Source of the DNA: a virus
Strand: one strand, 5' to 3'
Length of the DNA stretch: 53,894 bases
IMG/VR virus record: IMGVR_UViG_3300050119_000052
Span: 1-53,894 of that record
Positions 1 to 53,894 of the stretch are shown here, in pieces. The translations under genes and the position numbers were made by a program. Position 1 is the stretch's first letter. Each line of letters starts with the position of its first letter. Below the pieces are notes generated by a model, which was not told where the DNA came from, made no database searches, and saw nothing but the letters and a program-made list of their open reading frames with translations.

Positions 1-404
1 ACGCCTCCGAACTCCGCCAGCTCGGGTCGCGTCTCCGTAAGACGCGACCCGACGTGTACAAGGAGATCCGCAAGGCTGTCCTGGAAGAAGCGAAGGCCGT
101 CGCTAACGATGCGCGCGGTTCGGCGTCGTGGTCGTCGAAGATTCCCGGCACGATCAAGGCGTCCGCGCAGGGCCTCAACACGGCCGTCGTCAAGGCCACC
201 GCGGCGGACGCTGGGCCGTTCGAGCTCGCCGGGAAGAAGGGCACGTTCCGGCATCCGGTGTTCGGTGGGGATACGTGGGTCACGCAGGACTCTCACCCGT
301 TCCTTCACCCTGCCGCGTTGTCCCGGCTCCCGGAGACCGTCGAACATCTCGATCTCGCTGTCGTGACAGCGGTGGACCGCGCAATCAACTCGACGGGGGT
401 GTGA
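1..404 (+). CDS. HK97 gp10-like tail completion protein (5' truncated)
   Basis: The reading frame is open to the left edge (133 codons from base 3) and ends six bases before the tape measure start. The basic helical N-terminus followed by GKKGTFRHPVFGG and a HPFLHPA motif fits the HK97 gp10-like family that sits at the head-tail or tail-completion interface. GTG at 54 is an internal start possibility, but the upstream codons (ASELRQLGSRLRKTRPD) read as family-like sequence. If the window is circular, no start codon lies in frame across the junction, so the true start may be missing. The family call is by motif recognition only. Confidence 0.6.
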   Translation, partial: ASELRQLGSRLRKTRPDVYKEIRKAVLEEAKAVANDARGSASWSSKIPGTIKASAQGLNTAVVKATAADAGPFELAGKKGTFRHPVFGGDTWVTQDSHPFLHPAALSRLPETVEHLDLAVVTAVDRAINSTGV

Positions 405-409
405 CCTAA

Positions 410-3187
410 ATGGCCGGCACCTCCATCAAAATCTCAGGCAACGTCACCGAGGCCCTGGCCGCGCTCGACGCGCTCGGCATCAAGGCAGGGGAGACGGCAG
501 CCGAAACCGAGTCGAAGCTCGGCGGGGCAGCCGAAAAGACGGGCGGAATATTTCAGAAGCTCGGCAATACGCTCGGTAACTTCGGGCTGCCGTTCAGCGA
601 GTCCCTGACGAAGGTGGGCGACAAGCTCTCCGACACCGAAACCAAGGGCCAGAAGTTCGGTGCCGCGCTCTCCTCTGTCGGTAAGGCCGCTGTGCTGGGT
701 GCTGGCGCGGGGTTCGCTGTCGTCGCTGTTGAATCGGTGAAGCTGGGCGAGGCGTACCAGCAGACAACGGCCGGTATCCAGGCGTCGGCGGGGATCAGCG
801 CGTCCGCGGCCAAATCGATCGGCGACGCGTTCCTGACCACCGCGGGGCAGTCGACGTTCTCCGCGCAGGAGATGGCGTCCGCGTTCAGCCCCGTCGCTGG
901 CGTGGTGAAGAACCTCAACGGCGGGGTGTTGACCGCCGCCGCGTCGATGGACGTGATGAAAGCCGCCACGATGGGCGCGGAGGCGTCCGGTGGGAACCTG
1001 ACGACCACGACGTCGGACCTGACCGGTGTGATGCAGGCGTTCCAGATCAAGACGTCCGACTCGAGTACGACGATGAACGCACTGTTCAACGCCTCGAAGA
1101 CCACGGGTGTCAGCATCGATTCCCTGTCGTCGACGGTGGAGAAGCTGCACTCGAAGTTGGGTGTGGCCTCGCCGAGCCTCGCGGACACGTCGGCGCTGAT
1201 GGTCGACATGACCGAAGCCGGCGTCACCGGCCGGGCTGCAACGGCCGGGCTCAACACCGGAATGACGACGCTGCTCGGTGGATCCAAGGCCACGAATGCG
1301 GAACTGAGCACTCTCGGCGTGTCGGTGTACAACTCGTCGGGGCAGTTCGTGGGCATGCAGTCCGTCATCTCCCAACTGCAACCGAAACTCGCCGGCATGA
1401 CCGAGCAGCAGCAGGCCCTCGCTGAGAAGTCCTTGTTCGGTGCGGGTGCGGCCAGCGCGATGAACAAGGTCGTCTCCGGTGGTGTCGCCGCGTTCAATTC
1501 GGCGTCCGCTGCGGTGAATCAGAAGGGTGCGGCGGACAAAGCCGCGGAAGCGCAAGCGTCAACGCTCAAGGGCACGATGGAGAAGCTGAAGGCCACCGGG
1601 GAGGACCTGGGCACGAAGTTCGGCATCATCCTGATCCCGAAGATTCAGGAACTGGGTGCGGCGACAGCCGACGTCATCAACTGGTTCACGAAGCACAAGG
1701 CGATAACGGAAGCCCTCGCCGCTGTCATCGGCGGTGTCCTCGCTGTCGCTGTCGCCGCGTACGCAGTCCATCTGGTCGACGCTGCCGCCAAGTCCGTGAT
1801 CTCGTCGGCGAAAATCGTTGGTAGCTGGGTCGGTATCGGAACGTCCGCGGACGCCGCGGCTGCTGAGTCGACCGCCGCCGATGCGGAGGTCGCTGCTGGC
1901 AGCGAAGAGATGGCGACTTCCAGCATTGCCGCGTTCGGGGCCATGATCGGCGCCGCCGCTGGGTGGGTCGCGACTCAGGCCGCGCAGCTCGCCGAAGGCG
2001 TCGCCGGTATGGTCACCTGGGGGGCTGAGCACGCCGTCATGGCCGCCTCGTTCGTCGCGGAGAACCTCGCGATGATCGTGTCCGCTACTGCCGCGTTCGT
2101 CGCGGAGAACCTCGCGACTCTCGGCATCATCGCCGGCATCGCCCTCCTCATCGCCGGGATCGTGTTCCTCGCCACCCACTGGAAGCAGACGTGGAAGATC
2201 ATCCAGGACGTCGCTGGGGATGCGAAGAAATTCATAGTGAAGATATTCGACGATGTTGTCGACTTCGCCAAGAAGTGGGGGCCGCTGATCCTGACGGCGG
2301 TGGCACCGATGATCGGGATTCCGCTGCTGATCATGCAGCATTGGGGTGTCATCGAAACATTCTTCGAGAACCTCTGGTCCGACGTCACCGGCTACTTCAG
2401 CCGGGCTCTGACGTGGATATCGAACTTCTTCGAGTCGCTGCCCGGTAAGATCATGGGCTGGTTGTCGGGCGCCGGGACGTGGCTGCTGAGCCTCGGCGGC
2501 GACATCATCCATGGCCTGCTCGACGGCATCAACGCCTACTGGAAGTTGGTGCAGGACTTCTATGTGAAGATGCCGGAGGCGATCCTCGGGTACCTCGCGA
2601 ACGCCGGGACGTGGCTCACCCAAAAGGGTAAGGACGTCATCACCAGCTTCTGGAACGGCATCAAGGCGATCTGGCTGACCGTCACGAACTGGGCCGGCGG
2701 CATCCATCAGGACATCGTCGGGTACCTCAATGGCGCGGAGACGTGGCTCGTCCAGGCCGGTGAGGACATCATCAAGGGCCTCGTCAAGGGCATCACCAAC
2801 GTGGCGGGTTCGGTCGGTAACGCGATCAAGGGCGCGGTCGGGAACATCCCCGGTGCGAGTTCGGTGCTGGGTGCTATGGGTGTGCATCTTGGGGCACTGG
2901 GTGGCATTGTCACCAAGCCGACGTTCGCGTTGCTCGGTGAGGGTGGCGAGACGGAGTACGTGATCCCGCAGCATGTCCTCAGCGGCATAGGCGGCACGAA
3001 TGGTCTTCCGTCGCTGCCTGGTCTCAGCTCCGGTGGCATGGGCAACGCCCCGACACCGCCTGGAGCGTTCTCCAGTGGCGGGGGCGGCAGCAAGAGCGTC
3101 ACTTTGAACGTGAGTACCCCGCAGGCCAACCCCACTCAGCTCGCCACCGAGATGGCGTGGATTCTGCGCCCCTACCTCGGGACCTGA
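410..3187 (+). CDS. Tail tape measure protein
   Basis: This 925-residue protein is the longest in the tail operon after the adhesins, and it lies between the chaperones and the distal tail genes, the invariant tape measure position. The N-terminal 400 residues are Ala/Ser/Thr-rich helices of the phage-minor-tail (TIGR01760-like) type. Hydrophobic segments occur near residues 433-455, 505-525, 571-590 and 625-642. The C-terminal part holds three copies of a GYL..AGTWL..G.DII motif near residues 685, 730 and 775. Tape measure length sets tail length, so a long flexible siphovirus tail is expected. It begins with ATG six bases after the previous stop. Confidence 0.95.
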   Translation: MAGTSIKISGNVTEALAALDALGIKAGETAAETESKLGGAAEKTGGIFQKLGNTLGNFGLPFSESLTKVGDKLSDTETKGQKFGAALSSVGKAAVLGAGAGFAVVAVESVKLGEAYQQTTAGIQASAGISASAAKSIGDAFLTTAGQSTFSAQEMASAFSPVAGVVKNLNGGVLTAAASMDVMKAATMGAEASGGNLTTTTSDLTGVMQAFQIKTSDSSTTMNALFNASKTTGVSIDSLSSTVEKLHSKLGVASPSLADTSALMVDMTEAGVTGRAATAGLNTGMTTLLGGSKATNAELSTLGVSVYNSSGQFVGMQSVISQLQPKLAGMTEQQQALAEKSLFGAGAASAMNKVVSGGVAAFNSASAAVNQKGAADKAAEAQASTLKGTMEKLKATGEDLGTKFGIILIPKIQELGAATADVINWFTKHKAITEALAAVIGGVLAVAVAAYAVHLVDAAAKSVISSAKIVGSWVGIGTSADAAAAESTAADAEVAAGSEEMATSSIAAFGAMIGAAAGWVATQAAQLAEGVAGMVTWGAEHAVMAASFVAENLAMIVSATAAFVAENLATLGIIAGIALLIAGIVFLATHWKQTWKIIQDVAGDAKKFIVKIFDDVVDFAKKWGPLILTAVAPMIGIPLLIMQHWGVIETFFENLWSDVTGYFSRALTWISNFFESLPGKIMGWLSGAGTWLLSLGGDIIHGLLDGINAYWKLVQDFYVKMPEAILGYLANAGTWLTQKGKDVITSFWNGIKAIWLTVTNWAGGIHQDIVGYLNGAETWLVQAGEDIIKGLVKGITNVAGSVGNAIKGAVGNIPGASSVLGAMGVHLGALGGIVTKPTFALLGEGGETEYVIPQHVLSGIGGTNGLPSLPGLSSGGMGNAPTPPGAFSSGGGGSKSVTLNVSTPQANPTQLATEMAWILRPYLGT

Positions 3188-3188
3188 C

Positions 3189-4118
3189 GTGGCGTTCCCA
3201 ACGCCGGCCGTCGTCCCCCCGACTCTGTCCGCGTGGCAGTTCCAATACGCCGGGCTGACGTTCGGGCACGGGCAGCCGATCAAGATAGCGCAAGTCACCG
3301 GCATCGGTGACCTCGCCGTGATCCGCACAGGCGACCTGTCCAGGTCGAGGGACCATGGGGAACTCATCGGCCTCGACCTCTACGGTGGCCGTGACATCAG
3401 CATCGACCTCGAAGCGGAAGACGCCGGGTCCGGTGTGCAAGCGACCCTGCTCACACTGGCCGCCGCGACCGTCGTGGGTGCGACCACGGAACAGCCCCTG
3501 TGGTTCCAGGTCACCGGCTACCCGCTGCTGTGCGTCATGTGCCGGCCCCGTAAGCGGACCGCCCCGTGGGATGTGGGGTATCAGATCGGGAAGGTCGGCG
3601 TCGTGTCGACGCAGTTCCACGCCACCGACCCCCGCCTGTACGCGGCCACACTGACCGCGACTGTCGGCTTGGCGAGCCCGACCACAGGGGCGACGTTCCC
3701 GGTGACGTTCCCGATGACGTTCGGCACCGTCGCCCCGTCCGGGGTCACGGTCACCAACGCGGGCAACACCGAAACGCGCCCAGTGCTGGTCATCACCGGC
3801 CCGGTCACGAACCCGTCGGTCGCGAATTCGACCATCACGGGCGCTCCGACGTTGCAGTTCAGCAACCCGAATCAGGTCGGCTACACGGTCAATTCTGGGG
3901 ACCAGCTGGTCATCGACACTGATACGCATTCGATTCTGTATTACGTCGGGGGGGTGTCGTCGGGGTCCGCCCCGGCGTCCCGCGGGGGCTGGTTGGTGTC
4001 GGGTTCGACGTGGTGGGATCTGCCGCCGGGTGCGTCGCTGATTCAGTTCCTGTCGCAGGACTCCGCATCCGTCGCCGGAACGGTCCAAATAATTTGGGCT
4101 TCGGCGTATCAGCTATGA
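3189..4118 (+). CDS. Distal tail protein (Dit-like)
   Basis: This 309-residue protein starts at GTG one base after the tape measure stop. Gene position immediately after the tape measure, size, and a two-part all-beta sequence (N-terminal FQYAGLTFGHGQPIKI, C-terminal carbohydrate-binding-like sheet with Gly/Ser loops) fit the siphovirus Dit family that forms the ring at the tail tip. Its last codons overlap the next start as ATGA, which implies translational coupling. No catalytic motif is seen. Confidence 0.75.
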   Translation: MAFPTPAVVPPTLSAWQFQYAGLTFGHGQPIKIAQVTGIGDLAVIRTGDLSRSRDHGELIGLDLYGGRDISIDLEAEDAGSGVQATLLTLAAATVVGATTEQPLWFQVTGYPLLCVMCRPRKRTAPWDVGYQIGKVGVVSTQFHATDPRLYAATLTATVGLASPTTGATFPVTFPMTFGTVAPSGVTVTNAGNTETRPVLVITGPVTNPSVANSTITGAPTLQFSNPNQVGYTVNSGDQLVIDTDTHSILYYVGGVSSGSAPASRGGWLVSGSTWWDLPPGASLIQFLSQDSASVAGTVQIIWASAYQL

Positions 4119-5296
4119 GTATCCGCGTCAACGACGACGGCGACCCGAACACCATCACCTACCTCTTCACCGATCTCCATGGGAATCGCATCGAAGAACT
4201 ACCCATCACCGGGGTCACGTTCAGCCTCGCCTTGAACGCCTCCGGGCCGTTCGCCGGTTCGCTGAACATCGAAGACCCTCGAGTCCAAGCATTGGACTGG
4301 CAGGCGGCGACAGCACCGAACCTCGCGCAGGTGTGGGTCGACATCAACGGGACCCTCGTCTACGGGGGGATCGTCCAGGAACGCACCTACGACATGCCCT
4401 CCGGGACCGTCGCGATCAAGGGCACCGACCATTACGGGTACCTGATCCAGCGGTTGCAGGCGCAGGACTACTCCACGGTGTGGGCCACGACCCCGTTCGG
4501 GGCCGCGCAGATCGCGTACACGGTGATCACGGATGCGCTCGCTGTCGCGGACTCTCTGCCGCTGTCGGTGACGACCCCGGCGGCGACACCGTCCCAGTAC
4601 GGGATCACGTTGGCGGCGCCGATCAGTCAGCGCATGACGGTCGATTCGATCATCAATCAGGTGGCGGTGTTGGGGTGGCTGGTGGGTTTCGACTACGCCA
4701 TCGACGTCAAATACGTGGCCGGTGTCCCGACCGCGACGTTGACGCTCTCCTACCCGCGGCGGGGCCGGGTCGCTGGCACCACAGGTTTGGTCATCGACAC
4801 CCAGTCGGCGCTCGCGTTCACGTTCGACGAGTCCGGCACGGCTCAGGCCACCAGCGTCACCGAGGTCGCGACGGGGTCCGGTGGTGTCGCGACCACGGGG
4901 CAGTGGACGGCGGCCAACACGGTCGGGTATCCGCTGCTGGAGCGGGTCGGGTCGCACGCGTCGTTCTCGTCGGCGGCGATCCCACAAACCGTCCTCGACG
5001 CTTATGTGGCGAACGATTTGGCGTTGTCGGCGTATCCGGTGGTGACCCCGCAAGTGACGATGCCGATGTTCGCTGAGCCCGCGATCGGGGAGTGGATCGT
5101 CGGTGATGATGTGCGGATGCTGGTCGCGAAGACGTTGGGTGCGGGTCCGCCGCCGAATCCGCGGTTCCCGGCTGGGATGGACTTCTATTGGCGGATCACC
5201 CGCGCTGATGTGACCGTGCCAGCCGAAGGCATCCCCACGGTGGCGTTCACGTTCAACATGCCGCCGTCGTCGACGCCGCAGCGGCCACCGCAATAG
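4115..5296 (+). CDS. Minor tail protein, Tal/gp27-like hub
   Basis: This 393-residue protein begins with ATG in a 4-base overlap with the Dit-like gene. The order tape measure, Dit, this gene is the standard tail-tip order, in which the second protein is the tail-associated hub that anchors fibres. The sequence is beta-rich and ends in a Pro/Ser tail (PPSSTPQRPPQ). The reading frame extends 35 codons upstream, but the ATGA junction is the better start. It is followed directly by a minus-strand stem-loop element of the GNCACCCA family. Confidence 0.7.
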   Translation: MSIRVNDDGDPNTITYLFTDLHGNRIEELPITGVTFSLALNASGPFAGSLNIEDPRVQALDWQAATAPNLAQVWVDINGTLVYGGIVQERTYDMPSGTVAIKGTDHYGYLIQRLQAQDYSTVWATTPFGAAQIAYTVITDALAVADSLPLSVTTPAATPSQYGITLAAPISQRMTVDSIINQVAVLGWLVGFDYAIDVKYVAGVPTATLTLSYPRRGRVAGTTGLVIDTQSALAFTFDESGTAQATSVTEVATGSGGVATTGQWTAANTVGYPLLERVGSHASFSSAAIPQTVLDAYVANDLALSAYPVVTPQVTMPMFAEPAIGEWIVGDDVRMLVAKTLGAGPPPNPRFPAGMDFYWRITRADVTVPAEGIPTVAFTFNMPPSSTPQRPPQ

Positions 5297-5299
5297 GGA

Positions 5300-5367
5300 A
5301 CACTCAGCGGAGACGCCCGTCTGCATCCTGGGTGACGAAACAAATCTGGGGCATCTCCGCTGAGTGC
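5300..5367 (-). repeat. GNCACCCA stem-loop element, type C, copy 1
   Basis: Read on the minus strand this 68-base element is a 20-base arm (GCACTCAGCGGAGATGCCCC), then AGATTTGTTTC, GTCACCCA, GGATGCAGAC and a 19-base return arm. It obeys the same rule as the arrays at 22142-23985: unpaired C, A-N9-C, core, N9-C. The arms pair over about 17 of 19 positions. A TAGACT box (5375-5380 on the complementary strand) lies 7 bases upstream of the element in its own sense, as in the other two type C copies, and could be a -10 hexamer. It fills the gap between two tail genes. Confidence 0.85.
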
Positions 5368-5416
5368 CGCCCACAGTCTAACTGACTGAGCCGCGCAACC
5401 CAAAGGGGGACTTGGA

Positions 5417-6292
5417 ATGCCTGGTGTTTCGCCGCCAAACAACGAGAAATTCTTTGCGCTGCTCGGCGGCATGCAAAAGCAATTGCAAGCCATGAGCACC
5501 CAGCAGCAGCAAGCGATCACGAACGCGCTCGGGCAGGTGATCATCAACATCGGTTTGGTGCCCGGCTCGGACCCGGCCCGATATGGCATTCAATTTCTTG
5601 ATCCGAGTTCGGGTACCGAGATCGCGTTTTTAGGGGAAGGCACGTCTGCGGCGTTGTCGCTGTTGTTGGCCAACGATGGCAGTTTGACGATGAAGTCGAC
5701 TGCGGGCACGACGGTGCTGTATGCGGGTCAGGCGGCGATCCCCGACGGCAGTGGTCGCCTGCAAGAGGTCTTCGAGTTGTACCGCGACGACGGCTCGATA
5801 GCCCTGGCGCTAGGTGACTTCGGGACCGTCTACGACCACGCCCACCAACAGGCACTGCAGTGGTACGACCGCAGCGGCCGCATCGTGCTCGCCGATGACA
5901 CGACGAGCGCTCACGGCCTCGCGGCTCCACATCTGGCAACCAGCGGAACGCTTGTCAATACCAATACCTCAACGTGGCCAGCGACGACCAGCTCGGGCTT
6001 CACGACAATCGCCAACGGTGAAGTAGAACTACACAATCCGAAACTCAAATGGACGATCACGTTGATGGCGGATTCGGGGGTGACGGCCGAATTCCAGATG
6101 CTCATCAACGGCACCCAGATCGGCACCACGCAAACCGTCACAAGTGGCTTCTCGACATGGACGGCGACCAACCAGTCGCTTGGCGGCCTGCTACCCGGTG
6201 GTACCTACCTTGTGGAACTTCAAGCCAAGGTAACTGCTGGCAGCGGATCAGCTCGCGCGCAATGCCTGCAAATCACCGGCGATCAGTCCTAG
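5417..6292 (+). CDS. Minor tail protein
   Basis: This 291-residue protein is preceded by AAAGGGGGAC, a strong ribosome site nine bases before ATG. An N-terminal Gln-rich helix (residues 10-40) is followed by beta-rich sequence with GTSAALSLLLANDGSLTMKS, typical of collar or tip proteins with repeated sheets. The last 90 residues look like a separate beta-sandwich. It lies among tail-tip genes and is the first gene after a minus-strand stem-loop element. The family is not recognised precisely. Confidence 0.65.
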   Translation: MPGVSPPNNEKFFALLGGMQKQLQAMSTQQQQAITNALGQVIINIGLVPGSDPARYGIQFLDPSSGTEIAFLGEGTSAALSLLLANDGSLTMKSTAGTTVLYAGQAAIPDGSGRLQEVFELYRDDGSIALALGDFGTVYDHAHQQALQWYDRSGRIVLADDTTSAHGLAAPHLATSGTLVNTNTSTWPATTSSGFTTIANGEVELHNPKLKWTITLMADSGVTAEFQMLINGTQIGTTQTVTSGFSTWTATNQSLGGLLPGGTYLVELQAKVTAGSGSARAQCLQITGDQS

Positions 6293-6293
6293 C

Positions 6294-6707
6294 CTAAGGG
6301 CATGGATTGCTGAGCGTCGTCCCGAGCGCGTAGTCGGTCGGCGTCTCACATGGCGTGGCAACGACGTAGGTCGGTGCGGGCGGGCGGAGGACACCGTCAT
6401 TCCCCGTTGTGCCAGGCCCCTGCACGACGAGCGTCTCGCGCGGCGTCGTCTTAGCTGGCGCGGGTATCGAAGCTGCGGTCACTGCTGCCTCCGTTGGTGC
6501 TACTGCTGGCGTGTTCACGGTAACCGCAGTCGGGCTCGAAACAGCAACGCTCGCCGAACTGGACGCGACCACCGGCTGATCAGCGGGCTGAACAACGACT
6601 GGCTGCGGCGCGACGGATGCACCACCTGACACAGCGAGTCCGAGACCAACCCCGGCGCCGATGAGCGCGAGTGCGGCTATGCCGACGATCTTGGTCCGAG
6701 CGTTCAT
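6294..6707 (-). CDS. Membrane-anchored Ala/Val/Thr-rich secreted protein (moron)
   Basis: The 137-residue product starts at MNARTKIVG, whose ATG overlaps the upstream ribbon-helix-helix gene stop. Residues 7-30 form one hydrophobic segment (IVGIAALALIGAGVGLGLA), an uncleaved signal anchor or signal peptide. The rest is low-complexity Ala/Val/Pro/Thr with a C-terminal stretch containing two Cys (TPCETP and SNPCP) that could form a disulphide. It is transcribed against the surrounding tail genes with its own regulator, so it is probably expressed independently, perhaps in lysogeny. No family is recognised. Confidence 0.65.
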   Translation of the reverse strand: MNARTKIVGIAALALIGAGVGLGLAVSGGASVAPQPVVVQPADQPVVASSSASVAVSSPTAVTVNTPAVAPTEAAVTAASIPAPAKTTPRETLVVQGPGTTGNDGVLRPPAPTYVVATPCETPTDYALGTTLSNPCP

Positions 6708-6847
6708 GGCTGGTCCTCGTCTATCCATCGTTGCAGCAGGTCGCGGATGACCTCGCTGACGTTCTTTCCCACCGTGTGAGCTTTGTCCCGGACTGCTTGG
6801 TACAGGTCGTCGGGGATTCGTACTTGCCGGAGCGGTGTCGTTGCCAT
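6704..6847 (-). CDS. Small ribbon-helix-helix DNA-binding protein
   Basis: The 47-residue protein has the CopG/Arc pattern: a short basic strand (PLRQVRIPDD) then two helices (LYQAVRDKAH, NVSEVIRDLLQRWID). Start MATTPLRQV was chosen because a good promoter lies just upstream; MVAVMATTP is an alternative. It is the first gene of a two-gene reverse-strand cassette and overlaps the membrane protein start. A perfect palindrome TGTATATACA lies inside its promoter spacer, so autorepression is likely. Confidence 0.75.
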   Translation of the reverse strand: MATTPLRQVRIPDDLYQAVRDKAHTVGKNVSEVIRDLLQRWIDEDQP

Positions 6848-6854
6848 CACCGCA

Positions 6855-6883
6855 ACCATAACCCTTGTATATACACACGTCAA
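6855..6883 (-). promoter_or_regulatory. Promoter and palindromic operator of the reverse moron
   Basis: On the minus strand TTGACG and TATGGT are separated by exactly 17 bases. The spacer contains the 10-base palindrome TGTATATACA (6866-6875). The first ATG of the ribbon-helix-helix gene is a few bases past the expected +1, so the mRNA would be leaderless or nearly so. Binding of the first gene product to the palindrome is an inference. Confidence 0.7.
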
Positions 6884-6896
6884 GAGGGGAGACCGC

Positions 6897-7217
6897 GTGT
6901 CCGACTGGATGCTCGCACTGTCCGGCCCACTCGCCCAGCGGAGCCCGCTACTCGCCACCCTCGACCGTGCCGGTGTCGACGTAGATCAGGACCATGGCCC
7001 ACGCGGTTTAGACACCGATCCCACGACGGGCTGGATCACCTGCCGGCACCCCGACGTGGATGACGTTGCACCGATCGCTATGGACGCCGGGTGGGCGCTG
7101 CGGATGCACTGGCCGACCCCACGCTGCCCCGCCTGCAACGGCACTACGAGCGTGGAGTTGCCGTGTCTGCACTGCGCGGGAACTGGGCGCACCGAGAAGC
7201 AACCCAAGGGAGCCTGA
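6897..7217 (+). CDS. Small protein with DnaJ-type zinc knuckle
   Basis: The 106-residue protein starts at GTG behind AGGGGAG. Its C-terminus has two CxxC pairs of the DnaJ zinc-finger style (CPACNG and CLHCAGTGR), probably one zinc site. The N-terminal part is not recognised. It overlaps nothing on the same strand and ends two bases before the next GTG, so it belongs to the rightward tail operon although it begins beside the reverse moron promoter. Confidence 0.65.
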   Translation: MSDWMLALSGPLAQRSPLLATLDRAGVDVDQDHGPRGLDTDPTTGWITCRHPDVDDVAPIAMDAGWALRMHWPTPRCPACNGTTSVELPCLHCAGTGRTEKQPKGA

Positions 7218-7218
7218 C

Positions 7219-8283
7219 GTGGCATTAGAGGCTCCGGCGTTCGTCATTTCGGCGTCTTCCCATTCGGCTGCGCTTTTCCGCCAGGCGTCGCAGCTGTTCA
7301 TCGACGGAGCTGGTGTCGCCGAACCAAGTGGCCTCGCGGTCACCCAAAACGGTGTTGCGAACATGTCGGTCAACGTTGCCGCTGGCACGCTGTGGATGCC
7401 GGGCACGCTCGGTGCCACGACTGGGTTCGGTTCGAACGTCAACGCTCAAACCGCCTACGGGCTGCCGTCGAGCAAGACCGCGCAAGGCATGTACGCCGCC
7501 TATCAAGACGGCACAGTGAACCTCAGCATCTCCGCGGCGGACCCGACGAACCCGCGTATCGACATTGTGACGGCCGCCGTCCAAGACGCGCAATACGCGG
7601 GGTCGACGAATCTTCCGGTGTTGCAGATCATCACCGGAACCCCGAACGCGTCCCCGTCGGCGCCGTCCGCGCCCGCATCGTCGGTGGTCCTCGCGCAGGT
7701 CGCTGTCGCCGCTGGTGTGACGTCGATCGTGACCGCGAACATCACCGACGTGCGGCCCATGCTGTCGGTGCGGAGCAGTGTCACCCGCACGTCGGGTACC
7801 GCCCAGTATCCGACGCATCCCATCACTGGGCAGTACGTGGACGACGCGTATCTGAACGCGCTGCTGCGGTGGACCGGCTCCGCTTGGGTGCCTCCGTCGC
7901 CGCAGACGTATCTCCACACCGACACGATCGTCTCGGGGCCGCCGGCTGTGACGACCGGCGTCAACGGTGTCACCAGCGGCCTCGCGTTGCCGACTTTGCC
8001 GTACGCGACGCTGCTGAAGGTCTCGGCGCTCTGTTACATCCACCAAGCGACGTCGACGGATGTTTGTGAGGCGATCGTGCAGCAGAACAGCAGCACGGTG
8101 ATGGCCGCTGACATGACGGGCAGTTATGCGAGTCCGTCGATGCATAAGGTGTTCGCGGTGGCCGCGGGTGTGTCGCCCGGTACTTGGCAGCTGCTGCTGT
8201 CGAAGATCAGCGGTTCCGGGTCGTCGGCGACTGTTGTCGACAACGAGCGGACGTGGTTGCAGATCAGCGTCGAGGCGGCGTGA
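7219..8283 (+). CDS. Minor tail protein
   Basis: The 354-residue product starts at GTG right after the zinc-knuckle gene stop. The pattern ASQLFIDGAGVAEPSGLAVT, then SVNVAAGTLWMPG and a TNPRIDIVTAAVQDAQY segment, is typical of actinophage minor tail proteins of the baseplate-attachment type; the C-terminal third is a beta-rich domain. It probably links tail tip and adhesins. No enzymatic motif is visible. Confidence 0.75.
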   Translation: MALEAPAFVISASSHSAALFRQASQLFIDGAGVAEPSGLAVTQNGVANMSVNVAAGTLWMPGTLGATTGFGSNVNAQTAYGLPSSKTAQGMYAAYQDGTVNLSISAADPTNPRIDIVTAAVQDAQYAGSTNLPVLQIITGTPNASPSAPSAPASSVVLAQVAVAAGVTSIVTANITDVRPMLSVRSSVTRTSGTAQYPTHPITGQYVDDAYLNALLRWTGSAWVPPSPQTYLHTDTIVSGPPAVTTGVNGVTSGLALPTLPYATLLKVSALCYIHQATSTDVCEAIVQQNSSTVMAADMTGSYASPSMHKVFAVAAGVSPGTWQLLLSKISGSGSSATVVDNERTWLQISVEAA

Positions 8284-8284
8284 C

Positions 8285-8791
8285 GTGAGTGGCCTGCTGA
8301 ATAGCACCGGCGTCGTCGTCTTGGAGTATGTGGGTGGCGCTGTTGGTGCCGCAGTCGTCTTGTACGTGTTCCGGGGGGTGCCGAAGTTGTTCAAGCGGTG
8401 GAATCAGTTCCTCGACGGTTGGGCTGGTACACCCGCTAGCCCCGGCGTTCCGGCCCGCCCGGGGGTGATGGAGCGGTTGCAGGATTTGACCGAGAGTCAG
8501 TTCGAGGATCGCGCGAAGATCGCGCAGGTCCTCGCGACGTCGACCGCGAATACTGCCTCAGCGTTGGCTGCCAATACCGCGGAGACAGCGAAGCAGCTCG
8601 CCAAGTGGACAGCGAAGACCGCCCAGGATGTAGCTGATCATGCGGCTAAGACCGACGCGGCGATCGTGGGCCTGACTGAGAACTTGGATGTGATCAAGCG
8701 GCAGGTTTCCCAGATTCATCATGAGACGCAGCCGAACGGCGGGGATTCGATGAAGGACCAGTTGAATCGCCTCGACCCGTTGAAGCCCTGA
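8285..8791 (+). CDS. Membrane-anchored coiled-coil protein (DUF2746-like)
   Basis: The 168-residue protein has one N-terminal membrane helix (about residues 9-29, TGVVVLEYVGGAVGAAVVLY), a Pro-rich stretch, then a long Ala/Thr-rich helix and an ENLDVIKRQVSQIHHETQ coiled coil. This architecture and its place next to lysin and holin match the actinophage DUF2746-like membrane proteins. The stop overlaps the lysin ATG. It may assist lysis or act in exclusion; the function is not established from sequence. Confidence 0.65.
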   Translation: MSGLLNSTGVVVLEYVGGAVGAAVVLYVFRGVPKLFKRWNQFLDGWAGTPASPGVPARPGVMERLQDLTESQFEDRAKIAQVLATSTANTASALAANTAETAKQLAKWTAKTAQDVADHAAKTDAAIVGLTENLDVIKRQVSQIHHETQPNGGDSMKDQLNRLDPLKP

Positions 8792-9693
8792 TGGTCGCGG
8801 TCACGGTCCCGATCGAGGGGACCGCTCATGATTTTGCCTATTGGCCCGGTGCGCCCGTGCTCGACTCGGCGGATCTGTTCGAGTCCTGTTATACGGACGG
8901 CCCTCATGCGACGCCGTTGGCCGACGTCGAAGCGATTCGGGCGACCGGCAAGGGCATTCTCTGGAACCACGAACGGGGCGCCCTGGATTTGTTGGGCGGC
9001 TCGACGGCCGGCACCCTCGCAGCCCAGGAAGCCATGGCGGCGGTCATCGCCGCGGGCACACCGACCGACGGCAGTTGCGCGATCGCGTACTCGGTCGACG
9101 GCAACGTCGGCCCAGCCGACTTCCAGAAAGCCCTCCCAGCGTTCCAGGCGATCAAGCTCGCGCACGGCGGCCGGTTCCTGACCGGCTACTACGGCGACCT
9201 CGCCCTCTACAAGTACTTGAAGGCCGCGGGCTTGGTCCAGACGAAGTGCTGGCTGTCCGCTAGCGCATCGTTCCCCGGCTACGACCCGAACGACCCCGAC
9301 GTCGGCCTGATCCAAACCGTCGGCACCGACATACCGGGCACTGACCGTGACCTCGTAACGGACCTCGCGAACCTTGGAGTTTGGATGACGCAAGTAGATC
9401 TCACCCCCGCATCGATCACGCTCGTCGCCGACGCGGTATGGCATCAGATACTGGTCCCCGCCAGCGAGCCGTACGCCGGCAACGTCTACGGCGACCTGAT
9501 GGTCCGCGCGAACCAGCAACTCGACCCGCTGCTCCCCGCGATCCAAGCCATCGTCACGACGATGACCGACCAGCAGGCCGCGACCCTCGTCGCGCAGATC
9601 CTCGCCGGCCTCGCCGCCCTCCCGCCCGCTGCGACGAAGCAGGACGTCATCGACGCCATCACCGCAACCATCAAGATCGGAGCCACCTCATGA
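8791..9693 (+). CDS. Endolysin with DUF1906/glycoside-hydrolase-like domain
   Basis: The 300-residue protein carries a Rv2525c/DUF1906-like TIM-barrel hydrolase domain: AIAYSVDGNV at residues 91-100, GYYGDLALYKYLKAAG around 132-147, then KCWLSASASFPGY. The domain ends near residue 200, and a helical C-terminal part with repeated Ala/Leu segments could bind the envelope. It lies directly before the holin (4-base overlap), so it is the likely peptidoglycan or cell-wall glycan hydrolase. No classical amidase or lysozyme motif is present. Confidence 0.75.
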   Translation: MVAVTVPIEGTAHDFAYWPGAPVLDSADLFESCYTDGPHATPLADVEAIRATGKGILWNHERGALDLLGGSTAGTLAAQEAMAAVIAAGTPTDGSCAIAYSVDGNVGPADFQKALPAFQAIKLAHGGRFLTGYYGDLALYKYLKAAGLVQTKCWLSASASFPGYDPNDPDVGLIQTVGTDIPGTDRDLVTDLANLGVWMTQVDLTPASITLVADAVWHQILVPASEPYAGNVYGDLMVRANQQLDPLLPAIQAIVTTMTDQQAATLVAQILAGLAALPPAATKQDVIDAITATIKIGATS

Positions 9694-9926
9694 CGATCAG
9701 TTGGGCCACTGTCAAGACCATCGGTGAGCGTGTCGTTGGCGCGTTCGCTGTCGCGTTCCTCGCCGCGTTGCCGGCCACTCTCGCGGGATGGCACGTGAGC
9801 GTATTGGAGAAGGCCGGTTACGCGGGCCTCGCCGCCGCGCTGGCGCTCGTTCAGTCGCTGCTGTGGACCCTGTTCTCCGGTCAGCCGCAGCTAACCCCAG
9901 CGGCCCGCGTAGGCGCAGCCAGGTAG
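9690..9926 (+). CDS. Holin, two membrane segments
   Basis: The 78-residue protein has two hydrophobic helices (AFAVAFLAALPATLAGW and AGYAGLAAALALVQSLLWTLF) with a short turn and a basic tail, the layout of class II actinophage holins. It overlaps the lysin by four bases. It should form membrane lesions that release the lysin. Confidence 0.85.
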   Translation: MTISWATVKTIGERVVGAFAVAFLAALPATLAGWHVSVLEKAGYAGLAAALALVQSLLWTLFSGQPQLTPAARVGAAR

Positions 9927-9928
9927 CC

Positions 9929-10204
9929 ATGCCGTCACGGTTGCAGTCCCTCGGCGCGTACAAGCCGGACCAGTCGAACATCGGCATCTGGCTGTGGATC
10001 GGCCTCGGCGTGCTCGTCATCAGCTACGTGTCACTCGCCGACCTATGGCTACGCCGACACCAGCATGAGTACATGACCACGGAGTACCGCGAGGCGCTCC
10101 AGTCGTGGCTGTGGGGTCCGGTCGTTTGCTTCTTGACGTTCGGTTTCCTCGCCGCGCTGTTCTGGCACTTCTTCATCGCGAAGAACCCGGCAGGCAACGG
10201 ATGA
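9929..10204 (+). CDS. Second lysis-region membrane protein
   Basis: The 91-residue protein has two membrane helices (IGIWLWIGLGVLVISYVSLA and VVCFLTFGFLAALFWHFFIA) separated by a charged loop with RRHQHEY. Adjacent to the holin, it could be a second holin, antiholin or membrane partner. The family is not recognised. Confidence 0.65.
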   Translation: MPSRLQSLGAYKPDQSNIGIWLWIGLGVLVISYVSLADLWLRRHQHEYMTTEYREALQSWLWGPVVCFLTFGFLAALFWHFFIAKNPAGNG

Positions 10205-10692
10205 CTGATCCCGACGCGCATTACATGAAGCAGACGTTCCAGGAGGTCGTCGCCTACCCGCCCCACGGCCCACGCGCGTCCGATCCGTACTACCCGATTT
10301 TCGAGGCCGCGAAGCGCCACCTCGTCCACGTTCTAGGGGTGGGGTGCTGGATCGGCGGGGCCACCCTCGCGCAGATTACGGCGGGCCTACCCGCCGGGCA
10401 TCGGTGCCTCGGTGCCAAGCAGTTGGAGGCGCATCACGCGGTAGCGGAGTTCGCTGGGCTGAATGCGGTCGATTGGCAGAAGGTAGCGGCCGACTTCCCG
10501 CAGGTCGGGATTCATTCCGACGCCGACTTTCTTCGGTTCGCCGAATCAGAAGGCGGCCTATCGATTCTCTGCGACAAACATCATCGGCTCGGCAACACAG
10601 GCATTCATGCTGTGACGTACCCAGTGTGGCTGCTTGACCGCTATGCCCGAGCGGACTGGGAATTCCTGCCCGTTCAACCGCCTCACGTGTGA
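10201..10692 (+). CDS. HNH-like endonuclease of the lysis region
   Basis: The 163-residue protein has an HNH-like core in its C-terminal half: LEAHHAVAEFA around residue 80, then SILCDKHHRLG near residue 130 followed by TGIHAVTYPVW. The paired HH motifs fit a zinc or metal-dependent His-Me finger. The family occurs in actinophages close to lysis genes. It overlaps both neighbours by four bases. Activity is inferred from the motif only. Confidence 0.6.
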   Translation: MTDPDAHYMKQTFQEVVAYPPHGPRASDPYYPIFEAAKRHLVHVLGVGCWIGGATLAQITAGLPAGHRCLGAKQLEAHHAVAEFAGLNAVDWQKVAADFPQVGIHSDADFLRFAESEGGLSILCDKHHRLGNTGIHAVTYPVWLLDRYARADWEFLPVQPPHV

Positions 10693-10868
10693 CTGATCCG
10701 CGTTGCCGATTCACACCCAGGGACGAATGGGATTCGGCGTGGCTCCGGGGCATCCGCGTCATCGACGCACCCGAACTGACGAACACCGACCGCGAATGGC
10801 TGAACGAGCACTTGGAGCTCGCAGCGTCACGGGACAGGTACCGCACATCTAAAAGGGGAATCAGTTGA
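10689..10868 (+). CDS. Small charged protein between HNH-like and protease genes
   Basis: A 59-residue frame starts at GTG overlapping the previous stop and ends by overlapping the TTG of the protease gene. The sequence is charged and helical (TNTDREWLNEHLELAASRDR). Tight overlaps on both sides support translation. No family is recognised. Confidence 0.5.
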   Translation: MTDPRCRFTPRDEWDSAWLRGIRVIDAPELTNTDREWLNEHLELAASRDRYRTSKRGIS

Positions 10869-11719
10869 GTCAGCACAAGTATGGGTGGATCCCGACCCCG
10901 GAGGCTGAGAAGGCGCTTGCGCCGACGCGGCTGTTCGACGCGAGCAAGCCGCTCCCTGCGTCGGTGGATCTGCGCACGTCGGGGTTCATGCCGCCCGTCT
11001 ACGACCAGGGCCAGCTCGGTTCCTGCACCGCGAATGGTGGGGCTGGGGCGATCGCCTACGACCTCGCGAAGCAAGGCCAGCCCGGGTTCATGCCGAGTCG
11101 CTTGTTCATCTACTACAACGAGCGGGTCCTCGGCGGCGACGTCGACCAGGACGGCGGGGCGACGATCACCCAAGACGCCGCCGCGATGAACAAGTGGGGT
11201 GCCTGCCCGGAAACCCCCGACGACCCGTACGACATCGCCAAGTTCACCGTCAAGCCATCCAAGAAAGCGTATTCGGATGGGCTCCTTCGCCGGTCGGTGG
11301 ACTACCAGCAGGTCCAGCAGTCGGAACAGGCCATCAGGAGTGTCCTCGCGGATGGCATTCCGGTGCTGATCGGGTTCACCGTGTACGACACGTTCGAGTC
11401 CCAGGCCGTCGCCGAGAACGGGATCGTGCCGATGCCCCAGTCGGACGAGCAGGTCCTCGGCGGCCATTGTGTCCTGGTCGTGGGTTACGAGCAGCTCAAC
11501 GGGGAGCCGTACTGGATCGCCCGGAACTCTTGGGGTCCGGGTTGGGGCGACCAGGGCTACTTCTACTTCCCGAAGCAGTACCTACTCGACAACCAGCTCG
11601 CATCGGACTTTTGGACGATTCAGACGGTCTCGGCGCCGAACAACGGCGACCCGGCACCACACACCGACTGGCTCGACCGCATCGCCGACGACATCTGGCA
11701 CTTCGTAGAGAAGGTCTGA
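10865..11719 (+). CDS. Papain-like (C1A) cysteine protease
   Basis: The 284-residue protein starts at TTG behind AAAAGGGGAATC. All catalytic landmarks of clan CA family C1 are visible: oxyanion Gln and nucleophile in QGQLGSCTA (Cys54), GGHCVLVVGY with His201, and ARNSWGPGWGDQGYF with Asn221. There is no signal peptide and no long inhibitory propeptide. It sits between lysis genes and adhesion proteins, so it may cut peptides during entry or lysis, or process a tail protein. Phage-coded papain-like enzymes with a full triad are uncommon. Confidence 0.85.
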   Translation: MSQHKYGWIPTPEAEKALAPTRLFDASKPLPASVDLRTSGFMPPVYDQGQLGSCTANGGAGAIAYDLAKQGQPGFMPSRLFIYYNERVLGGDVDQDGGATITQDAAAMNKWGACPETPDDPYDIAKFTVKPSKKAYSDGLLRRSVDYQQVQQSEQAIRSVLADGIPVLIGFTVYDTFESQAVAENGIVPMPQSDEQVLGGHCVLVVGYEQLNGEPYWIARNSWGPGWGDQGYFYFPKQYLLDNQLASDFWTIQTVSAPNNGDPAPHTDWLDRIADDIWHFVEKV

Positions 11720-11720
11720 C

Positions 11721-13226
11721 ATGCCATTGACCAGCGCGCAACTCGCCGCGTTGCAAGCCGAAGCGAAGGCCGCGACCGTTGCCGCCACTGCCGCGATCGG
11801 CGCAGCGTCAGCAGCCGCATCCGCGGCGAGCACTCTCACGGTGACCGTCAGTGGTCTCACTGCGGATCCGACACCTGCGCCGCCTCCACCGCCGGTCACC
11901 TCGTATGCGGTGACCGGGCTCGCCGCAGTGGTCGGCCCGGGCGCAGGTCAGATCACCGTCAGTTGGACGAATCCGACCCCGGCGCCGACGAGCGTCGACA
12001 TCGGCCGTAACGGTGTCGAATCCGGTGGTGGCGCACCGAACTGGTCGGGCACCATGACGGGCGCCCCGGTGACGGTGACGTTCAACAACTTGGCGACCGC
12101 CTTCGAATACGAGTTCACGATCACCCCGGTGCAGGCGTCCGGTGCGGGCACTCCGAGCACGGTGCAGTGCGAGATCCCCGCAGTGACTCCTACCCCGACG
12201 CCGACTCCTACACCCACGCCGACTCCTACGCCGAGCGGGACGACGCTGCCGTTCAGTGTGGGCGTCTACGTCGGCGACCCGCCCACTGCGGCGGCGATGA
12301 GCGGCTACGACACGTGGCTCGGGCACCCGACCGGGTTCGTGACCATCTTTCCGGGCCACTACGACGACCCGTCGACGATGGACCCGACGGGCGAGATGGC
12401 TCCGGTGTTGGCGGCCGGCAAGATCCCGATCGTGCAGTGCGAGCTGGTCATCTTCCAGGACGCCGGGGAGACGTGGCGCAACGGCATCAACGCCGCCAGT
12501 TCAACTGGCGACACGTACGGTCAGCGAGCCACGAAATGGGCCACGAATGTTGCCGCCGCGATGAAGGCCGCGAACATGGCCGACGTTCCGGTGCCGGTTC
12601 GGCTGATGAGCGAAGCCAACAACGCCAGCGCCGATGGCAGCGATAGCGGAGCAGCGGTCAACCAGTACAGCAGTACTGACGTCGCGCTCTACATCGCGTT
12701 CTTCAAGGGCGCCTACACACTGATGAAGGCCGCCAACCCGAACCTGATCATCCTGGCCGACTGGTCCTACGACCCGACCGGCGCGAGCCTGACCGTCCTC
12801 TACCCCGGTGATGGGTTCTGCGACGGCATCGGCATGGACTACTACGACTTCCTCTACCCGTGGGGGTCCGGGTTCACGACCCAAGCCGCGCAGGTCGCGA
12901 CGAACTTCGGTGGCTACCAGGGCGGCGCTGGTTACCAGTCGTACATCACCTGGGCGCAAGGCAAGGGATTGTGGTTCTTCATCCCCGAGTTCGGTATCGG
13001 GTGGACGAGTGCACCGCCGACCGACCAGAACGCGCTCGCCTGGCAAACCATGTTCGAGGCGCTCGAGGCCAGCGCGGCAGCGGGCGGCAAGATCGGCGGC
13101 GTCAGCTTCTGGGAGACCGCTTACCCGGGCGGCAACATGGCCGGCAATTCGTCGGTGCCGTTGTCGCAGGCCGCGTATCTGGCGACGTTCGGTTCGCTGC
13201 CCTCCGCGCCCTGGCCGCGGGCGTAG
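11721..13226 (+). CDS. Tail-associated protein with FN3-like and glycoside hydrolase domains; C-terminus out of frame
   Basis: The 501-residue product has an Ala-rich helix (1-35), a fibronectin-III-like sandwich (about 55-150), a PTPTPT linker (153-172) and a (beta/alpha)8 hydrolase-like domain (174 to the end). RLMSEANN (Glu298) and FFIPEFGIG (Glu423) look like the acid/base and nucleophile of a clan GH-A/GH26-like enzyme. A conserved-looking tail, VVDFYGLLRADGSAKPALTAF, continues in the -1 frame to the stop at 13291, so the gene seems to shift frame near 13196-13215, by mutation, sequencing error or recoding. Confidence 0.75.
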   Translation: MPLTSAQLAALQAEAKAATVAATAAIGAASAAASAASTLTVTVSGLTADPTPAPPPPPVTSYAVTGLAAVVGPGAGQITVSWTNPTPAPTSVDIGRNGVESGGGAPNWSGTMTGAPVTVTFNNLATAFEYEFTITPVQASGAGTPSTVQCEIPAVTPTPTPTPTPTPTPTPSGTTLPFSVGVYVGDPPTAAAMSGYDTWLGHPTGFVTIFPGHYDDPSTMDPTGEMAPVLAAGKIPIVQCELVIFQDAGETWRNGINAASSTGDTYGQRATKWATNVAAAMKAANMADVPVPVRLMSEANNASADGSDSGAAVNQYSSTDVALYIAFFKGAYTLMKAANPNLIILADWSYDPTGASLTVLYPGDGFCDGIGMDYYDFLYPWGSGFTTQAAQVATNFGGYQGGAGYQSYITWAQGKGLWFFIPEFGIGWTSAPPTDQNALAWQTMFEALEASAAAGGKIGGVSFWETAYPGGNMAGNSSVPLSQAAYLATFGSLPSAPWPRA

Positions 13227-13323
13227 TCGACTTCTACGGGCTGCTGCGAGCCGATGGCAGCGCAAAGCCCGCGCTCACCGCTTTCGCCTAATACCCACCC
13301 ATGCCCTGAAAGGGAGTTCGGCT

Positions 13324-13647
13324 ATGCCGCTAAAAGTAACCCGCATCAGCACCAATGAGGACGGGTCGCCGCACTACCACTACGAGCAGGACCCGCCCGA
13401 CCCGTCGAAGCCAGTTGTGTTCACCGGACCCGTGAAGGGACCGATCACCCTGCTCGACGGCACCACGTACGAGGTGTCGCCGGACTTCATCGAGGTTCAG
13501 TCCCACGAACATGCGGGCGAGTTGTCGCATCACATCGGGGTGCGGCACGAAACCGACGGTCACCCGCTGCACACCGACGGTGAGCCGTTCGTGCACGAAT
13601 GCACCGACGCTTGCGGCCCCGCCAATCGCCAGAAGGTGAGCAAGTAA
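13324..13647 (+). CDS. Small His-rich protein of the adhesin operon
   Basis: The 107-residue protein starts at ATG behind GAAAGGGAG. It contains many His residues (HYHYEQDPP, HEHAGELSHH, HPLHTDGEPFVHE) and two Cys near the end (HECTDACG), consistent with metal binding. Its stop overlaps the next ATG. No family is recognised; neighbours suggest a virion or tail role. Confidence 0.55.
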   Translation: MPLKVTRISTNEDGSPHYHYEQDPPDPSKPVVFTGPVKGPITLLDGTTYEVSPDFIEVQSHEHAGELSHHIGVRHETDGHPLHTDGEPFVHECTDACGPANRQKVSK

Positions 13648-14018
13648 TGGCTCTCGCATCCTCGGCCGCGGAGAACGCGGCCCTCAACGGCATCGCGGGT
13701 GTCGGCTCGACGAACACCGTCCCCGACATGAGCCTGCACACCGCAACCCCCGGTACTACGGGGGCGTCGGAGAACGCCAACTCGGGTTCGTACGCCCGGC
13801 AGGCGGTGTCGTGGAACGTGGCGTCCGGTGGGTCGATGACGAACTCGAACACGCAGACGTTCACCACGGCGGGTTCGGTCGCGGTGTCGTACATCGGGAC
13901 CTGGTCGTCGGCGACGTATGCGGGTGGCACGTACGCCATCGGCGCGGCCCTGAACTCGTCGGTGACGGCTACGTCGATCGTGATCGCGTCTGGCGCGGCG
14001 TCGTTCTCGGCGTCGTGA
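13647..14018 (+). CDS. Small beta-structured tail protein
   Basis: The 123-residue protein begins MALASSAAENAALNGIAG, followed by SLHTATPGTTGASE, a signature of a widespread actinophage virion protein family that sits next to tail fibres. The remainder is a Thr/Ser/Gly beta fold. It overlaps the His-rich gene by one base pair of the stop. Its likely role is a fibre connector or tip component. Confidence 0.6.
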   Translation: MALASSAAENAALNGIAGVGSTNTVPDMSLHTATPGTTGASENANSGSYARQAVSWNVASGGSMTNSNTQTFTTAGSVAVSYIGTWSSATYAGGTYAIGAALNSSVTATSIVIASGAASFSAS

Positions 14019-14061
14019 CGAGCGCCCGCTGACCGTTACCGCCCGCGAGAGGCGGTGAACT

Positions 14062-16323
14062 GTGGCTGTTGCATTCGACGCGGTCGGCCCGTCAGCGGCG
14101 GGCACCGACACGTTCGTCTTTTCCGGCACGACCGGCTCACTCACGTGGTCGCACACTGTCGGCGCGGCCGGCACCAACCGCTGCTTGTTCGTCGCTGTCT
14201 CCTTCGGTAACGAGGGGGGCAGCGACGCCTCGACGGCGGTCACCGTCACCTATGCCGGTGTGTCCATGACGAGTATCGGCGTGGTCCACGCCGACAACTC
14301 CACGGTCGGTTTCGTTCAATTGTTCGGTCTCGTCGCGCCTGCGACCGGCGCGAACAACGTCGTCGTTTCCGTCACTGGCATTCCGACAGCGGCGACGGAC
14401 AACAACACGATCATCGGCGGGTCGGTCAGCTTCACTGGCGTCAACCAGACGACCGGGTGGGGCACAGGCGTCACCGCCTACGGCAACTCGGCCGCTCCCA
14501 GCGCCGCCGTCACGGGCGGCTCGACGTCGGAGATGGTCATCGACGCCGTCACCAGCGGTACCGGTGGCACCACCTCGACTCAGACGAACCGCTGGACGCT
14601 CAACGCGAACACCTATTCCGGGGCGGGTAACTCGGCTTCTTCGACAGCGGCCGGTAGCGCCTCGAGCGTCACCATGTCGTACTCGATCACCAGCGACTAC
14701 TGGGGGATCGTCGCGTGCCGCGTCGAAGCGGCCAGCGGCACGATCACGGCTACGGGTTCGATCACCTTGTCGGGTGCCGACGTCTGGGACGAGCCGGCCA
14801 GCGGCAGCCTCACACTCACGGGCGCGGCGTCCACTTCCGGGCGGGCGACCGCGTCGGGGGCACTGTCGCTCAGCGGTGCCGGCACCTGGAACGAGCCGGC
14901 CAGCGGTAGTTTGTCGCTCGCCGGTACAACGACGTGGAACGAACCCTCTAACGATTCGCTCTCCTTGTCCGGCGCCGCGTCCAGCGTCGCCCACGCGACC
15001 GCGTTAGGCAGCCTGTCCCTCACGGGTGCAGCGACCTGGTCGACCGGTTCGGCCGGATCCGTTACCTTCTCCGGCGCCGCATCGGGTGCAACGGAACCGA
15101 CCGCAGCCGGCGCGCTGACTCTCAGCGGCGCCGCCACGTGGGACGAACCCGCCAGCGGCTCACTGTCGCTATCCGCCGCATCGACCTGGTCGGAACCAGC
15201 GTCGGGGTCGCTCAGCCTGACCGGCGCCGTCAACAACGCCATCACCGCGGCCGGTGCACTGACCCTCACGGGTGCCGCCACCTGGTCCGAGCAGCCAACT
15301 GATTCGCTGTCTCTCACGGGGGCCGCGTCGGCGACTGGGAACCCCGCCGCCGCTGGCAGCCTGTCGCTGGCCGGTGCCGCTACGTGGAACGCCACCGCCG
15401 CCGGTTCCCTATCACTGTCGGGCGCGTCGACCTGGTCCGAGCAACCATCCGGCGCTATCACCCTGTCCGGTGCGGGCACCTGGACCGAACCCGCCAGCGG
15501 CGCTATCACGCTCACAGGTGCGACCACCTGGTCCGAGCAGCCATCCGGCAGTCTGACCTTCAGCGGGTCCGCATCGGGTAAGGCGGAACCGACCGCCGCC
15601 GGCAGCGTCACGCTGTCCGGGGACGTCAACAACGCCATCATCACCACCGGTTCGTTGTCCCTTACCGGCGCCGCATCGGCGAGCGGCGAACCGACCGGCA
15701 GCGGCTCAGTCACCCTCACCGGCTCATCGACGTGGGACGAACCGGCGAGCGGTGCGATCAGCCTGGCCGGTTCGGCCACGATCACCCAAACCACCACCGC
15801 GTCGGGTTCGGTCACACTGACCAGCACCGCGTCGGAGTTCGTGACCCCGTCGGCGGCTGGGTCGGTTGTTCTCTCCGGTGCCGCTCTCGCCTACACCACG
15901 ACCACCACCGCCGGGGCGATCACACTAACCGGGGTCGCAGCACCGTACGTTCCCGCAACCGCGTCCGGGTCGATAACCCTCACCGGGACGGCGACTGTCG
16001 CCTCGGCGACACTCACCAAGGTCACGGTCACCGGAGACTTCAACAACACCGCACTAAGCAACGCGATTGGCACGGTGGCGTTCACACCGTCGAGCCCCCT
16101 ACGCGCACCGGCAGCAGGGATATTCGTCGTCCCGTCCACGAAGATCATCCAACTGGCCAACGGCGCGTTCGCGGTGCAGCTGATAGCGACCGACAACCCG
16201 GGGTTGACCCCGCCTGGTTGGACGTATTACTGCGAGATCCGGGTCACCGGGTCACCCGTCAAGTACTTCACGTTCAGCCTGCCGTCCGCACCTTCACCGG
16301 TCGACCTTTCGACTCTGATCTAG
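14062..16323 (+). CDS. Adhesion protein with long tandem GSLSLSGAATW repeats
   Basis: The 753-residue product starts at GTG behind GAGAGGCGG. Residues 1-225 form a beta-sandwich-like head. Residues about 230-645 contain more than twenty degenerate repeats of 14-17 residues with the consensus SGSLSLSGAATWxEP, a pattern expected for a stacked beta-solenoid or fibre shaft. Residues 651-753 form a module (VTVTGDFNNT to STLI) that is clearly related to the first 100 residues of the next protein. There is no enzymatic motif. It is probably a tail fibre or host-binding shaft. Confidence 0.75.
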   Translation: MAVAFDAVGPSAAGTDTFVFSGTTGSLTWSHTVGAAGTNRCLFVAVSFGNEGGSDASTAVTVTYAGVSMTSIGVVHADNSTVGFVQLFGLVAPATGANNVVVSVTGIPTAATDNNTIIGGSVSFTGVNQTTGWGTGVTAYGNSAAPSAAVTGGSTSEMVIDAVTSGTGGTTSTQTNRWTLNANTYSGAGNSASSTAAGSASSVTMSYSITSDYWGIVACRVEAASGTITATGSITLSGADVWDEPASGSLTLTGAASTSGRATASGALSLSGAGTWNEPASGSLSLAGTTTWNEPSNDSLSLSGAASSVAHATALGSLSLTGAATWSTGSAGSVTFSGAASGATEPTAAGALTLSGAATWDEPASGSLSLSAASTWSEPASGSLSLTGAVNNAITAAGALTLTGAATWSEQPTDSLSLTGAASATGNPAAAGSLSLAGAATWNATAAGSLSLSGASTWSEQPSGAITLSGAGTWTEPASGAITLTGATTWSEQPSGSLTFSGSASGKAEPTAAGSVTLSGDVNNAIITTGSLSLTGAASASGEPTGSGSVTLTGSSTWDEPASGAISLAGSATITQTTTASGSVTLTSTASEFVTPSAAGSVVLSGAALAYTTTTTAGAITLTGVAAPYVPATASGSITLTGTATVASATLTKVTVTGDFNNTALSNAIGTVAFTPSSPLRAPAAGIFVVPSTKIIQLANGAFAVQLIATDNPGLTPPGWTYYCEIRVTGSPVKYFTFSLPSAPSPVDLSTLI

Positions 16324-16331
16324 GGAGCATC

Positions 16332-19300
16332 GTGACGCTTTCGATGGTGACGGTCACGGGTGACCTCGGCGACGTCTCCCTGGGCCCGGTGATGGGCACC
16401 GTGTCGTTCACTCCGCCGAGTTATCTGGTCGCCGCACCCGAGTCGCTGATCTTCCCGCCGTCACCGGTCACCGTCACCTTGTCCAACGAGGGCACCTTCA
16501 CTGTGGAACTCGTCGCCTGCGATAACGCCGACCTTCAGCCGACCGACTGGACGTACTACATCGAGGTCAAGATCCCCGGTATCCCGGTCATCTTCTTCAA
16601 CGCCTACATCCCGTCCGAGCCGTCCACGGTGGACCTGAGCGACCTGATCCCGGTGCCGGCTTCGATCGGTGTCGCATACGGGTTCGCGACCGCGGCTGCG
16701 CTCGCCACCGAGGTCGCCGCGCGGATCGCTGGCGACCTCACGCTGACCGAGGCGATCGCAGCACTGTCTGGCACATATGCCCGGGCCCTTAGCCGCACTT
16801 CAGTGAAGACCGGGAACTACTCGGCCGGCGCGGGCGATCTCGTTCCGTGGGACCTGTCCGGTGGGTCGTACATCCAGACGTTGCCCGCTGTACCAGCCGA
16901 CAAGACCGTGGTCGCTGCCAAGATCATCGTGACGCCGAACTCGACCAACACGCTCACTATCGCGTCGGCCGGCTCGGATGTGTTCAACAAAGCTGGCGGC
17001 TCGACGACGCTCACGCTGCTCGGTGCCAACCGAGGTGTCCTGCTGCAATACGACGTCCTCACCGGTATCTGGACGGTCCTTTCCGATGATCTGCCACTGA
17101 GCTTCCTCGATACTCGCTACACCCTGGCGCCCCTTTCGTTCGCGGCGCAATCAGTTCTGACCTCAGGCGCGTCGTCGGGTTCTGCACTCACGTGGACAGC
17201 CGCATCTGCGACGGTCGCCCGGGCGCTCGGCTGGGTGGTGGTAACCGACCCGCAGTTCGGGGCGAAAGGCAACGTTCAGCACTCCAGCAACGTGTCGATG
17301 ACGTCGGGCGTCAGCCCGGTCCTGACGGACAACGCGGCCACCGCGAACTGGACATCGGCGAACATCGGCCAGCCGATCGTCGTTTCGGTGACAGGCACGA
17401 CCGCCTACACGGCGACTATCGCGTCGGTGCAATCGGCCACGCAGGTCACGCTCTCGGGGACCGCCGGGTCTTCGGTCGCGAACCGCACCGCAACCTGGGG
17501 CAGCGACGACACTGCCGCGATTCAGGCGGCGATCAACTCACTGCCCAACGGCGGAAGTGTCTACTTCCCGGACCTCTGGTTCTTCGCGGCGAACCTCCGC
17601 ATCCCGACCATCTGCCTGGCGTTCCGGGGCAGCAATTCGCAGGCTTACGGGTTCGCGAGCGCGCGCGGTATCGGGCCGGCCATACAGACCACGCCTGGCG
17701 CGCCGACGAGTGGTGTCGGCGCCGTCGTGCTCGGGTCGCCTGGTTCGGGCTACACCAGCGCACCGACAGTCAGCTTCAGCGGCGGCGGCGGAACGGGCGC
17801 AGCGGCGACCGCCTACATCTCGGGCGGCGTCGTCCAAGCATTCCGAATCACAGATCCCGGGATCGGCTACACCTCCGCACCAACCGTCACTCTGACGGGC
17901 GGCGGTGGGACAGGTGCGTCTGCGACCTCGGTCGCGTTGACACCTCTTTTCTACACGTCTGGGACTCCCGGGAATCTGGTCGAGTTCGACTCCTTGATGT
18001 TGTCTGGCGGCAACGTGGGTGGCACTCAGGGGCTCGTTTTCCACAACGTCGCCAACCTGATGGTCAACAACTGCCGTCTCTACGGGTTCGACGTCGAAGC
18101 GCTCTGGCTGATGGCAGGTTCGGGCGGCACGATCTCCGACTGCAAGATCTTCGGGGTCAACCGGTCCAGCGCGATCTACATCTCGGGCTCGCTGCGTGTC
18201 GGCGGTAGCGACATGCAGCTGACCAACCTGGAGATCGGCGGCGGCTTCACCAACGACCAGGTCAATCTTTGGAACGCCGCGTTCTATGTCGATGGCGGCA
18301 GCGCGATGATGGCTGCCAATGTTGTCGGCGAAGGCGCCGATATCGGTGGTCGGATCACGGGCCAGAACAACCGCTTCGTCAACTCTCGTTGCGACATCAA
18401 CTATGGACACGGCTGGCTCCTGATCCGTGATGTCGCAAGCTTTTCACCACCTGTCGGGAACTACTTCACCAGCTGCTGGGGCCACCGCAACTCGAAGTAC
18501 GGAAGCAACCTCTTCGACAACTTCCATGTCGACGGCAACTCCTCGGTATCGAACAACCACTTCTTGTCGCCCAACTCGACCATCGGCTCGGGTGATACGT
18601 GGCAGATCCGGTACGGCTTCTACGACGGATCAAGCAACAGCACCGTCCTTGACCTTTCGTCAACGGGTGCGATCACCGCGCCATCGTTCGGCCTGTCGAG
18701 CCTGCCCAACATTCAGGTGTTCACCTCGAGCGGTACGTGGACGGCGCCGCCGGGCGCGAACACGGTTGAGGTATGGCTGATGGCAGGCGGGGGTGGTGGT
18801 GCGTCCGGTGAGAACTCCGCGAGCAGCGCAGTCGCCGCTGGCGGTGGCGGCGGTGGCGGTGGCGCGAAGTCGTATCACAAATTCATAGCGTCGGACCTGA
18901 CGTCCACCGTCCCGATTACAGTCGGAAGCGGCGGCGCCGGCGCCGCTGCGATATCAGCCACAAGCACTCCCGGCGCGGTGGGCAGCAACGGCGGCTCGTC
19001 GAGTTTCGGCTCCTATCTTCAGGCGGTTGCCGGGTCCGGTGCTAGTGCAGCTTCTTCATCTTCAGCGAACGGTGGGGGGGGCGGCGGCGGCACGTTCAAC
19101 GGTGGACAGGGCGCCGCTGGAAGTGTCACAGGCGCCGCTGGAAATAACGCAGCGGCCATCAGCACGGCCGGTGGTGGGGGCGGCGCGGGCGGCGGTGTTT
19201 CCAGCGGCAACGTCGCCGCAGTAGGAGGAACAGGGTTCTCCGACAACGACCGGCCCGGTAATGGCGGCGGCCAAGGCGGCGCTATCGCCACCAACGGCAC

Positions 19301-19511
19301 TTCGGGGATCAACCGGATCCCAGCCAATGAGGCGCTCGGCGGTACAGGCGGCGGTGGCGGTGGCGGCGCTGTGGGAGCCAACGGGGGCAACGGAGGCGCA
19401 GCTGCTCTCTATGGAGGTGGTGGCGGCGGTGGCGGTGCAGCTCAGACGGGGCATACCTCAGGTGCGGGCGGTGCTGGTGCCGGTGGCATCTGCATCGTGA
19501 TCACCACGTAA
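16332..19511 (+). CDS. Tail spike/adhesin with pectate-lyase-like beta-helix and glycine-rich tip
   Basis: The 1059-residue protein starts at GTG after GGGAGCATC. Residues 1-100 duplicate the C-terminal module of the preceding protein. A coiled coil (LATEVAARIAGDLTLTEA) lies near 117-150. From about residue 309, FGAKGN with DDTAAIQAAINSLPNGGSV begins a pectate-lyase-3-type right-handed beta-helix (to about 755) of the kind that degrades or binds surface glycans. Residues 795-1059 are glycine-rich with long polyglycine runs, resembling polyglycine-II tip domains of phage adhesins. It is the last gene before the terminators and the main candidate for host recognition. Confidence 0.85.
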   Translation: MTLSMVTVTGDLGDVSLGPVMGTVSFTPPSYLVAAPESLIFPPSPVTVTLSNEGTFTVELVACDNADLQPTDWTYYIEVKIPGIPVIFFNAYIPSEPSTVDLSDLIPVPASIGVAYGFATAAALATEVAARIAGDLTLTEAIAALSGTYARALSRTSVKTGNYSAGAGDLVPWDLSGGSYIQTLPAVPADKTVVAAKIIVTPNSTNTLTIASAGSDVFNKAGGSTTLTLLGANRGVLLQYDVLTGIWTVLSDDLPLSFLDTRYTLAPLSFAAQSVLTSGASSGSALTWTAASATVARALGWVVVTDPQFGAKGNVQHSSNVSMTSGVSPVLTDNAATANWTSANIGQPIVVSVTGTTAYTATIASVQSATQVTLSGTAGSSVANRTATWGSDDTAAIQAAINSLPNGGSVYFPDLWFFAANLRIPTICLAFRGSNSQAYGFASARGIGPAIQTTPGAPTSGVGAVVLGSPGSGYTSAPTVSFSGGGGTGAAATAYISGGVVQAFRITDPGIGYTSAPTVTLTGGGGTGASATSVALTPLFYTSGTPGNLVEFDSLMLSGGNVGGTQGLVFHNVANLMVNNCRLYGFDVEALWLMAGSGGTISDCKIFGVNRSSAIYISGSLRVGGSDMQLTNLEIGGGFTNDQVNLWNAAFYVDGGSAMMAANVVGEGADIGGRITGQNNRFVNSRCDINYGHGWLLIRDVASFSPPVGNYFTSCWGHRNSKYGSNLFDNFHVDGNSSVSNNHFLSPNSTIGSGDTWQIRYGFYDGSSNSTVLDLSSTGAITAPSFGLSSLPNIQVFTSSGTWTAPPGANTVEVWLMAGGGGGASGENSASSAVAAGGGGGGGGAKSYHKFIASDLTSTVPITVGSGGAGAAAISATSTPGAVGSNGGSSSFGSYLQAVAGSGASAASSSSANGGGGGGGTFNGGQGAAGSVTGAAGNNAAAISTAGGGGGAGGGVSSGNVAAVGGTGFSDNDRPGNGGGQGGAIATNGTSGINRIPANEALGGTGGGGGGGAVGANGGNGGAAALYGGGGGGGGAAQTGHTSGAGGAGAGGICIVITT

Positions 19512-19596
19512 GTCACCACTCCTGCATCGTCTGGACCCATCGATTGCGGCAATCCTCCGAGCAGAACTATGTAGCACCCTCGTACAGCACCGCCCT

Positions 19597-19615
19597 AACC
19601 CTCACGGGTTTCTTT
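19597..19615 (+). terminator. Short terminator after the adhesin gene
   Basis: AACCC and GGGTT form a 5-bp stem with a 4-base loop, followed by TCTTTG. It is weak on its own and is backed up by the longer hairpin just downstream. Confidence 0.5.
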
Positions 19616-19618
19616 GTT

Positions 19619-19691
19619 GTCGCTCCACCAGCTCCCTCACCTAACACCCCCCGCGTGTTGACAGAGGTTGAGCTGGCGGAGCGACTTTTTT
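19619..19691 (+). terminator. Long intrinsic terminator of the late operon
   Basis: GTCGCTCC-A-CCAGCTC pairs with GAGCTGG-C-GGAGCGAC (15 pairs around one mismatch) and is followed by six T. The 35-base loop contains a smaller stem, AACAC with GTGTT. The T-run on the plus strand means it stops rightward late transcription before the convergent lysogeny genes. The rest of the 19512-19695 gap shows nothing coding. Confidence 0.8.
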
Positions 19692-19695
19692 GCGT

Positions 19696-20322
19696 TCAGC
19701 CCGTGACGGCGATATTCCAGTCGCATTCCGAATCAATCGACAAGGAGTAAGTCCCCGCGCCGTGCTCGACGGTGCTGCTGTTGCCCTTGATCGCCATCTC
19801 GTTCACACCGGGCTTGGTGAAGTCGAGTTGGCCTTTGCTGTCGTTGATGTCGATCGCGAAGTTACCGGCCTGCCCGAAGTTGGTGCAATCGTAGTTGTAG
19901 GCGATCGTCCACTGGTCTTGCGTGACGGTGAAGTTCGCGGAGTTCTTGGTCCCGTTCCCGGCGAGGGTGAGTACCGTCTTCGCTGCGGTGTTCGGCTGCC
20001 CGCTGGCTGGTGGAGCGGCCACGTTCGAGGCGCCGGATGAACTGGCCGCGATGATGTTCGTCGAGGCGGTCTGGTTCGACTTGCCGCCGCCGCTGGCGAT
20101 CGACACGATGATGACGATCAGGATGATGAGTCCAACGCCGCCGAGGAGACTGTTACGGATGCGGTGGTGCTTCTTCTTGGGTGGCTTCCCCGGTACGTAG
20201 CCGGGCGGGGGCCCGTAGCCGGGGAGCGGCGCCCCGCCTGGCGCTTGAGTGTATTGGTAGGCCTGCGGCGGTAGTTGCCCTTGGGTTGGCTGCTGCCATT
20301 GAGGTGGGTCTTGGTACGTCAT
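19696..20322 (-). CDS. Single-pass membrane protein with Pro/Gln-rich cytoplasmic tail
   Basis: The 208-residue product starts at MTYQDPPQWQQ behind AGGGGGACC. Residues 1-65 are Pro/Gln/Tyr-rich (YQYTQAPGG, GYGPPPGYVPG), then a KPPKKKHHR basic patch, one membrane helix (SLLGGVGLIILIVIIVSIA) and an extracellular beta domain with two Cys (DCTNFG and SECDWN). The layout is that of actinobacterial surface proteins. It has its own promoter inside the end of int and lies next to the integrase, so it is a candidate lysogenic-conversion or superinfection-exclusion protein. Confidence 0.7.
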   Translation of the reverse strand: MTYQDPPQWQQPTQGQLPPQAYQYTQAPGGAPLPGYGPPPGYVPGKPPKKKHHRIRNSLLGGVGLIILIVIIVSIASGGGKSNQTASTNIIAASSSGASNVAAPPASGQPNTAAKTVLTLAGNGTKNSANFTVTQDQWTIAYNYDCTNFGQAGNFAIDINDSKGQLDFTKPGVNEMAIKGNSSTVEHGAGTYSLSIDSECDWNIAVTG

Positions 20323-20348
20323 CTGGTCCCCCTGTAGATATTGAGTGG

Positions 20349-20378
20349 ATCGTGCGCTGAATGTCAGAGCGGTGTCAA
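20349..20378 (-). promoter_or_regulatory. Promoter for the lysogeny-region membrane protein
   Basis: Reading leftward, TTGACA overlaps the int stop codon and CACGAT follows after 18 bases. The start codon lies about 27 bases further on, behind AGGGGG. The -35 box is perfect and the -10 box is weak. Confidence 0.55.
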
Positions 20379-21265
20379 GCGACGAGGTGCAGGTTACGAG
20401 GCACCGGCAGACTGCGAATCGCGGCAACCCGTTGATCGAGTCCGATCTCGGTGTACATGACAGTGCTCGCGATATTGGTGTGCCGCATCAGTCGTTGGAC
20501 CAGAGCGACATTACCGGTCGATTCGAGCAATTCCGTTCCAAAGGTATGACGAAGGGAATGGGGGGTCAGCGGTCGACCAAGGCCGGCGCGGCGCATCACC
20601 ATGCTGAGGATGTGACTGGCGCTGTTCGCGAGGATCGCTTCATCGGGATTCTGATAACTGGGGAACCAGAATCCTTCGGACGGCATCCACGCGGCGACCT
20701 CGGCGACGAGCGGATGGAGTGGCACCTCGTCGTAAGTGCCACCCTTTCCGACGACACCGATCATTTCGCCCTTGATGTCCTCGCCGCGGAACTTCGCGAT
20801 CTCCATGACCCGGAAACCCTGATAGGCGCCGAGCAGGATCATCGGCAGTGTGCGCGGGTGAACTCGGGCCGCTAGGAGCTCGTTCAGCTGACAGCGCGTG
20901 AGAGGTCGTGGTTTGCGGCGAATCGGTTTGCCTCGGTGGAGCTGGAGCATCGGATCGTCGGCGCGCAAGCCGGTCTGATTGAGCCAGTTGAACCAGCTCC
21001 GCAGGTTCGAGCGATAGTTCTGCTGGGTGCCGGGTGAAAGGGGCGCCAAGAAGCCTGTGACGTCCCGCCAGTCGGCCGTCAATGGGTCGATGCCCATGCG
21101 CCTCTCGAAGAGACCGACCGTCTCGATGCGTCCTCGGATGGTTTTGGGCGCGAGACCACCGGCCTGCATCCATGTTTCCCAAGCGTGAAGTTTGTCCCCG
21201 ATCACCGATGCATCATGGTCCGTCGACTCAGCGTAAACAAGCCTTAACTTCGAGTTGAACTTCAT
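20375..21265 (-). CDS. int: Tyrosine-family integrase
   Basis: The 296-residue protein has a SAM-like N-terminal core-binding domain (about 20-100) and a full catalytic domain: Arg152 (GFRVMEI), Lys174 (GKGG), His236 and Arg239 (TPHSLRHTFG), His262 (RHTN) and Tyr271. It starts right after the repressor stop, and attP lies inside that neighbouring gene. It inserts the genome into a host tRNA-Asn gene. The C-terminus NLHLVA resembles an ssrA-type LVA degradation tag, as described for BPs-type integrases, suggesting that protein turnover controls lysogeny. Confidence 0.95.
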   Translation of the reverse strand: MKFNSKLRLVYAESTDHDASVIGDKLHAWETWMQAGGLAPKTIRGRIETVGLFERRMGIDPLTADWRDVTGFLAPLSPGTQQNYRSNLRSWFNWLNQTGLRADDPMLQLHRGKPIRRKPRPLTRCQLNELLAARVHPRTLPMILLGAYQGFRVMEIAKFRGEDIKGEMIGVVGKGGTYDEVPLHPLVAEVAAWMPSEGFWFPSYQNPDEAILANSASHILSMVMRRAGLGRPLTPHSLRHTFGTELLESTGNVALVQRLMRHTNIASTVMYTEIGLDQRVAAIRSLPVPRNLHLVA

Positions 21266-21673
21266 CTAGGATGCCACCTCAATCGATGTCCGCTTTGTAC
21301 GCCATTCCCTCAGGTCGACCACAGAACCATTCGCTAGGTAATCGAAGGGTTGCTGGTTCGAGTCCAGCCGGGGGAGCACACCCGTCGAGTCGGGCGGCGG
21401 CGTGGTGCCATTGGGGCGTGAGGTCATGAAGCGCCAGATCGGAATCTGGAGCAGCCTGGCGAGACGGTCCAGGTCGTCTACGTCGAGCGCCTGGTCAGCC
21501 GTGCTGATGCGCCGACTCCAATAGGACTGCGAGTTGCCGAGCAGCTTCGGCAATCTGTTGATCGTGATCTTTGCTTTTGCGAGTTCCGAGCGCACTTCGG
21601 TGGCAACGCGCCCGCGGGCGCTCGACCGATCGGGCATCGGAACGACGTTGCTCATACCATCATTGTTCGTCAT
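21266..21673 (-). CDS. Immunity repressor with attP inside the gene
   Basis: The 135-residue product (start MTNNDGMSN) has a helix-turn-helix of the XRE type (AKITINRLPKLLGNSQSYWS, about residues 33-52, with support helices to 82). Residues 99-112 (VLPRLDSNQQPFDY) are simply the antisense translation of a tRNA-Asn 3' half, which is attP. Integration would cut the gene there and produce a repressor of about 100 residues. The ATG lies seven bases past TATATT, so a leaderless start is preferred over the longer frame from 21736. The viral form ends in IEVAS, a possible degradation tag. Confidence 0.85.
   Translation of the reverse strand: MTNNDGMSNVVPMPDRSSARGRVATEVRSELAKAKITINRLPKLLGNSQSYWSRRISTADQALDVDDLDRLARLLQIPIWRFMTSRPNGTTPPPDSTGVLPRLDSNQQPFDYLANGSVVDLREWRTKRTSIEVAS
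21339..21377 (+). other. attP core, 3' half of tRNA-Asn
   Basis: TAATCGAAGGGTT is followed by the T-arm GCTGGTTCGAGTCCAGC and the acceptor CGGGGGA. From memory this equals the actinobacterial tRNA-Asn(GTT) sequence from within the anticodon loop to the 3' end. No 5' half is present, so it is not a functional tRNA gene. It adjoins int and sits inside the repressor, so it is read as the crossover core that restores the host tRNA on integration. Confidence 0.85.
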
Positions 21674-21679
21674 GCGGTC

Positions 21680-21708
21680 AATATAGCCCCTCACCGGATA
21701 CTTGCCAA
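21680..21708 (-). promoter_or_regulatory. Repressor promoter (leaderless)
   Basis: TTGGCA and TATATT are 17 bases apart on the minus strand. TATATT-GACCGC-ATG places +1 at or next to the repressor start. The arrangement mirrors the divergent cro promoter. Confidence 0.75.
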
Positions 21709-21758
21709 GGAAGGTGATTGACAATCTCCTGTCCATGGGGATGTTAGTCGCTCAAGGG

Positions 21759-21787
21759 TTGACACAAGCCCATCATGCGGCTAACTT
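21759..21787 (+). promoter_or_regulatory. Early rightward promoter (leaderless)
   Basis: TTGACA and TAACTT are 17 bases apart. TAACTT-GACCAC-ATG puts +1 at the cro start codon. This is the probable lytic early promoter and target of the repressor; no operator palindrome is obvious in the 21674-21793 interval. Confidence 0.8.
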
Positions 21788-21793
21788 GACCAC

Positions 21794-22027
21794 ATGGCAA
21801 CCAACACCACCGCTGCGCGGGTAGCTGGGAAGGTCCGAGCCGCTCTCGCAGAAGCGCGGGTATCGCGCCAGTCCATCGCCGACGCGCTTGGAATCTCACT
21901 CTCGGCCATCACCCGGCGCCTCAACGCTGAGATCCCATTCGATGTGGCCGAGCTGGACAAGATCGCCGAGCGCCTCGACCTTCCGATGAATGCGCTGATC
22001 GTGACGCCAGATCAGGTGGCGTCGTGA
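21794..22027 (+). CDS. Cro-like helix-turn-helix regulator
   Basis: The 77-residue protein is a single XRE-type domain: VSRQSIADALGISLSAITRRL forms the helix-turn-helix (about residues 24-43), followed by the stabilising helices of the fold. It is divergent from the repressor with mirrored promoters, the classical Cro position. Its C-terminus QVAS matches the VAS end of the viral repressor. It is the first gene of the rightward early operon. Confidence 0.85.
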   Translation: MATNTTAARVAGKVRAALAEARVSRQSIADALGISLSAITRRLNAEIPFDVAELDKIAERLDLPMNALIVTPDQVAS

Positions 22028-22043
22028 TCCGAGTCTGGCTGAG

Positions 22044-22127
22044 TTGGTGCTGGCTTTGGTCGGGTTCTGTGTGGCGTACGTGGTGACCCGGCGGGTCCTA
22101 GCCCGTCTACGAACGGATCAGCGATGA
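22044..22127 (+). CDS. Possible tiny membrane protein before array I
   Basis: A 27-residue frame (TTG start) reads VLALVGFCVAYVVTRRVLA, one hydrophobic helix with basic flanks. Its stop overlaps the ATGACC that opens the first stem-loop array. There is no clear ribosome site. It is listed because the ATGA overlap and hydrophobic content are non-random, but it may not be a gene. Confidence 0.3.
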   Translation: MVLALVGFCVAYVVTRRVLARLRTDQR

Positions 22128-22141
22128 CCGCAACTAAGACT

Positions 22142-22259
22142 CCCCACCACGCCAAGACGGCGACGTCACCCAGAGGTCCAGCGCGTGGTGGGGCCAAAAC
22201 TTCCAGCTTCCCCGGCAGCCAACCGGAACACGACACCCAACGGCGACTCGCTGCCGGGG
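22142..22259 (+). repeat. Stem-loop array I (two GNCACCCA elements)
   Basis: Element 1 (22143-22192) has type A arms, CCCACCACGCC and GCGTGGTGGG, and holds AAGACGGCGAC, GTCACCCA, GAGGTCCAGC. Element 2 (22210-22259) has type B arms, CCCCGGCAGCC and GCTGCCGGGG, and holds AACCGGAACAC, GACACCCA, ACGGCGACTC. Each is exactly 50 bases with a 10-11 bp perfect stem and a 30-base loop. The array is preceded by ATGACC and followed by GGGGGAACAC-ATG of the next gene. The whole stretch is also open in the frame of that gene, but low complexity and the repeat rule argue against coding. Confidence 0.9.
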
Positions 22260-22282
22260 ACCACTACTCAGCGGGGGAACAC

Positions 22283-22756
22283 ATGACCGGATTCAAAGAA
22301 ATCGTAGGCGACGTGCTGGAACACAGCGCCCGCAACGACCCCAACGAACTCGCAGAAGAGATCATGGGTCGGCTCACCCTGCCGCAGATCCGTGAAGGGC
22401 TAGCGCTCGCCCTCCCGGAGTACGTCCGACACGCGTTCCATCGCATCACCTACACCCCCGACCCTGACCCGTCTCGGCGAGTCAGGCAGGCGGCGGGGGC
22501 GTGGGATCGGCACAAGCAGCTCCTCGCTGTCCGCAAGCTGGGGTTGGAGGACTGGAAGCCGTTCGGGGAGTTCACCGCTGCGGATTGCACTGCGGCGGCG
22601 GAGTTGCGGCGGTTGAAGGCGTCGGAGTCGACGGCGCGAGCGGTCAAGTTCGACGCGACGGCTGAGGCTGTTGTGGCTGCGGGTGTCGCGTGTGTCGCGG
22701 ACCTGCCTGCTGATGTGCTTCTCGGTTTGTGGGGTAGCCATGACCTCGGCGAATAA
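22283..22756 (+). CDS. Early-region protein of unknown function between arrays I and II
   Basis: The 157-residue protein starts at ATG behind GGGGGAAC, directly after array I; the frame is open 53 codons further upstream through the array, which I exclude. The sequence is helical. The segment KLGLEDWKPFGEFTAADC followed by ELRRLKASESTARAVKFDATAEA resembles a common actinophage early hypothetical family. Its end overlaps an ATGACC that opens array II. No function is recognised. Confidence 0.7.
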   Translation: MTGFKEIVGDVLEHSARNDPNELAEEIMGRLTLPQIREGLALALPEYVRHAFHRITYTPDPDPSRRVRQAAGAWDRHKQLLAVRKLGLEDWKPFGEFTAADCTAAAELRRLKASESTARAVKFDATAEAVVAAGVACVADLPADVLLGLWGSHDLGE

Positions 22757-22761
22757 GACCT

Positions 22762-23048
22762 CCCCGGCAGCCAGACCGCCTACGTCACCCACAAGGGCAC
22801 CGCTGCCGGGGACCCAAACCACCGCCACGCCACGCTGGTCGCGTCACCCACATCTGGTTCGCGTGGCGGTCCTATTCGACCCCGGCAGCCAAAGCCGCGC
22901 CGTCACCCATGTCGTGGGCGCTGCCGGGGTCCATATTCCCCCACCACGCCAGAGGTCGACCGTCACCCAACGCCCACACGCGTGGTGGGTTCACACGTCC
23001 CCGGCAGCCAGCCCGCAGCCGTCACCCAGACGAGGCACGCTGCCGGGG
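22762..23048 (+). repeat. Stem-loop array II (five GNCACCCA elements, B-A-B-A-B)
   Basis: Elements are 22762-22811 (B), 22821-22870 (A), 22880-22929 (B), 22940-22989 (A) and 22999-23048 (B), each exactly 50 bases, spaced by 9, 9, 10 and 9 variable bases. Variable N9 pairs are GACCGCCTA/CAAGGGCAC, CGCTGGTCG/CATCTGGTT, AAGCCGCGC/TGTCGTGGG, GAGGTCGAC/ACGCCCACA and GCCCGCAGC/GACGAGGCA. All five cores are GTCACCCA. The A stem at 22821 has compensatory changes (ACCGCCACGC with GCGTGGCGGT), which supports base pairing. The interval is otherwise empty and ends 22 bases before the IS110-like gene. Confidence 0.95.
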
Positions 23049-23070
23049 ACCTCACTCATCGGGGGACCAC

Positions 23071-23805
23071 ATGACTGACCTCTACGACCCACTCCTCGGC
23101 AACCTCGCCGCCACAGTCGACGACCTCGAGATGGTTCGGAAAGCCGCCGAGAACCGTCTACGGCAGTTGACTAGGACCGGCGTCGACAAAGACGGCACCT
23201 CACGCGGCTTCGGACTACCCGAAGACCACCTATCCGTCCAAGCGGCCACAGTCATCGTCGACGGACTCAAGCGAGTCGAACACCAAGCGATCCTGCTGTT
23301 ACAGCGCCAACTCCGCACCCACCCACTACACCCGTGGATCAAGGCCCAAAACGGGCTGGGTGAGAAAACCGTCGCCCGACTGCTCGCCGCGATCCAGGAC
23401 CCGTACTGGAACGACCGACACGACCGCCCCCGCACCGTTGGTGAGCTGTTCAAGTTCTGCGGTGTCGCCGGCCCCGGTCAGCGTAAGCGGAAGGGTGAAC
23501 GGGTCACGTGGTCGCCTGAGGCGCGGATGCGATTGCACGTGATCATCGAGCCGATCGTGAAGAATCGGCGGTCGCCCTATCGGGCGGTTTACGACCAGGC
23601 GCGGGTCAAGTACGCGGAGAAGACGCACACGGAGGTGTGTGTGCGGTGCGGCCCGGCGGGTAAGCCTGCGCTGGTTGGGTCGCCGTGGCCGCCGGCTCAT
23701 CAGCATGCGGCCGCGATGCGCCTGGTGAAGCGTGCAGTTCTGCGCGGGCTGTGGGAAGAATCCCGCCGGTTGCATGGTGCCGACGAACTGAAGGTCGCAG
23801 CATGA
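23071..23805 (+). CDS. Stand-alone IS110 Transposase_20-like protein
   Basis: The 244-residue protein starts at ATG behind GGGGGACC, right after array II. Residues 89-110 form a helix-hairpin-helix (QNGLGEKTVARLLAAIQD), followed by RTVGELFKFCGVA, RKGERVTWSPEARMRL and KNRRSPYRAVYDQARVKYA, the order of the C-terminal Transposase_20 domain of IS110 transposases. The N-terminal 88 residues are helical and lack the DEDD RuvC-like domain, and the SG motif holding the catalytic serine is not seen. A CVRC-x15-HQH set could bind zinc. It ends KVAA. There are no IS ends. It may bind the neighbouring stem-loops; that role is inferred. Confidence 0.75.
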   Translation: MTDLYDPLLGNLAATVDDLEMVRKAAENRLRQLTRTGVDKDGTSRGFGLPEDHLSVQAATVIVDGLKRVEHQAILLLQRQLRTHPLHPWIKAQNGLGEKTVARLLAAIQDPYWNDRHDRPRTVGELFKFCGVAGPGQRKRKGERVTWSPEARMRLHVIIEPIVKNRRSPYRAVYDQARVKYAEKTHTEVCVRCGPAGKPALVGSPWPPAHQHAAAMRLVKRAVLRGLWEESRRLHGADELKVAA

Positions 23806-23816
23806 CCACTCAAACT

Positions 23817-23985
23817 CCCGCCACGCCAGCCATCTGCCGACACCCAGCTCTCTCGCGCGTGGCGGGGCTCAACTACCCCGGCAGCCATGGGCCTGGCGTC
23901 ACCCAAGCGATGACCGCTGCCGGGGTCCTAAACGAATCGTCGCGCCAAGTCCCAGCCGTCACCCATCAGAGGGCCGCCCGTCGGA
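23817..23985 (+). repeat. Stem-loop array III (three GNCACCCA elements, last degenerate)
   Basis: Element 8 (23817-23827 arm to 23866, type A with CCCGCCACGCC/GCGTGGCGGG) holds AGCCATCTGCC, GACACCCA, GCTCTCTCGC. Element 9 (23876-23925, type B) holds ATGGGCCTGGC, GTCACCCA, AGCGATGACC. Element 10 (23936-23985) keeps the loop rule (AAGTCCCAGCC, GTCACCCA, TCAGAGGGCC), but its arms pair at only 6 of 10 positions. The array opens with ATGACC overlapping the IS110-like stop and ends just before the next start. A 69-codon frame spans it with ATGA overlaps at both ends. Confidence 0.85.
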
Positions 23986-24007
23986 GGCTTCCCGTCGGTG
24001 GTGGGTC

Positions 24008-24631
24008 ATGACCAGCACCGAAGAGGCCAGCGGCGATCTGCGACCGTGCCCGCGCTGCAATGGACGGGGGACCGTTCACAGCAAAGAGGTTGTCCACGGC
24101 ACGCTCTACGCGGCCACTCGTCTCCGCTGCCGATGCGATCTCTGCTCTGCTGCTCGCCGGGATTACGACTCAGCTCGATTGGGTCACCGGATCCGGTCTC
24201 GCGCAGAGCAGAAGCAGGCGCGACTCGAGTCGGCCGGAGAGTTCATCACCCTTCACCAGTCAGGCCTGACGATCGCGGAGATAGCGGCCAAGGTGAACCG
24301 GTCGATCAACTTCGTTGCTGGCGCGTTGCATGAAGCGGGATATCAGCCGCGGCGGGGTATTACCGCGACTTTCCTCGAGCACGGAACCCGCGCGTACAAG
24401 GTCCGCACAGGCTGCCGCTGCGATCTGTGCCGCGCTGCCGTCACCCGCGAGAAGAAGGAAGCGCGCCAGCGGCGCCACGAAGCCATGCTCGCTGGCCAAG
24501 TGAACCCGCCGCACGGATCGACCAGCACCTACAGCAACTACACCTGCCGCTGCGATCTGTGCCGCGCTGCGTGGTCGGTCCGTATGCGCGAACAACGCCA
24601 GCGCCGGAAGCCACCGAGAGGCCGGTCATGA
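24008..24631 (+). CDS. Zinc-binding protein with three CRCDLC motifs and a central helix-turn-helix
   Basis: The 207-residue protein follows array III. It has CPRCNGRG near residue 14 and three copies of the pattern HGT..Y...CRCDLCRAA (about residues 30-50, 125-145 and 175-195), each with three Cys suited to zinc. Between copies one and two, LTIAEIAAKVNRSINFVAGAL is a helix-turn-helix. The repeated Cys module is familiar from actinophage early proteins of unknown role. Nucleic-acid binding is likely, and its position makes it a second candidate partner of the stem-loop arrays. Confidence 0.7.
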   Translation: MTSTEEASGDLRPCPRCNGRGTVHSKEVVHGTLYAATRLRCRCDLCSAARRDYDSARLGHRIRSRAEQKQARLESAGEFITLHQSGLTIAEIAAKVNRSINFVAGALHEAGYQPRRGITATFLEHGTRAYKVRTGCRCDLCRAAVTREKKEARQRRHEAMLAGQVNPPHGSTSTYSNYTCRCDLCRAAWSVRMREQRQRRKPPRGRS

Positions 24632-24675
24632 CAACTACGAGCATCGAACTCATCGCCTGCCCGCAGCCCAAGTAA
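24628..24675 (+). CDS. Possible 15-residue peptide
   Basis: ATG overlaps the upstream stop and the frame encodes MTTTSIELIACPQPK before TAA. It is followed by a GC-rich hairpin. It could be a leader peptide or a remnant; evidence is limited to the overlap. Confidence 0.25.
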   Translation: MTTTSIELIACPQPK

Positions 24676-24681
24676 GTAATC

Positions 24682-24711
24682 GGCCGCCGTGGGGGCGATC
24701 CCTCGGCGGCC
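24682..24711 (+). terminator. GC-rich hairpin, possible terminator or attenuator
   Basis: GGCCGCCG and CGGCGGCC form a perfect 8-bp stem around a 14-base loop. There is no T-run, so it could be a pause or attenuation site rather than a strong terminator. It separates the array block from the next genes. Confidence 0.45.
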
Positions 24712-24748
24712 TGCCAGTCCCAAGCCCTCTGAAAGGAATGGACCAGCA

Positions 24749-24940
24749 ATGACCAGCATAGAACAGCCACAGCAGGAAACCCCCCATAGCAGCGAGGGGG
24801 CGTCGCTCGGTGTCGTGGCCCGGGCGACGACCCCTCGTCCAACCCCTGGCAGCCGGTTGCCGTCGTTTCTTGATGAGGGTTGGACGAAGCCCCCGGGCCG
24901 GCGAGGCCCTGGTTGGTTGCGGCGCAGGTGGGCCCGATGA
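24749..24940 (+). CDS. Small Pro/Arg-rich protein (uncertain)
   Basis: A 63-residue frame starts at ATG with GAAAGGAATGG upstream and ends in ATGA overlap with the next gene. The product is low-complexity with a basic end (GPGWLRRRWAR). Nested inverted repeats inside it (24817-24899) leave open that the region acts as RNA or DNA structure instead. Confidence 0.45.
   Translation: MTSIEQPQQETPHSSEGASLGVVARATTPRPTPGSRLPSFLDEGWTKPPGRRGPGWLRRRWAR
24817..24899 (+). repeat. Nested inverted repeats inside the small ORF
   Basis: An outer stem GGCCCGGG/CCCGGGCC encloses an inner 11-bp perfect stem TCGTCCAACCC/GGGTTGGACGA with a 31-base loop. The loop lacks the GNCACCCA core, so it is not a member of the array family although stem and loop sizes are similar. 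Confidence 0.6.
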
Positions 24941-25419
24941 ACGACCTCGAAGAGATGCTGAGCGATTTCGCCGATTTGGCGAAGAAGGTCTCCAGCTCGG
25001 ATTACCAATGGGGCATGAATAAGCTGCTCGCGTTTAAGCGGTTGGTGCTGAGCCAATTGCCGTTCGGCGAGGGTGACCGGGTAGCGATCGCGGACAGCTG
25101 GCGCGGGCCAGAGCGGGGTGGTTGGTGGCCTCATCGCGAATGGATGCGACCTGGCCAGACGGGGACGGTTCGGGAGATCGATATCTACCCAGATTCTTTG
25201 CGCCTGCGCGCGGTCACCAAGTTCGATACCGAATGGGAACTCTCCGACTGGCCAGCTGACAACGGGCGTCGGTTCAACAGGTTGTTCGACTATGACGGCG
25301 TCACACCCAGGGATCGCCGGCACGTCTTCCACTTCCAAGTCGAACATCTACGGGCTGCAACCGCCGCTGACAAGCCGTTCGGGTGCCCTGTCGATGCTTC
25401 TTGGGCGGTGTCGTCATGA
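24937..25419 (+). CDS. Early protein of unknown function
   Basis: The 160-residue protein starts at an ATGA overlap. Residues 1-45 are helical (LEEMLSDFADLAKKV); the rest is beta-rich and Trp-rich with FGEGDRVAIADSW and GQTGTVREIDIY, suggestive of an SH3-like or KOW-like small barrel. No family is recognised. Confidence 0.65.
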   Translation: MNDLEEMLSDFADLAKKVSSSDYQWGMNKLLAFKRLVLSQLPFGEGDRVAIADSWRGPERGGWWPHREWMRPGQTGTVREIDIYPDSLRLRAVTKFDTEWELSDWPADNGRRFNRLFDYDGVTPRDRRHVFHFQVEHLRAATAADKPFGCPVDASWAVSS

Positions 25420-25535
25420 CCTATCGCAGGCCCCCGTTGCGTCATGGTCATTGCTCTCACCAGTGGGTGCCGTCGGTGAGTCGGTTCTTCGAGTGGTGCC
25501 TGCGGTGCGCGGCGGAACGACCGGCACAACCATGA
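25416..25535 (+). CDS. 39-residue Cys/His protein
   Basis: The frame reads MTYRRPPLRHGHCSHQW then FFEWCLRCAAERPAQP, with ATGA overlaps at both ends. One C/H pair plus CxxC makes a compact zinc finger likely. The function is unknown. Confidence 0.5.
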   Translation: MTYRRPPLRHGHCSHQWVPSVSRFFEWCLRCAAERPAQP

Positions 25536-25729
25536 GCACCGAAGAGAAGAGCGTCAGCGGCGATTCGTGGATTCTGCGGACGTACAGCTGCCCTGACGAT
25601 CACGCGCCGGCCGTTTACGCCTTCAAGGATCGGGCTGCGGCTGAGGCTTTCGTGCGGACCGATCGGCGTAGTAACCCGACGGACCTGTACGAGCTGACGA
25701 GTCCATATAACGAGGCGTACGACCTATGA
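25532..25729 (+). CDS. 65-residue early protein
   Basis: It starts MSTEEKSVSGDSW at ATGA overlap. The N-terminus resembles that of the zinc protein at 24008 (STEEASGDL), suggesting swapped 5' ends. It contains FKDRAAAEAFVRTDRR, a short alpha/beta pattern. The function is unknown. Confidence 0.55.
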   Translation: MSTEEKSVSGDSWILRTYSCPDDHAPAVYAFKDRAAAEAFVRTDRRSNPTDLYELTSPYNEAYDL

Positions 25730-25911
25730 CGACCGGTCAGTTGTTGTTCCTCGTCCTCGTCGGTGAAGCCGTGGCAGTTTCCCTGCTGGTCCTGGGCGGC
25801 CAGCGTGTCGTCGACTGGTGGCGTTCCCGGGCTTACGTGAAGGCGTTCGACGTGCCGGATTGTGAATGTTCCGCGTGCGTGGTCTGGCGCTGGGAAGAGG
25901 CGCAGCGATGA
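25726..25911 (+). CDS. 61-residue membrane protein
   Basis: One N-terminal membrane helix (LLFLVLVGEAVAVSLLVLGG) is followed by a basic patch and a CECSAC motif near the C-terminus. It overlaps both neighbours by four bases. The role is unknown. Confidence 0.55.
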   Translation: MTTGQLLFLVLVGEAVAVSLLVLGGQRVVDWWRSRAYVKAFDVPDCECSACVVWRWEEAQR

Positions 25912-26102
25912 GCGGCTATTACGTGATGACGTGGGTCGGCGTCGGCCTGTTCGTGACCGTCGGTTTCGTCCTCGGCGCGATCATCGGCCTGATCCACGAC
26001 TACGACGACGACGGGGCCACGTTCGGGGATGTTCCTGTTGAGGCGCCGGACAGTGAGCGGCTGCTGCCGTTGATCATCGCCCGGGAGAAGGTGACGGTCT
26101 GA
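25908..26102 (+). CDS. 64-residue membrane protein
   Basis: A single membrane helix (WVGVGLFVTVGFVLGAIIGLI) is followed by an acidic tail (HDYDDDGATFGD). It was chosen from the second ATG, which overlaps the previous stop. The role is unknown. Confidence 0.55.
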   Translation: MSGYYVMTWVGVGLFVTVGFVLGAIIGLIHDYDDDGATFGDVPVEAPDSERLLPLIIAREKVTV

Positions 26103-26608
26103 TGTACAACCCGAACTTGATGCCGAAGGGGCCGACCGCGGTCGCGGAAGCCCACCTGGCAATGGACTGGTCGCGGGAAAGAATCGCCGACGAGATGGAC
26201 CTGTCGGTGCTGTTCGTCGAGTTGGTGGTGATCCACCGGGACGCTATTCACTACGGCGACCATGAGCTGGTCGCGACGTCTGCTACTGCGATTGCGGCGG
26301 AGCTGCGGAGGCTACGACGGCGTCCGCGACGTGCGCCCCGCCGCGCCGATGCCGATTTGGCGGATCCGCTCCCGGTTGTATCCGCTGGCGCGGGCGACGT
26401 CGGCCTGGGGGACGCCCTTCTCGAGAGCCTCGATGATGCCGGCGACGAGGGCGGCTCGGCTTGCTTCGGTGCGTTTGAAGTCGGTCCAGTAGGTGTCGGC
26501 AAGCGCTTTGAGGTCGTCCACGGTGGGGACGATAGCACGGGGCAATGCCCCATGGCTAGGCCACGCCCCTTGACATGCCCCCGGGCAGGGCATACGGTGA
26601 TGGCATGA
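26102..26608 (+). CDS. Early protein with helix-turn-helix-like N-terminus, 3' part doubtful
   Basis: The 168-residue frame begins MYNPNLMPKGPTAVAEA and contains DWSRERIADEMDLSVLFVELV, a helix-turn-helix-like segment (residues 23-43). From about residue 75 on, the sequence is low-complexity and lies antisense to the convincing regulator at 26312-26521. The final stop overlaps the next ATG. The 5' part is probably genuine; the gene may be truncated or the 3' end non-functional. Confidence 0.45.
   Translation: MYNPNLMPKGPTAVAEAHLAMDWSRERIADEMDLSVLFVELVVIHRDAIHYGDHELVATSATAIAAELRRLRRRPRRAPRRADADLADPLPVVSAGAGDVGLGDALLESLDDAGDEGGSACFGAFEVGPVGVGKRFEVVHGGDDSTGQCPMARPRPLTCPRAGHTVMA
26312..26521 (-). 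CDS. Small reverse-strand helix-turn-helix regulator
   Basis: The 69-residue product (GTG start, MDDLKALADTYW) has a clear helix-turn-helix GVPQADVARASGYNRERIRQI (about residues 37-57), a motif common in actinobacterial regulators. It is the only leftward gene in the early region and faces a divergent rightward promoter with GGGGCA palindromes. It probably represses that promoter and itself. Confidence 0.65.
   Translation of the reverse strand: MDDLKALADTYWTDFKRTEASRAALVAGIIEALEKGVPQADVARASGYNRERIRQIGIGAAGRTSRTPS
26539..26598 (+). promoter_or_regulatory. Internal early promoter with GGGGCA operators
   Basis: TTGACA (26570) and TACGGT (26593) are 17 bases apart, with ATG seven bases past the -10 box, so the transcript would be leaderless. 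The spacer contains ATGCCC...GGGCAT. Upstream, at the expected reverse promoter, lies the 13-base palindrome GGGGCAATGCCCC. Paired operators suggest control by the regulator at 26312. Confidence 0.7.
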
Positions 26609-26820
26609 CAACGACAGGCACTACCCACAAGATGGGTCGCGACATCGAGGTCGGCGACGTCGTCGACTACACCCCGGCTGGCTTCCAGATCGCCAGCTTC
26701 ACCGAGTACGACTCGCCGCTGATCCCGACCACCGGACCCGGCCGCATCGCTCACGCCCTGAACGGCAGCGCGATGGCGATCTACGACAACCACCCGATGC
26801 GCGTTCGGACGGCATCATGA
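26605..26820 (+). CDS. 71-residue protein at an internal promoter
   Basis: The first gene behind the 26570 promoter encodes an all-beta-looking protein (MGRDIEVGDVVDYTPAGF, then PGRIAHALNGSAMAIYD) reminiscent of small SH3-like folds. Leaderless expression is expected. The function is unknown. Confidence 0.6.
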   Translation: MTTTGTTHKMGRDIEVGDVVDYTPAGFQIASFTEYDSPLIPTTGPGRIAHALNGSAMAIYDNHPMRVRTAS

Positions 26821-26981
26821 CCGCCCAGATCTGTACCTGCAACGCCCGCGATTGTGGTCCGGGTGCTGGTCACGAGTCCTACTGCGGCCGAACCGAGGAA
26901 GACGACCAGATCGATGGTCTCGATGAACGTGCCCAGCAGGACGCAGAGAACATGTATGAGCAAAGGTGGGCCGAGCGATGA
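26817..26981 (+). CDS. 54-residue Cys-containing protein
   Basis: It starts MTAQICTCNARDCGPG at ATGA overlap and ends overlapping the next gene. Cys residues in CTC, DC and YC could bind a metal. The rest is acidic helix (DEEDDQ-like). Confidence 0.5.
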   Translation: MTAQICTCNARDCGPGAGHESYCGRTEEDDQIDGLDERAQQDAENMYEQRWAER

Positions 26982-27604
26982 GCTTCGATCTAGAGCACGC
27001 CGCGATTCTCCGACGAGAGGGCATGAATGGAGCGGCTGATGCTGTAGAGCGGTTGGTGGCTGAGCGGGACTCATTACGGGGCGAGCTGGAATACGCATCA
27101 GCTCGCCTCGCGACTCTTGAGCACCGGATAGCCCGTGCCCGCGACATCGTTCAGCACGCCAACGGCAATTGGCTAGACGACGAGGAGCTTCCGATTCGGC
27201 CGGCGCAGATCCTTGACGAACTTGAGGACGTACCGCCGCCGGATTACGGCATCGTCGATAGCGGCGAAGGCGGGCTGCCCGACCTGCGCCGACCGCGACT
27301 CCTGGACGCGTGCCCGATGAGCGTCCACGCGTACCACGAACAACTGCCGGGCTACCACCCCGACCAGATCTGGCACGACGGCTGCGCCGAGTGCGAGGCG
27401 CGCGGCAGCGTCGTCTACCGCGGCATCGGCCAGCTCGATCATCGCAACTGGGCCCGGGCGTGGCAGCGGGCGATCGACTGGAACTCGAAGCCCGACGACT
27501 TGCACATCAGTCACGCCGAGATGGCGCTCCTCGAAACGCTGTGGGCTGTCTACATCAAGCAGGACGCCGCCGTTCGACTCATCGTGATGGGGATCGAATC
27601 ATGA
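26978..27604 (+). CDS. Early protein with coiled-coil N-terminus
   Basis: The 208-residue product has a coiled coil at residues 1-60 (AERDSLRGELEYASARLATL), then an acidic linker, and HPDQIWHDGCAECEARG as a possible zinc site near residue 135. Overlaps at both ends place it in the operon. The family is unknown. Confidence 0.6.
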   Translation: MSFDLEHAAILRREGMNGAADAVERLVAERDSLRGELEYASARLATLEHRIARARDIVQHANGNWLDDEELPIRPAQILDELEDVPPPDYGIVDSGEGGLPDLRRPRLLDACPMSVHAYHEQLPGYHPDQIWHDGCAECEARGSVVYRGIGQLDHRNWARAWQRAIDWNSKPDDLHISHAEMALLETLWAVYIKQDAAVRLIVMGIES

Positions 27605-27843
27605 CCGCCGAAGAAGTACTCGCGAAGCACCTCAACCGAGCCCTGGACCTGGTCCTCGGCGAGTGCCGGTGGTGCGGGTACGCCGAAGACAACTGCATCT
27701 GCAATGGGCTGTGCTTCTACCGGGCCCATTTCCAGGCGCTTCCTTGCCTTGAAGTGAAGGACGACCCGGCCGATGACGGATGCCAGCGCCATTTGCCGGT
27801 GATTGTTCGGGAACGTCTTGAAGACGAGGCGGCCGACCGATGA
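27601..27843 (+). CDS. 80-residue Cys-rich early protein
   Basis: ECRWCGYAEDNCICNGLC supplies five Cys near residues 24-42, with a further Cys and His downstream, so a small zinc-binding domain is likely. It immediately precedes the annealing protein gene with an ATGA overlap. Confidence 0.55.
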   Translation: MTAEEVLAKHLNRALDLVLGECRWCGYAEDNCICNGLCFYRAHFQALPCLEVKDDPADDGCQRHLPVIVRERLEDEAADR

Positions 27844-28556
27844 GCGCCGAGAAGCCGACCGGTCTCGCCGCCCTGCGGGTGCCGTTCTCGGATAACCAGA
27901 TCGGGAAGCTACCGAAGCCGGTCAAGAGCAAGGACGAAGACAAAGGAAAGTGCGAGCGGGGGTCACGGTATTCAGCGGATGGGTATTTCTGCGGCGGGTG
28001 GCACGCCCGTTCCATCCACCTCGATTACGTGGGTCACGCCGCGCTGACTGACCGGTTCCTGGACGTGGACCCGCAGTGGTCGTGGGAGCCGCTGTCGGTC
28101 GGCCCGAATGGTCTGCCGGTGTTCGACCAGAACGGCGGGATGTGGATCCGGCTCACGATCCTCGGTGTGACCCGGCTGGGGTACGGGGACGCTCAGGGTA
28201 AGTCGGGTGGCAACGCCGTCAAGGAAGCCATCGGTGACGCCCTACGTAACGCTGGGATGCGTTTCGGTGCTGCCCTTGATTTGTGGCACAAGGGCGATCT
28301 TCGGTCGGACGTGGAAGCCGAATCGGAACCGGCGCCACGTCAATCTCGCACCCAGGCGCCCGAGGCTGACGCGTCGAACGACCCGGCTGTCGTTCGGGCC
28401 CGGATCGCCGCTGTCGCCAAAACCAAAGAGGTGTCGATCCAGGTCGTTGGGGATAACTTCGCTACATGGTCGCAGGGCACGAAGATCACCGAAGCTGACG
28501 GGCCGACCCTGCTCAAGTATTTGGATCACATCAACGAGCACGGGATCGCAGCATGA
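27840..28556 (+). CDS. Rad52/Erf-like single-strand annealing protein
   Basis: The 238-residue protein has the actinophage annealing-protein pattern: YVGHAALTDRFLDVDPQWSW (about 62-82), GGMWIRLTILGVTRLGYGD (98-117) and KEAIGDALRNAGMRFGAALD (127-146). The C-terminal 80 residues are a linker plus small helical domain. With the exonuclease two genes downstream it forms a RecET-like recombination pair used in replication or end repair. Confidence 0.8.
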   Translation: MSAEKPTGLAALRVPFSDNQIGKLPKPVKSKDEDKGKCERGSRYSADGYFCGGWHARSIHLDYVGHAALTDRFLDVDPQWSWEPLSVGPNGLPVFDQNGGMWIRLTILGVTRLGYGDAQGKSGGNAVKEAIGDALRNAGMRFGAALDLWHKGDLRSDVEAESEPAPRQSRTQAPEADASNDPAVVRARIAAVAKTKEVSIQVVGDNFATWSQGTKITEADGPTLLKYLDHINEHGIAA

Positions 28557-28882
28557 GAATCGCGGCGAACATCCTGGCCCAGCGTGCCGAAGACCTGCTT
28601 GTCATAGTCGATGACTCGACCGGCGAAGAAGTCTCAATGGATGCCGAGACAGCGGATCGGTTGGTTGTTGCGATCGGCTACCTGTTTCACGACATCACCC
28701 CAGTCGTCCCTAGCGTCGGTCTATCTAGGGATGTGAAAAACCCCTCCGAGCGGGTGGGCGTCGGCTCGCCGACAGTCGATGCGCCTGTCTCCCCGCTCGG
28801 AGGGGTTCAACCCGATGACGACTGGCGCACGTTCTACGCCGAGGACGACTGGTCGCCCGGCAGTTACGACGTGCCGCGATGA
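28553..28882 (+). CDS. Early protein with structured RNA/DNA segment inside
   Basis: The 109-residue product is not recognised. Residues 62-85 are encoded by a perfect 16-bp inverted repeat (28739-28807), which suggests that this part of the gene is constrained by nucleic-acid structure. It lies between annealing protein and exonuclease with four-base overlaps. Confidence 0.55.
   Translation: MRIAANILAQRAEDLLVIVDDSTGEEVSMDAETADRLVVAIGYLFHDITPVVPSVGLSRDVKNPSERVGVGSPTVDAPVSPLGGVQPDDDWRTFYAEDDWSPGSYDVPR
28739..28807 (+). repeat. Long perfect hairpin inside a gene
   Basis: AACCCCTCCGAGCGGG pairs perfectly with CCCGCTCGGAGGGGTT over 16 bp. The 37-base loop holds a second stem GTCGGC-TC-GCCGAC. 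It is preceded by five A. No GNCACCCA core fits the family spacing, so this is a separate structure. Confidence 0.8.
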
Positions 28883-29769
28883 CCGCCCTGTCGCCGCTTC
28901 GCCGTGGCCGAATAACGGGGTCACGTATCCCGAAGCTGTTCAACGTCTCACCGTACGGCGACAGGGACTCACTGATGCGCGAGCTAGTCCGTGAGCATTT
29001 CGAGTACCCGGAGGAATTCACCGGCAACATCGCTACCCGGTGGGGTTTGGAGCACGAACCCGAAGCGGTAGCCGACTACCGGATTGAGCACCCCGACATC
29101 TTCGTCGACAAGACCGGCGAGCAGCAGGAAACCGTGATCCACCCGCAGTGCGACTTCCTGGCGATCACCCCCGATGGCATCCTCGATGACCACGGGTACC
29201 TCGAAGTGAAGTGTCCCTACAGCGGCACCTACACCCACATCAGCCAACGGCCCGACTACCAGCTCCAAGTCAATCTTGGGCTGGAAGTCACCGGCCGGGA
29301 CTGGGCGCACTTCTACGTCTGGCGCCCAGACGGGGCAGCGCTATCCACTGTCGAGTACGACCCGTGGTGGCTAGAAACAAAGCTCCCCGAGATCGAGAAG
29401 TTCCTGGCCGAATTCAACACGATCGTCGCCGACCCCGAGTTGACGGCGCCGTTCCTAGCCGATCCGGTGATCGAGCGGTCAGACGACGACTGGTTCCTCG
29501 CTGCTACCGACTACCTCGAAGCGTGCATGGCTGTAGAGGCCGCTCAGACGGTCAAGGACGCAGCGAAAGACAAGCTGGTGGCATTGAGGGCAGCGAGCCC
29601 GGATCTGCCGGCTAAGGGCGCCGGAGTGACACTGATCCAAAATCGGCCGAGAAAATCCGTGGCCTACAAAGAAGCTCTTACTGCTCTGGCGCCATCGGCG
29701 GATCTCACTCCGTTCACTAAGGAGCAGGACGAGGTTTCCTGGTCGGTTCGTAGGACGGCGGCCGTATGA
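28879..29769 (+). CDS. YqaJ/RecE-like exonuclease
   Basis: The 296-residue protein shows the lambda-exonuclease-type PD-(D/E)xK core: RWGLEHEPEAVADY (about residues 54-67), CDFLAITPDGILDD (about 91-104) and GYLEVKCPYSG (about 106-116). It is expected to resect double-stranded DNA 5' to 3' for the annealing protein. The C-terminal helical region after residue 200 has no recognised motif. Confidence 0.85.
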   Translation: MTALSPLRRGRITGSRIPKLFNVSPYGDRDSLMRELVREHFEYPEEFTGNIATRWGLEHEPEAVADYRIEHPDIFVDKTGEQQETVIHPQCDFLAITPDGILDDHGYLEVKCPYSGTYTHISQRPDYQLQVNLGLEVTGRDWAHFYVWRPDGAALSTVEYDPWWLETKLPEIEKFLAEFNTIVADPELTAPFLADPVIERSDDDWFLAATDYLEACMAVEAAQTVKDAAKDKLVALRAASPDLPAKGAGVTLIQNRPRKSVAYKEALTALAPSADLTPFTKEQDEVSWSVRRTAAV

Positions 29770-30116
29770 CCGGACCTTCTGGCGCCGCGCAGCTCCTAGG
29801 GCAACGCCTGAGCGAATTGCACAAGGTCATCGAGCAGATGCACGAAGCGGAGCAGGACGCGCTCACAGCACGCCACACAGCCGACCTCGAGGAGTCCAAG
29901 GAGTTCCTGAAGGGCGACGGCTCGATCGAGGCGCGGAAGCACAACGCGAAGGTGATCACGGAGCGCCTGGACTTCGAGGCCTTGGTCGCTGAGGCGAACG
30001 TCCGGCATCTCGGGCGGCTCTACAAAGAGGCTCAGCTACGGGTCGAGGCCGGCCGCACGTATTCCGCTGACATGCGCGCCGAACTGGCAGCTCTCGGCCG
30101 GGACGGCACCACATGA
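29766..30116 (+). CDS. Helical early protein
   Basis: The 116-residue product is almost entirely charged helix (LHKVIEQMHEAEQDALTARH, then FEALVAEANVRHLGRLYKEA), probably a coiled coil. It sits between the exonuclease and VRR-NUC genes and may assist recombination. No family is recognised. Confidence 0.6.
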   Translation: MTGPSGAAQLLGQRLSELHKVIEQMHEAEQDALTARHTADLEESKEFLKGDGSIEARKHNAKVITERLDFEALVAEANVRHLGRLYKEAQLRVEAGRTYSADMRAELAALGRDGTT

Positions 30117-30436
30117 TCACCGCCGCGCTGCCGCTGACGCTCTCGGAGAGCGACTTCAAAGCGACGGTCCTCGACTACGCCATGCTCCGCAAATGGAGGG
30201 TCAGTCACTTCCGACCGTCGATCAACCGACGCGGGTATTGGTCGACGCCGCTCGAAGGTCATCCCGGCTGTCCCGATCTCATTCTCGCCCGTAACGGTGA
30301 TGTGCTGCTCGCTGAGCTGAAAAGCCAGGGCGGTCGACCGACCAGGGAGCAGCGGGTGTGGCTCGAAGCTGCTGGGCCGTGTGGGCGTTTGTGGAAGCCG
30401 TCGGATTGGCCGCAAATCCTCGAGGAGCTGCTATGA
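30113..30436 (+). CDS. VRR-NUC nuclease
   Basis: The 107-residue protein is a minimal VRR-NUC domain: GHPGCPDLILARNGDVLLAE carries the Asp and Glu of the PD-(D/E)xK site, followed by LKSQGGRPTREQRVWLEAA. Such stand-alone nucleases resolve branched DNA in phage replication. It has an ATGA overlap on both sides. Confidence 0.8.
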   Translation: MITAALPLTLSESDFKATVLDYAMLRKWRVSHFRPSINRRGYWSTPLEGHPGCPDLILARNGDVLLAELKSQGGRPTREQRVWLEAAGPCGRLWKPSDWPQILEELL

Positions 30437-31002
30437 GCGAGCCGGTGTACGTCCCTGTCCGTGATTTGCCGATGCGTGTCGATGTCCCTGATGGGGTTGT
30501 CAGTACCCAAGACGCACCGGGGTATGAAGTGGTGCCAGCGGATTTCGTGGCTGAAGCCAGAGCGCTCGCAGCAGCAGCCACACCCGGACCGTGGCGTTGG
30601 ACCCAGCGCGGAATCGACGGCGGCGAAAACTTCTGGACCGACGTCATCGTGCCCGGCCGCGTTGAGTGCATGGCTTACTGCTATGGCGGGAGCAGCACAT
30701 TCGAGATGGACAACGAGCAGGATGACGCCGAGTTCATTGCTGCTGCTCGTTCTTTGGTTCCGGCTCTGTGTGATCAGGTTGACCGAGCCCGAAACGTGGC
30801 CGTCCAACTTGAACAGCAGATCGCGGCAGTACTTGCAATCCACGTCCCCGTCGTTACTGGCGCGGGCCTTGGTGACGTTCTGCTCTACAGCTGCGACGTT
30901 TGCCTTAGCGACAGCGGTGAAGAACCTGACTGGGGTCACGATCCGCACGACATGGTGCCGTGGCCTTGTGCTACTGCTCGGGCTCTCGGAGTGCAGGAAT
31001 GA
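30433..31002 (+). CDS. Ead/Ea22-like early protein
   Basis: The 189-residue protein includes LAAAATPGPWRW near residue 48 and DDAEFIAAARSLVPALCDQV near 96-115, the signature of a widespread phage early family of unknown role. The C-terminus has CDVCLSD and PWPC, possibly zinc-binding. Confidence 0.6.
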   Translation: MSEPVYVPVRDLPMRVDVPDGVVSTQDAPGYEVVPADFVAEARALAAAATPGPWRWTQRGIDGGENFWTDVIVPGRVECMAYCYGGSSTFEMDNEQDDAEFIAAARSLVPALCDQVDRARNVAVQLEQQIAAVLAIHVPVVTGAGLGDVLLYSCDVCLSDSGEEPDWGHDPHDMVPWPCATARALGVQE

Positions 31003-31343
31003 GCTGGGCGGTCGGTTACGACACGACCTGGGACCGTGACATCGGCTACGGCGTCCCGGCGGTGTGCGACGAGCCTGGCTGTACTGCTGCGATCGACCGC
31101 GGGTTGGGGTATGTCTGTGGTGGTGAACCGTACGGCGGTGAGAGCGGCTGCGGCCTGTACTTCTGCATGAAGCACGGCGGTGGCGTCGACAACTGCGGCC
31201 ACGTGTTCAAAGACGATCCGACCTACGAACCATCTGCCGACACAGCCGAGTGGCTCAACTGGAAACTGACCGACGAGTCATGGGCTCAATGGCGTGCCGA
31301 GAATCCTGAGCTTGTCGCTGCCGCGCGTTTTGGGTTGGGGTGA
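30999..31343 (+). CDS. Cys/His-rich early protein
   Basis: The 114-residue product has CDEPGC, a YVCGG motif, CGLYFCMKHGGG and NCGH, enough ligands for one or two zinc ions. The C-terminal region ends with a Trp-rich helix. No family is recognised. Confidence 0.6.
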   Translation: MSWAVGYDTTWDRDIGYGVPAVCDEPGCTAAIDRGLGYVCGGEPYGGESGCGLYFCMKHGGGVDNCGHVFKDDPTYEPSADTAEWLNWKLTDESWAQWRAENPELVAAARFGLG

Positions 31344-31351
31344 CTACCTGA

Positions 31352-31555
31352 ATGAGCACCGAGAGCCGGGAAGGAACCGCGCCGATGAGTAACTACGACA
31401 GGGCTATGTCGCTAGTTGAGAAACGGCTCGCCGCATACGACCGAGTTTGGGAGTTGGCGCTCAGCGAACCTGAGGGTAAGCACCGACCGAACGGCGCATA
31501 TATAGCTGGCTGGGACGCAGCGATGGCAGCCGTCATTGAGGCCTTGCGCGGATGA
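31352..31555 (+). CDS. 67-residue early protein
   Basis: It starts MSTESREGTAP nine bases after the previous stop and ends in GWDAAMAAVIEALRG, a helical tail seen in phage early proteins. The first codons match those of the following gene (ATGAGCACCGAG). The function is unknown. Confidence 0.55.
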   Translation: MSTESREGTAPMSNYDRAMSLVEKRLAAYDRVWELALSEPEGKHRPNGAYIAGWDAAMAAVIEALRG

Positions 31556-32025
31556 GCACCGAGAAGGAACAAGCTCAGCCGCGATACGTGGATCTGCTCG
31601 CGTGGATGGATGCGCAGGAGAAGGAACGTGCAGGGTGGCCGTGGTGGCGTCGCACTGGTCATGAGGTTTGGCGGCAGATCCGGTATGAAGCTAAGCATTG
31701 GCCGAGTCGTGCCGTGCGAGGCCTCAAGCACGCGTGGCAGCGGCTCGCCCGCGGTTGGGACAACCAGAGCGCATGGAATCTGAACTACGCTCTGCCGTCC
31801 ATGCTTGGGGCTCAACTCATCTACCTCGGCCGCATAGCGCACGGCTACCCGCCGGACTACTTCGGCGGATTCGATTCTTGGACAGCCGACCTGACCGTCC
31901 ACGGTGAAGCGCTGATCCGCTACGGGAAGGACAGCCTCGAGGACTTCGACGATTCGCAACTGTACGAATCAGCGCAACGCGCGTTGCGCTGGGTGGCCGC
32001 GAATCTAGGTTCGATATGGGATTGA
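31552..32025 (+). CDS. Trp-rich early protein
   Basis: The 157-residue protein starts MSTEKEQAQPRYVDLLAWMD. It is basic and Trp-rich in the first half (GWPWWRRTGHEVWRQIRYEA) and helical afterwards. No membrane segment or enzyme motif is visible. Confidence 0.55.
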   Translation: MSTEKEQAQPRYVDLLAWMDAQEKERAGWPWWRRTGHEVWRQIRYEAKHWPSRAVRGLKHAWQRLARGWDNQSAWNLNYALPSMLGAQLIYLGRIAHGYPPDYFGGFDSWTADLTVHGEALIRYGKDSLEDFDDSQLYESAQRALRWVAANLGSIWD

Positions 32026-32071
32026 GCCGCGAATCCGCCGAGTCTCCTGTTGATGCGTCTTTGGGTGGTTT

Positions 32072-32422
32072 GTGATGCGGGGTGTGTCACCGAAGCGCCG
32101 CGGGGACGCGTACAAGCGCACCAAAGCTGAGAAGGCTCTCGGCCGGGTGAACGGGTTCGGTGTCTGCGCTAGATGCCAGCGGTACACGTATGTGAATGGG
32201 CATGAGCGGCTCAGTAGGTCTCAGGGTGGGGACCCGACCCGGCCGGATTGTCTGCTGTGCGTGATCTGCAACGGCTGGTGCGAAGACAAGCCGCAGTTGG
32301 CTGCGTGGTCGGGTTGGAAGATCAGCCGCAAGGAATCCTGCTTCGACTTCCTGACCGCTGATCAGGCGATGCGCACGGACGGCTCGTTCCACACGTTCGC
32401 TGTGCTGGAAGCGGCGTCATGA
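32072..32422 (+). CDS. HNH endonuclease
   Basis: The 116-residue protein (GTG or the adjacent ATG as start) contains CARCQR, GHERLSRSQGGDPTRPDCLL and CVICNGWCED, a Cys4 zinc-supported HNH motif. Small free-standing HNH enzymes are often mobile or act in packaging and recombination. It lies within the early operon. Confidence 0.75.
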   Translation: MMRGVSPKRRGDAYKRTKAEKALGRVNGFGVCARCQRYTYVNGHERLSRSQGGDPTRPDCLLCVICNGWCEDKPQLAAWSGWKISRKESCFDFLTADQAMRTDGSFHTFAVLEAAS

Positions 32423-32643
32423 CGAACGTGGCGCTGGGTGAAGAGATCAGTTGGCTTCGTGGCTGGGGTTGGAACGCCGCTCGGATCGCCAAGAAACTCG
32501 AATGCCCGATCGAGCTCGTCCTCAACCACCTACGCGACTACACGCCGGACGAGAAGGATCTGCTTTCCGCTGGCCGAGCTGCACGCCATGAAGCCAGGCT
32601 CGTCTACTCGAGGACGGTGCGCCAGTGGAGGGCCGATGGTTAA
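32419..32643 (+). CDS. Small helix-turn-helix protein
   Basis: The 74-residue product includes LRGWGWNAARIAKKLECPIE, a helix-turn-helix-like segment related in style to the protein at 26102. It has overlaps at both ends. The function is probably DNA binding. Confidence 0.55.
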   Translation: MTNVALGEEISWLRGWGWNAARIAKKLECPIELVLNHLRDYTPDEKDLLSAGRAARHEARLVYSRTVRQWRADG

Positions 32644-32920
32644 TCACCCACCGGACTGGTGTGCGAAGCGATGCGGCTACCCACTGGATCCTGTCCTTGT
32701 CGCTGAGGGTTGGTCGATGCACCCGAGCTGCGAGTTCCCCGAATCTCAGGTCCGTTTTGGCCCAGAATCCGACGGGTTTTCTGGTAAAATTGGGGCACAA
32801 ACTGAAGACGGGCCGGACACCGCGCTAACGGTGCAACCCGGCCCTGAGCCGCTCGGTAAGGAGCAGCCTGTGCCGCACACTATGCCACGTACCGCCGACG
32901 ATCTAGTCGGTGTCGCCTAA
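32636..32920 (+). CDS. 94-residue early protein with structured 3' half
   Basis: The N-terminal part has CAKRCGYPLD and HPSCEFP, a possible zinc site. The 3' half of the frame overlaps an extended -10 box and a two-stem hairpin (32782-32844) in front of the replication gene, so the C-terminal 45 residues may be fortuitous. The stop overlaps the next ATG. Confidence 0.5.
   Translation: MVNHPPDWCAKRCGYPLDPVLVAEGWSMHPSCEFPESQVRFGPESDGFSGKIGAQTEDGPDTALTVQPGPEPLGKEQPVPHTMPRTADDLVGVA
32782..32844 (+). promoter_or_regulatory. Extended -10 promoter and double hairpin before the replication gene
   Basis: TGG-TAAAAT (32782-32790) is an extended -10 element without a clear -35 box. Twenty bases on, GGGCCGG/CCGGCCC encloses CACCG/CGGTG, a compact two-stem structure, followed by AAGGAG and a GTG (32870). 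The structure could control expression of the replication-type gene. Confidence 0.5.
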
Positions 32921-33684
32921 TGGCTCGTAGCTACGGAACCATTCTCTGCGCAATCTGGGCCGACCCGGAATTCTGCGCCTTGTCGTCGGACGCCCAGCGG
33001 ACCTACCTGATGCTTGTCACGCAGCCCGACATCACTGCGTGCGGGTCGTTGCCGCTGACGTTTCGCCGCTGGTCGATGACGCTGCCGCAAGGTGAGCGTG
33101 ATCGGCTCGCGCCCGCTCTCGTAGAGTTGGAGACGGCACGGTTCGTACTCGTCGACCGCGACACCGAAGAACTGCTGGTCCGGTCGTTCGCCAAGCACGA
33201 CGGCGGCTATAAGCACGCGAAGCGAGTGCTTGCGGTCATCGGCTACGCGGAGGCAATCCGTTCCCAGTCGCTTCGCTCGGTGGTGGTTGTTGAGCTGGCA
33301 AAACTAGGCGTATCGATTCCCGCCCGAGTGGCACTCAATACGGAACCGATTCCCAATGACGACGTAATCGAGTCCGGCAGGGTTGTGGTTACGGAAGTAC
33401 CTCAGCTACCACAACCCACAACCCACAACAGGGAGCCGGCCCCAATCCGCTCCCGATGCAATCAGAAACACCCCGCCGACCAGCCCTGCGGGCTGTGCCG
33501 CCAAGACCGCCTCGACGACGAAGCAGCAGCAGCACTAACCGATGTCCAGAAACGCGCCGCTCTAGCCCGAAACGAACCCGCGATGGCCGAGCTGAACGCC
33601 GACTTGGCCAAGCCGCTCGACAAGAGCGCTTTCGTCGCCGCCCGTGAAATCTTCCAAGCCAAGATCGAATCGAGAACCGCATGA
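32920..33684 (+). CDS. Replication-initiation-type DNA-binding protein
   Basis: The 254-residue protein begins MARSYGTILCAIWADPEF with DAQRTYLMLVTQPDITACG and LTFRRWSMTL, the winged-helix N-terminus of actinophage replication/DnaD-like proteins. A second part has CNQKHPADQPCGLCRQD, a likely zinc knuckle near residue 180, and a helical end. It is the best candidate for the origin-binding or helicase-loading protein; no separate helicase or polymerase gene was found in this window. Confidence 0.65.
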   Translation: MARSYGTILCAIWADPEFCALSSDAQRTYLMLVTQPDITACGSLPLTFRRWSMTLPQGERDRLAPALVELETARFVLVDRDTEELLVRSFAKHDGGYKHAKRVLAVIGYAEAIRSQSLRSVVVVELAKLGVSIPARVALNTEPIPNDDVIESGRVVVTEVPQLPQPTTHNREPAPIRSRCNQKHPADQPCGLCRQDRLDDEAAAALTDVQKRAALARNEPAMAELNADLAKPLDKSAFVAAREIFQAKIESRTA

Positions 33685-33743
33685 CCTGCTGGCTGTGGGT
33701 TCGGGTACCCGACAACCCCTACTTTCTAGGAGCCGTCTCATGA
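33681..33743 (+). CDS. 20-residue peptide gene
   Basis: ATG and stop overlap both neighbours as ATGA, and the frame reads MTCWLWVRVPDNPYFLGAVS. It contains the AGGAG site of the next gene. Its role may be translational coupling. Confidence 0.35.
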   Translation: MTCWLWVRVPDNPYFLGAVS

Positions 33744-34000
33744 GCATCAAGATCGATTTCACGGCCGACGCGGCCTACGTCTTTCTGCCGGAACATGAAG
33801 GCGCGCACTCGGCGCGCACGATACCGCTCAGCTATTCCGTCCTAGTCGATTACGACGCGATGATGCGACCGATCGGGGTCGAGATTATCGGCTTGCAGAC
33901 TGAGATCCCAATCGGCGCTCTGGTACGTCTTGGCATCACTGACCAGACGATCCGTGAGCTGCTGTCGCTCTCAAGCGCATCCTTGGAGGTTAGTCAGTGA
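33740..34000 (+). CDS. DUF2283-like protein
   Basis: The 86-residue protein follows TAGGAG and matches the DUF2283 pattern: KIDFTADAAYVFLPE, then VLVDYDAMMRPIGVEIIGL. These small beta proteins are found in phages and bacteria without an assigned role. The stop overlaps the next GTG. Confidence 0.75.
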   Translation: MSIKIDFTADAAYVFLPEHEGAHSARTIPLSYSVLVDYDAMMRPIGVEIIGLQTEIPIGALVRLGITDQTIRELLSLSSASLEVSQ

Positions 34001-34317
34001 GCCAAGAACAGCATCAAGGGATAGAAGACGCCCAGCCGGATCTACGGGCTGAGCCACTGAGCCGTTCGGTCGATCAGGTGATGATGGACTACGGCCATGG
34101 CCGTTCGGACTTCGATCCGTACGGCGAGATGGCTGTCCTGATCGCCGAGGTTGTGCGTGTTCGGGCTGAGCGGGATTCGCTGCTCGCAGCACTCACCGCA
34201 ATACGCGCCGAGATCGAACGTGACCTCAAAGAGCGCGGCCAGACATGGACGACAGCCGGCAATCCGCTCGTAGTCCGGTTGGCGGCTCTTCTGGGGAGCG
34301 AGGCTGGCCGTGGCTAG
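33997..34317 (+). CDS. Helical early protein
   Basis: The 106-residue product starts at GTG overlap. The middle region (MAVLIAEVVRVRAERDSLLA) is a coiled coil. Its end shares the junction GTGGCTAGTCAACCCGAAAC with several later genes. The function is unknown. Confidence 0.55.
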   Translation: MSQEQHQGIEDAQPDLRAEPLSRSVDQVMMDYGHGRSDFDPYGEMAVLIAEVVRVRAERDSLLAALTAIRAEIERDLKERGQTWTTAGNPLVVRLAALLGSEAGRG

Positions 34318-34519
34318 TCAACCCGAAACCCCAAAGCGCGCCGAAGAGAATAAGAATGCTCAGCCGGATTTCTCGGATGTCACCCGTTGCGGCTCGGTAC
34401 TAGCAGGTCAGCAGTGTGTCCGGGAGGCCTGCCACTCAGAAAATTGCAGGTATTTAGCGCCTGTTGAATGCTGCGCCAGCGGCTCATGTGAGGTCTGCAA
34501 GCCATGGAGATATCAATGA
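34310..34519 (+). CDS. Cys-rich protein with MASQPET N-terminus
   Basis: The 69-residue product begins with a repeated gene-start block (GTGGCTAGTCAACCCGAAAC) and contains eight Cys (for example CVREACHSENC and CCASGSCEVC), indicating one or two zinc sites. Its stop overlaps the methyltransferase ATG. Confidence 0.55.
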   Translation: MASQPETPKRAEENKNAQPDFSDVTRCGSVLAGQQCVREACHSENCRYLAPVECCASGSCEVCKPWRYQ

Positions 34520-35187
34520 CTGCGCCCTATTACAGCGATGAGTGGGTAACCCTCTGGCATGGCGACTGCTTTGAGATTCCATCCGTATGGACTGGCCGCG
34601 AAGTGCTCGTAACCGATCCGCCGTATGGCGTGGCCTATGAGTCCAACATGAACCGGGACAGCCGCAACATCAAACAAGGACGACCAGTTACTGCCGACCG
34701 CGACACGTCGGCGCGAGATCGACTACTGGAACTGTGGGGTGATCGTCCAGCAGTGGTGTTCGGTCGCTGGGATGTACCCCGTCCGTCATCAGTACGAGCC
34801 CGATTGATCTGGGACAAAGGCAACTCACCCGGAATGGGTGATCTCTCGATGCCTTGGGGCCGTTCCGAGGAGGAGATCTACGTTCTCGGAGCCGGGTTCG
34901 CGGGCAAGCGGAGCGGCAACGTGATCCGCGTCCAGATGCTCATGTCTGGTGATGCGACTCGACCTGATCACCCTACGCCCAAGCCCGTGGGGCTTATGGA
35001 ACGGCTAATCGAGAAGTGTCCGCCTGGATGGATCGCCGATCCGTTCGCTGGCTCAGGCTCGACGCTGGTGGCCGCTAAGGCCATGGGCAGGCAGGCCATC
35101 GGCGTTGAGATTGAGGAGCGGTACTGCGAGATCGCCGCGAAGCGTCTCGCCCAAGATGCATTCGACTTTGGAGGTGTGCCCGCGTGA
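34516..35187 (+). CDS. DNA N6-adenine/N4-cytosine methyltransferase
   Basis: The 223-residue protein has TDPPYG (residues 33-38) as the catalytic motif and DPFAGSGST (175-183) as the AdoMet-binding motif, in beta-class order, plus HPTPKPVGLM (152-161). ATG 34516 was chosen because it overlaps the previous stop and has GGAG upstream; ATG 34504 is an alternative. No restriction enzyme gene is adjacent, so it is an orphan enzyme that may protect phage DNA or mark it. Confidence 0.9.
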   Translation: MTAPYYSDEWVTLWHGDCFEIPSVWTGREVLVTDPPYGVAYESNMNRDSRNIKQGRPVTADRDTSARDRLLELWGDRPAVVFGRWDVPRPSSVRARLIWDKGNSPGMGDLSMPWGRSEEEIYVLGAGFAGKRSGNVIRVQMLMSGDATRPDHPTPKPVGLMERLIEKCPPGWIADPFAGSGSTLVAAKAMGRQAIGVEIEERYCEIAAKRLAQDAFDFGGVPA

Positions 35188-35273
35188 AAGACGAAGCAAT
35201 GCACGACGATACGGACTTGCGGGCGAGTGACGCTTGGCAGCATGAGCAGATCCGAGGTGGTTTGGGTGGCTAG
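35184..35273 (+). CDS. 29-residue acidic peptide
   Basis: GTG overlaps the methyltransferase stop. The frame reads VKDEAMHDDTDLRASDAWQ and ends GGLGG, with its stop inside the repeated block that starts the next gene. Confidence 0.35.
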   Translation: MKDEAMHDDTDLRASDAWQHEQIRGGLGG

Positions 35274-35655
35274 TCAACCCGAAACCGCAGGTGACGTTTT
35301 CGATCCGATGCAAAACGCCGGTCATCCGTCGTGGTTCGACATGCCCGAGATCGGCGAAGACGGCATCGCGCATCACGTCGAATACACGCCTGGCGTTGGT
35401 CATCAATGCTTGCCTGATTGCCCAGCGACTGACGGCCATGCGTTTGGGGGTGGTTTGGGCCCGCGAATCGTCGTGACGGTCACTTTGGATGGCCAGCCGA
35501 TCTTCATCGGATCACCCCGTGCCGACAGTAATGACCTATTCCGCCTCGACGACAAGGCAGGCGAGCCCTCATGGCTGACCTGCTGCATCCCTGATCTCAG
35601 TGTTCGGCTGTCGGTGCCTTCTGTCCGTGAACACCCCGAAGGAGCGCAGCAATGA
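35266..35655 (+). CDS. Early protein with MASQPET N-terminus
   Basis: The 129-residue product starts at GTG within the repeated start block. A central part has CLPDCPATDGHAFGGG and then a beta region IVVTVTLDGQPIFIG. Two Cys occur late (TCCIPDL). No family is recognised. Confidence 0.55.
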   Translation: MASQPETAGDVFDPMQNAGHPSWFDMPEIGEDGIAHHVEYTPGVGHQCLPDCPATDGHAFGGGLGPRIVVTVTLDGQPIFIGSPRADSNDLFRLDDKAGEPSWLTCCIPDLSVRLSVPSVREHPEGAQQ

Positions 35656-35825
35656 GCGCGGTGAGTGGCACCCCGGTGGCTAGTCAACCCGAAACCCCAA
35701 AGCCGGACGGTAAGCGCATCGAAGAGGACGTCCGCGATCTGCGGTTCTCGGACGAGGCGCGTAAGTACATGCCGGAGCTGACCGACAGGCAGGCTGCATT
35801 CGTGGATTGGTTGGTGCACCGATGA
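35652..35825 (+). CDS. 57-residue protein carrying the repeated block internally
   Basis: ATG overlaps the previous stop, and residues 9-16 (VASQPETP) come from the repeated start block, whose GTG could be the true start. The remainder is helical (RIEEDVRDLRFSDEARKYMP). The stop overlaps the next ATG. Confidence 0.45.
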   Translation: MSAVSGTPVASQPETPKPDGKRIEEDVRDLRFSDEARKYMPELTDRQAAFVDWLVHR

Positions 35826-36277
35826 GCAATCCGGAGATCAAAGCGTCGGTGCGGCGTCTGACAGCGGCGTTGATCGCCGTGTCGGACAGGCTCGATAAGC
35901 CTTATACAGATCGCCCCGAACTATCGCCATGGACGCGATACGTGCAACCCCGGCTAGCTGAGGTGCGTTATTACGTAGGACTTGACTCGGAGGTACCTGA
36001 TGAGGGCGATCCCGGATCCGCCGCTGCACAACCTGCTGATCTGTTGCGGACCTGGACCGTGCCACCCGAACTGCGCAAGGGAGATCTGGCGCCAGACGTA
36101 CTTCCCCACACCAGAGAAACCGCGTCCAAAGCCGAAGCAGCGTTAGCCGAAATCCGTGAACTAGTTCACGATGTCCATGGTCATGGCGCTGACAGCCTGG
36201 AAGGCGAGATCGACCGGCTGCGAGCCATCATCAGTCGTATCGCCGCGGCCACGTTTGGGGGTGGTTTGGGTGGCTAG
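35822..36277 (+). CDS. Helical early protein
   Basis: The 151-residue protein is mostly helical (VRRLTAALIAVSDRLDKPYT; AEAALAEIRELVHDVHGHGA). It ends in ATFGGGLGG, encoded by the repeated GGTGGTTTGGG stretch before the next gene start. The function is unknown. Confidence 0.55.
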   Translation: MSNPEIKASVRRLTAALIAVSDRLDKPYTDRPELSPWTRYVQPRLAEVRYYVGLDSEVPDEGDPGSAAAQPADLLRTWTVPPELRKGDLAPDVLPHTRETASKAEAALAEIRELVHDVHGHGADSLEGEIDRLRAIISRIAAATFGGGLGG

Positions 36278-36464
36278 TCAACCCACCGACCATCAGGAAG
36301 AGAGTGCGACGCTTCGGGTAGCTCTAGCCCGAATCCGCGAGCTACATCGACTCGCTGCCCCGATCGATAACAGATTCGGTCCACCGGACTGGTGTAACGA
36401 GTGCGGCGGTGACGTGGTTTGGCCGTGTCCTACTGCTGAGATTGTGGAGGCTGTTGATGTCTGA
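36270..36464 (+). CDS. 64-residue protein with MASQPTD N-terminus
   Basis: It starts in the repeated block. Helix then PPDWCNECGGDVVWPC, a CxxC-x7-C zinc-like motif also seen in other early phage proteins. It overlaps both neighbours. Confidence 0.5.
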   Translation: MASQPTDHQEESATLRVALARIRELHRLAAPIDNRFGPPDWCNECGGDVVWPCPTAEIVEAVDV

Positions 36465-36636
36465 CTTTGCGCCCGTAGCCGAACCCGATTATCTAGAGCG
36501 CGCTATTTACGCGGTGGAGAAGCTGCGCGCTGAGTGGGAAATGGACACGGAGTCTGAGTCTGGCGCGAACTACCCGTTAGCGATTGCAACGGCTCAGTTC
36601 CTTGACGAGGTCTATTCATGGAGGGCGAATCGGTGA
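36457..36636 (+). CDS. 59-residue acidic early protein
   Basis: It is an acidic helical protein (YLERAIYAVEKLRAEWEMD). It has an overlap of eight bases with the previous gene and of four with the next (GTGA). Confidence 0.5.
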   Translation: MSDFAPVAEPDYLERAIYAVEKLRAEWEMDTESESGANYPLAIATAQFLDEVYSWRANR

Positions 36637-37010
36637 CCGGTCAACCCACCGACCCGCAAGAGCTGCCAACGTGCCCGAACTGCAACATCACGTTCAACAC
36701 GAACGAGTGCCCACGGTGCGGCTGGATGAACTACCTCTGGGCGGTCGAAGCCGGGTTCGAGACCTCGACGTTCATCCCGCACACGGGCGGTGAGACGTAC
36801 CGGATTCTCTGGTACCCGGACGGCCGGGTCGCTTTCGAGCACAAATGCAAGGTCATCGACGGGCAGCGGGTCATCTGCGCGCCACGGCTGCAAATCGGCC
36901 AGGGCCACGAAGTGATCACCCGCGATCCGCTGCACATCGAAGCGTCCATCCTGTGCCCGGACTGCGGGACTCACGGCTGGATCCGAAACGGAAGATGGGT
37001 CGAGGCATGA
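36633..37010 (+). CDS. Zinc-ribbon protein
   Basis: The 125-residue product starts MTGQPTDPQELPTCPNCN. CPNC and CPRC (residues 13-32) form one zinc ribbon, and CPDCG near the end suggests a second. The beta-rich middle (TYRILWYPDGRVAFEH) is not recognised. It shares its first codons with the following gene. Confidence 0.6.
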   Translation: MTGQPTDPQELPTCPNCNITFNTNECPRCGWMNYLWAVEAGFETSTFIPHTGGETYRILWYPDGRVAFEHKCKVIDGQRVICAPRLQIGQGHEVITRDPLHIEASILCPDCGTHGWIRNGRWVEA

Positions 37011-37360
37011 CCGGTCAACCCACCGACCCGCGAGCCTCAGATCTGCTGCTTGACAGTGCGAGTGGTCACCGGCTGATCCAGCGCCCATTCGATGGCTTTG
37101 GTGAGCCAGGCGTTGCGGGAGAGCCCGGTCGTCGACAACCAGGCAGCGGGAGAGCAATAACCAACAAGCCGACGTATGAGCAGCTGCTCATGGTCTGCGA
37201 TGCCCTGGCGCCGATGCTGCTGGAGGAATATCCGAGCCCGTCGCTGTCGAACATCGCGCTGACGTGGGGTGACGTTTACAGCTACGACGTCGAAGTGGTC
37301 GCCGCCCTTGATGCTTATCAGACCTATCGGTACCAGGCAGCCGAGGAGGCCGAACAATGA
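37007..37360 (+). CDS. Early protein with MTGQPTDP N-terminus
   Basis: The 117-residue product starts at ATGA overlap with the same eight residues as the previous gene. The C-terminal half (YEQLLMVCDALAPMLLEEYP) is helical and acidic. The function is unknown. Confidence 0.55.
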   Translation: MTGQPTDPRASDLLLDSASGHRLIQRPFDGFGEPGVAGEPGRRQPGSGRAITNKPTYEQLLMVCDALAPMLLEEYPSPSLSNIALTWGDVYSYDVEVVAALDAYQTYRYQAAEEAEQ

Positions 37361-37527
37361 GCGCCACAACATATCTCAATGACCCTCGTACATGCCCGCA
37401 TCCTAGCGGTGGGGACGATTACAGGTTCTCGGCGGTGTGGCCTTACCGGCCTGTCTATCTCGGTGTTCGTTGCTGTCGCTGTGGAACTTTGTGGCGCCAT
37501 GGTCGGCCGGTCGTCGACAGCGATTGA
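37357..37527 (+). CDS. 56-residue zinc-like protein
   Basis: The frame starts MSATTYLNDPRTCPHPSGG and includes VRCCRCGTLWRHG; CPH and CCRC with His make a small zinc site. It has overlaps at both ends. Confidence 0.55.
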   Translation: MSATTYLNDPRTCPHPSGGDDYRFSAVWPYRPVYLGVRCCRCGTLWRHGRPVVDSD

Positions 37528-37727
37528 GATACACGGTGCACGTCTCGGCTATCGACGCCGACGATCAGATGAGTATGCGCAGCTGGTTCGCGACCAAGGA
37601 AACAGCCGAACAGATCACCGAATGGCTGGGAGCTGAGGGCATGATCTCGTCGCTCGGCACGCGTGAGCTAGCCGCATCGGCCGCCGAAGGACTACTGATC
37701 TACGACCCGAGGGAGCCGAATGATTGA
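37524..37727 (+). CDS. 67-residue alpha/beta protein
   Basis: TTG start overlaps the previous stop. Sequence RYTVHVSAIDADDQMSMRSW with FATKETAEQITEWLGAEG suggests a small alpha/beta fold. The function is unknown. Confidence 0.5.
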   Translation: MRYTVHVSAIDADDQMSMRSWFATKETAEQITEWLGAEGMISSLGTRELAASAAEGLLIYDPREPND

Positions 37728-38433
37728 CCAGGTAGTCGGCCAGCGCTGCTTCATGGCTCACGACAAGCCAGCACCAGCGGTCGTCGGTTCGTTGTGTGAC
37801 CACCACTACGCCGCTGTCCGGGAGCAGTTGCAGGACTGCATGGAGATGTACGCGATCCTGCCGGAGTTCCTGCTCCCAGGGTCGACACCACCGGACGACG
37901 GCAGCAAGCACACGAAGAAGGGCACGATCCCGGCACCGATCCGGCTGGACGTCCTCGCTTTGTACGACCCTAGGAACGCAACCGACCTCGAGTGGTCGTA
38001 CGAGTCGAACTGGGACCCAGCGAAAGGCAAGCTGACTGGGAACGGCTCGGATATTCCTACCTTCGATGCGTGGTTGGACGGGTGGGCGCAGTACATCCGC
38101 GAAGGCCGCCACATGGGCGACGAGAACGCCGACCGGTCCGTCACCGGCAACACATGGCTCATCCGGAACCATCTGGGGTGGCTCGCTGGTGACGATTGGC
38201 TGCCACAGTTCGTCCGCGAGCTCCGCCACGCCCACCGTGCGCTCGAGGTCGGCATCGGCAAATCCCCGAAACGCCCCTTGGGCAAGTGCTACCTAGAATT
38301 CAACGATAAGGAATGCGAAGGCTCGATCTGGTTGTCCGACGATGCGAAGGGTGCTAGATGCGGTCGATGCAAAATGACGTGGACAGGGATCGAGTTGATT
38401 CGGTTGAGGTTGGCGTTGGAGATGACAGCATGA
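37720..38433 (+). CDS. Actinophage early protein with zinc motif
   Basis: The 237-residue protein has GSLCDHHYAAVREQL near residue 23, a mid-region YDPRNATDLEWSYESNW, HRALEVG, and a C-terminal zinc-ribbon-like set (GKCYLEFNDKECEG and ARCGRCKMTW). This layout is common in actinophage early regions without assigned function; it may bind DNA. Confidence 0.6.
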   Translation: MIDQVVGQRCFMAHDKPAPAVVGSLCDHHYAAVREQLQDCMEMYAILPEFLLPGSTPPDDGSKHTKKGTIPAPIRLDVLALYDPRNATDLEWSYESNWDPAKGKLTGNGSDIPTFDAWLDGWAQYIREGRHMGDENADRSVTGNTWLIRNHLGWLAGDDWLPQFVRELRHAHRALEVGIGKSPKRPLGKCYLEFNDKECEGSIWLSDDAKGARCGRCKMTWTGIELIRLRLALEMTA

Positions 38434-38678
38434 GCCGGATTGAAGGAGCTGGCAGCGTGGTTTACGACCCTGATGAGCCGTTATGGGTGACACCTGACCT
38501 CGCCGCGAACGTCGCCGAGGTCAATATCAACACCATCCGTCAGTGGAAAGCTCGGGGACTCGTCCGGTCCAACGATCGCGGCTGCTACAGCCTCAGGGAT
38601 GTCTGGAACTGGCTGGAGCAGCGCAATCAATCCCAGGTCAGGAAATTGACGGACCCGGATGAGACGATGACAACGTGA
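38430..38678 (+). CDS. MerR/excisionase-type helix-turn-helix protein
   Basis: The 82-residue protein contains TPDLAANVAEVNINTIRQWK and RGLVRSNDRGCYSLRDVWNW, the winged helix-turn-helix of AlpA/Xis/MerR proteins. It could be the excisionase, although it is far from int, or an early regulator. It is near the end of the early operon. Confidence 0.65.
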   Translation: MSRIEGAGSVVYDPDEPLWVTPDLAANVAEVNINTIRQWKARGLVRSNDRGCYSLRDVWNWLEQRNQSQVRKLTDPDETMTT

Positions 38679-38734
38679 CGGAAGCCACCTGGGACGCCAT
38701 CGAACGCAGCTGCTACAGAACTGAGTACTACTAG
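38675..38734 (+). CDS. 19-residue peptide
   Basis: GTG overlaps the previous stop and the frame reads MTEATWDAIERSCYRTEYY. It is the last possible gene of the early operon. From 38735 to 38820 I see a TTGACA (38771) without a good -10 box and a 7-bp hairpin CCAGGAC/GTCCTGG. Confidence 0.3.
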   Translation: MTEATWDAIERSCYRTEYY

Positions 38735-38820
38735 CCTTTCGACACGCCGTAGCTGACCTACTTGCGTGGATTGACAATCCGTGTCACGCTGTCGGCACCA
38801 GGACCATGTCCTGGAATCAT

Positions 38821-38863
38821 CCCCGCCGTCCGCTTAGCTGCGTATCGGCGGGGTTTTGCTTTG
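38821..38863 (+). terminator. Intrinsic terminator of the early operon
   Basis: CCCCGCCG and CGGCGGGG form a perfect 8-bp stem with a 17-base loop, followed by TTTTGCTTT. It closes the early operon. Confidence 0.85.
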
Positions 38864-38875
38864 TCTGGAGACCCC

Positions 38876-39058
38876 GTGTTTGCACTAATAGCGTTCGTCA
38901 TCTTCGTGATCGCGGCCGTACGTGATTGGTTCGCGACCGCGCCGACCCACCAGCTGGGTCTGCTGTTCATCGGCCTGGCGTTGCTGTCGTTGCATCTTGT
39001 GTGGGGGATTGTGCTGCCTCACTTCACCCGGGCACCCGCTGCACCCCCGGCCGCGTAG
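38876..39058 (+). CDS. 60-residue two-helix membrane protein
   Basis: The GTG start lies just past the terminator. Two hydrophobic segments (FALIAFVIFVIAAV and LLFIGLALLSLHLVWGIVL) flank a short loop; the end is Pro/Ala-rich. A holin-like or exclusion protein is possible. Confidence 0.55.
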   Translation: MFALIAFVIFVIAAVRDWFATAPTHQLGLLFIGLALLSLHLVWGIVLPHFTRAPAAPPAA

Positions 39059-39060
39059 AC

Positions 39061-39129
39061 GTGTCGCTTCTCTGGATCCTGGTGCTCGTCCTGGTCGTGG
39101 TCGCGATCATCTGGGTCGTCAGGCACTAG
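39061..39129 (+). CDS. 22-residue membrane peptide
   Basis: The frame MSLLWILVLVLVVVAIIWVV plus RH is one membrane helix with almost no flanks. It follows the previous gene by two bases, and its stop overlaps the next GTG. Confidence 0.45.
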   Translation: MSLLWILVLVLVVVAIIWVVRH

Positions 39130-39569
39130 TGGAGCTGCATCCGACTCACGGCTTCACGAAGCGCGGCCACGCAGTCCACGGCAAGACGATGGACCACATG
39201 CCGACCGACACCGCCTACCAGCGGTTCTGCCAGACCATCGCGGTACGGGTAACACGCAACGTCGGCACGATGACATGCGCGTTCGTGTTCGCGCTCATCG
39301 CGTTCGTTGGCTTACCGGCGGCGTTGGGTTTGACGCTGGTGCCATCGCGGGCCGGCAACGTGGTGCTGTGGGTCAGCTCCGAGTTCATCCAGTTGGTGCT
39401 GTTGTCGATCATCATGGTCGGTCAGGATGTGGCGGCGAAGGCTAGCGACGCCCGGACGGCCTTGTCGTTCGAGCATTTGGAGTTCGTGAAGAACCAGGTC
39501 GACGAGACCACTGATGGCGGACTGAAGAAGATCCTCGACGCGATCGAGGCGCTAAAGCCTGCTACCTGA
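39129..39569 (+). CDS. Two-helix membrane protein, DUF1003-like
   Basis: The 146-residue product has a soluble N-terminus, two membrane helices (about 45-70 and 85-105) and a cytoplasmic helix (FEHLEFVKNQVDETTDGGLK). The helix pair with SEFIQLVLLSIIMVGQDVAA resembles DUF1003 proteins. The function is unknown; a membrane role in exclusion is plausible. Confidence 0.6.
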   Translation: MELHPTHGFTKRGHAVHGKTMDHMPTDTAYQRFCQTIAVRVTRNVGTMTCAFVFALIAFVGLPAALGLTLVPSRAGNVVLWVSSEFIQLVLLSIIMVGQDVAAKASDARTALSFEHLEFVKNQVDETTDGGLKKILDAIEALKPAT

Positions 39570-39604
39570 TCGTCGTTGATTTCCCCGCGATCGGAGGCCG
39601 GTGA

Positions 39605-39931
39605 ATGGTCGGTTATGACCTGTGGGACACGGGCCCGAAACTCAACGAACTACTCGCCAACACGCACCTGATCCTCACCAACCAGAATCTGATCCTCGTC
39701 CAACTACACGAAACGAGAGAACAAATGACTTCAGCACAAGGCGACATCGACGCGGACGTTGCGGCTCTCACAGCGTCGGAGGCTGGTATCGCGAGCGCGG
39801 TAACTGCTCTGGTCGCGGAGATCGCGAACCTTCAGTCGCAGGGTGTCGACACGACCAAGCTGGATGCGATCGCGGCTCAGTTCACTGCTGACACGACCGC
39901 TGACCAGGCGGACGTACCACCAGCCTCATAG
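39605..39931 (+). CDS. Coiled-coil protein
   Basis: The 108-residue protein has a long helical region with heptads (DIDADVAALTASEAGIASAV, then LVAEIANLQSQGVDTTKL) and no other motif. It converges with the reverse-strand pair at 39926, overlapping its stop by a few bases. Confidence 0.5.
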   Translation: MVGYDLWDTGPKLNELLANTHLILTNQNLILVQLHETREQMTSAQGDIDADVAALTASEAGIASAVTALVAEIANLQSQGVDTTKLDAIAAQFTADTTADQADVPPAS

Positions 39932-40123
39932 CTTCTCCGTCTTAGTAGTGGTGCGGGTGTGCTGCAATCCGCGAGCTAACAGTTCGCGGTAGGTGTCGGC
40001 TTTGGATTGGCCTTTGTCGGCCGCGAGAGCGTCTACGGCGGCTTTGCCTGATCGGCTGATGTAGAAGCTGACCATGACCCGATCCTTACTCGGACGCGGC
40101 AACGTGGCCTCGCGGGTTGTCAT
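39926..40123 (-). CDS. Ribbon-helix-helix protein
   Basis: The 65-residue protein has DRVMVSFYISRSGKAAVDAL followed by QSKADTYRELLARGLQ, the strand-helix-helix of CopG/ParD-type regulators. ATG at 40123 was chosen over an upstream in-frame ATG. It is co-directional with the zinc-finger gene upstream; no toxin partner is recognised. Confidence 0.65.
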   Translation of the reverse strand: MTTREATLPRPSKDRVMVSFYISRSGKAAVDALAADKGQSKADTYRELLARGLQHTRTTTKTEKL

Positions 40124-40607
40124 CGTCTCGCCAGCGCTTATGTTCGGGGCGTACGAGGATGGCGCCGGTTCTATCACGGGGCGCGATGCGCTTAGGCTTC
40201 GGCGGTTCCTCGCCGAAGATCTGTGCTAAGAACTTCTCTTCCGGGCTGGGCTCGCCGTCGCTTGATGCACACGCGATGTGACCGCGTGACTGGACGTGCT
40301 TGGCCCACCATTCATCGAGTGCTTGTTCGGTATTGGCTGATTTTTGGCCGTGACGCTTGGGGCAGACCTTGCACCGGGTGAGCCAGTGATCGACGCCGAG
40401 CTGTTTGGTGTAGCGGACGAAGGCAAGACCAGGCAGACCAGGCAGACCAGGCCAAGGCCAACGGGATGACGGGACGACCCCGGATGACAGCAACCCGTAA
40501 CCGCTTCCACACCGCCAAACCCAAACCAGACCACAGCCGGAAGTACGGCCCCGAACACCAGAGACTCCGCGCCCACTACAACAAACAGGTGCAGGCAGGG
40601 CAGGCAT
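40086..40607 (-). CDS. Zinc-finger protein, start uncertain
   Basis: The convincing part is C-terminal: WLTRCKVCPKRHGQ then ALDEWWAKHVQSRGHIACAS, a C2H2-like finger, and a basic end. In this frame no ATG, GTG or TTG occurs between 40371 and about 40600, so the true start is unclear and the 5' part lies antisense to the HNH gene. A triplicated 9-base unit (AGGCAGACC, near 40431-40450) may have shifted the frame. Confidence 0.45.
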   Translation of the reverse strand: MPALPAPVCCSGRGVSGVRGRTSGCGLVWVWRCGSGYGLLSSGVVPSSRWPWPGLPGLPGLAFVRYTKQLGVDHWLTRCKVCPKRHGQKSANTEQALDEWWAKHVQSRGHIACASSDGEPSPEEKFLAQIFGEEPPKPKRIAPRDRTGAILVRPEHKRWRDDDNPRGHVAASE

Positions 40608-40828
40608 ACTGCCAGCAAGGACTCAAGGGATCATCCGGCCGCTGCCACTACCGCACCCGCTGGATACCACCAGGCACACCCTGGCAGCTAGGCCACGACG
40701 ACACAGGCACCCACTACATCGGCCCCTGCCACCCACGCTGCAACCAACGCGACGGGGCACGCAGGGGCGGCCAAGCCGCCGCCACCACACAACGACCACG
40801 TACTACCTGGCACTCACAAACGTGGTAG
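40466..40828 (+). CDS. HNH endonuclease next to terminase
   Basis: The 120-residue product is very basic. YCQQG, GRCHYRTRWIP, WQLGHDDTGTHYIGP and CHPRCNQRDGARRG carry the Cys ligands and the HNH/N residues. HNH proteins beside terminase genes take part in DNA packaging of HK97-type phages. A rightward late promoter was not recognised. Confidence 0.8.
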   Translation: MTGRPRMTATRNRFHTAKPKPDHSRKYGPEHQRLRAHYNKQVQAGQAYCQQGLKGSSGRCHYRTRWIPPGTPWQLGHDDTGTHYIGPCHPRCNQRDGARRGGQAAATTQRPRTTWHSQTW

Positions 40829-40958
40829 CCGAGCCGCCTACACACAGGCCGGTGGGGGCAGGTAAAACTACAAAACGGACATAACTACGACCCGCATGTT
40901 TTCCCTTTTTTCGCGGGGTGTTCTGGAGCGAGTGCGCGCACGGGAAGGGGCGGTCGGG

Positions 40959-41363
40959 ATGGGTCGACAGTGCCGTAACCCGAAGTGCAACCGTCCGTTG
41001 ACTGGTCGTAAGACGATGTGGTGTGACAGTGGGTGTCGGAACGCGGCGAGTCGCGCGGCGAGTCGTGGTGCGACGGTGATCAGCCTCCCGAAGGTGGAGG
41101 ACCAGGGCCCTCTGAGCACGTATTCGGCGTTCAAGGCGGCTCTCGACGCTGCGGGGCGCCTGGACACGCCTTTAGGGCAGCTCGCGCTGTCTCATGCGGC
41201 GCTGTTGAACGCCTCGGTTGCTGTGATGGGCCGTGCGGCGTTGGCCAAGGAGCTTCGTGAGACGTTTGTTGAGGCGATGAAGGATGCCGACCACAACACT
41301 TCCGCTCTCGACGAGATCAATGAGTCCGCTGCTGCTGCGCTCGAGCTCATTCGTGGAGCCTGA
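40959..41363 (+). CDS. Possible small terminase subunit
   Basis: The 134-residue protein starts at ATG in MGRQCRNPKC behind GGAAGGGGCGG; an ATG at 40896 would add 21 residues. CRNPKC and MWCDSGC form a zinc site, and the remainder is helical (LGQLALSHAALLNASVAVMG). Its place directly before the large terminase with overlap suggests a small-subunit role, although no terminase small-subunit motif is certain. Confidence 0.55.
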   Translation: MGRQCRNPKCNRPLTGRKTMWCDSGCRNAASRAASRGATVISLPKVEDQGPLSTYSAFKAALDAAGRLDTPLGQLALSHAALLNASVAVMGRAALAKELRETFVEAMKDADHNTSALDEINESAAAALELIRGA

Positions 41364-42909
41364 TCTTGTCGCGCCGAGGTATCTGACTGTCCCGGAGTAT
41401 GAGGGCACGTTGGGTCCGCATGTGGCGGCGGTGTCGACGTTGGCGGGGTTCGCGCCTGATCCGGAGCAGCGGATTCTGTTGGATGGTGCGTTCGGGTTGG
41501 ATAGGTCGGGGAAGCCGGCTGCGTTCGCGGTGGTGGTGATCGCGCCGCGGCAGAACTTGAAGACGGGGTTCCTTAAGCAGTATTCGCTGGGTCAATTGTT
41601 CGTCGTGTCGCAGCATTTGTCTCGGCGGGACGCTCAGGACTGGCTGATGGTGTGGTCCTCACATGAGTTCACGACGGCCGAGGCTGCGCTGCGTGACTTG
41701 GAGTCGCTGATCGAGGGGTCCCCGGATCTGGCGCGGATGGTGAAGCGGACGAGCCGCGGGTTCCTCGCGAAACATGGCGCTGTTCCGGTCATCGAGTTGA
41801 AGAACGGCGCCCGGTGTGTGTTCAAGACCCGCACCAAGGGCGGCGGGCGGGGGTTGTCGGGTAACAAGACGATCCTCGACGAGGCGTTCGCGGTGCAGGC
41901 GGGGCAGGCGGGGGCGTTGCTGCCGATCATGTTGGCTCGACCGGGCGCGCAGGTGTTGTGGGCGTCGTCGGCGTGTCGACCCGAGTCGGCTGTGTTGTGG
42001 GATCAGGTGGTCCGTGGTCGCGCCGGGGCCCGGCGGATGTTGTATGCGGAGTGGTGCGCGCCGCCCCCAGCGGAGGCGTGCCGGTTGGGTGAGCGGTGCA
42101 CGCACGGCCGGGAGGTTCGCGGCTGCGGCTGCGACGACCTGGACCTGATCCGGGGTGTTCATTCGGCGATCACCCGCGGCCGTATCGACATTCAGACCGT
42201 TGTCGATCTGCGGTCGCTGCCGCCGGAGGAGTATTGCCGGGAGATCATGGGCTGGCACAACGACGTCGTCGGTTCGACGATGATCATGTCGCTGGCGAAG
42301 TGGTCGCTGCTGGCCGATGAGAAGTCTGGCCTCACATCGGTGTCCGCGTTCGGTGTCGCAGTGTCACATGACCGCAAGTGGGCGAGTATCGGCGCGGCGG
42401 GGCCGGCTAAGTCGGCGATCGGCCGCACCCACCTGGAACTGGTCGACCGGAGACCCGGCGTCGACTGGGTGGTGGAGCGGTGCAAGGAGTTGGCGAAGAC
42501 GCACAGGCGGGTGCCGTTCGTCGTCGACGACCACGGCCCGGCGGCGTCGCTGATCAAAGCGTTGAAGCAGGCGCGGGTGCCGCTGATGACAACCAGTACA
42601 GGTGAGTACGCGGACGCGACGGAACAGTTCCTCGACGGTGTGGTGGGTGAGTTGTTCACCCACGGCCCGGACGAGGTGATTCAGGACGCGGTCGACGCGG
42701 TGCAGCCGCGGCCGATGGGTGACCGGTTCGTTCTCGGCCGCAAAGCGTCGGGGGACATCACAGCGCTGGAAGGTCCCATGCTCGCGGCGTGGGGCGCATC
42801 GAACTACAAGCGGCCCACCTATGTGGTCGACCTCAACCAGTTTGGAGCCGTAGATGACGTGGTTGAGGCGGGTGACGAGGCAGCGGGTCCTGATCCACTC
42901 GGCCGCTGA
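41353..42909 (+). CDS. terL: Terminase large subunit
   Basis: The 518-residue product (GTG start; ATG 41284 would add 23 residues) has VVVIAPRQNLKTG as the ATPase P-loop variant, TILDEAFAV as Walker B, VLWASSA as coupling motif, and a C-terminal nuclease domain with FVVDDHGPAASLI. It is the packaging motor and headful or cos nuclease. It overlaps the next small gene. Confidence 0.95.
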   Translation: MEPDLVAPRYLTVPEYEGTLGPHVAAVSTLAGFAPDPEQRILLDGAFGLDRSGKPAAFAVVVIAPRQNLKTGFLKQYSLGQLFVVSQHLSRRDAQDWLMVWSSHEFTTAEAALRDLESLIEGSPDLARMVKRTSRGFLAKHGAVPVIELKNGARCVFKTRTKGGGRGLSGNKTILDEAFAVQAGQAGALLPIMLARPGAQVLWASSACRPESAVLWDQVVRGRAGARRMLYAEWCAPPPAEACRLGERCTHGREVRGCGCDDLDLIRGVHSAITRGRIDIQTVVDLRSLPPEEYCREIMGWHNDVVGSTMIMSLAKWSLLADEKSGLTSVSAFGVAVSHDRKWASIGAAGPAKSAIGRTHLELVDRRPGVDWVVERCKELAKTHRRVPFVVDDHGPAASLIKALKQARVPLMTTSTGEYADATEQFLDGVVGELFTHGPDEVIQDAVDAVQPRPMGDRFVLGRKASGDITALEGPMLAAWGASNYKRPTYVVDLNQFGAVDDVVEAGDEAAGPDPLGR

Positions 42910-43063
42910 CCAGACGTTCGAGGGCTTGTTGTGGGAGCAGGACAAGGAAGGCGTGACCCTTCGGGACGCGGCCCTGATCAGTGAGAAAGGCGCACAGACG
43001 CGGCTGGCGGGGGAGGTGTGGATTCCCCGCGGCAACGTGCTGTTCGCGCAGCACGACGGATAA
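42854..43063 (+). CDS. Small protein between terminase and portal
   Basis: The 69-residue protein (MTWLRRVTRQRVLIHSAADQ, then FEGLLWEQDKEGVTLRDA) resembles a small beta-barrel protein common at this position in actinophages. It overlaps the terminase 3' end by 56 bases. The function is unknown. Confidence 0.65.
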   Translation: MTWLRRVTRQRVLIHSAADQTFEGLLWEQDKEGVTLRDAALISEKGAQTRLAGEVWIPRGNVLFAQHDG

Positions 43064-43072
43064 GAGGCGGCC

Positions 43073-44314
43073 ATGCAGGTTCTGACCAGGGATCGGCGCT
43101 TCGAAGAGGTCCGTTCGGGCACCTGGAATCCGGCTCAGCAGTGGGGTTCGACTGTGCCGCCCACCAACGGGCAGGCGGGTGGCGTCGCGGCCTCGGGGAC
43201 GACGGTGTCGGAGAAGCACGCGATGCAGCTCGCGGCGGCGTGGGGGTCGGTGTCGATCATCTGCGACGCGTTGGCGACGCTACAGATCCGGCAGTACAAG
43301 CTGGTGTCGAGTAGCGACGTCCCGGTGCAGATGGACCCGTCGCAGGTCATCGCGGAGCCGTGGCCCGAGATCAATCAGCTGGATTTCATCACCCAGGGCA
43401 CCTATTCGCTTTTGCAGCGGGGGAATCTGTTCGGCAACATCACCGCACGGGACCCGAACACCCTTTACCCGACGCAGGTGCAGCTCGTCCACCCTGATCA
43501 TGCGCGGGTTCGCCGCGCCGGCCAGGGGCAGATCGAGGTGTCCTACTTCAACAAGGTCGCGAACCCCGACAATGTGACCCGGGCGATGGCGCTGTCCGTC
43601 CCTGAGGGACTGGTCGGGTTGAACCCGATCGAGTACATGCGTAACTCGTTCGGGCTGGGTTTGGCGCAGGACGGCATGAGTGGTTCGTTCTTCGCGAACT
43701 CGGCTAGGCCCGATGGTGTCCTCCAAGTCGAGGGTGATCTGGACCCGGACGAAACGAAGGCGATGCTCGCCGCGTGGAACTCCTCCCATCAGGGCATCGA
43801 GGCCGCGTACGGCGTCGGTGTGTTGACGAGCGGCGCCAAGTGGCAACCGATCACGATGAACCTCGCGGACGCCCAGTTCTTGCAGCAGATGCAGTATTCG
43901 GCGTCGGTGATTTCCGGGATGATTTACCGGGTTCCGCCGCACATGCTCGGCATCGTCGACAAGTCCACGTCGTGGGGTGCCGGCATCGAGCAGCAGGAAC
44001 AAGGGTTCATCACCAACACCATCGGGATCTGGCTGGCCCGCTGGGAAGACTTGATGACGTCGTGGCTGCCACCAAGGCAGTTCGTGATGTTCGACCTGAG
44101 CAAGCGGCTCCGTGGTGACACGTTGCAGCGCTGGTCGATGTATCAGATGGCGCGGGTTATCGGTGCGATGAACAACCTTCAGATCATCAAGGCTGAGGGT
44201 TTGGAGATTCCGACGGACCCGGCGGTGTTGGCGACGTTGGCGGATTATGCGGCGCCGTTGAATTCGGCGCCGATGAAGCCGACGAATTCCGCAGTCGACG
44301 GAGACAAAGCGTAA
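43073..44314 (+). CDS. Portal protein (HK97 type)
   Basis: The 413-residue protein has the portal pattern: AMQLAAAWGSVSIICDALAT, a DFITQGTYSLLQRGNLFG segment, the crown-proximal IYRVPPHMLG near residue 284 and GIEQQEQGFITNTI. Position between terminase and protease is canonical. It forms the dodecameric DNA channel. Confidence 0.95.
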   Translation: MQVLTRDRRFEEVRSGTWNPAQQWGSTVPPTNGQAGGVAASGTTVSEKHAMQLAAAWGSVSIICDALATLQIRQYKLVSSSDVPVQMDPSQVIAEPWPEINQLDFITQGTYSLLQRGNLFGNITARDPNTLYPTQVQLVHPDHARVRRAGQGQIEVSYFNKVANPDNVTRAMALSVPEGLVGLNPIEYMRNSFGLGLAQDGMSGSFFANSARPDGVLQVEGDLDPDETKAMLAAWNSSHQGIEAAYGVGVLTSGAKWQPITMNLADAQFLQQMQYSASVISGMIYRVPPHMLGIVDKSTSWGAGIEQQEQGFITNTIGIWLARWEDLMTSWLPPRQFVMFDLSKRLRGDTLQRWSMYQMARVIGAMNNLQIIKAEGLEIPTDPAVLATLADYAAPLNSAPMKPTNSAVDGDKA

Positions 44315-44321
44315 TAGCAAA

Positions 44322-44389
44322 GCACCCAGCGGAGAAGCCCGAAAGGGAAATGGGTGACGTTTTGGAGATGGGGCTTCCCCGCTGAGTGC
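44322..44389 (-). repeat. GNCACCCA stem-loop element, type C, copy 2
   Basis: Minus-strand order is GCACTCAGCGGGGAAGCCCC, ATCTCCAAAAC, GTCACCCA, TTTCCCTTTC and the return arm. The arms pair at 17 of 19 positions. A TAGACT box lies 7 bases upstream in its sense. The two N9 blocks (TCTCCAAAA, TTTCCCTTT) are AT-richer than those in the arrays. It occupies the whole portal-protease gap. Confidence 0.85.
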
Positions 44390-44419
44390 AGCCACAAGTC
44401 TACCTGAAAGGAGGTCGCC

Positions 44420-45394
44420 GTGACAGACGACGCAAGCGACGCAGCCGAGGAGAAGGCTCTGCCGAAGTCGGTCGAGTGGCGCAAGACGCGCGCCATGGAA
44501 CTGCGAGGCGCCGAGCGTCGCACCCATCTGGAGCATGTCGAGTTCCGCGACAACCCAGACGGGTCCCTGCATCTGTCCGGTTACGCATCGGTTACGAATA
44601 CTCCATACGATATGGGATGGTATTCCGAGTCGATCTCCCGCGGCGCGTTCGCGAAAACCCTCGCCGAAAACCCCGACGTGCAACTCCTCGTGAACCACGC
44701 CGGGCTGCCGTTGGCGCGCACCAAGTCGGGCACTTTGCAACTGTCTGAGGACAACACGGGGCTGCGGGTAGACGCTGATCTCGACCCGGAAGACCCCGAC
44801 GTGCAGTCGCTGTCGCGGAAGATGAAGCGCGGCGATATCGACCAGATGAGCTTCGCGTTCCGTGCGACCAGGCAGTCCTGGGACGAGGACTACACCGACC
44901 GGCAGATCACCGAATGCGATATTCACCGCGGCGATGTCAGCGTTGTGAATCAGGGTGCGAACCCGAGCACGTCCGTGTCGGTGCGCACTGAAGACGCACT
45001 GGTGGCGTTGCGGCACATCGGGCACCTCGGATTCCTCGAGGCGATGCTCGACATTCGGCGCTTCTCCGGCACTCCGCTGGAGCAGCGGGCCGGGATGACG
45101 CTGTCCGCGGCCACCACCGAGGTACTGACCCAGGTGCTGGCCCTCATTGCGACGGCGGACGAAGCAGTCGACGAGGCTCAGCCGCTCCTGGCCGATCTGA
45201 TGGGCGTCCCCAACCCCGACGAGCCCGAAGAGGACGCGAGCGATGCGACCGTCGATGACACCAGCGACGAAGGTGACGACGGCGACCAGGGCGGCGACGA
45301 GGGCGAACAGGACTCGGCCCGCAGCGTGTCGCTGGCGTTGGAAGCCCGCCGCCGCCTAGAAGCGCTCCGCTACCCGAAGAAGGACGCAGCATGA
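44420..45394 (+). CDS. Prohead protease
   Basis: The 324-residue protein starts at GTG behind AAAGGAGGT, an ideal ribosome site. SGYASVTNTPYDMG, VQLLVNHAG (His) and GDIDQMSFAF (Ser) are the HK97 U35 protease landmarks in residues 50-155. A long acidic C-terminus (DEPEEDASDATVDD and further) could be a scaffold segment. It processes the capsid precursors. Confidence 0.9.
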   Translation: MTDDASDAAEEKALPKSVEWRKTRAMELRGAERRTHLEHVEFRDNPDGSLHLSGYASVTNTPYDMGWYSESISRGAFAKTLAENPDVQLLVNHAGLPLARTKSGTLQLSEDNTGLRVDADLDPEDPDVQSLSRKMKRGDIDQMSFAFRATRQSWDEDYTDRQITECDIHRGDVSVVNQGANPSTSVSVRTEDALVALRHIGHLGFLEAMLDIRRFSGTPLEQRAGMTLSAATTEVLTQVLALIATADEAVDEAQPLLADLMGVPNPDEPEEDASDATVDDTSDEGDDGDQGGDEGEQDSARSVSLALEARRRLEALRYPKKDAA

Positions 45395-46539
45395 CCAGCG
45401 TCGAAGTCGTGTCCGAGCCGCTCACCTACGAGCGGCACGGCCCCCACTCGTACTTCCAGGACATGTATCGGGCGCAGGAAGATCCTCGCGCCTTTGACCG
45501 CTTGTCCCGGCACAGCGCGGAGATGCGGGTCGTTGGTGAGAAGCGGGAGGCACGTGCCCGTCAGGCGCTCGACGCTGGTGACCTGGAGTACCGGGTCAGC
45601 CCCGACACAACTCAGGGCACGGGCGGGTACCTCACCGTGCCACTCTGGCTCGATCAGTTGTTCGCGACGGCGCCGCGCCCGGGCCGGATCTTGGCAGCTC
45701 TGATCGAGGCTGCGTTCGACCTGCCTGACGGTGTGTCGTCGATCAACGTCCCGATTCTGACCGCTGGCACGGCCGTGCAGCCTGTGCTCGACGACTCCGC
45801 GGCGCCGAGCGCTGATGTCACCGACGCGGCGGGTTCCTCGACCGTCGTCACCCTCACTGGCCAGTCTGATTGGCCGATCCAGGCACTGGAGCAGTCCCCG
45901 GCCGGTGCCGCCCTGGATTGGGTGATCTTCACCGACATGGCTGCCGCCTACGACGCCCAACTCGAAACGCAACTCCTCACCGGACTGGGTGCCGCTGCGA
46001 AGCAACTAGTTGGTGTCCTCAACGTCGCGGGCACGGTCGGCGTCACCTACACCAACGCGTCGCCGACCGGCGCGTTGCTGTACCCCTATCTCGGCCAAGC
46101 GACGGCTCGGGTCGGTAACAACCGCAATCTGCCGCCGGAGGCGTTTCTGATGCGGACGGCTCGGTGGGCGTGGCTCGCTACGTCTGAGGACACGCAGGGC
46201 CTCCCCTTTTTCTTGCCCACGTTTTTTCTCGGCGACGACGAGGACACCCCGGATGCGCTCGGTGGTGTCGTCGGGATCCCCGTGTTCTGTGATGACGCGT
46301 TGCCCGCGAATCTCGGTGCGGGCGGCAATCAGGATGTCATTGTCGCGTTGCGACCGTCGGACATGGTCATTTTCGAAGGCACCCCGCAGACCACCGTGAT
46401 GCGTGAGGTGCTGTCCGGGTCGCTCGGTGTCCGCTTCCAGATGCACAACAGAGTTGCTGCGATCACGAATCGCTACCCGTCCGGTATCTCGCCCATTACC
46501 GGGACGGGCCTCGTCGTGCAGTCAGGCTTCAGCTCCTGA
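45391..46539 (+). CDS. HK97-fold capsid protein 1
   Basis: The 382-residue product has RVSPDTTQGTGGYLTVPLWL as the N-arm to E-loop region and REVLSGSLGVRFQMHNRVAA near the end, the Phage_capsid family pattern. It lacks a long scaffolding N-terminus, having only about 55 residues before the likely cleavage region. It is clearly paralogous to the next gene, so it may be a minor or vertex capsomer form. Confidence 0.85.
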   Translation: MTSVEVVSEPLTYERHGPHSYFQDMYRAQEDPRAFDRLSRHSAEMRVVGEKREARARQALDAGDLEYRVSPDTTQGTGGYLTVPLWLDQLFATAPRPGRILAALIEAAFDLPDGVSSINVPILTAGTAVQPVLDDSAAPSADVTDAAGSSTVVTLTGQSDWPIQALEQSPAGAALDWVIFTDMAAAYDAQLETQLLTGLGAAAKQLVGVLNVAGTVGVTYTNASPTGALLYPYLGQATARVGNNRNLPPEAFLMRTARWAWLATSEDTQGLPFFLPTFFLGDDEDTPDALGGVVGIPVFCDDALPANLGAGGNQDVIVALRPSDMVIFEGTPQTTVMREVLSGSLGVRFQMHNRVAAITNRYPSGISPITGTGLVVQSGFSS

Positions 46540-46548
46540 CGCAATGGA

Positions 46549-46616
46549 GCACCCAGCGGAGAAGCCCGCACACCGACTGGGTGCCGCTCATGACCTGGGG
46601 TCTCTCCGCTGAGTGC
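46549..46616 (-). repeat. GNCACCCA stem-loop element, type C, copy 3
   Basis: Minus-strand order is GCACTCAGCGGAGAGACCCC, AGGTCATGAGC, GGCACCCA, GTCGGTGTGC and the return arm. The core differs by one base (GG instead of GT). A TAGACT box lies 8 bases upstream in its sense. It sits between the two capsid genes. The 46617-46782 stretch adds a CCGGGC/GCCCGG hairpin and the ribosome site of the second capsid gene. Confidence 0.85.
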
Positions 46617-46782
46617 CGTCCCCGAGTCTAACCACTAGTCGTTTCACCCCACGCCGGGCCTGTGCCCGGTGCGCGCCGCTGCACCCACGGGTCGCAGCAC
46701 CCGCACCGGACGTGGCGCACCACCTGGGAAATCCAGCAAACCCCCAGAGCGCACGAATGCGCCCGACGCTAGGAGAACAGCA

Positions 46783-48441
46783 ATGGCAGACAAGAAGGAG
46801 CCGACGCTCCTCGAACTTTTGAACGAGCGCCGCCAGAAGGCGTTCGAAGCATGGAGCGGTGAGATCGGCAGGCGGGAGACCGCTGATACCGATTTCGAGG
46901 CTCGCCGCAACGCTACCGACGAGGCTGTGCACCCGACCGACGACGAGGTGACGGCGCACCGTGACGCGCAGGCCGCGTTCCGGGTCCGCTCGGACGAGGC
47001 TGAGGTGGAGTTGCGCGAGTTCGACAAGCGCATCGACGAACAGGGTGAGATCGAGACCCGCCGCGCCGCCGCCGCCGCAGCCAGCAAGGGCAACGCCGAG
47101 GTCGAGTCGGAGCCGCTGACCTATCGCCGCGACAACGCCCACGTACGGTCCTACTACGCCGACCTCGCCGTGGCGATGGTCGACGGGGTGACCTTGTCAC
47201 GCAACAACAAGACCGAGGCCCTGACCCGCCTGAACCGGCACGCCGCCGAGATGGACGTCGAGATCCCGAAGCGGATCAAGGCGGCCGAGGCCCGCGCCGT
47301 CGCCCGGTTCGCGGAGGCCGAGTCCCGGTCCGTGTCGCGCCGCAACGGCGTCACCATGGAAGATGTTCGCCCGCTCGCCTACGACCCGTTCCAGCGGTCA
47401 CGGCGTGGCGCTGAACTGGAGGAGCGGGTCACCCCGAACCGGCAGGACGGCTACGGCGGGTACCTGATCCCACCGTTGTGGCTGCCCGAGGACTTCATCC
47501 CCGGCCTGCGTGCTCAGGGTGTCGCCCGGGACCTGTGCCGGCAAATGGACTTGCCCGCCGGCACCGACAGCATCAATATCCCGAAGTTGGCGAACCTGAC
47601 CGCGGTTGGGTATCAGCAGGCGGACAACTCCGGTGTCGTGACGCAGGACTGGACGGACACGTTCGTTCAGGCCAATGTGAAGACCGCCGCGGGGCAGTCC
47701 GACGTCGCGTTGCAGCTGTTGGAGCAGTCCCCGAACGGCATCACCGACGAGGTGATCACCACTGACCTGCTGGCCGCGTACAACCAGTTCGTTGATCAGC
47801 AGGTGATCTCCGGTGACGGTGTGTCGACGGGGCAGCTCAACGGCGGCCACATCCTCGGGATCTACCCGTCGAGCAACTGGGCGAACACGAACGGCGTGAC
47901 CTACACCGACAGCTCCCCGGCTGGTGTGCACTTCGGTGCTGGCGCGATGGGCCCGTTGGCGTCGAAGATCGCCCGGACTCGTTTCGACGTCGAGGACTTC
48001 GCGATCGTGATGCACGGTCGCCGCTGGTTCTGGTACTCCACGGCGAATGACGTCAACGGTCGCCCGCTCGGTGAGACCCTCGGAGCTGGTCGGTTCCAGG
48101 CGGCGGTCGCTGAAGAGGAACTGGCCGCCTACGGCCGGGTCGGCACCTTGCCGTACCTCGCTGACGCGCCCGTGTACATCGACAACAACATCCCGATCAC
48201 CGACACCGCTGGTGGCGGCTCGGCACAGGACATCGCGATCGGTGCCCTGTGGTCGGACCTGTGGCTGTTCATGGGCGACCTGCGGACGAACGTGTTCCGT
48301 GAGGTTCTCTCCGGCAGCCTCGGTGTCAGGTTCCAGGTCTACAACTACTTCGCGTTCCTCGCGCGGTACGGCCAGTCGATCGCTGTCGCGACCGGCTCCG
48401 GTTTCGCTCAGCCGTCCACCGGCTACGGCGACTACTTCTAA
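46783..48441 (+). CDS. HK97-fold major capsid protein 2 with scaffold domain
   Basis: The 552-residue product starts at ATG behind TAGGAGAAC. Residues 1-115 are a charged coiled-coil delta/scaffold domain (LLELLNERRQKAFEAWSGEI), residues 115-215 repeat the spacer seen in capsid 1 (RLNRHAAEM), and the HK97 fold follows from TPNRQDGYGGYLIPPLWLPE to FREVLSGSLGVRFQVYNYFA. It is the likely major capsid subunit, matured by the upstream protease. Confidence 0.9.
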   Translation: MADKKEPTLLELLNERRQKAFEAWSGEIGRRETADTDFEARRNATDEAVHPTDDEVTAHRDAQAAFRVRSDEAEVELREFDKRIDEQGEIETRRAAAAAASKGNAEVESEPLTYRRDNAHVRSYYADLAVAMVDGVTLSRNNKTEALTRLNRHAAEMDVEIPKRIKAAEARAVARFAEAESRSVSRRNGVTMEDVRPLAYDPFQRSRRGAELEERVTPNRQDGYGGYLIPPLWLPEDFIPGLRAQGVARDLCRQMDLPAGTDSINIPKLANLTAVGYQQADNSGVVTQDWTDTFVQANVKTAAGQSDVALQLLEQSPNGITDEVITTDLLAAYNQFVDQQVISGDGVSTGQLNGGHILGIYPSSNWANTNGVTYTDSSPAGVHFGAGAMGPLASKIARTRFDVEDFAIVMHGRRWFWYSTANDVNGRPLGETLGAGRFQAAVAEEELAAYGRVGTLPYLADAPVYIDNNIPITDTAGGGSAQDIAIGALWSDLWLFMGDLRTNVFREVLSGSLGVRFQVYNYFAFLARYGQSIAVATGSGFAQPSTGYGDYF

Positions 48442-48470
48442 ACCGCCCTCAACCAGATAGGAAAACGATT

Positions 48471-49088
48471 ATGCCTGGCGATCTTGTTGGCGGTTCATAC
48501 CCGCTCACGTTCGACCTCAAGAAGCTCCTGGGCGCGGTCAACGCGACCCAGGGCAACATCGCGGGTCGCAGCAACCTGCAATGGCCCATCGGGTCTTTGC
48601 AGGACGCTGCGGCTTCGCTGGTAACTGCGGACATCACCCTCGTCGCGGTCCCCGTGGAGTACGGCGACGAGTACAACTACGTGGACGTGCTGGTTGGTGC
48701 GACCCCTGCGTCGACACCCACCCACTCGTACGCGGCCCTGTACTCCGGCGTCCTCACCACGGCGAAGCTGGTCGGCACCCAGTCGACGGACAGCACCACG
48801 ACCGCTATCGGGGCATCGACGACGCTGACCTACACCCTCGGCGCCGGCTACATCGCGAACCCGGTCGATTCCCCGTACGGGTACCTGTACGTCGCGTTGG
48901 CGCAGACCGGCACCACCGTGTCGTCGCTGATCTCGGGGACGTTCCCGACCGCGGCGCAGAAGGCGTGGTACACGAACATGCCGAAGCTCGCGGCGACGAT
49001 CTCCGCAGCGGGCGGGACCGCACCAGCAACGATCACACTCGCGTCGACGACAGCTATCGCGTCGCCTCCGGTGGTCGTTCTCCGCTAG
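48471..49088 (+). CDS. Capsid decoration or head-fibre protein
   Basis: The 205-residue protein is Ser/Thr/Ala-rich and beta-structured (GASTTLTYTLGAGYIANP; SGVLTTAKLVGTQSTDSTTT). Its position directly after the capsid gene and lack of catalytic residues suggest a capsid decoration protein. It is also a possible substrate of the glycosyltransferase downstream. Confidence 0.6.
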   Translation: MPGDLVGGSYPLTFDLKKLLGAVNATQGNIAGRSNLQWPIGSLQDAAASLVTADITLVAVPVEYGDEYNYVDVLVGATPASTPTHSYAALYSGVLTTAKLVGTQSTDSTTTAIGASTTLTYTLGAGYIANPVDSPYGYLYVALAQTGTTVSSLISGTFPTAAQKAWYTNMPKLAATISAAGGTAPATITLASTTAIASPPVVVLR

Positions 49089-49252
49089 TGGCCATACCGG
49101 GGCAGGAGACGCCTGAGCAGAACATGCCGAAGCCGTCGCCTGCCCCGGTCCCACGGAAAGAACACGCCGTGCCGCCCGAGAAGGAGACACGTGAGGATCG
49201 TCATCCCCCATGCGGGCCGTCGGCACACCCAAGTGGACGCAGCAGCTCCTGA
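49088..49252 (+). CDS. 54-residue Pro-rich protein
   Basis: GTG overlaps the decoration-gene stop. The product is Pro/Glu-rich (QETPEQNMPKPSPAPVPRKE) and overlaps the glycosyltransferase start by 62 bases. It may be a linker or not a protein gene. Confidence 0.4.
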   Translation: MAIPGQETPEQNMPKPSPAPVPRKEHAVPPEKETREDRHPPCGPSAHPSGRSSS

Positions 49253-49760
49253 CGGTGCCGAATGGCATGACGTCGGCGGCGACGACCTCGCCTACTGGCG
49301 GCTGATGTGCGACCTATGGGAGCAATGCCGCGATGACGGTGACGACCTTTGGATCATCGAGCACGACGTCATCTGTCGGCCCGACGTTCTCTCCGCTTTC
49401 GACGACTGCCCCGCGCCCTGGTGCGCCAACGGCTACTCCAATATCTGCCACCGCGAGTGCCTCGACGCTTGGGCGAACCTCCTCGGCTGCACCCGCTTCC
49501 GCAACGAACTGATCCGCGCCGTTCCCGACGCCGTATCGGCCATCACCCGACCCGAGCATCTGGACTGGCACAACCTCTGCGACGGCATCGGCGGCAACCA
49601 TCCGATGATGCCCGGTTACACCCCGAATGAGAACTGGGGTCTACGTGCCGCTGGATTCACACACCACTGGCACTGGCCGGCAGTTGACCACCTAGACCGC
49701 AATGTCGATCCCGATTTCTGGTACGGGCCTGGTGGCCGGTACGCGAAGGAGCCAGCATGA
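49191..49760 (+). CDS. Glycosyltransferase-like protein
   Basis: The 189-residue product starts at GTG (MRIVIPHAGRRHTQVD) behind GAAGGAGAC. DLWIIEHDVICRPDVLSAFD carries an acidic EHD motif in a GT-A-like position, followed by WCANGYS and a C-terminal HHWHWPAVDH. Such small glycosyltransferases between capsid and connector genes of actinophages modify virion proteins with sugar. The donor is unknown. Confidence 0.65.
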   Translation: MRIVIPHAGRRHTQVDAAAPDGAEWHDVGGDDLAYWRLMCDLWEQCRDDGDDLWIIEHDVICRPDVLSAFDDCPAPWCANGYSNICHRECLDAWANLLGCTRFRNELIRAVPDAVSAITRPEHLDWHNLCDGIGGNHPMMPGYTPNENWGLRAAGFTHHWHWPAVDHLDRNVDPDFWYGPGGRYAKEPA

Positions 49761-50038
49761 GCACTCTGTCCGACATGCACGCCAAGGCGACCGCGATGCT
49801 GGAGATGATCGGTGAGGACTTGGACGCGTTCGGTGGTGATGTTGAGGGGCATCTGCGGGTTGTGATCGCCCATCTGGAGCATGTCATCGGTGATGCCAAG
49901 CCCACCCCAGTCGAGCCCGTGGCCGAGCATGAGCTCGTCGCAGAAGTGCAATGGCGCGACCCGGCTGGCAGGACGGTTACCGCCGATGAGCCTGCTGCGG
50001 CTCCCGCCGCCGTGAAGCGCACCAGCGGCAAGAGCTGA
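49757..50038 (+). CDS. 93-residue head-region protein
   Basis: The N-terminal half is helical (SDMHAKATAMLEMIGEDLDA), and the C-terminal half is Ala/Pro/Lys-rich. It overlaps the glycosyltransferase stop. The role is unknown; similar small proteins lie between capsid and connector genes. Confidence 0.55.
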   Translation: MSTLSDMHAKATAMLEMIGEDLDAFGGDVEGHLRVVIAHLEHVIGDAKPTPVEPVAEHELVAEVQWRDPAGRTVTADEPAAAPAAVKRTSGKS

Positions 50039-50042
50039 CCCC

Positions 50043-50402
50043 ATGTCGGGGACTATCACCGTCACCGGCATGTCCGCTGGTCTCACGTCCGGATACAAGG
50101 TCATCGGCCCGATCACGATCACCGGAAGCAACCCGGTCGGGGAGATCATCGACGCGACCCTCGCGTCGGGTGACAACACGTTCACGGTGCCCACGGGGGC
50201 GACTGCGGTCCTTCTTGCGCTCGGCTCGGCGTCGGCAGTGACGGTGAAGGTCCGCACCAACCTCAACGCGGGCGATGCTGGACTGCCGGTTGCCCCGTTC
50301 GGCGGGGTCGGGTTCATGGTGTTCAACCTCGTCGCTGACGTGACCAGCGTGATCCTCAACGCGTCCGGGTCGCTACCCAACGCCGAGCTGTCCTTCATCT
50401 AA
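50043..50402 (+). CDS. Small beta-barrel virion protein
   Basis: The 119-residue product is all beta (TITVTGMSAGLTSGYKVIGP; VLLALGSASAVTVKVRTN), fitting a capsid decoration or Ig-like virion protein. It starts four bases after the preceding stop. Confidence 0.6.
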   Translation: MSGTITVTGMSAGLTSGYKVIGPITITGSNPVGEIIDATLASGDNTFTVPTGATAVLLALGSASAVTVKVRTNLNAGDAGLPVAPFGGVGFMVFNLVADVTSVILNASGSLPNAELSFI

Positions 50403-50413
50403 GGGGGTGCGTT

Positions 50414-51373
50414 GTGCCGGCTGTCGCTGACCTCACCATCCGCCAAGGCGACACCACTCCCGCATTCACTGCGTGGGTCACCGACCAGAACGGGAACGGG
50501 CTGGACCTGACCGGTGCGACGTGCACGTTCGTGATGCGCGAGATGTATTCCTCGGCTCCGGTCGTGAATGCGGCGATGACCCTCAAGCCCCCTTTCTTGG
50601 GGCTGGTCACCTACAACTGGGCGAGCACCGACACCGCGGCAGCGGGCCTGTACATGGCGGAAATCCACGTCACCCTGCCGGGCGGTGGGACGTTCACATA
50701 CCCGAACGACGGCTACCTGACGGTCGCGGTCGAGGAGAACCTCCTCACCTCGAACCGCACCCTTGTGTCCCTCGGCGACGCGAAGGACGTCCTCCTCGTC
50801 CCGGCGTCGGATCACAGTCATGACGCGAAGATTCTTCAGTTCATCCGCGCCGTCCAGGTCGTCGTTGAGTCGCGGGTCGGCGCGGTGGTGCCGCGGGTGT
50901 TCGACGAGTGGTACGACGGCGGCCATCCGGCGGTCAGGCTGCGGTATCGGCCGTCGACCGCGTTGGGGACTACGCCGCTGCTGATCCTGCTCGCATGCAG
51001 CGAGTACATCGGGCCGATCGAGTGGCCGCTGGCGGTGATCAGCTCACCGGACCAGGGGCAGATGTATTCGTGCATGTTGGATGTTCCGACGGGCACTGTG
51101 GTGCGCCGTACCGCTGGGGGCGCGGTGCAGGCGTTCGCGGGTGGCCCGCAGGCCGTGCACGTGGTTTATCAGGCGGGGCAGTCGCAGACGCCCGCGAACG
51201 TGTACGAGGGCACCTTGGAGTTGCTGCGTGAGCATTACCAGCAGACGCAGCAGGTCGGCGCCCCGGGCCCGGGCGGTAATCAGGTGGATGAGCACGAAGC
51301 CATCGGGGAGCTCGTCTCGGCGAAGGTCATGCAGTGGATCAGCCCGATGCGACGTCACCCGTCTGTCGCATGA
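50414..51373 (+). CDS. Head-tail adaptor with N-terminal Ig/BppU-like domain
   Basis: The 319-residue protein joins two parts. Residues 1-115 (IRQGDTTPAFTAWVTDQNGN, TCTFVMRE) are a beta-sandwich of the type found in baseplate and fibre proteins. From LVSLGDAKDVLLVPASDHSH (about 117) to the end it is a helical connector of the gp6/gp15 adaptor type. A tail-type domain on a connector is unusual. It overlaps the next ATG by four bases. Confidence 0.65.
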   Translation: MPAVADLTIRQGDTTPAFTAWVTDQNGNGLDLTGATCTFVMREMYSSAPVVNAAMTLKPPFLGLVTYNWASTDTAAAGLYMAEIHVTLPGGGTFTYPNDGYLTVAVEENLLTSNRTLVSLGDAKDVLLVPASDHSHDAKILQFIRAVQVVVESRVGAVVPRVFDEWYDGGHPAVRLRYRPSTALGTTPLLILLACSEYIGPIEWPLAVISSPDQGQMYSCMLDVPTGTVVRRTAGGAVQAFAGGPQAVHVVYQAGQSQTPANVYEGTLELLREHYQQTQQVGAPGPGGNQVDEHEAIGELVSAKVMQWISPMRRHPSVA

Positions 51374-51882
51374 GTATCACGTCCACCATCCCCGGTGCGG
51401 CCCAGACGCTCCTCGGCTACATGCAGGCCGTCGCCGGGGCCAACCCGGACCTGGATGTGCAGGTCTACACCGGTTGGCCCGTCACCAGCGCCTGGTCACC
51501 GAACTTCATGATGCTCGGCGACTACAAGGAAGGGCTGGTCGTCAGCCCGGATTCGTACAGGTGGGCGGCGGTCCCGGGCGCTGCGAAGCTCCGTTTCGAG
51601 GAGTACGCGCTGATGGGCTGCATCCGGGCGTGGTCGGGCAGCCCGGATGGTACCGCGCCGTTCGACCGCCTCGGTGAGGCGTACACGCTCCTCAATGGCT
51701 TGCACGATCAGATCGTCTCCGACATTGGGGGCGACTCCTACGTGGTCGATTCTTTGACGTCGTCCGGGTCGTGGGGTGACCTCGGCGTGACGATGGATGC
51801 CTTCGGTCAGATCGATGGTAAGGGCTGGGGTGTTGTCCTCGGCTTCGAGCTGCACGTGATAAACGCCCAGCTCATCGGCTGA
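51370..51882 (+). CDS. Tail terminator / head-tail joining protein
   Basis: The 170-residue protein lies between adaptor and tail tube, with TIPGAAQTLLGYMQAV and a central YALMGCIRAWSG, consistent with the HK97 gp10/lambda gpU-like terminator group. The assignment rests mainly on position and size. Confidence 0.55.
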   Translation: MSITSTIPGAAQTLLGYMQAVAGANPDLDVQVYTGWPVTSAWSPNFMMLGDYKEGLVVSPDSYRWAAVPGAAKLRFEEYALMGCIRAWSGSPDGTAPFDRLGEAYTLLNGLHDQIVSDIGGDSYVVDSLTSSGSWGDLGVTMDAFGQIDGKGWGVVLGFELHVINAQLIG

Positions 51883-51890
51883 GGAAAGGC

Positions 51891-51918
51891 CGAAGGCCCC
51901 ACTGTAGCGGGGCCTTCG
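51891..51918 (+). terminator. Hairpin terminator before the tail tube operon
   Basis: CGAAGGCCCC and GGGGCCTTCG form a perfect 10-bp stem with an 8-base loop. The following ACTTGCC is not T-rich, so termination may be partial. It separates head from tail transcription. Confidence 0.65.
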
Positions 51919-52005
51919 ACTTGCCGCCCTGTGCGCAGGGTTGCTGCGTTGAGTACGGCCACGCGGCTCACAGCCCGAACCGCCAGGCAATTGCCTACCT
52001 ATCGT

Positions 52006-52049
52006 AGCGCCCCTTCCACCGTTTCCGACACCCCGTGAAAGGGGCTGCT
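52006..52049 (+). promoter_or_regulatory. Hairpin covering the ribosome site of the 52054 gene
   Basis: AGCGCCCCTTCCAC pairs with GTGAAAGGGGCTGCT (12 pairs, one mismatch, one bulge) around a 15-base loop. The AAGGGG ribosome site lies in the 3' arm, five to ten bases before GTG. This could restrict translation. Upstream, 51926-52005 holds only a GGCAATTGCC palindrome. Confidence 0.5.
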
Positions 52050-52053
52050 TGTC

Positions 52054-52287
52054 GTGCCCACAATCCGCAACCGCACCAGCCAGCTGCTGCATCTGCACCG
52101 CGTCGGCCGGGAGATCGAACCCGAGCAGTCGATCGATGTGTCCGACGACGAAGCGCAAATGCTCGCCGGCCACCCACTGCTTACGGGTGTCCCGCCGTAC
52201 CCGCAACCCGAGCCGCCGGTCATCACAGCGGTCGCCGCGAAGCCCAGCAAACCCATCACCACGCAGGAAGACGGTGACTCGCAGTGA
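52054..52287 (+). CDS. Small protein before the tail tube gene
   Basis: The 77-residue protein (GTG start) has IRNRTSQLLHLHRVGREIEP and VSDDEAQMLAGHPLL, a pattern of small virion-associated beta proteins, with a Pro-rich end. The stop overlaps the tail tube GTG. The function is unknown. Confidence 0.55.
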   Translation: MPTIRNRTSQLLHLHRVGREIEPEQSIDVSDDEAQMLAGHPLLTGVPPYPQPEPPVITAVAAKPSKPITTQEDGDSQ

Positions 52288-53318
52288 GTTCCCCAGGTTC
52301 AGGTCTCGGCTCATCGTTCGGCACAGGCGTCGAAACCGCTGGGTCGTACGGCACGTTGGCCACGATCGGTAAGTGGCTGGCCGTCGACTCATGCGAGATC
52401 AAACAGGCCCCCGTCTACTACAAGGGCGAGGGTTTGCACGGCGGCACGCTGGTCCGTGAGGACGCGGAAGTTGTCCGCACGAACCTCGATTCCGCCGGGT
52501 CGATCAAGGCCCCGTTCTATTACAACGGGCTCGGCCGGCTCATCGGGTCGCTGATGGGCTCACTGGCGGTCGCACCCTCAGCGGACACGTCACCCGCGTA
52601 CACGGCCACGCACGCGTTCGCGAACTCATGGCATCAGTCGCTGTCCATTCAGCAGTGCATCCCGGACGTGGCGCAGGCGGCCCACTACTGGAACCACCTC
52701 GGCGTGAAAGTCACCGACGCCCAGTTCGAATGCTCCACTGGTAATCCGCTGCTGGCGACGTTCAACGTCGACTGCCAGGACACGTTCGAAGCGTCGTCCG
52801 GCACGTCAGCGACAGAGCCGGGCGGGTCGCCGTTCTTCGCGTTCCACCAGATGGCGGTGAAGGTCGGCGCCTTCGGTTCCGAGGTGAAGGTCGACGGTGT
52901 TTCGAAGTGGACCGGGGCGATCAAGCGGGCTCAGGCGAACAAGCGTTTCAACGCCGGCAACGTCACGACCAACCCCAACGACTCGTACGCCATCAAGGAT
53001 GAGCCGGTCGACAACGGGTTCGCTGACATCACCGGCACCCTCGACACCGAATATTTGAACGACACCCTGTTCGAGAACTACTACCAGACGGACACGCCGT
53101 TCTCGCTGATCGTGGCGTTCACGTCCGCGACGCTGGCGGCTGTCGCATTCCCGTATTCGGTGACGTTCGCGTTCCCCCGCTGCCGGTTCCTCACGGGGGA
53201 GAACCCGACCATCGCCGGCCCGGACATCGTGAAGCCCGTCATGGCTTACGAAGTGATGCTCGACGGCACCCACCCGGCCGCGACCATCACCGTCGTCAAC
53301 ACCGACGTGACGCTCTGA
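52284..53318 (+). CDS. Major tail tube protein
   Basis: The 344-residue protein starts GSGLGSSFGTG with ETAGSYGTLATIGKWLAVDS, typical of actinophage phage-tail-tube proteins, and an ITGTLDTEYLNDTLFENYYQ segment near residue 245. Its place before the frameshifting chaperones is canonical. It forms the hexameric rings of the tail tube. Confidence 0.9.
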   Translation: MSSPGSGLGSSFGTGVETAGSYGTLATIGKWLAVDSCEIKQAPVYYKGEGLHGGTLVREDAEVVRTNLDSAGSIKAPFYYNGLGRLIGSLMGSLAVAPSADTSPAYTATHAFANSWHQSLSIQQCIPDVAQAAHYWNHLGVKVTDAQFECSTGNPLLATFNVDCQDTFEASSGTSATEPGGSPFFAFHQMAVKVGAFGSEVKVDGVSKWTGAIKRAQANKRFNAGNVTTNPNDSYAIKDEPVDNGFADITGTLDTEYLNDTLFENYYQTDTPFSLIVAFTSATLAAVAFPYSVTFAFPRCRFLTGENPTIAGPDIVKPVMAYEVMLDGTHPAATITVVNTDVTL

Positions 53319-53650
53319 TGGCTGACCTGATAAAGCTCGACTGGGACGGCAAGCATTACGAGCTGGAGTTGCAGTCCATCACGGGCCGCGAATTCAAGTC
53401 CATCAAAACGCACCTCGGAATGAAGTCCGGCCCCTTCATCCAGTCGTTCATGTCATTGGACAACCAGGACGCGGACGCTGTCGTGGCGCTCCTCTGGTTG
53501 TGCAAGAAGCGGGCTGGTGAACAGGTCGACTTCGAGCAGCTCTCCGACTTGCCGGTGTTCTCCATCATGGAGGGCATCAGCACCCCCGACCTGGATGTCG
53601 AGGACGTGGTGGACCCAAAAGGCGAGGCGAGTACGCCGACCGTTGGCTAG
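53318..53650 (+). CDS. Tail assembly chaperone (G-type)
   Basis: The 110-residue protein starts at ATG in overlap with the tail tube stop. YELELQSITGREFKSIKTHL and SLDNQDADAVVALLWLCKKR are typical of tail assembly chaperones. It carries the slippery heptamer near its end and is the unshifted product of the G/GT pair. Confidence 0.85.
   Translation: MADLIKLDWDGKHYELELQSITGREFKSIKTHLGMKSGPFIQSFMSLDNQDADAVVALLWLCKKRAGEQVDFEQLSDLPVFSIMEGISTPDLDVEDVVDPKGEASTPTVG
53614..53620 (+). promoter_or_regulatory. Programmed -1 frameshift site CCCAAAA
   Basis: C-CCA-AAA is in the zero frame of the chaperone gene and obeys the XXXYYYZ rule. A -1 slip gives CCC-AAA-AGG and opens a frame to 53883. Position and phase are exactly those of the conserved tail chaperone frameshift. 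Confidence 0.9.
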
Positions 53651-53883
53651 CGACGCAGCGGCAACGGTTCGACACGCGGGCCGCTGACGAGCCGTGGGAC
53701 ATCGCCAACAAGTACATGGGCTGGTTCGCGATCGAATGCCATTACACCCCGGATCAGGTTTTCGACATGCCGTGGCCGCAGCTGGTCGCGTTGAGTCTCC
53801 TCGCCGATGACATGGCTGACGCCCGCAACCGCCAGAACACCAATCAGGCGATGAGCAGCCGACCACCACGCCGCATGACCTAA
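53614..53883 (+). CDS. Tail assembly chaperone GT extension (frameshift product)
   Basis: The -1 frame adds about 89 residues to the G protein, beginning KRRGEYADRWLATQRQ and containing DIANKYMGWFAIECHY and MPWPQLVALSLLADDMADAR, ending before TAA at 53883. There is no start codon of its own near the slip. The long product bridges tape measure and tube subunits during assembly. Confidence 0.85.
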   Translation, partial: PKRRGEYADRWLATQRQRFDTRAADEPWDIANKYMGWFAIECHYTPDQVFDMPWPQLVALSLLADDMADARNRQNTNQAMSSRPPRRMT

Positions 53884-53894
53884 AAGGGGGGTTC

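What the first reader, a model, noticed from the sequence alone, without database searches (positions are those of the whole stretch)
46549..46616. Type C element between two capsid genes, with variant core
The core is GGCACCCA here, so position two of the core tolerates T, A or G while the other seven bases are fixed in all 13 copies. Location between capsid paralogues suggests that these elements insert or are kept at operon gaps of structural genes.
Basis: seen in the sequence. Interest (0 to 1): 0.7.

Follow-up and report, generated by a model that had tools for sequence, protein, structure and literature searches.

The report
Stand-alone guide-RNA hairpin in a phage
The hairpin is one unit of a recently discovered RNA-guided system (TIGR-Tas) carried by a virus of bacteria; unusually, it sits alone, far from the main guide array and backwards among the virus-shell genes, with what looks like its own start signal.

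Summary
All 13 elements have one rigid layout: stem, CCA, 9-nt spacer, CG-N-CAC-CCA, 9-nt spacer, CG, stem. The pattern gives 13 hits in the window; read backwards it gives none. This is the layout of TIGR stem-loop arrays (PMC12045711). Ten units surround the gene of a 244-aa protein (23071-23802) whose best solved relatives are TasR and TasH, by sequence and by fold. Of 44 viral loci found with a Tas alignment, 38 have such units nearby; 197 of 198 nearby units lie on the tas strand, against 0 units in reversed sequence. So the 'core' is box D, loop and box C of a guide RNA, and the flanking N9s are its spacers. The finding's unit and two sisters (5297, 44319) are odd: single, about 17-23 kb from the array, on the opposite strand, in late-gene gaps. 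TAGACT occurs only three times in the window, once just upstream of each. I read them as stand-alone tigRNA genes, a variant absent from the sections of that paper I read. Promoter activity, processing and targets are unproven; every target search was null or at chance level.

The parts
46546..46621 (-). Type C unit C1 (the finding): long stem with CCA at 46598-46596, spacer A GGTCATGAG 46595-46587, CG-GCAC-CCA 46586-46578, spacer B GTCGGTGTG 46577-46569, CG 46568-46567
46625..46630 (-). TAGACT, putative -10 element of C1
44319..44394 (-). Type C unit C2, between portal and protease genes; unit core 44340-44371
44397..44402 (-). TAGACT, putative -10 element of C2
5297..5372 (-). Type C unit C3, between a minor tail gene and a phrog_9849 gene; unit core 5318-5349
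5375..5380 (-). TAGACT, putative -10 element of C3
22152..22250 (+). TIGR stem-loop array block 1: units 22152-22183 and 22219-22250 (loop-side coordinates; stems extend about 10 nt beyond)
22771..23039 (+). Array block 2: five units (22771, 22830, 22889, 22949, 23008), two stem types alternating
23826..23976 (+). Array block 3: three units (23826, 23885, 23945; the last has a weaker stem)
23071..23805 (+). Tas protein gene, nuclease-free (TasA-type), 244 aa; labelled transposase in PHROGs
45391..46539 (+). major head protein paralogue 1 (phrog_2263), upstream of C1
46783..48441 (+). major head protein paralogue 2 (phrog_2263), downstream of C1
43073..45394 (+). portal (43073-44314) and head maturation protease (44420-45394) on either side of C2
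20375..22027 (.). immunity region before the array: tyrosine integrase (20375-21265, -), repressor-like (21266-21736, -), Cro/repressor-like (21794-22027, +)

Best explanation
The element is a single tigRNA unit of a TIGR-Tas system (TasA-type protein, stem-loop class) carried by a temperate phage. SHOWN: the two anchors (box C CCA and box D CG) occur twice, once at the stem and once in the terminal loop, and enclose two 9-nt spacers; stems pair with many different sequences across phages; a Tas homologue lies within the main array; in close relatives the spacers are hypervariable while stems and tas are conserved. SHOWN for type C: three single copies lie outside the array, on the opposite strand, in late-gene gaps, each with TAGACT just before the hairpin. 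INFERRED: TAGACT is a -10 element, so each type C is a tiny stand-alone tigRNA gene transcribed against the late operon; the RNA is trimmed to one hairpin and loaded by a Tas dimer, and its two spacers bind opposite strands of one DNA site (5'-A-rc(B)-3', gap 0-2; layout worked out from the paper's cleavage rules). Without a nuclease domain, binding would block or bend the target rather than cut it. The target, and when the RNA is made, are unknown.
For: Layout 13 of 13 with 0 in the backward control. Tas relation to 9mty and TasH by sequence, E 8.5e-9 and 1.7e-8, and fold: all 11 Foldseek hits at E<=1e-3 are TasH or TasR chains (model pLDDT 89). Units near Tas in 38 of 44 viral loci, 197 of 198 on its strand, reversed control 0; 42 units in ten whole named phages, all within about 2.1 kb of tas. 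phrog_4285 in 18 of 19 unit-bearing records, 0 of 14 controls. Many pair types at each stem position over 113 units. Spacers 34-38% identical against stems 97-100% at orthologous units while tas is 97.7% identical. TAGACT three times in the window, all at type C. Solo units have TANNNT before the stem in 5 of 21 cases, clustered ones in 5 of 271. Paper: PMC12045711.
Against: No expression or processing data. No target found: swapped-pair controls equal the real pairs, no exact site in phage records, C1 genome hits are at chance. Strict sigma-70 scans find no promoter at the type C sites and no -35 is evident. Without the window the promoter link is 3 of 18, and dispersed units in G003 and G013 lack the motif. 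Box D is CG, not the UG of TasR. 6 of 44 Tas loci show no unit by my pattern.
Confidence: 0.78

Rival explanations
1. Type C units are spread, non-functional copies of array units (mobile or duplicated scraps), kept only because a gap between genes tolerates them.
For: Rare: no distant unit in ten whole named relatives; type C stem not seen in other IMG/VR contigs. Units do turn up in odd places, even inside tas genes.
Against: In all three copies the CCA, CG, NCACCCA anchors and exact 9-nt spacers are intact, stems are the longest of the set, and TAGACT is kept while its neighbours differ.
Confidence: 0.12
2. The hairpins act on the plus strand, as terminators or processing sites of the late mRNA.
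For: They sit just after stop codons of late genes, and the plus-strand hairpin is also stable, z -3.0.
Against: No terminator-like site at 43900-47200, and the only one at 4800-6000 lies elsewhere. The tigRNA layout exists only on the minus strand. TAGACT has no known role on the plus strand.
Confidence: 0.07
3. The inverted repeat acts as double-stranded DNA, as an operator, partition or recombination site with a central 8-bp core.
For: Symmetric inverted arms around a core with about one helical turn on each side.
Against: Arms differ freely between units so long as they pair, which points to pairing rather than base recognition; the core is not fixed in relatives, and units follow the tas strand, 197 of 198.
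Confidence: 0.03

Closest known systems
TIGR stem-loop arrays with TasA (Peromyscus leucopus gut contig, PMC12045711; sections read)
   Same: Hairpin units, two spacers of 8-12 nt between box C and box D, palindromic stems in place of edge repeats, a solo Nop-domain Tas, three sub-arrays.
   Different: Here box D is CG, the loop is a constant-length repeat, the tas gene lies within the array, and three further units stand alone, antisense in late genes, with a shared upstream TAGACT.
Dual-repeat TIGR arrays with TasR or TasH (PMC12045711)
   Same: Two 9-nt spacers, loop repeat ending in CCA, Tas homologue with the same fold.
   Different: No short edge repeats; long stems instead; no nuclease domain recognised.
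IS110 family bridge RNA (IS621, ISCro4)
   Same: RNA hairpin guides, related RNA-binding fold, weaker Foldseek hits.
   Different: No IS110 transposase domain found by Pfam at E<=1; many units rather than one bridge RNA.
Prophage 'morons' (recalled; only search listings seen)
   Same: Small cargo with its own promoter placed between late phage genes.
   Different: Type C would be an RNA-only cargo of about 90 bp on the opposite strand; no terminator was found.

Membership tests
TIGR-Tas, stem-loop class | Tas protein with the Nop-type RNA-binding fold | tested here: met
TIGR-Tas, stem-loop class | Array of units upstream and/or downstream of tas | tested here: met
   10 units in three blocks around 23071-23802
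[quoted passage not shown]
   13 of 13 units, N9 each
TIGR-Tas, stem-loop class | Palindromic stem of variable sequence in place of edge repeats | tested here: met
TIGR-Tas, stem-loop class | Box C CCA and box D UG, or forms that covary between stem and loop | tested here: met
   CCA at both places; box D is CG at both places in all 13
TIGR-Tas, stem-loop class | Membership of a tandem array (for the three type C units) | tested here: not met
   single units about 17-23 kb away on the other strand
TIGR-Tas, stem-loop class | Transcribed and processed to single hairpin RNAs bound by Tas | not testable with these tools
   needs RNA sequencing and pull-down
TIGR-Tas, stem-loop class | Tandem-spacer binding of a DNA target | tested here: inconclusive
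   no target found; genome hits at chance
IS110 transposase with bridge RNA | IS110 transposase domains | tested here: not met
   0 Pfam families at E<=1
Intrinsic terminator | G+C stem with 3-8-nt loop followed by a T run | tested here: not met
   0 sites at 43900-47200; 1 at 4800-6000 but at 5648-5660, not at the hairpin
Known Rfam RNA family | Match at or above a gathering score | tested here: not met
   0 matches in the window

The most novel reading that the evidence does not exclude
Type C units are stand-alone tigRNA genes ('RNA morons'): each carries its own promoter and one guide, and is placed backwards in the late operon so that it is expressed only while late genes are silent, arming Tas in the prophage state; when lytic growth starts, the late transcript reads through it, makes a perfect antisense of the guide and turns it off. 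A phage would thus run two guide sets, an early array and a lysogeny set, through one Tas protein.
Probability: 0.25. Interest if true: 0.85.

Novelty: new variant of a known kind. Interest (0 to 1): 0.68.

Why it matters
What TIGR-Tas systems do in nature, what they target and how spacers change are stated open questions (PMC12045711, Discussion). Two things here make them testable. First, guide units can stand alone with what looks like their own start signal, so arrays may not be the only source of guides, and array-centred searches would miss them. Second, 76 Mycobacterium phage records, most listed with M. smegmatis as host, carry a homologous Tas that is annotated as transposase, DNA-binding or hypothetical protein, and 12 near-identical ones differ mainly in their spacers. 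That is a natural experiment in a genetically easy host.

Tried and rejected
Operon-gap insertion element: rejected as the main class, since 10 of 13 copies sit around tas. Known Rfam RNA: none at gathering threshold. tRNA: none. Self-targeting: best matches of the 13 window pairs are no better than 156 swapped pairs; 55 units against 11 genomes, both layouts, are no better than random pairings (400 for all genomes, 1,500 for self). Exact 18-nt targets (gap 0) of 12 of 13 window pairs and 3 pairs of A1 phages: none in 50,697 phage records; unit 23945 was not run. A local control with the same database size shows that an exact 18-mer would score E 5.9, under the limit of 10, but the collection's low-complexity filter was not copied there on purpose and could hide the A-rich C2 target. 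C1 target with gap 0-2: 0 in IMG/VR; 24 stretches in the collection of 84,980 genomes against about 22 expected by my own estimate (3 gaps x 2 strands x 257 Gb / 4^18); the five Nocardia hits align over about 590-620 nt and are one orthologous place, so I do not call it a target. Searches that gave no loci: Tas and capsid protein alone in viral contigs. No Tas in plasmids. That solo units in general carry promoters is only weakly supported outside the window (3 of 18).

Full report
WHAT IS THERE. The finding lies at 46546-46621 and is read on the minus strand. The repeat finder groups it with 44319-44394 and 5297-5372. A scan found 37 G-N-CACCCA sites in the window, of which 13 sit in the same frame: stem, CA, 10 nt, core, 10 nt, stem. 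All 26 ten-mers end in C, so the unit is CCA-N9-CG-NCAC-CCA-N9-CG inside a stem. That pattern has 10 forward and 3 reverse matches in the window, and 0 when read backwards. The stem is supported by folding: z -3.3, -5.3 and -7.5 for the three type C copies.

WHAT IT IS. Two constant anchors enclosing two 9-nt variable segments in one hairpin is the layout of TIGR stem-loop arrays (PMC12045711; I read sections 4, 6-10, 24, 34 and the figure legends, and passages by search; not the supplements). In that paper CCA is box C and UG is box D. Here box D is CG at both places, and the loop repeat is CG-NCAC-CCA. The ten plus-strand copies form three blocks (22152-22250, 22771-23039, 23826-23976) after an integrase/repressor region (20375-22027). 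The ORF at 23071-23802 is phrog_4285, labelled transposase, has no Pfam family at E<=1, and its only PDB sequence relatives at E<=1 are 9mty chain A and TasH (8.5e-9 and 1.7e-8). That 9mty is TasR comes from the Foldseek title. Its AlphaFold model (pLDDT 89, pTM 0.79) matches TasH and TasR chains in all 11 hits at E<=1e-3, with IS621 and ISCro4 behind and box C/D Nop5 weakly. It has 244 residues against 331 and 354 for the two nucleases, and no nuclease domain was recognised, so I call it TasA-type.

THE ASSOCIATION IS GENERAL. Scanning the window and ten whole named phage records (Rich, BPBiebs31, Morrissey, prophiFSAT01-1, Buttons, Pinto, BENtherdunthat, Spooky, Euphoria, Peregrin) with the generic unit (loop 2-11 nt between the boxes, stem score 7 or more) gave 54 units: 12 in the window (the thirteenth, 23945, has a weaker stem) and 42 in the others, all 42 within about 2.1 kb of tas; reversed sequence gave 0. 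A search with an alignment of Tas gave 44 viral loci: 38 have units near the Tas match, 198 units, 197 on its strand, 5 more farther out, reversed control 0. phrog_4285 was found in 18 of 19 unit-bearing records tested and in none of 14 control genomes. Over 113 distinct units, stem positions 2-10 show GC, CG, AT and TA pairs at the same place, while position 1 is always CG because the pattern asks for it; the units were chosen by stem score, so this shows variety, not an unbiased pairing rate.

THE N9s ARE SPACERS. In 12 M. smegmatis phages with tas 96.5-100% identical (mean 97.7%), unit 1 keeps its stem (97% mean identity, 3 forms) while spacers A and B are 37 and 38% identical, with 9 forms each; in the 11 of 12 where unit 4 fitted the pattern, its stem is invariant and spacers are 35 and 34% identical, 9 forms each. 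The stem arms were partly fixed by the pattern used to cut the units out, so the alignment is the better view of stem conservation. Some phages share a whole unit and differ in the next. This is turnover of guides in fixed scaffolds.

WHAT IS ODD ABOUT THE FINDING. Type C units are not in the array. C2 lies between portal and protease genes, C1 between two major head protein paralogues, C3 between a minor tail gene and a phrog_9849 gene, all against the direction of those genes. They are about 17 kb (C3) to 23 kb (C1) from the array in window coordinates. Their stems score higher than those of the array (14.9-17.9 against 10-12). Each has TAGACT on the minus strand 7-8 nt before the base GCACTC of the stem; the flanks beyond differ. 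TAGACT occurs exactly three times in the window on both strands, all here, where shuffles average 6.4. It fits the loose -10 consensus TANNNT of mycobacterial promoters (recalled, not from a call). No -35 is evident, and the strict sigma-70 scans found nothing at these sites. As a wider test, units with no same-strand neighbour within 1 kb have TANNNT 2-10 nt before the stem in 5 of 21 cases, clustered units in 5 of 271 (Fisher p 2.4e-4); the mirror motif downstream occurs in 1 and 8; leaving out the window it is 3 of 18 (p 0.009). C3 counted as negative there because by that rule its stem reaches the motif. The motif definition was chosen after seeing type C, so only the 3 of 18 is an independent test. 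The promoter is likely for type C and only possible as a general rule.

OTHER DISPERSED UNITS. G013 has tas at 109200 and single units at 28912, 17506 and 16353; G003 has one at 107055 with tas at 123676. Their upstream sequence has no TANNNT in the counted place. The ten named genomes have none that far away. Dispersed units are therefore rare, and type C is the only set here with a shared stem and a shared upstream motif.

In prophiGD43A-5, Baka and Cracklewink (3 of the 57 records with a related capsid protein) portal and protease genes overlap by 1-4 bp, only one major capsid gene is annotated in the stretch, and no unit lies in the 9.3-10.1 kb examined. The type C stem sequence occurs in no other IMG/VR contig. 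This fits gain in this lineage; the boundary of the inserted piece cannot be read from such distant relatives.

HOW IT MAY WORK. From the paper: spacer A pairs with one strand and spacer B with the other, no flanking motif is needed, gaps of 1-2 bp are tolerated. Its 8-nt 3' overhangs and 'C - 5' rule imply a site reading 5'-A-rc(B)-3' (my derivation, whose wordings of the cut side differ). A nuclease-free Tas would block or bend the site. The type C guides would be made when late transcription is off and would be opposed by antisense late mRNA when it is on. The last two steps are inference.

TARGETS. None found: self and cross-phage matches equal swapped-pair controls; no exact 18-nt site for 12 of 13 window pairs or 3 A1 pairs in 50,697 phage records (power control 104); C1 in IMG/VR 0; C1 in bacterial and archaeal genomes 24, about chance, five of them one Nocardia locus.

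PRINT. Four literature searches in the held PMC library: the only primary study listed for the TIGR-Tas terms is PMC12045711. A passage search of it found mycobacteriophages only in its reference list; one review (PMC12385481) was searched for 'stem-loop', 'mycobacter', 'solitary' and other terms with no match. So solo, promoter-linked tigRNA units are not described in what I could read; table S1 and papers outside the library were not seen.

Noticed in passing
L133 3404-3520 (Gordonia phage BENtherdunthat), L044 11049-11169; also L135 (Spooky): The tas gene itself holds an in-frame insert of about 38-41 aa in one loop; in L133 and L044 it consists of two tandem tigRNA-type units, in Spooky one unit (36151 of the record) falls in the same insert. 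Guide units inside the gene of their own effector.
   Followed up: partly
L127, L131, L132, L136, L214-L221, about 340 nt upstream of tas: In 12 A1 mycobacteriophages, units with near-constant stems show complete replacement of spacers and apparent reshuffling of whole units between phages.
   Followed up: partly
GenBank records; Rich gp50 in L126 4791-5774: Tas genes in 84 phage records are annotated as transposase, DNA-binding or hypothetical protein; the annotated start of Rich gp50 takes in two guide units.
   Followed up: partly
IMG/VR record G013 (L206, L207), G003 (L204): Single stem-loop units 80-93 kb (G013) and about 16 kb (G003) from tas, on either strand.
   Followed up: partly
L112 2860-3155: Stems repeat in order and spacer A GACCTGCAC recurs in three units, as if part of the array had been duplicated.
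   Followed up: no
window 34310, 35266, 35676, 36271: A repeated GTGGCTAGTCAACCC-type sequence; at 34310 it is the start of a small ORF.
   Followed up: no
window 14724-15730: Degenerate coding repeats of 55-73 nt with spacings in multiples of 6 in a long ORF of the tail-gene side.
   Followed up: no
window 24008-24631: The gene right after the last array block encodes a protein with three CRCDLC motifs and weak matches to HNH, HTH and integrase PHROG families.
   Followed up: no
window 45391-48441: Two adjacent major-head-protein paralogues (phrog_2263), where three relatives have one annotated.
   Followed up: no
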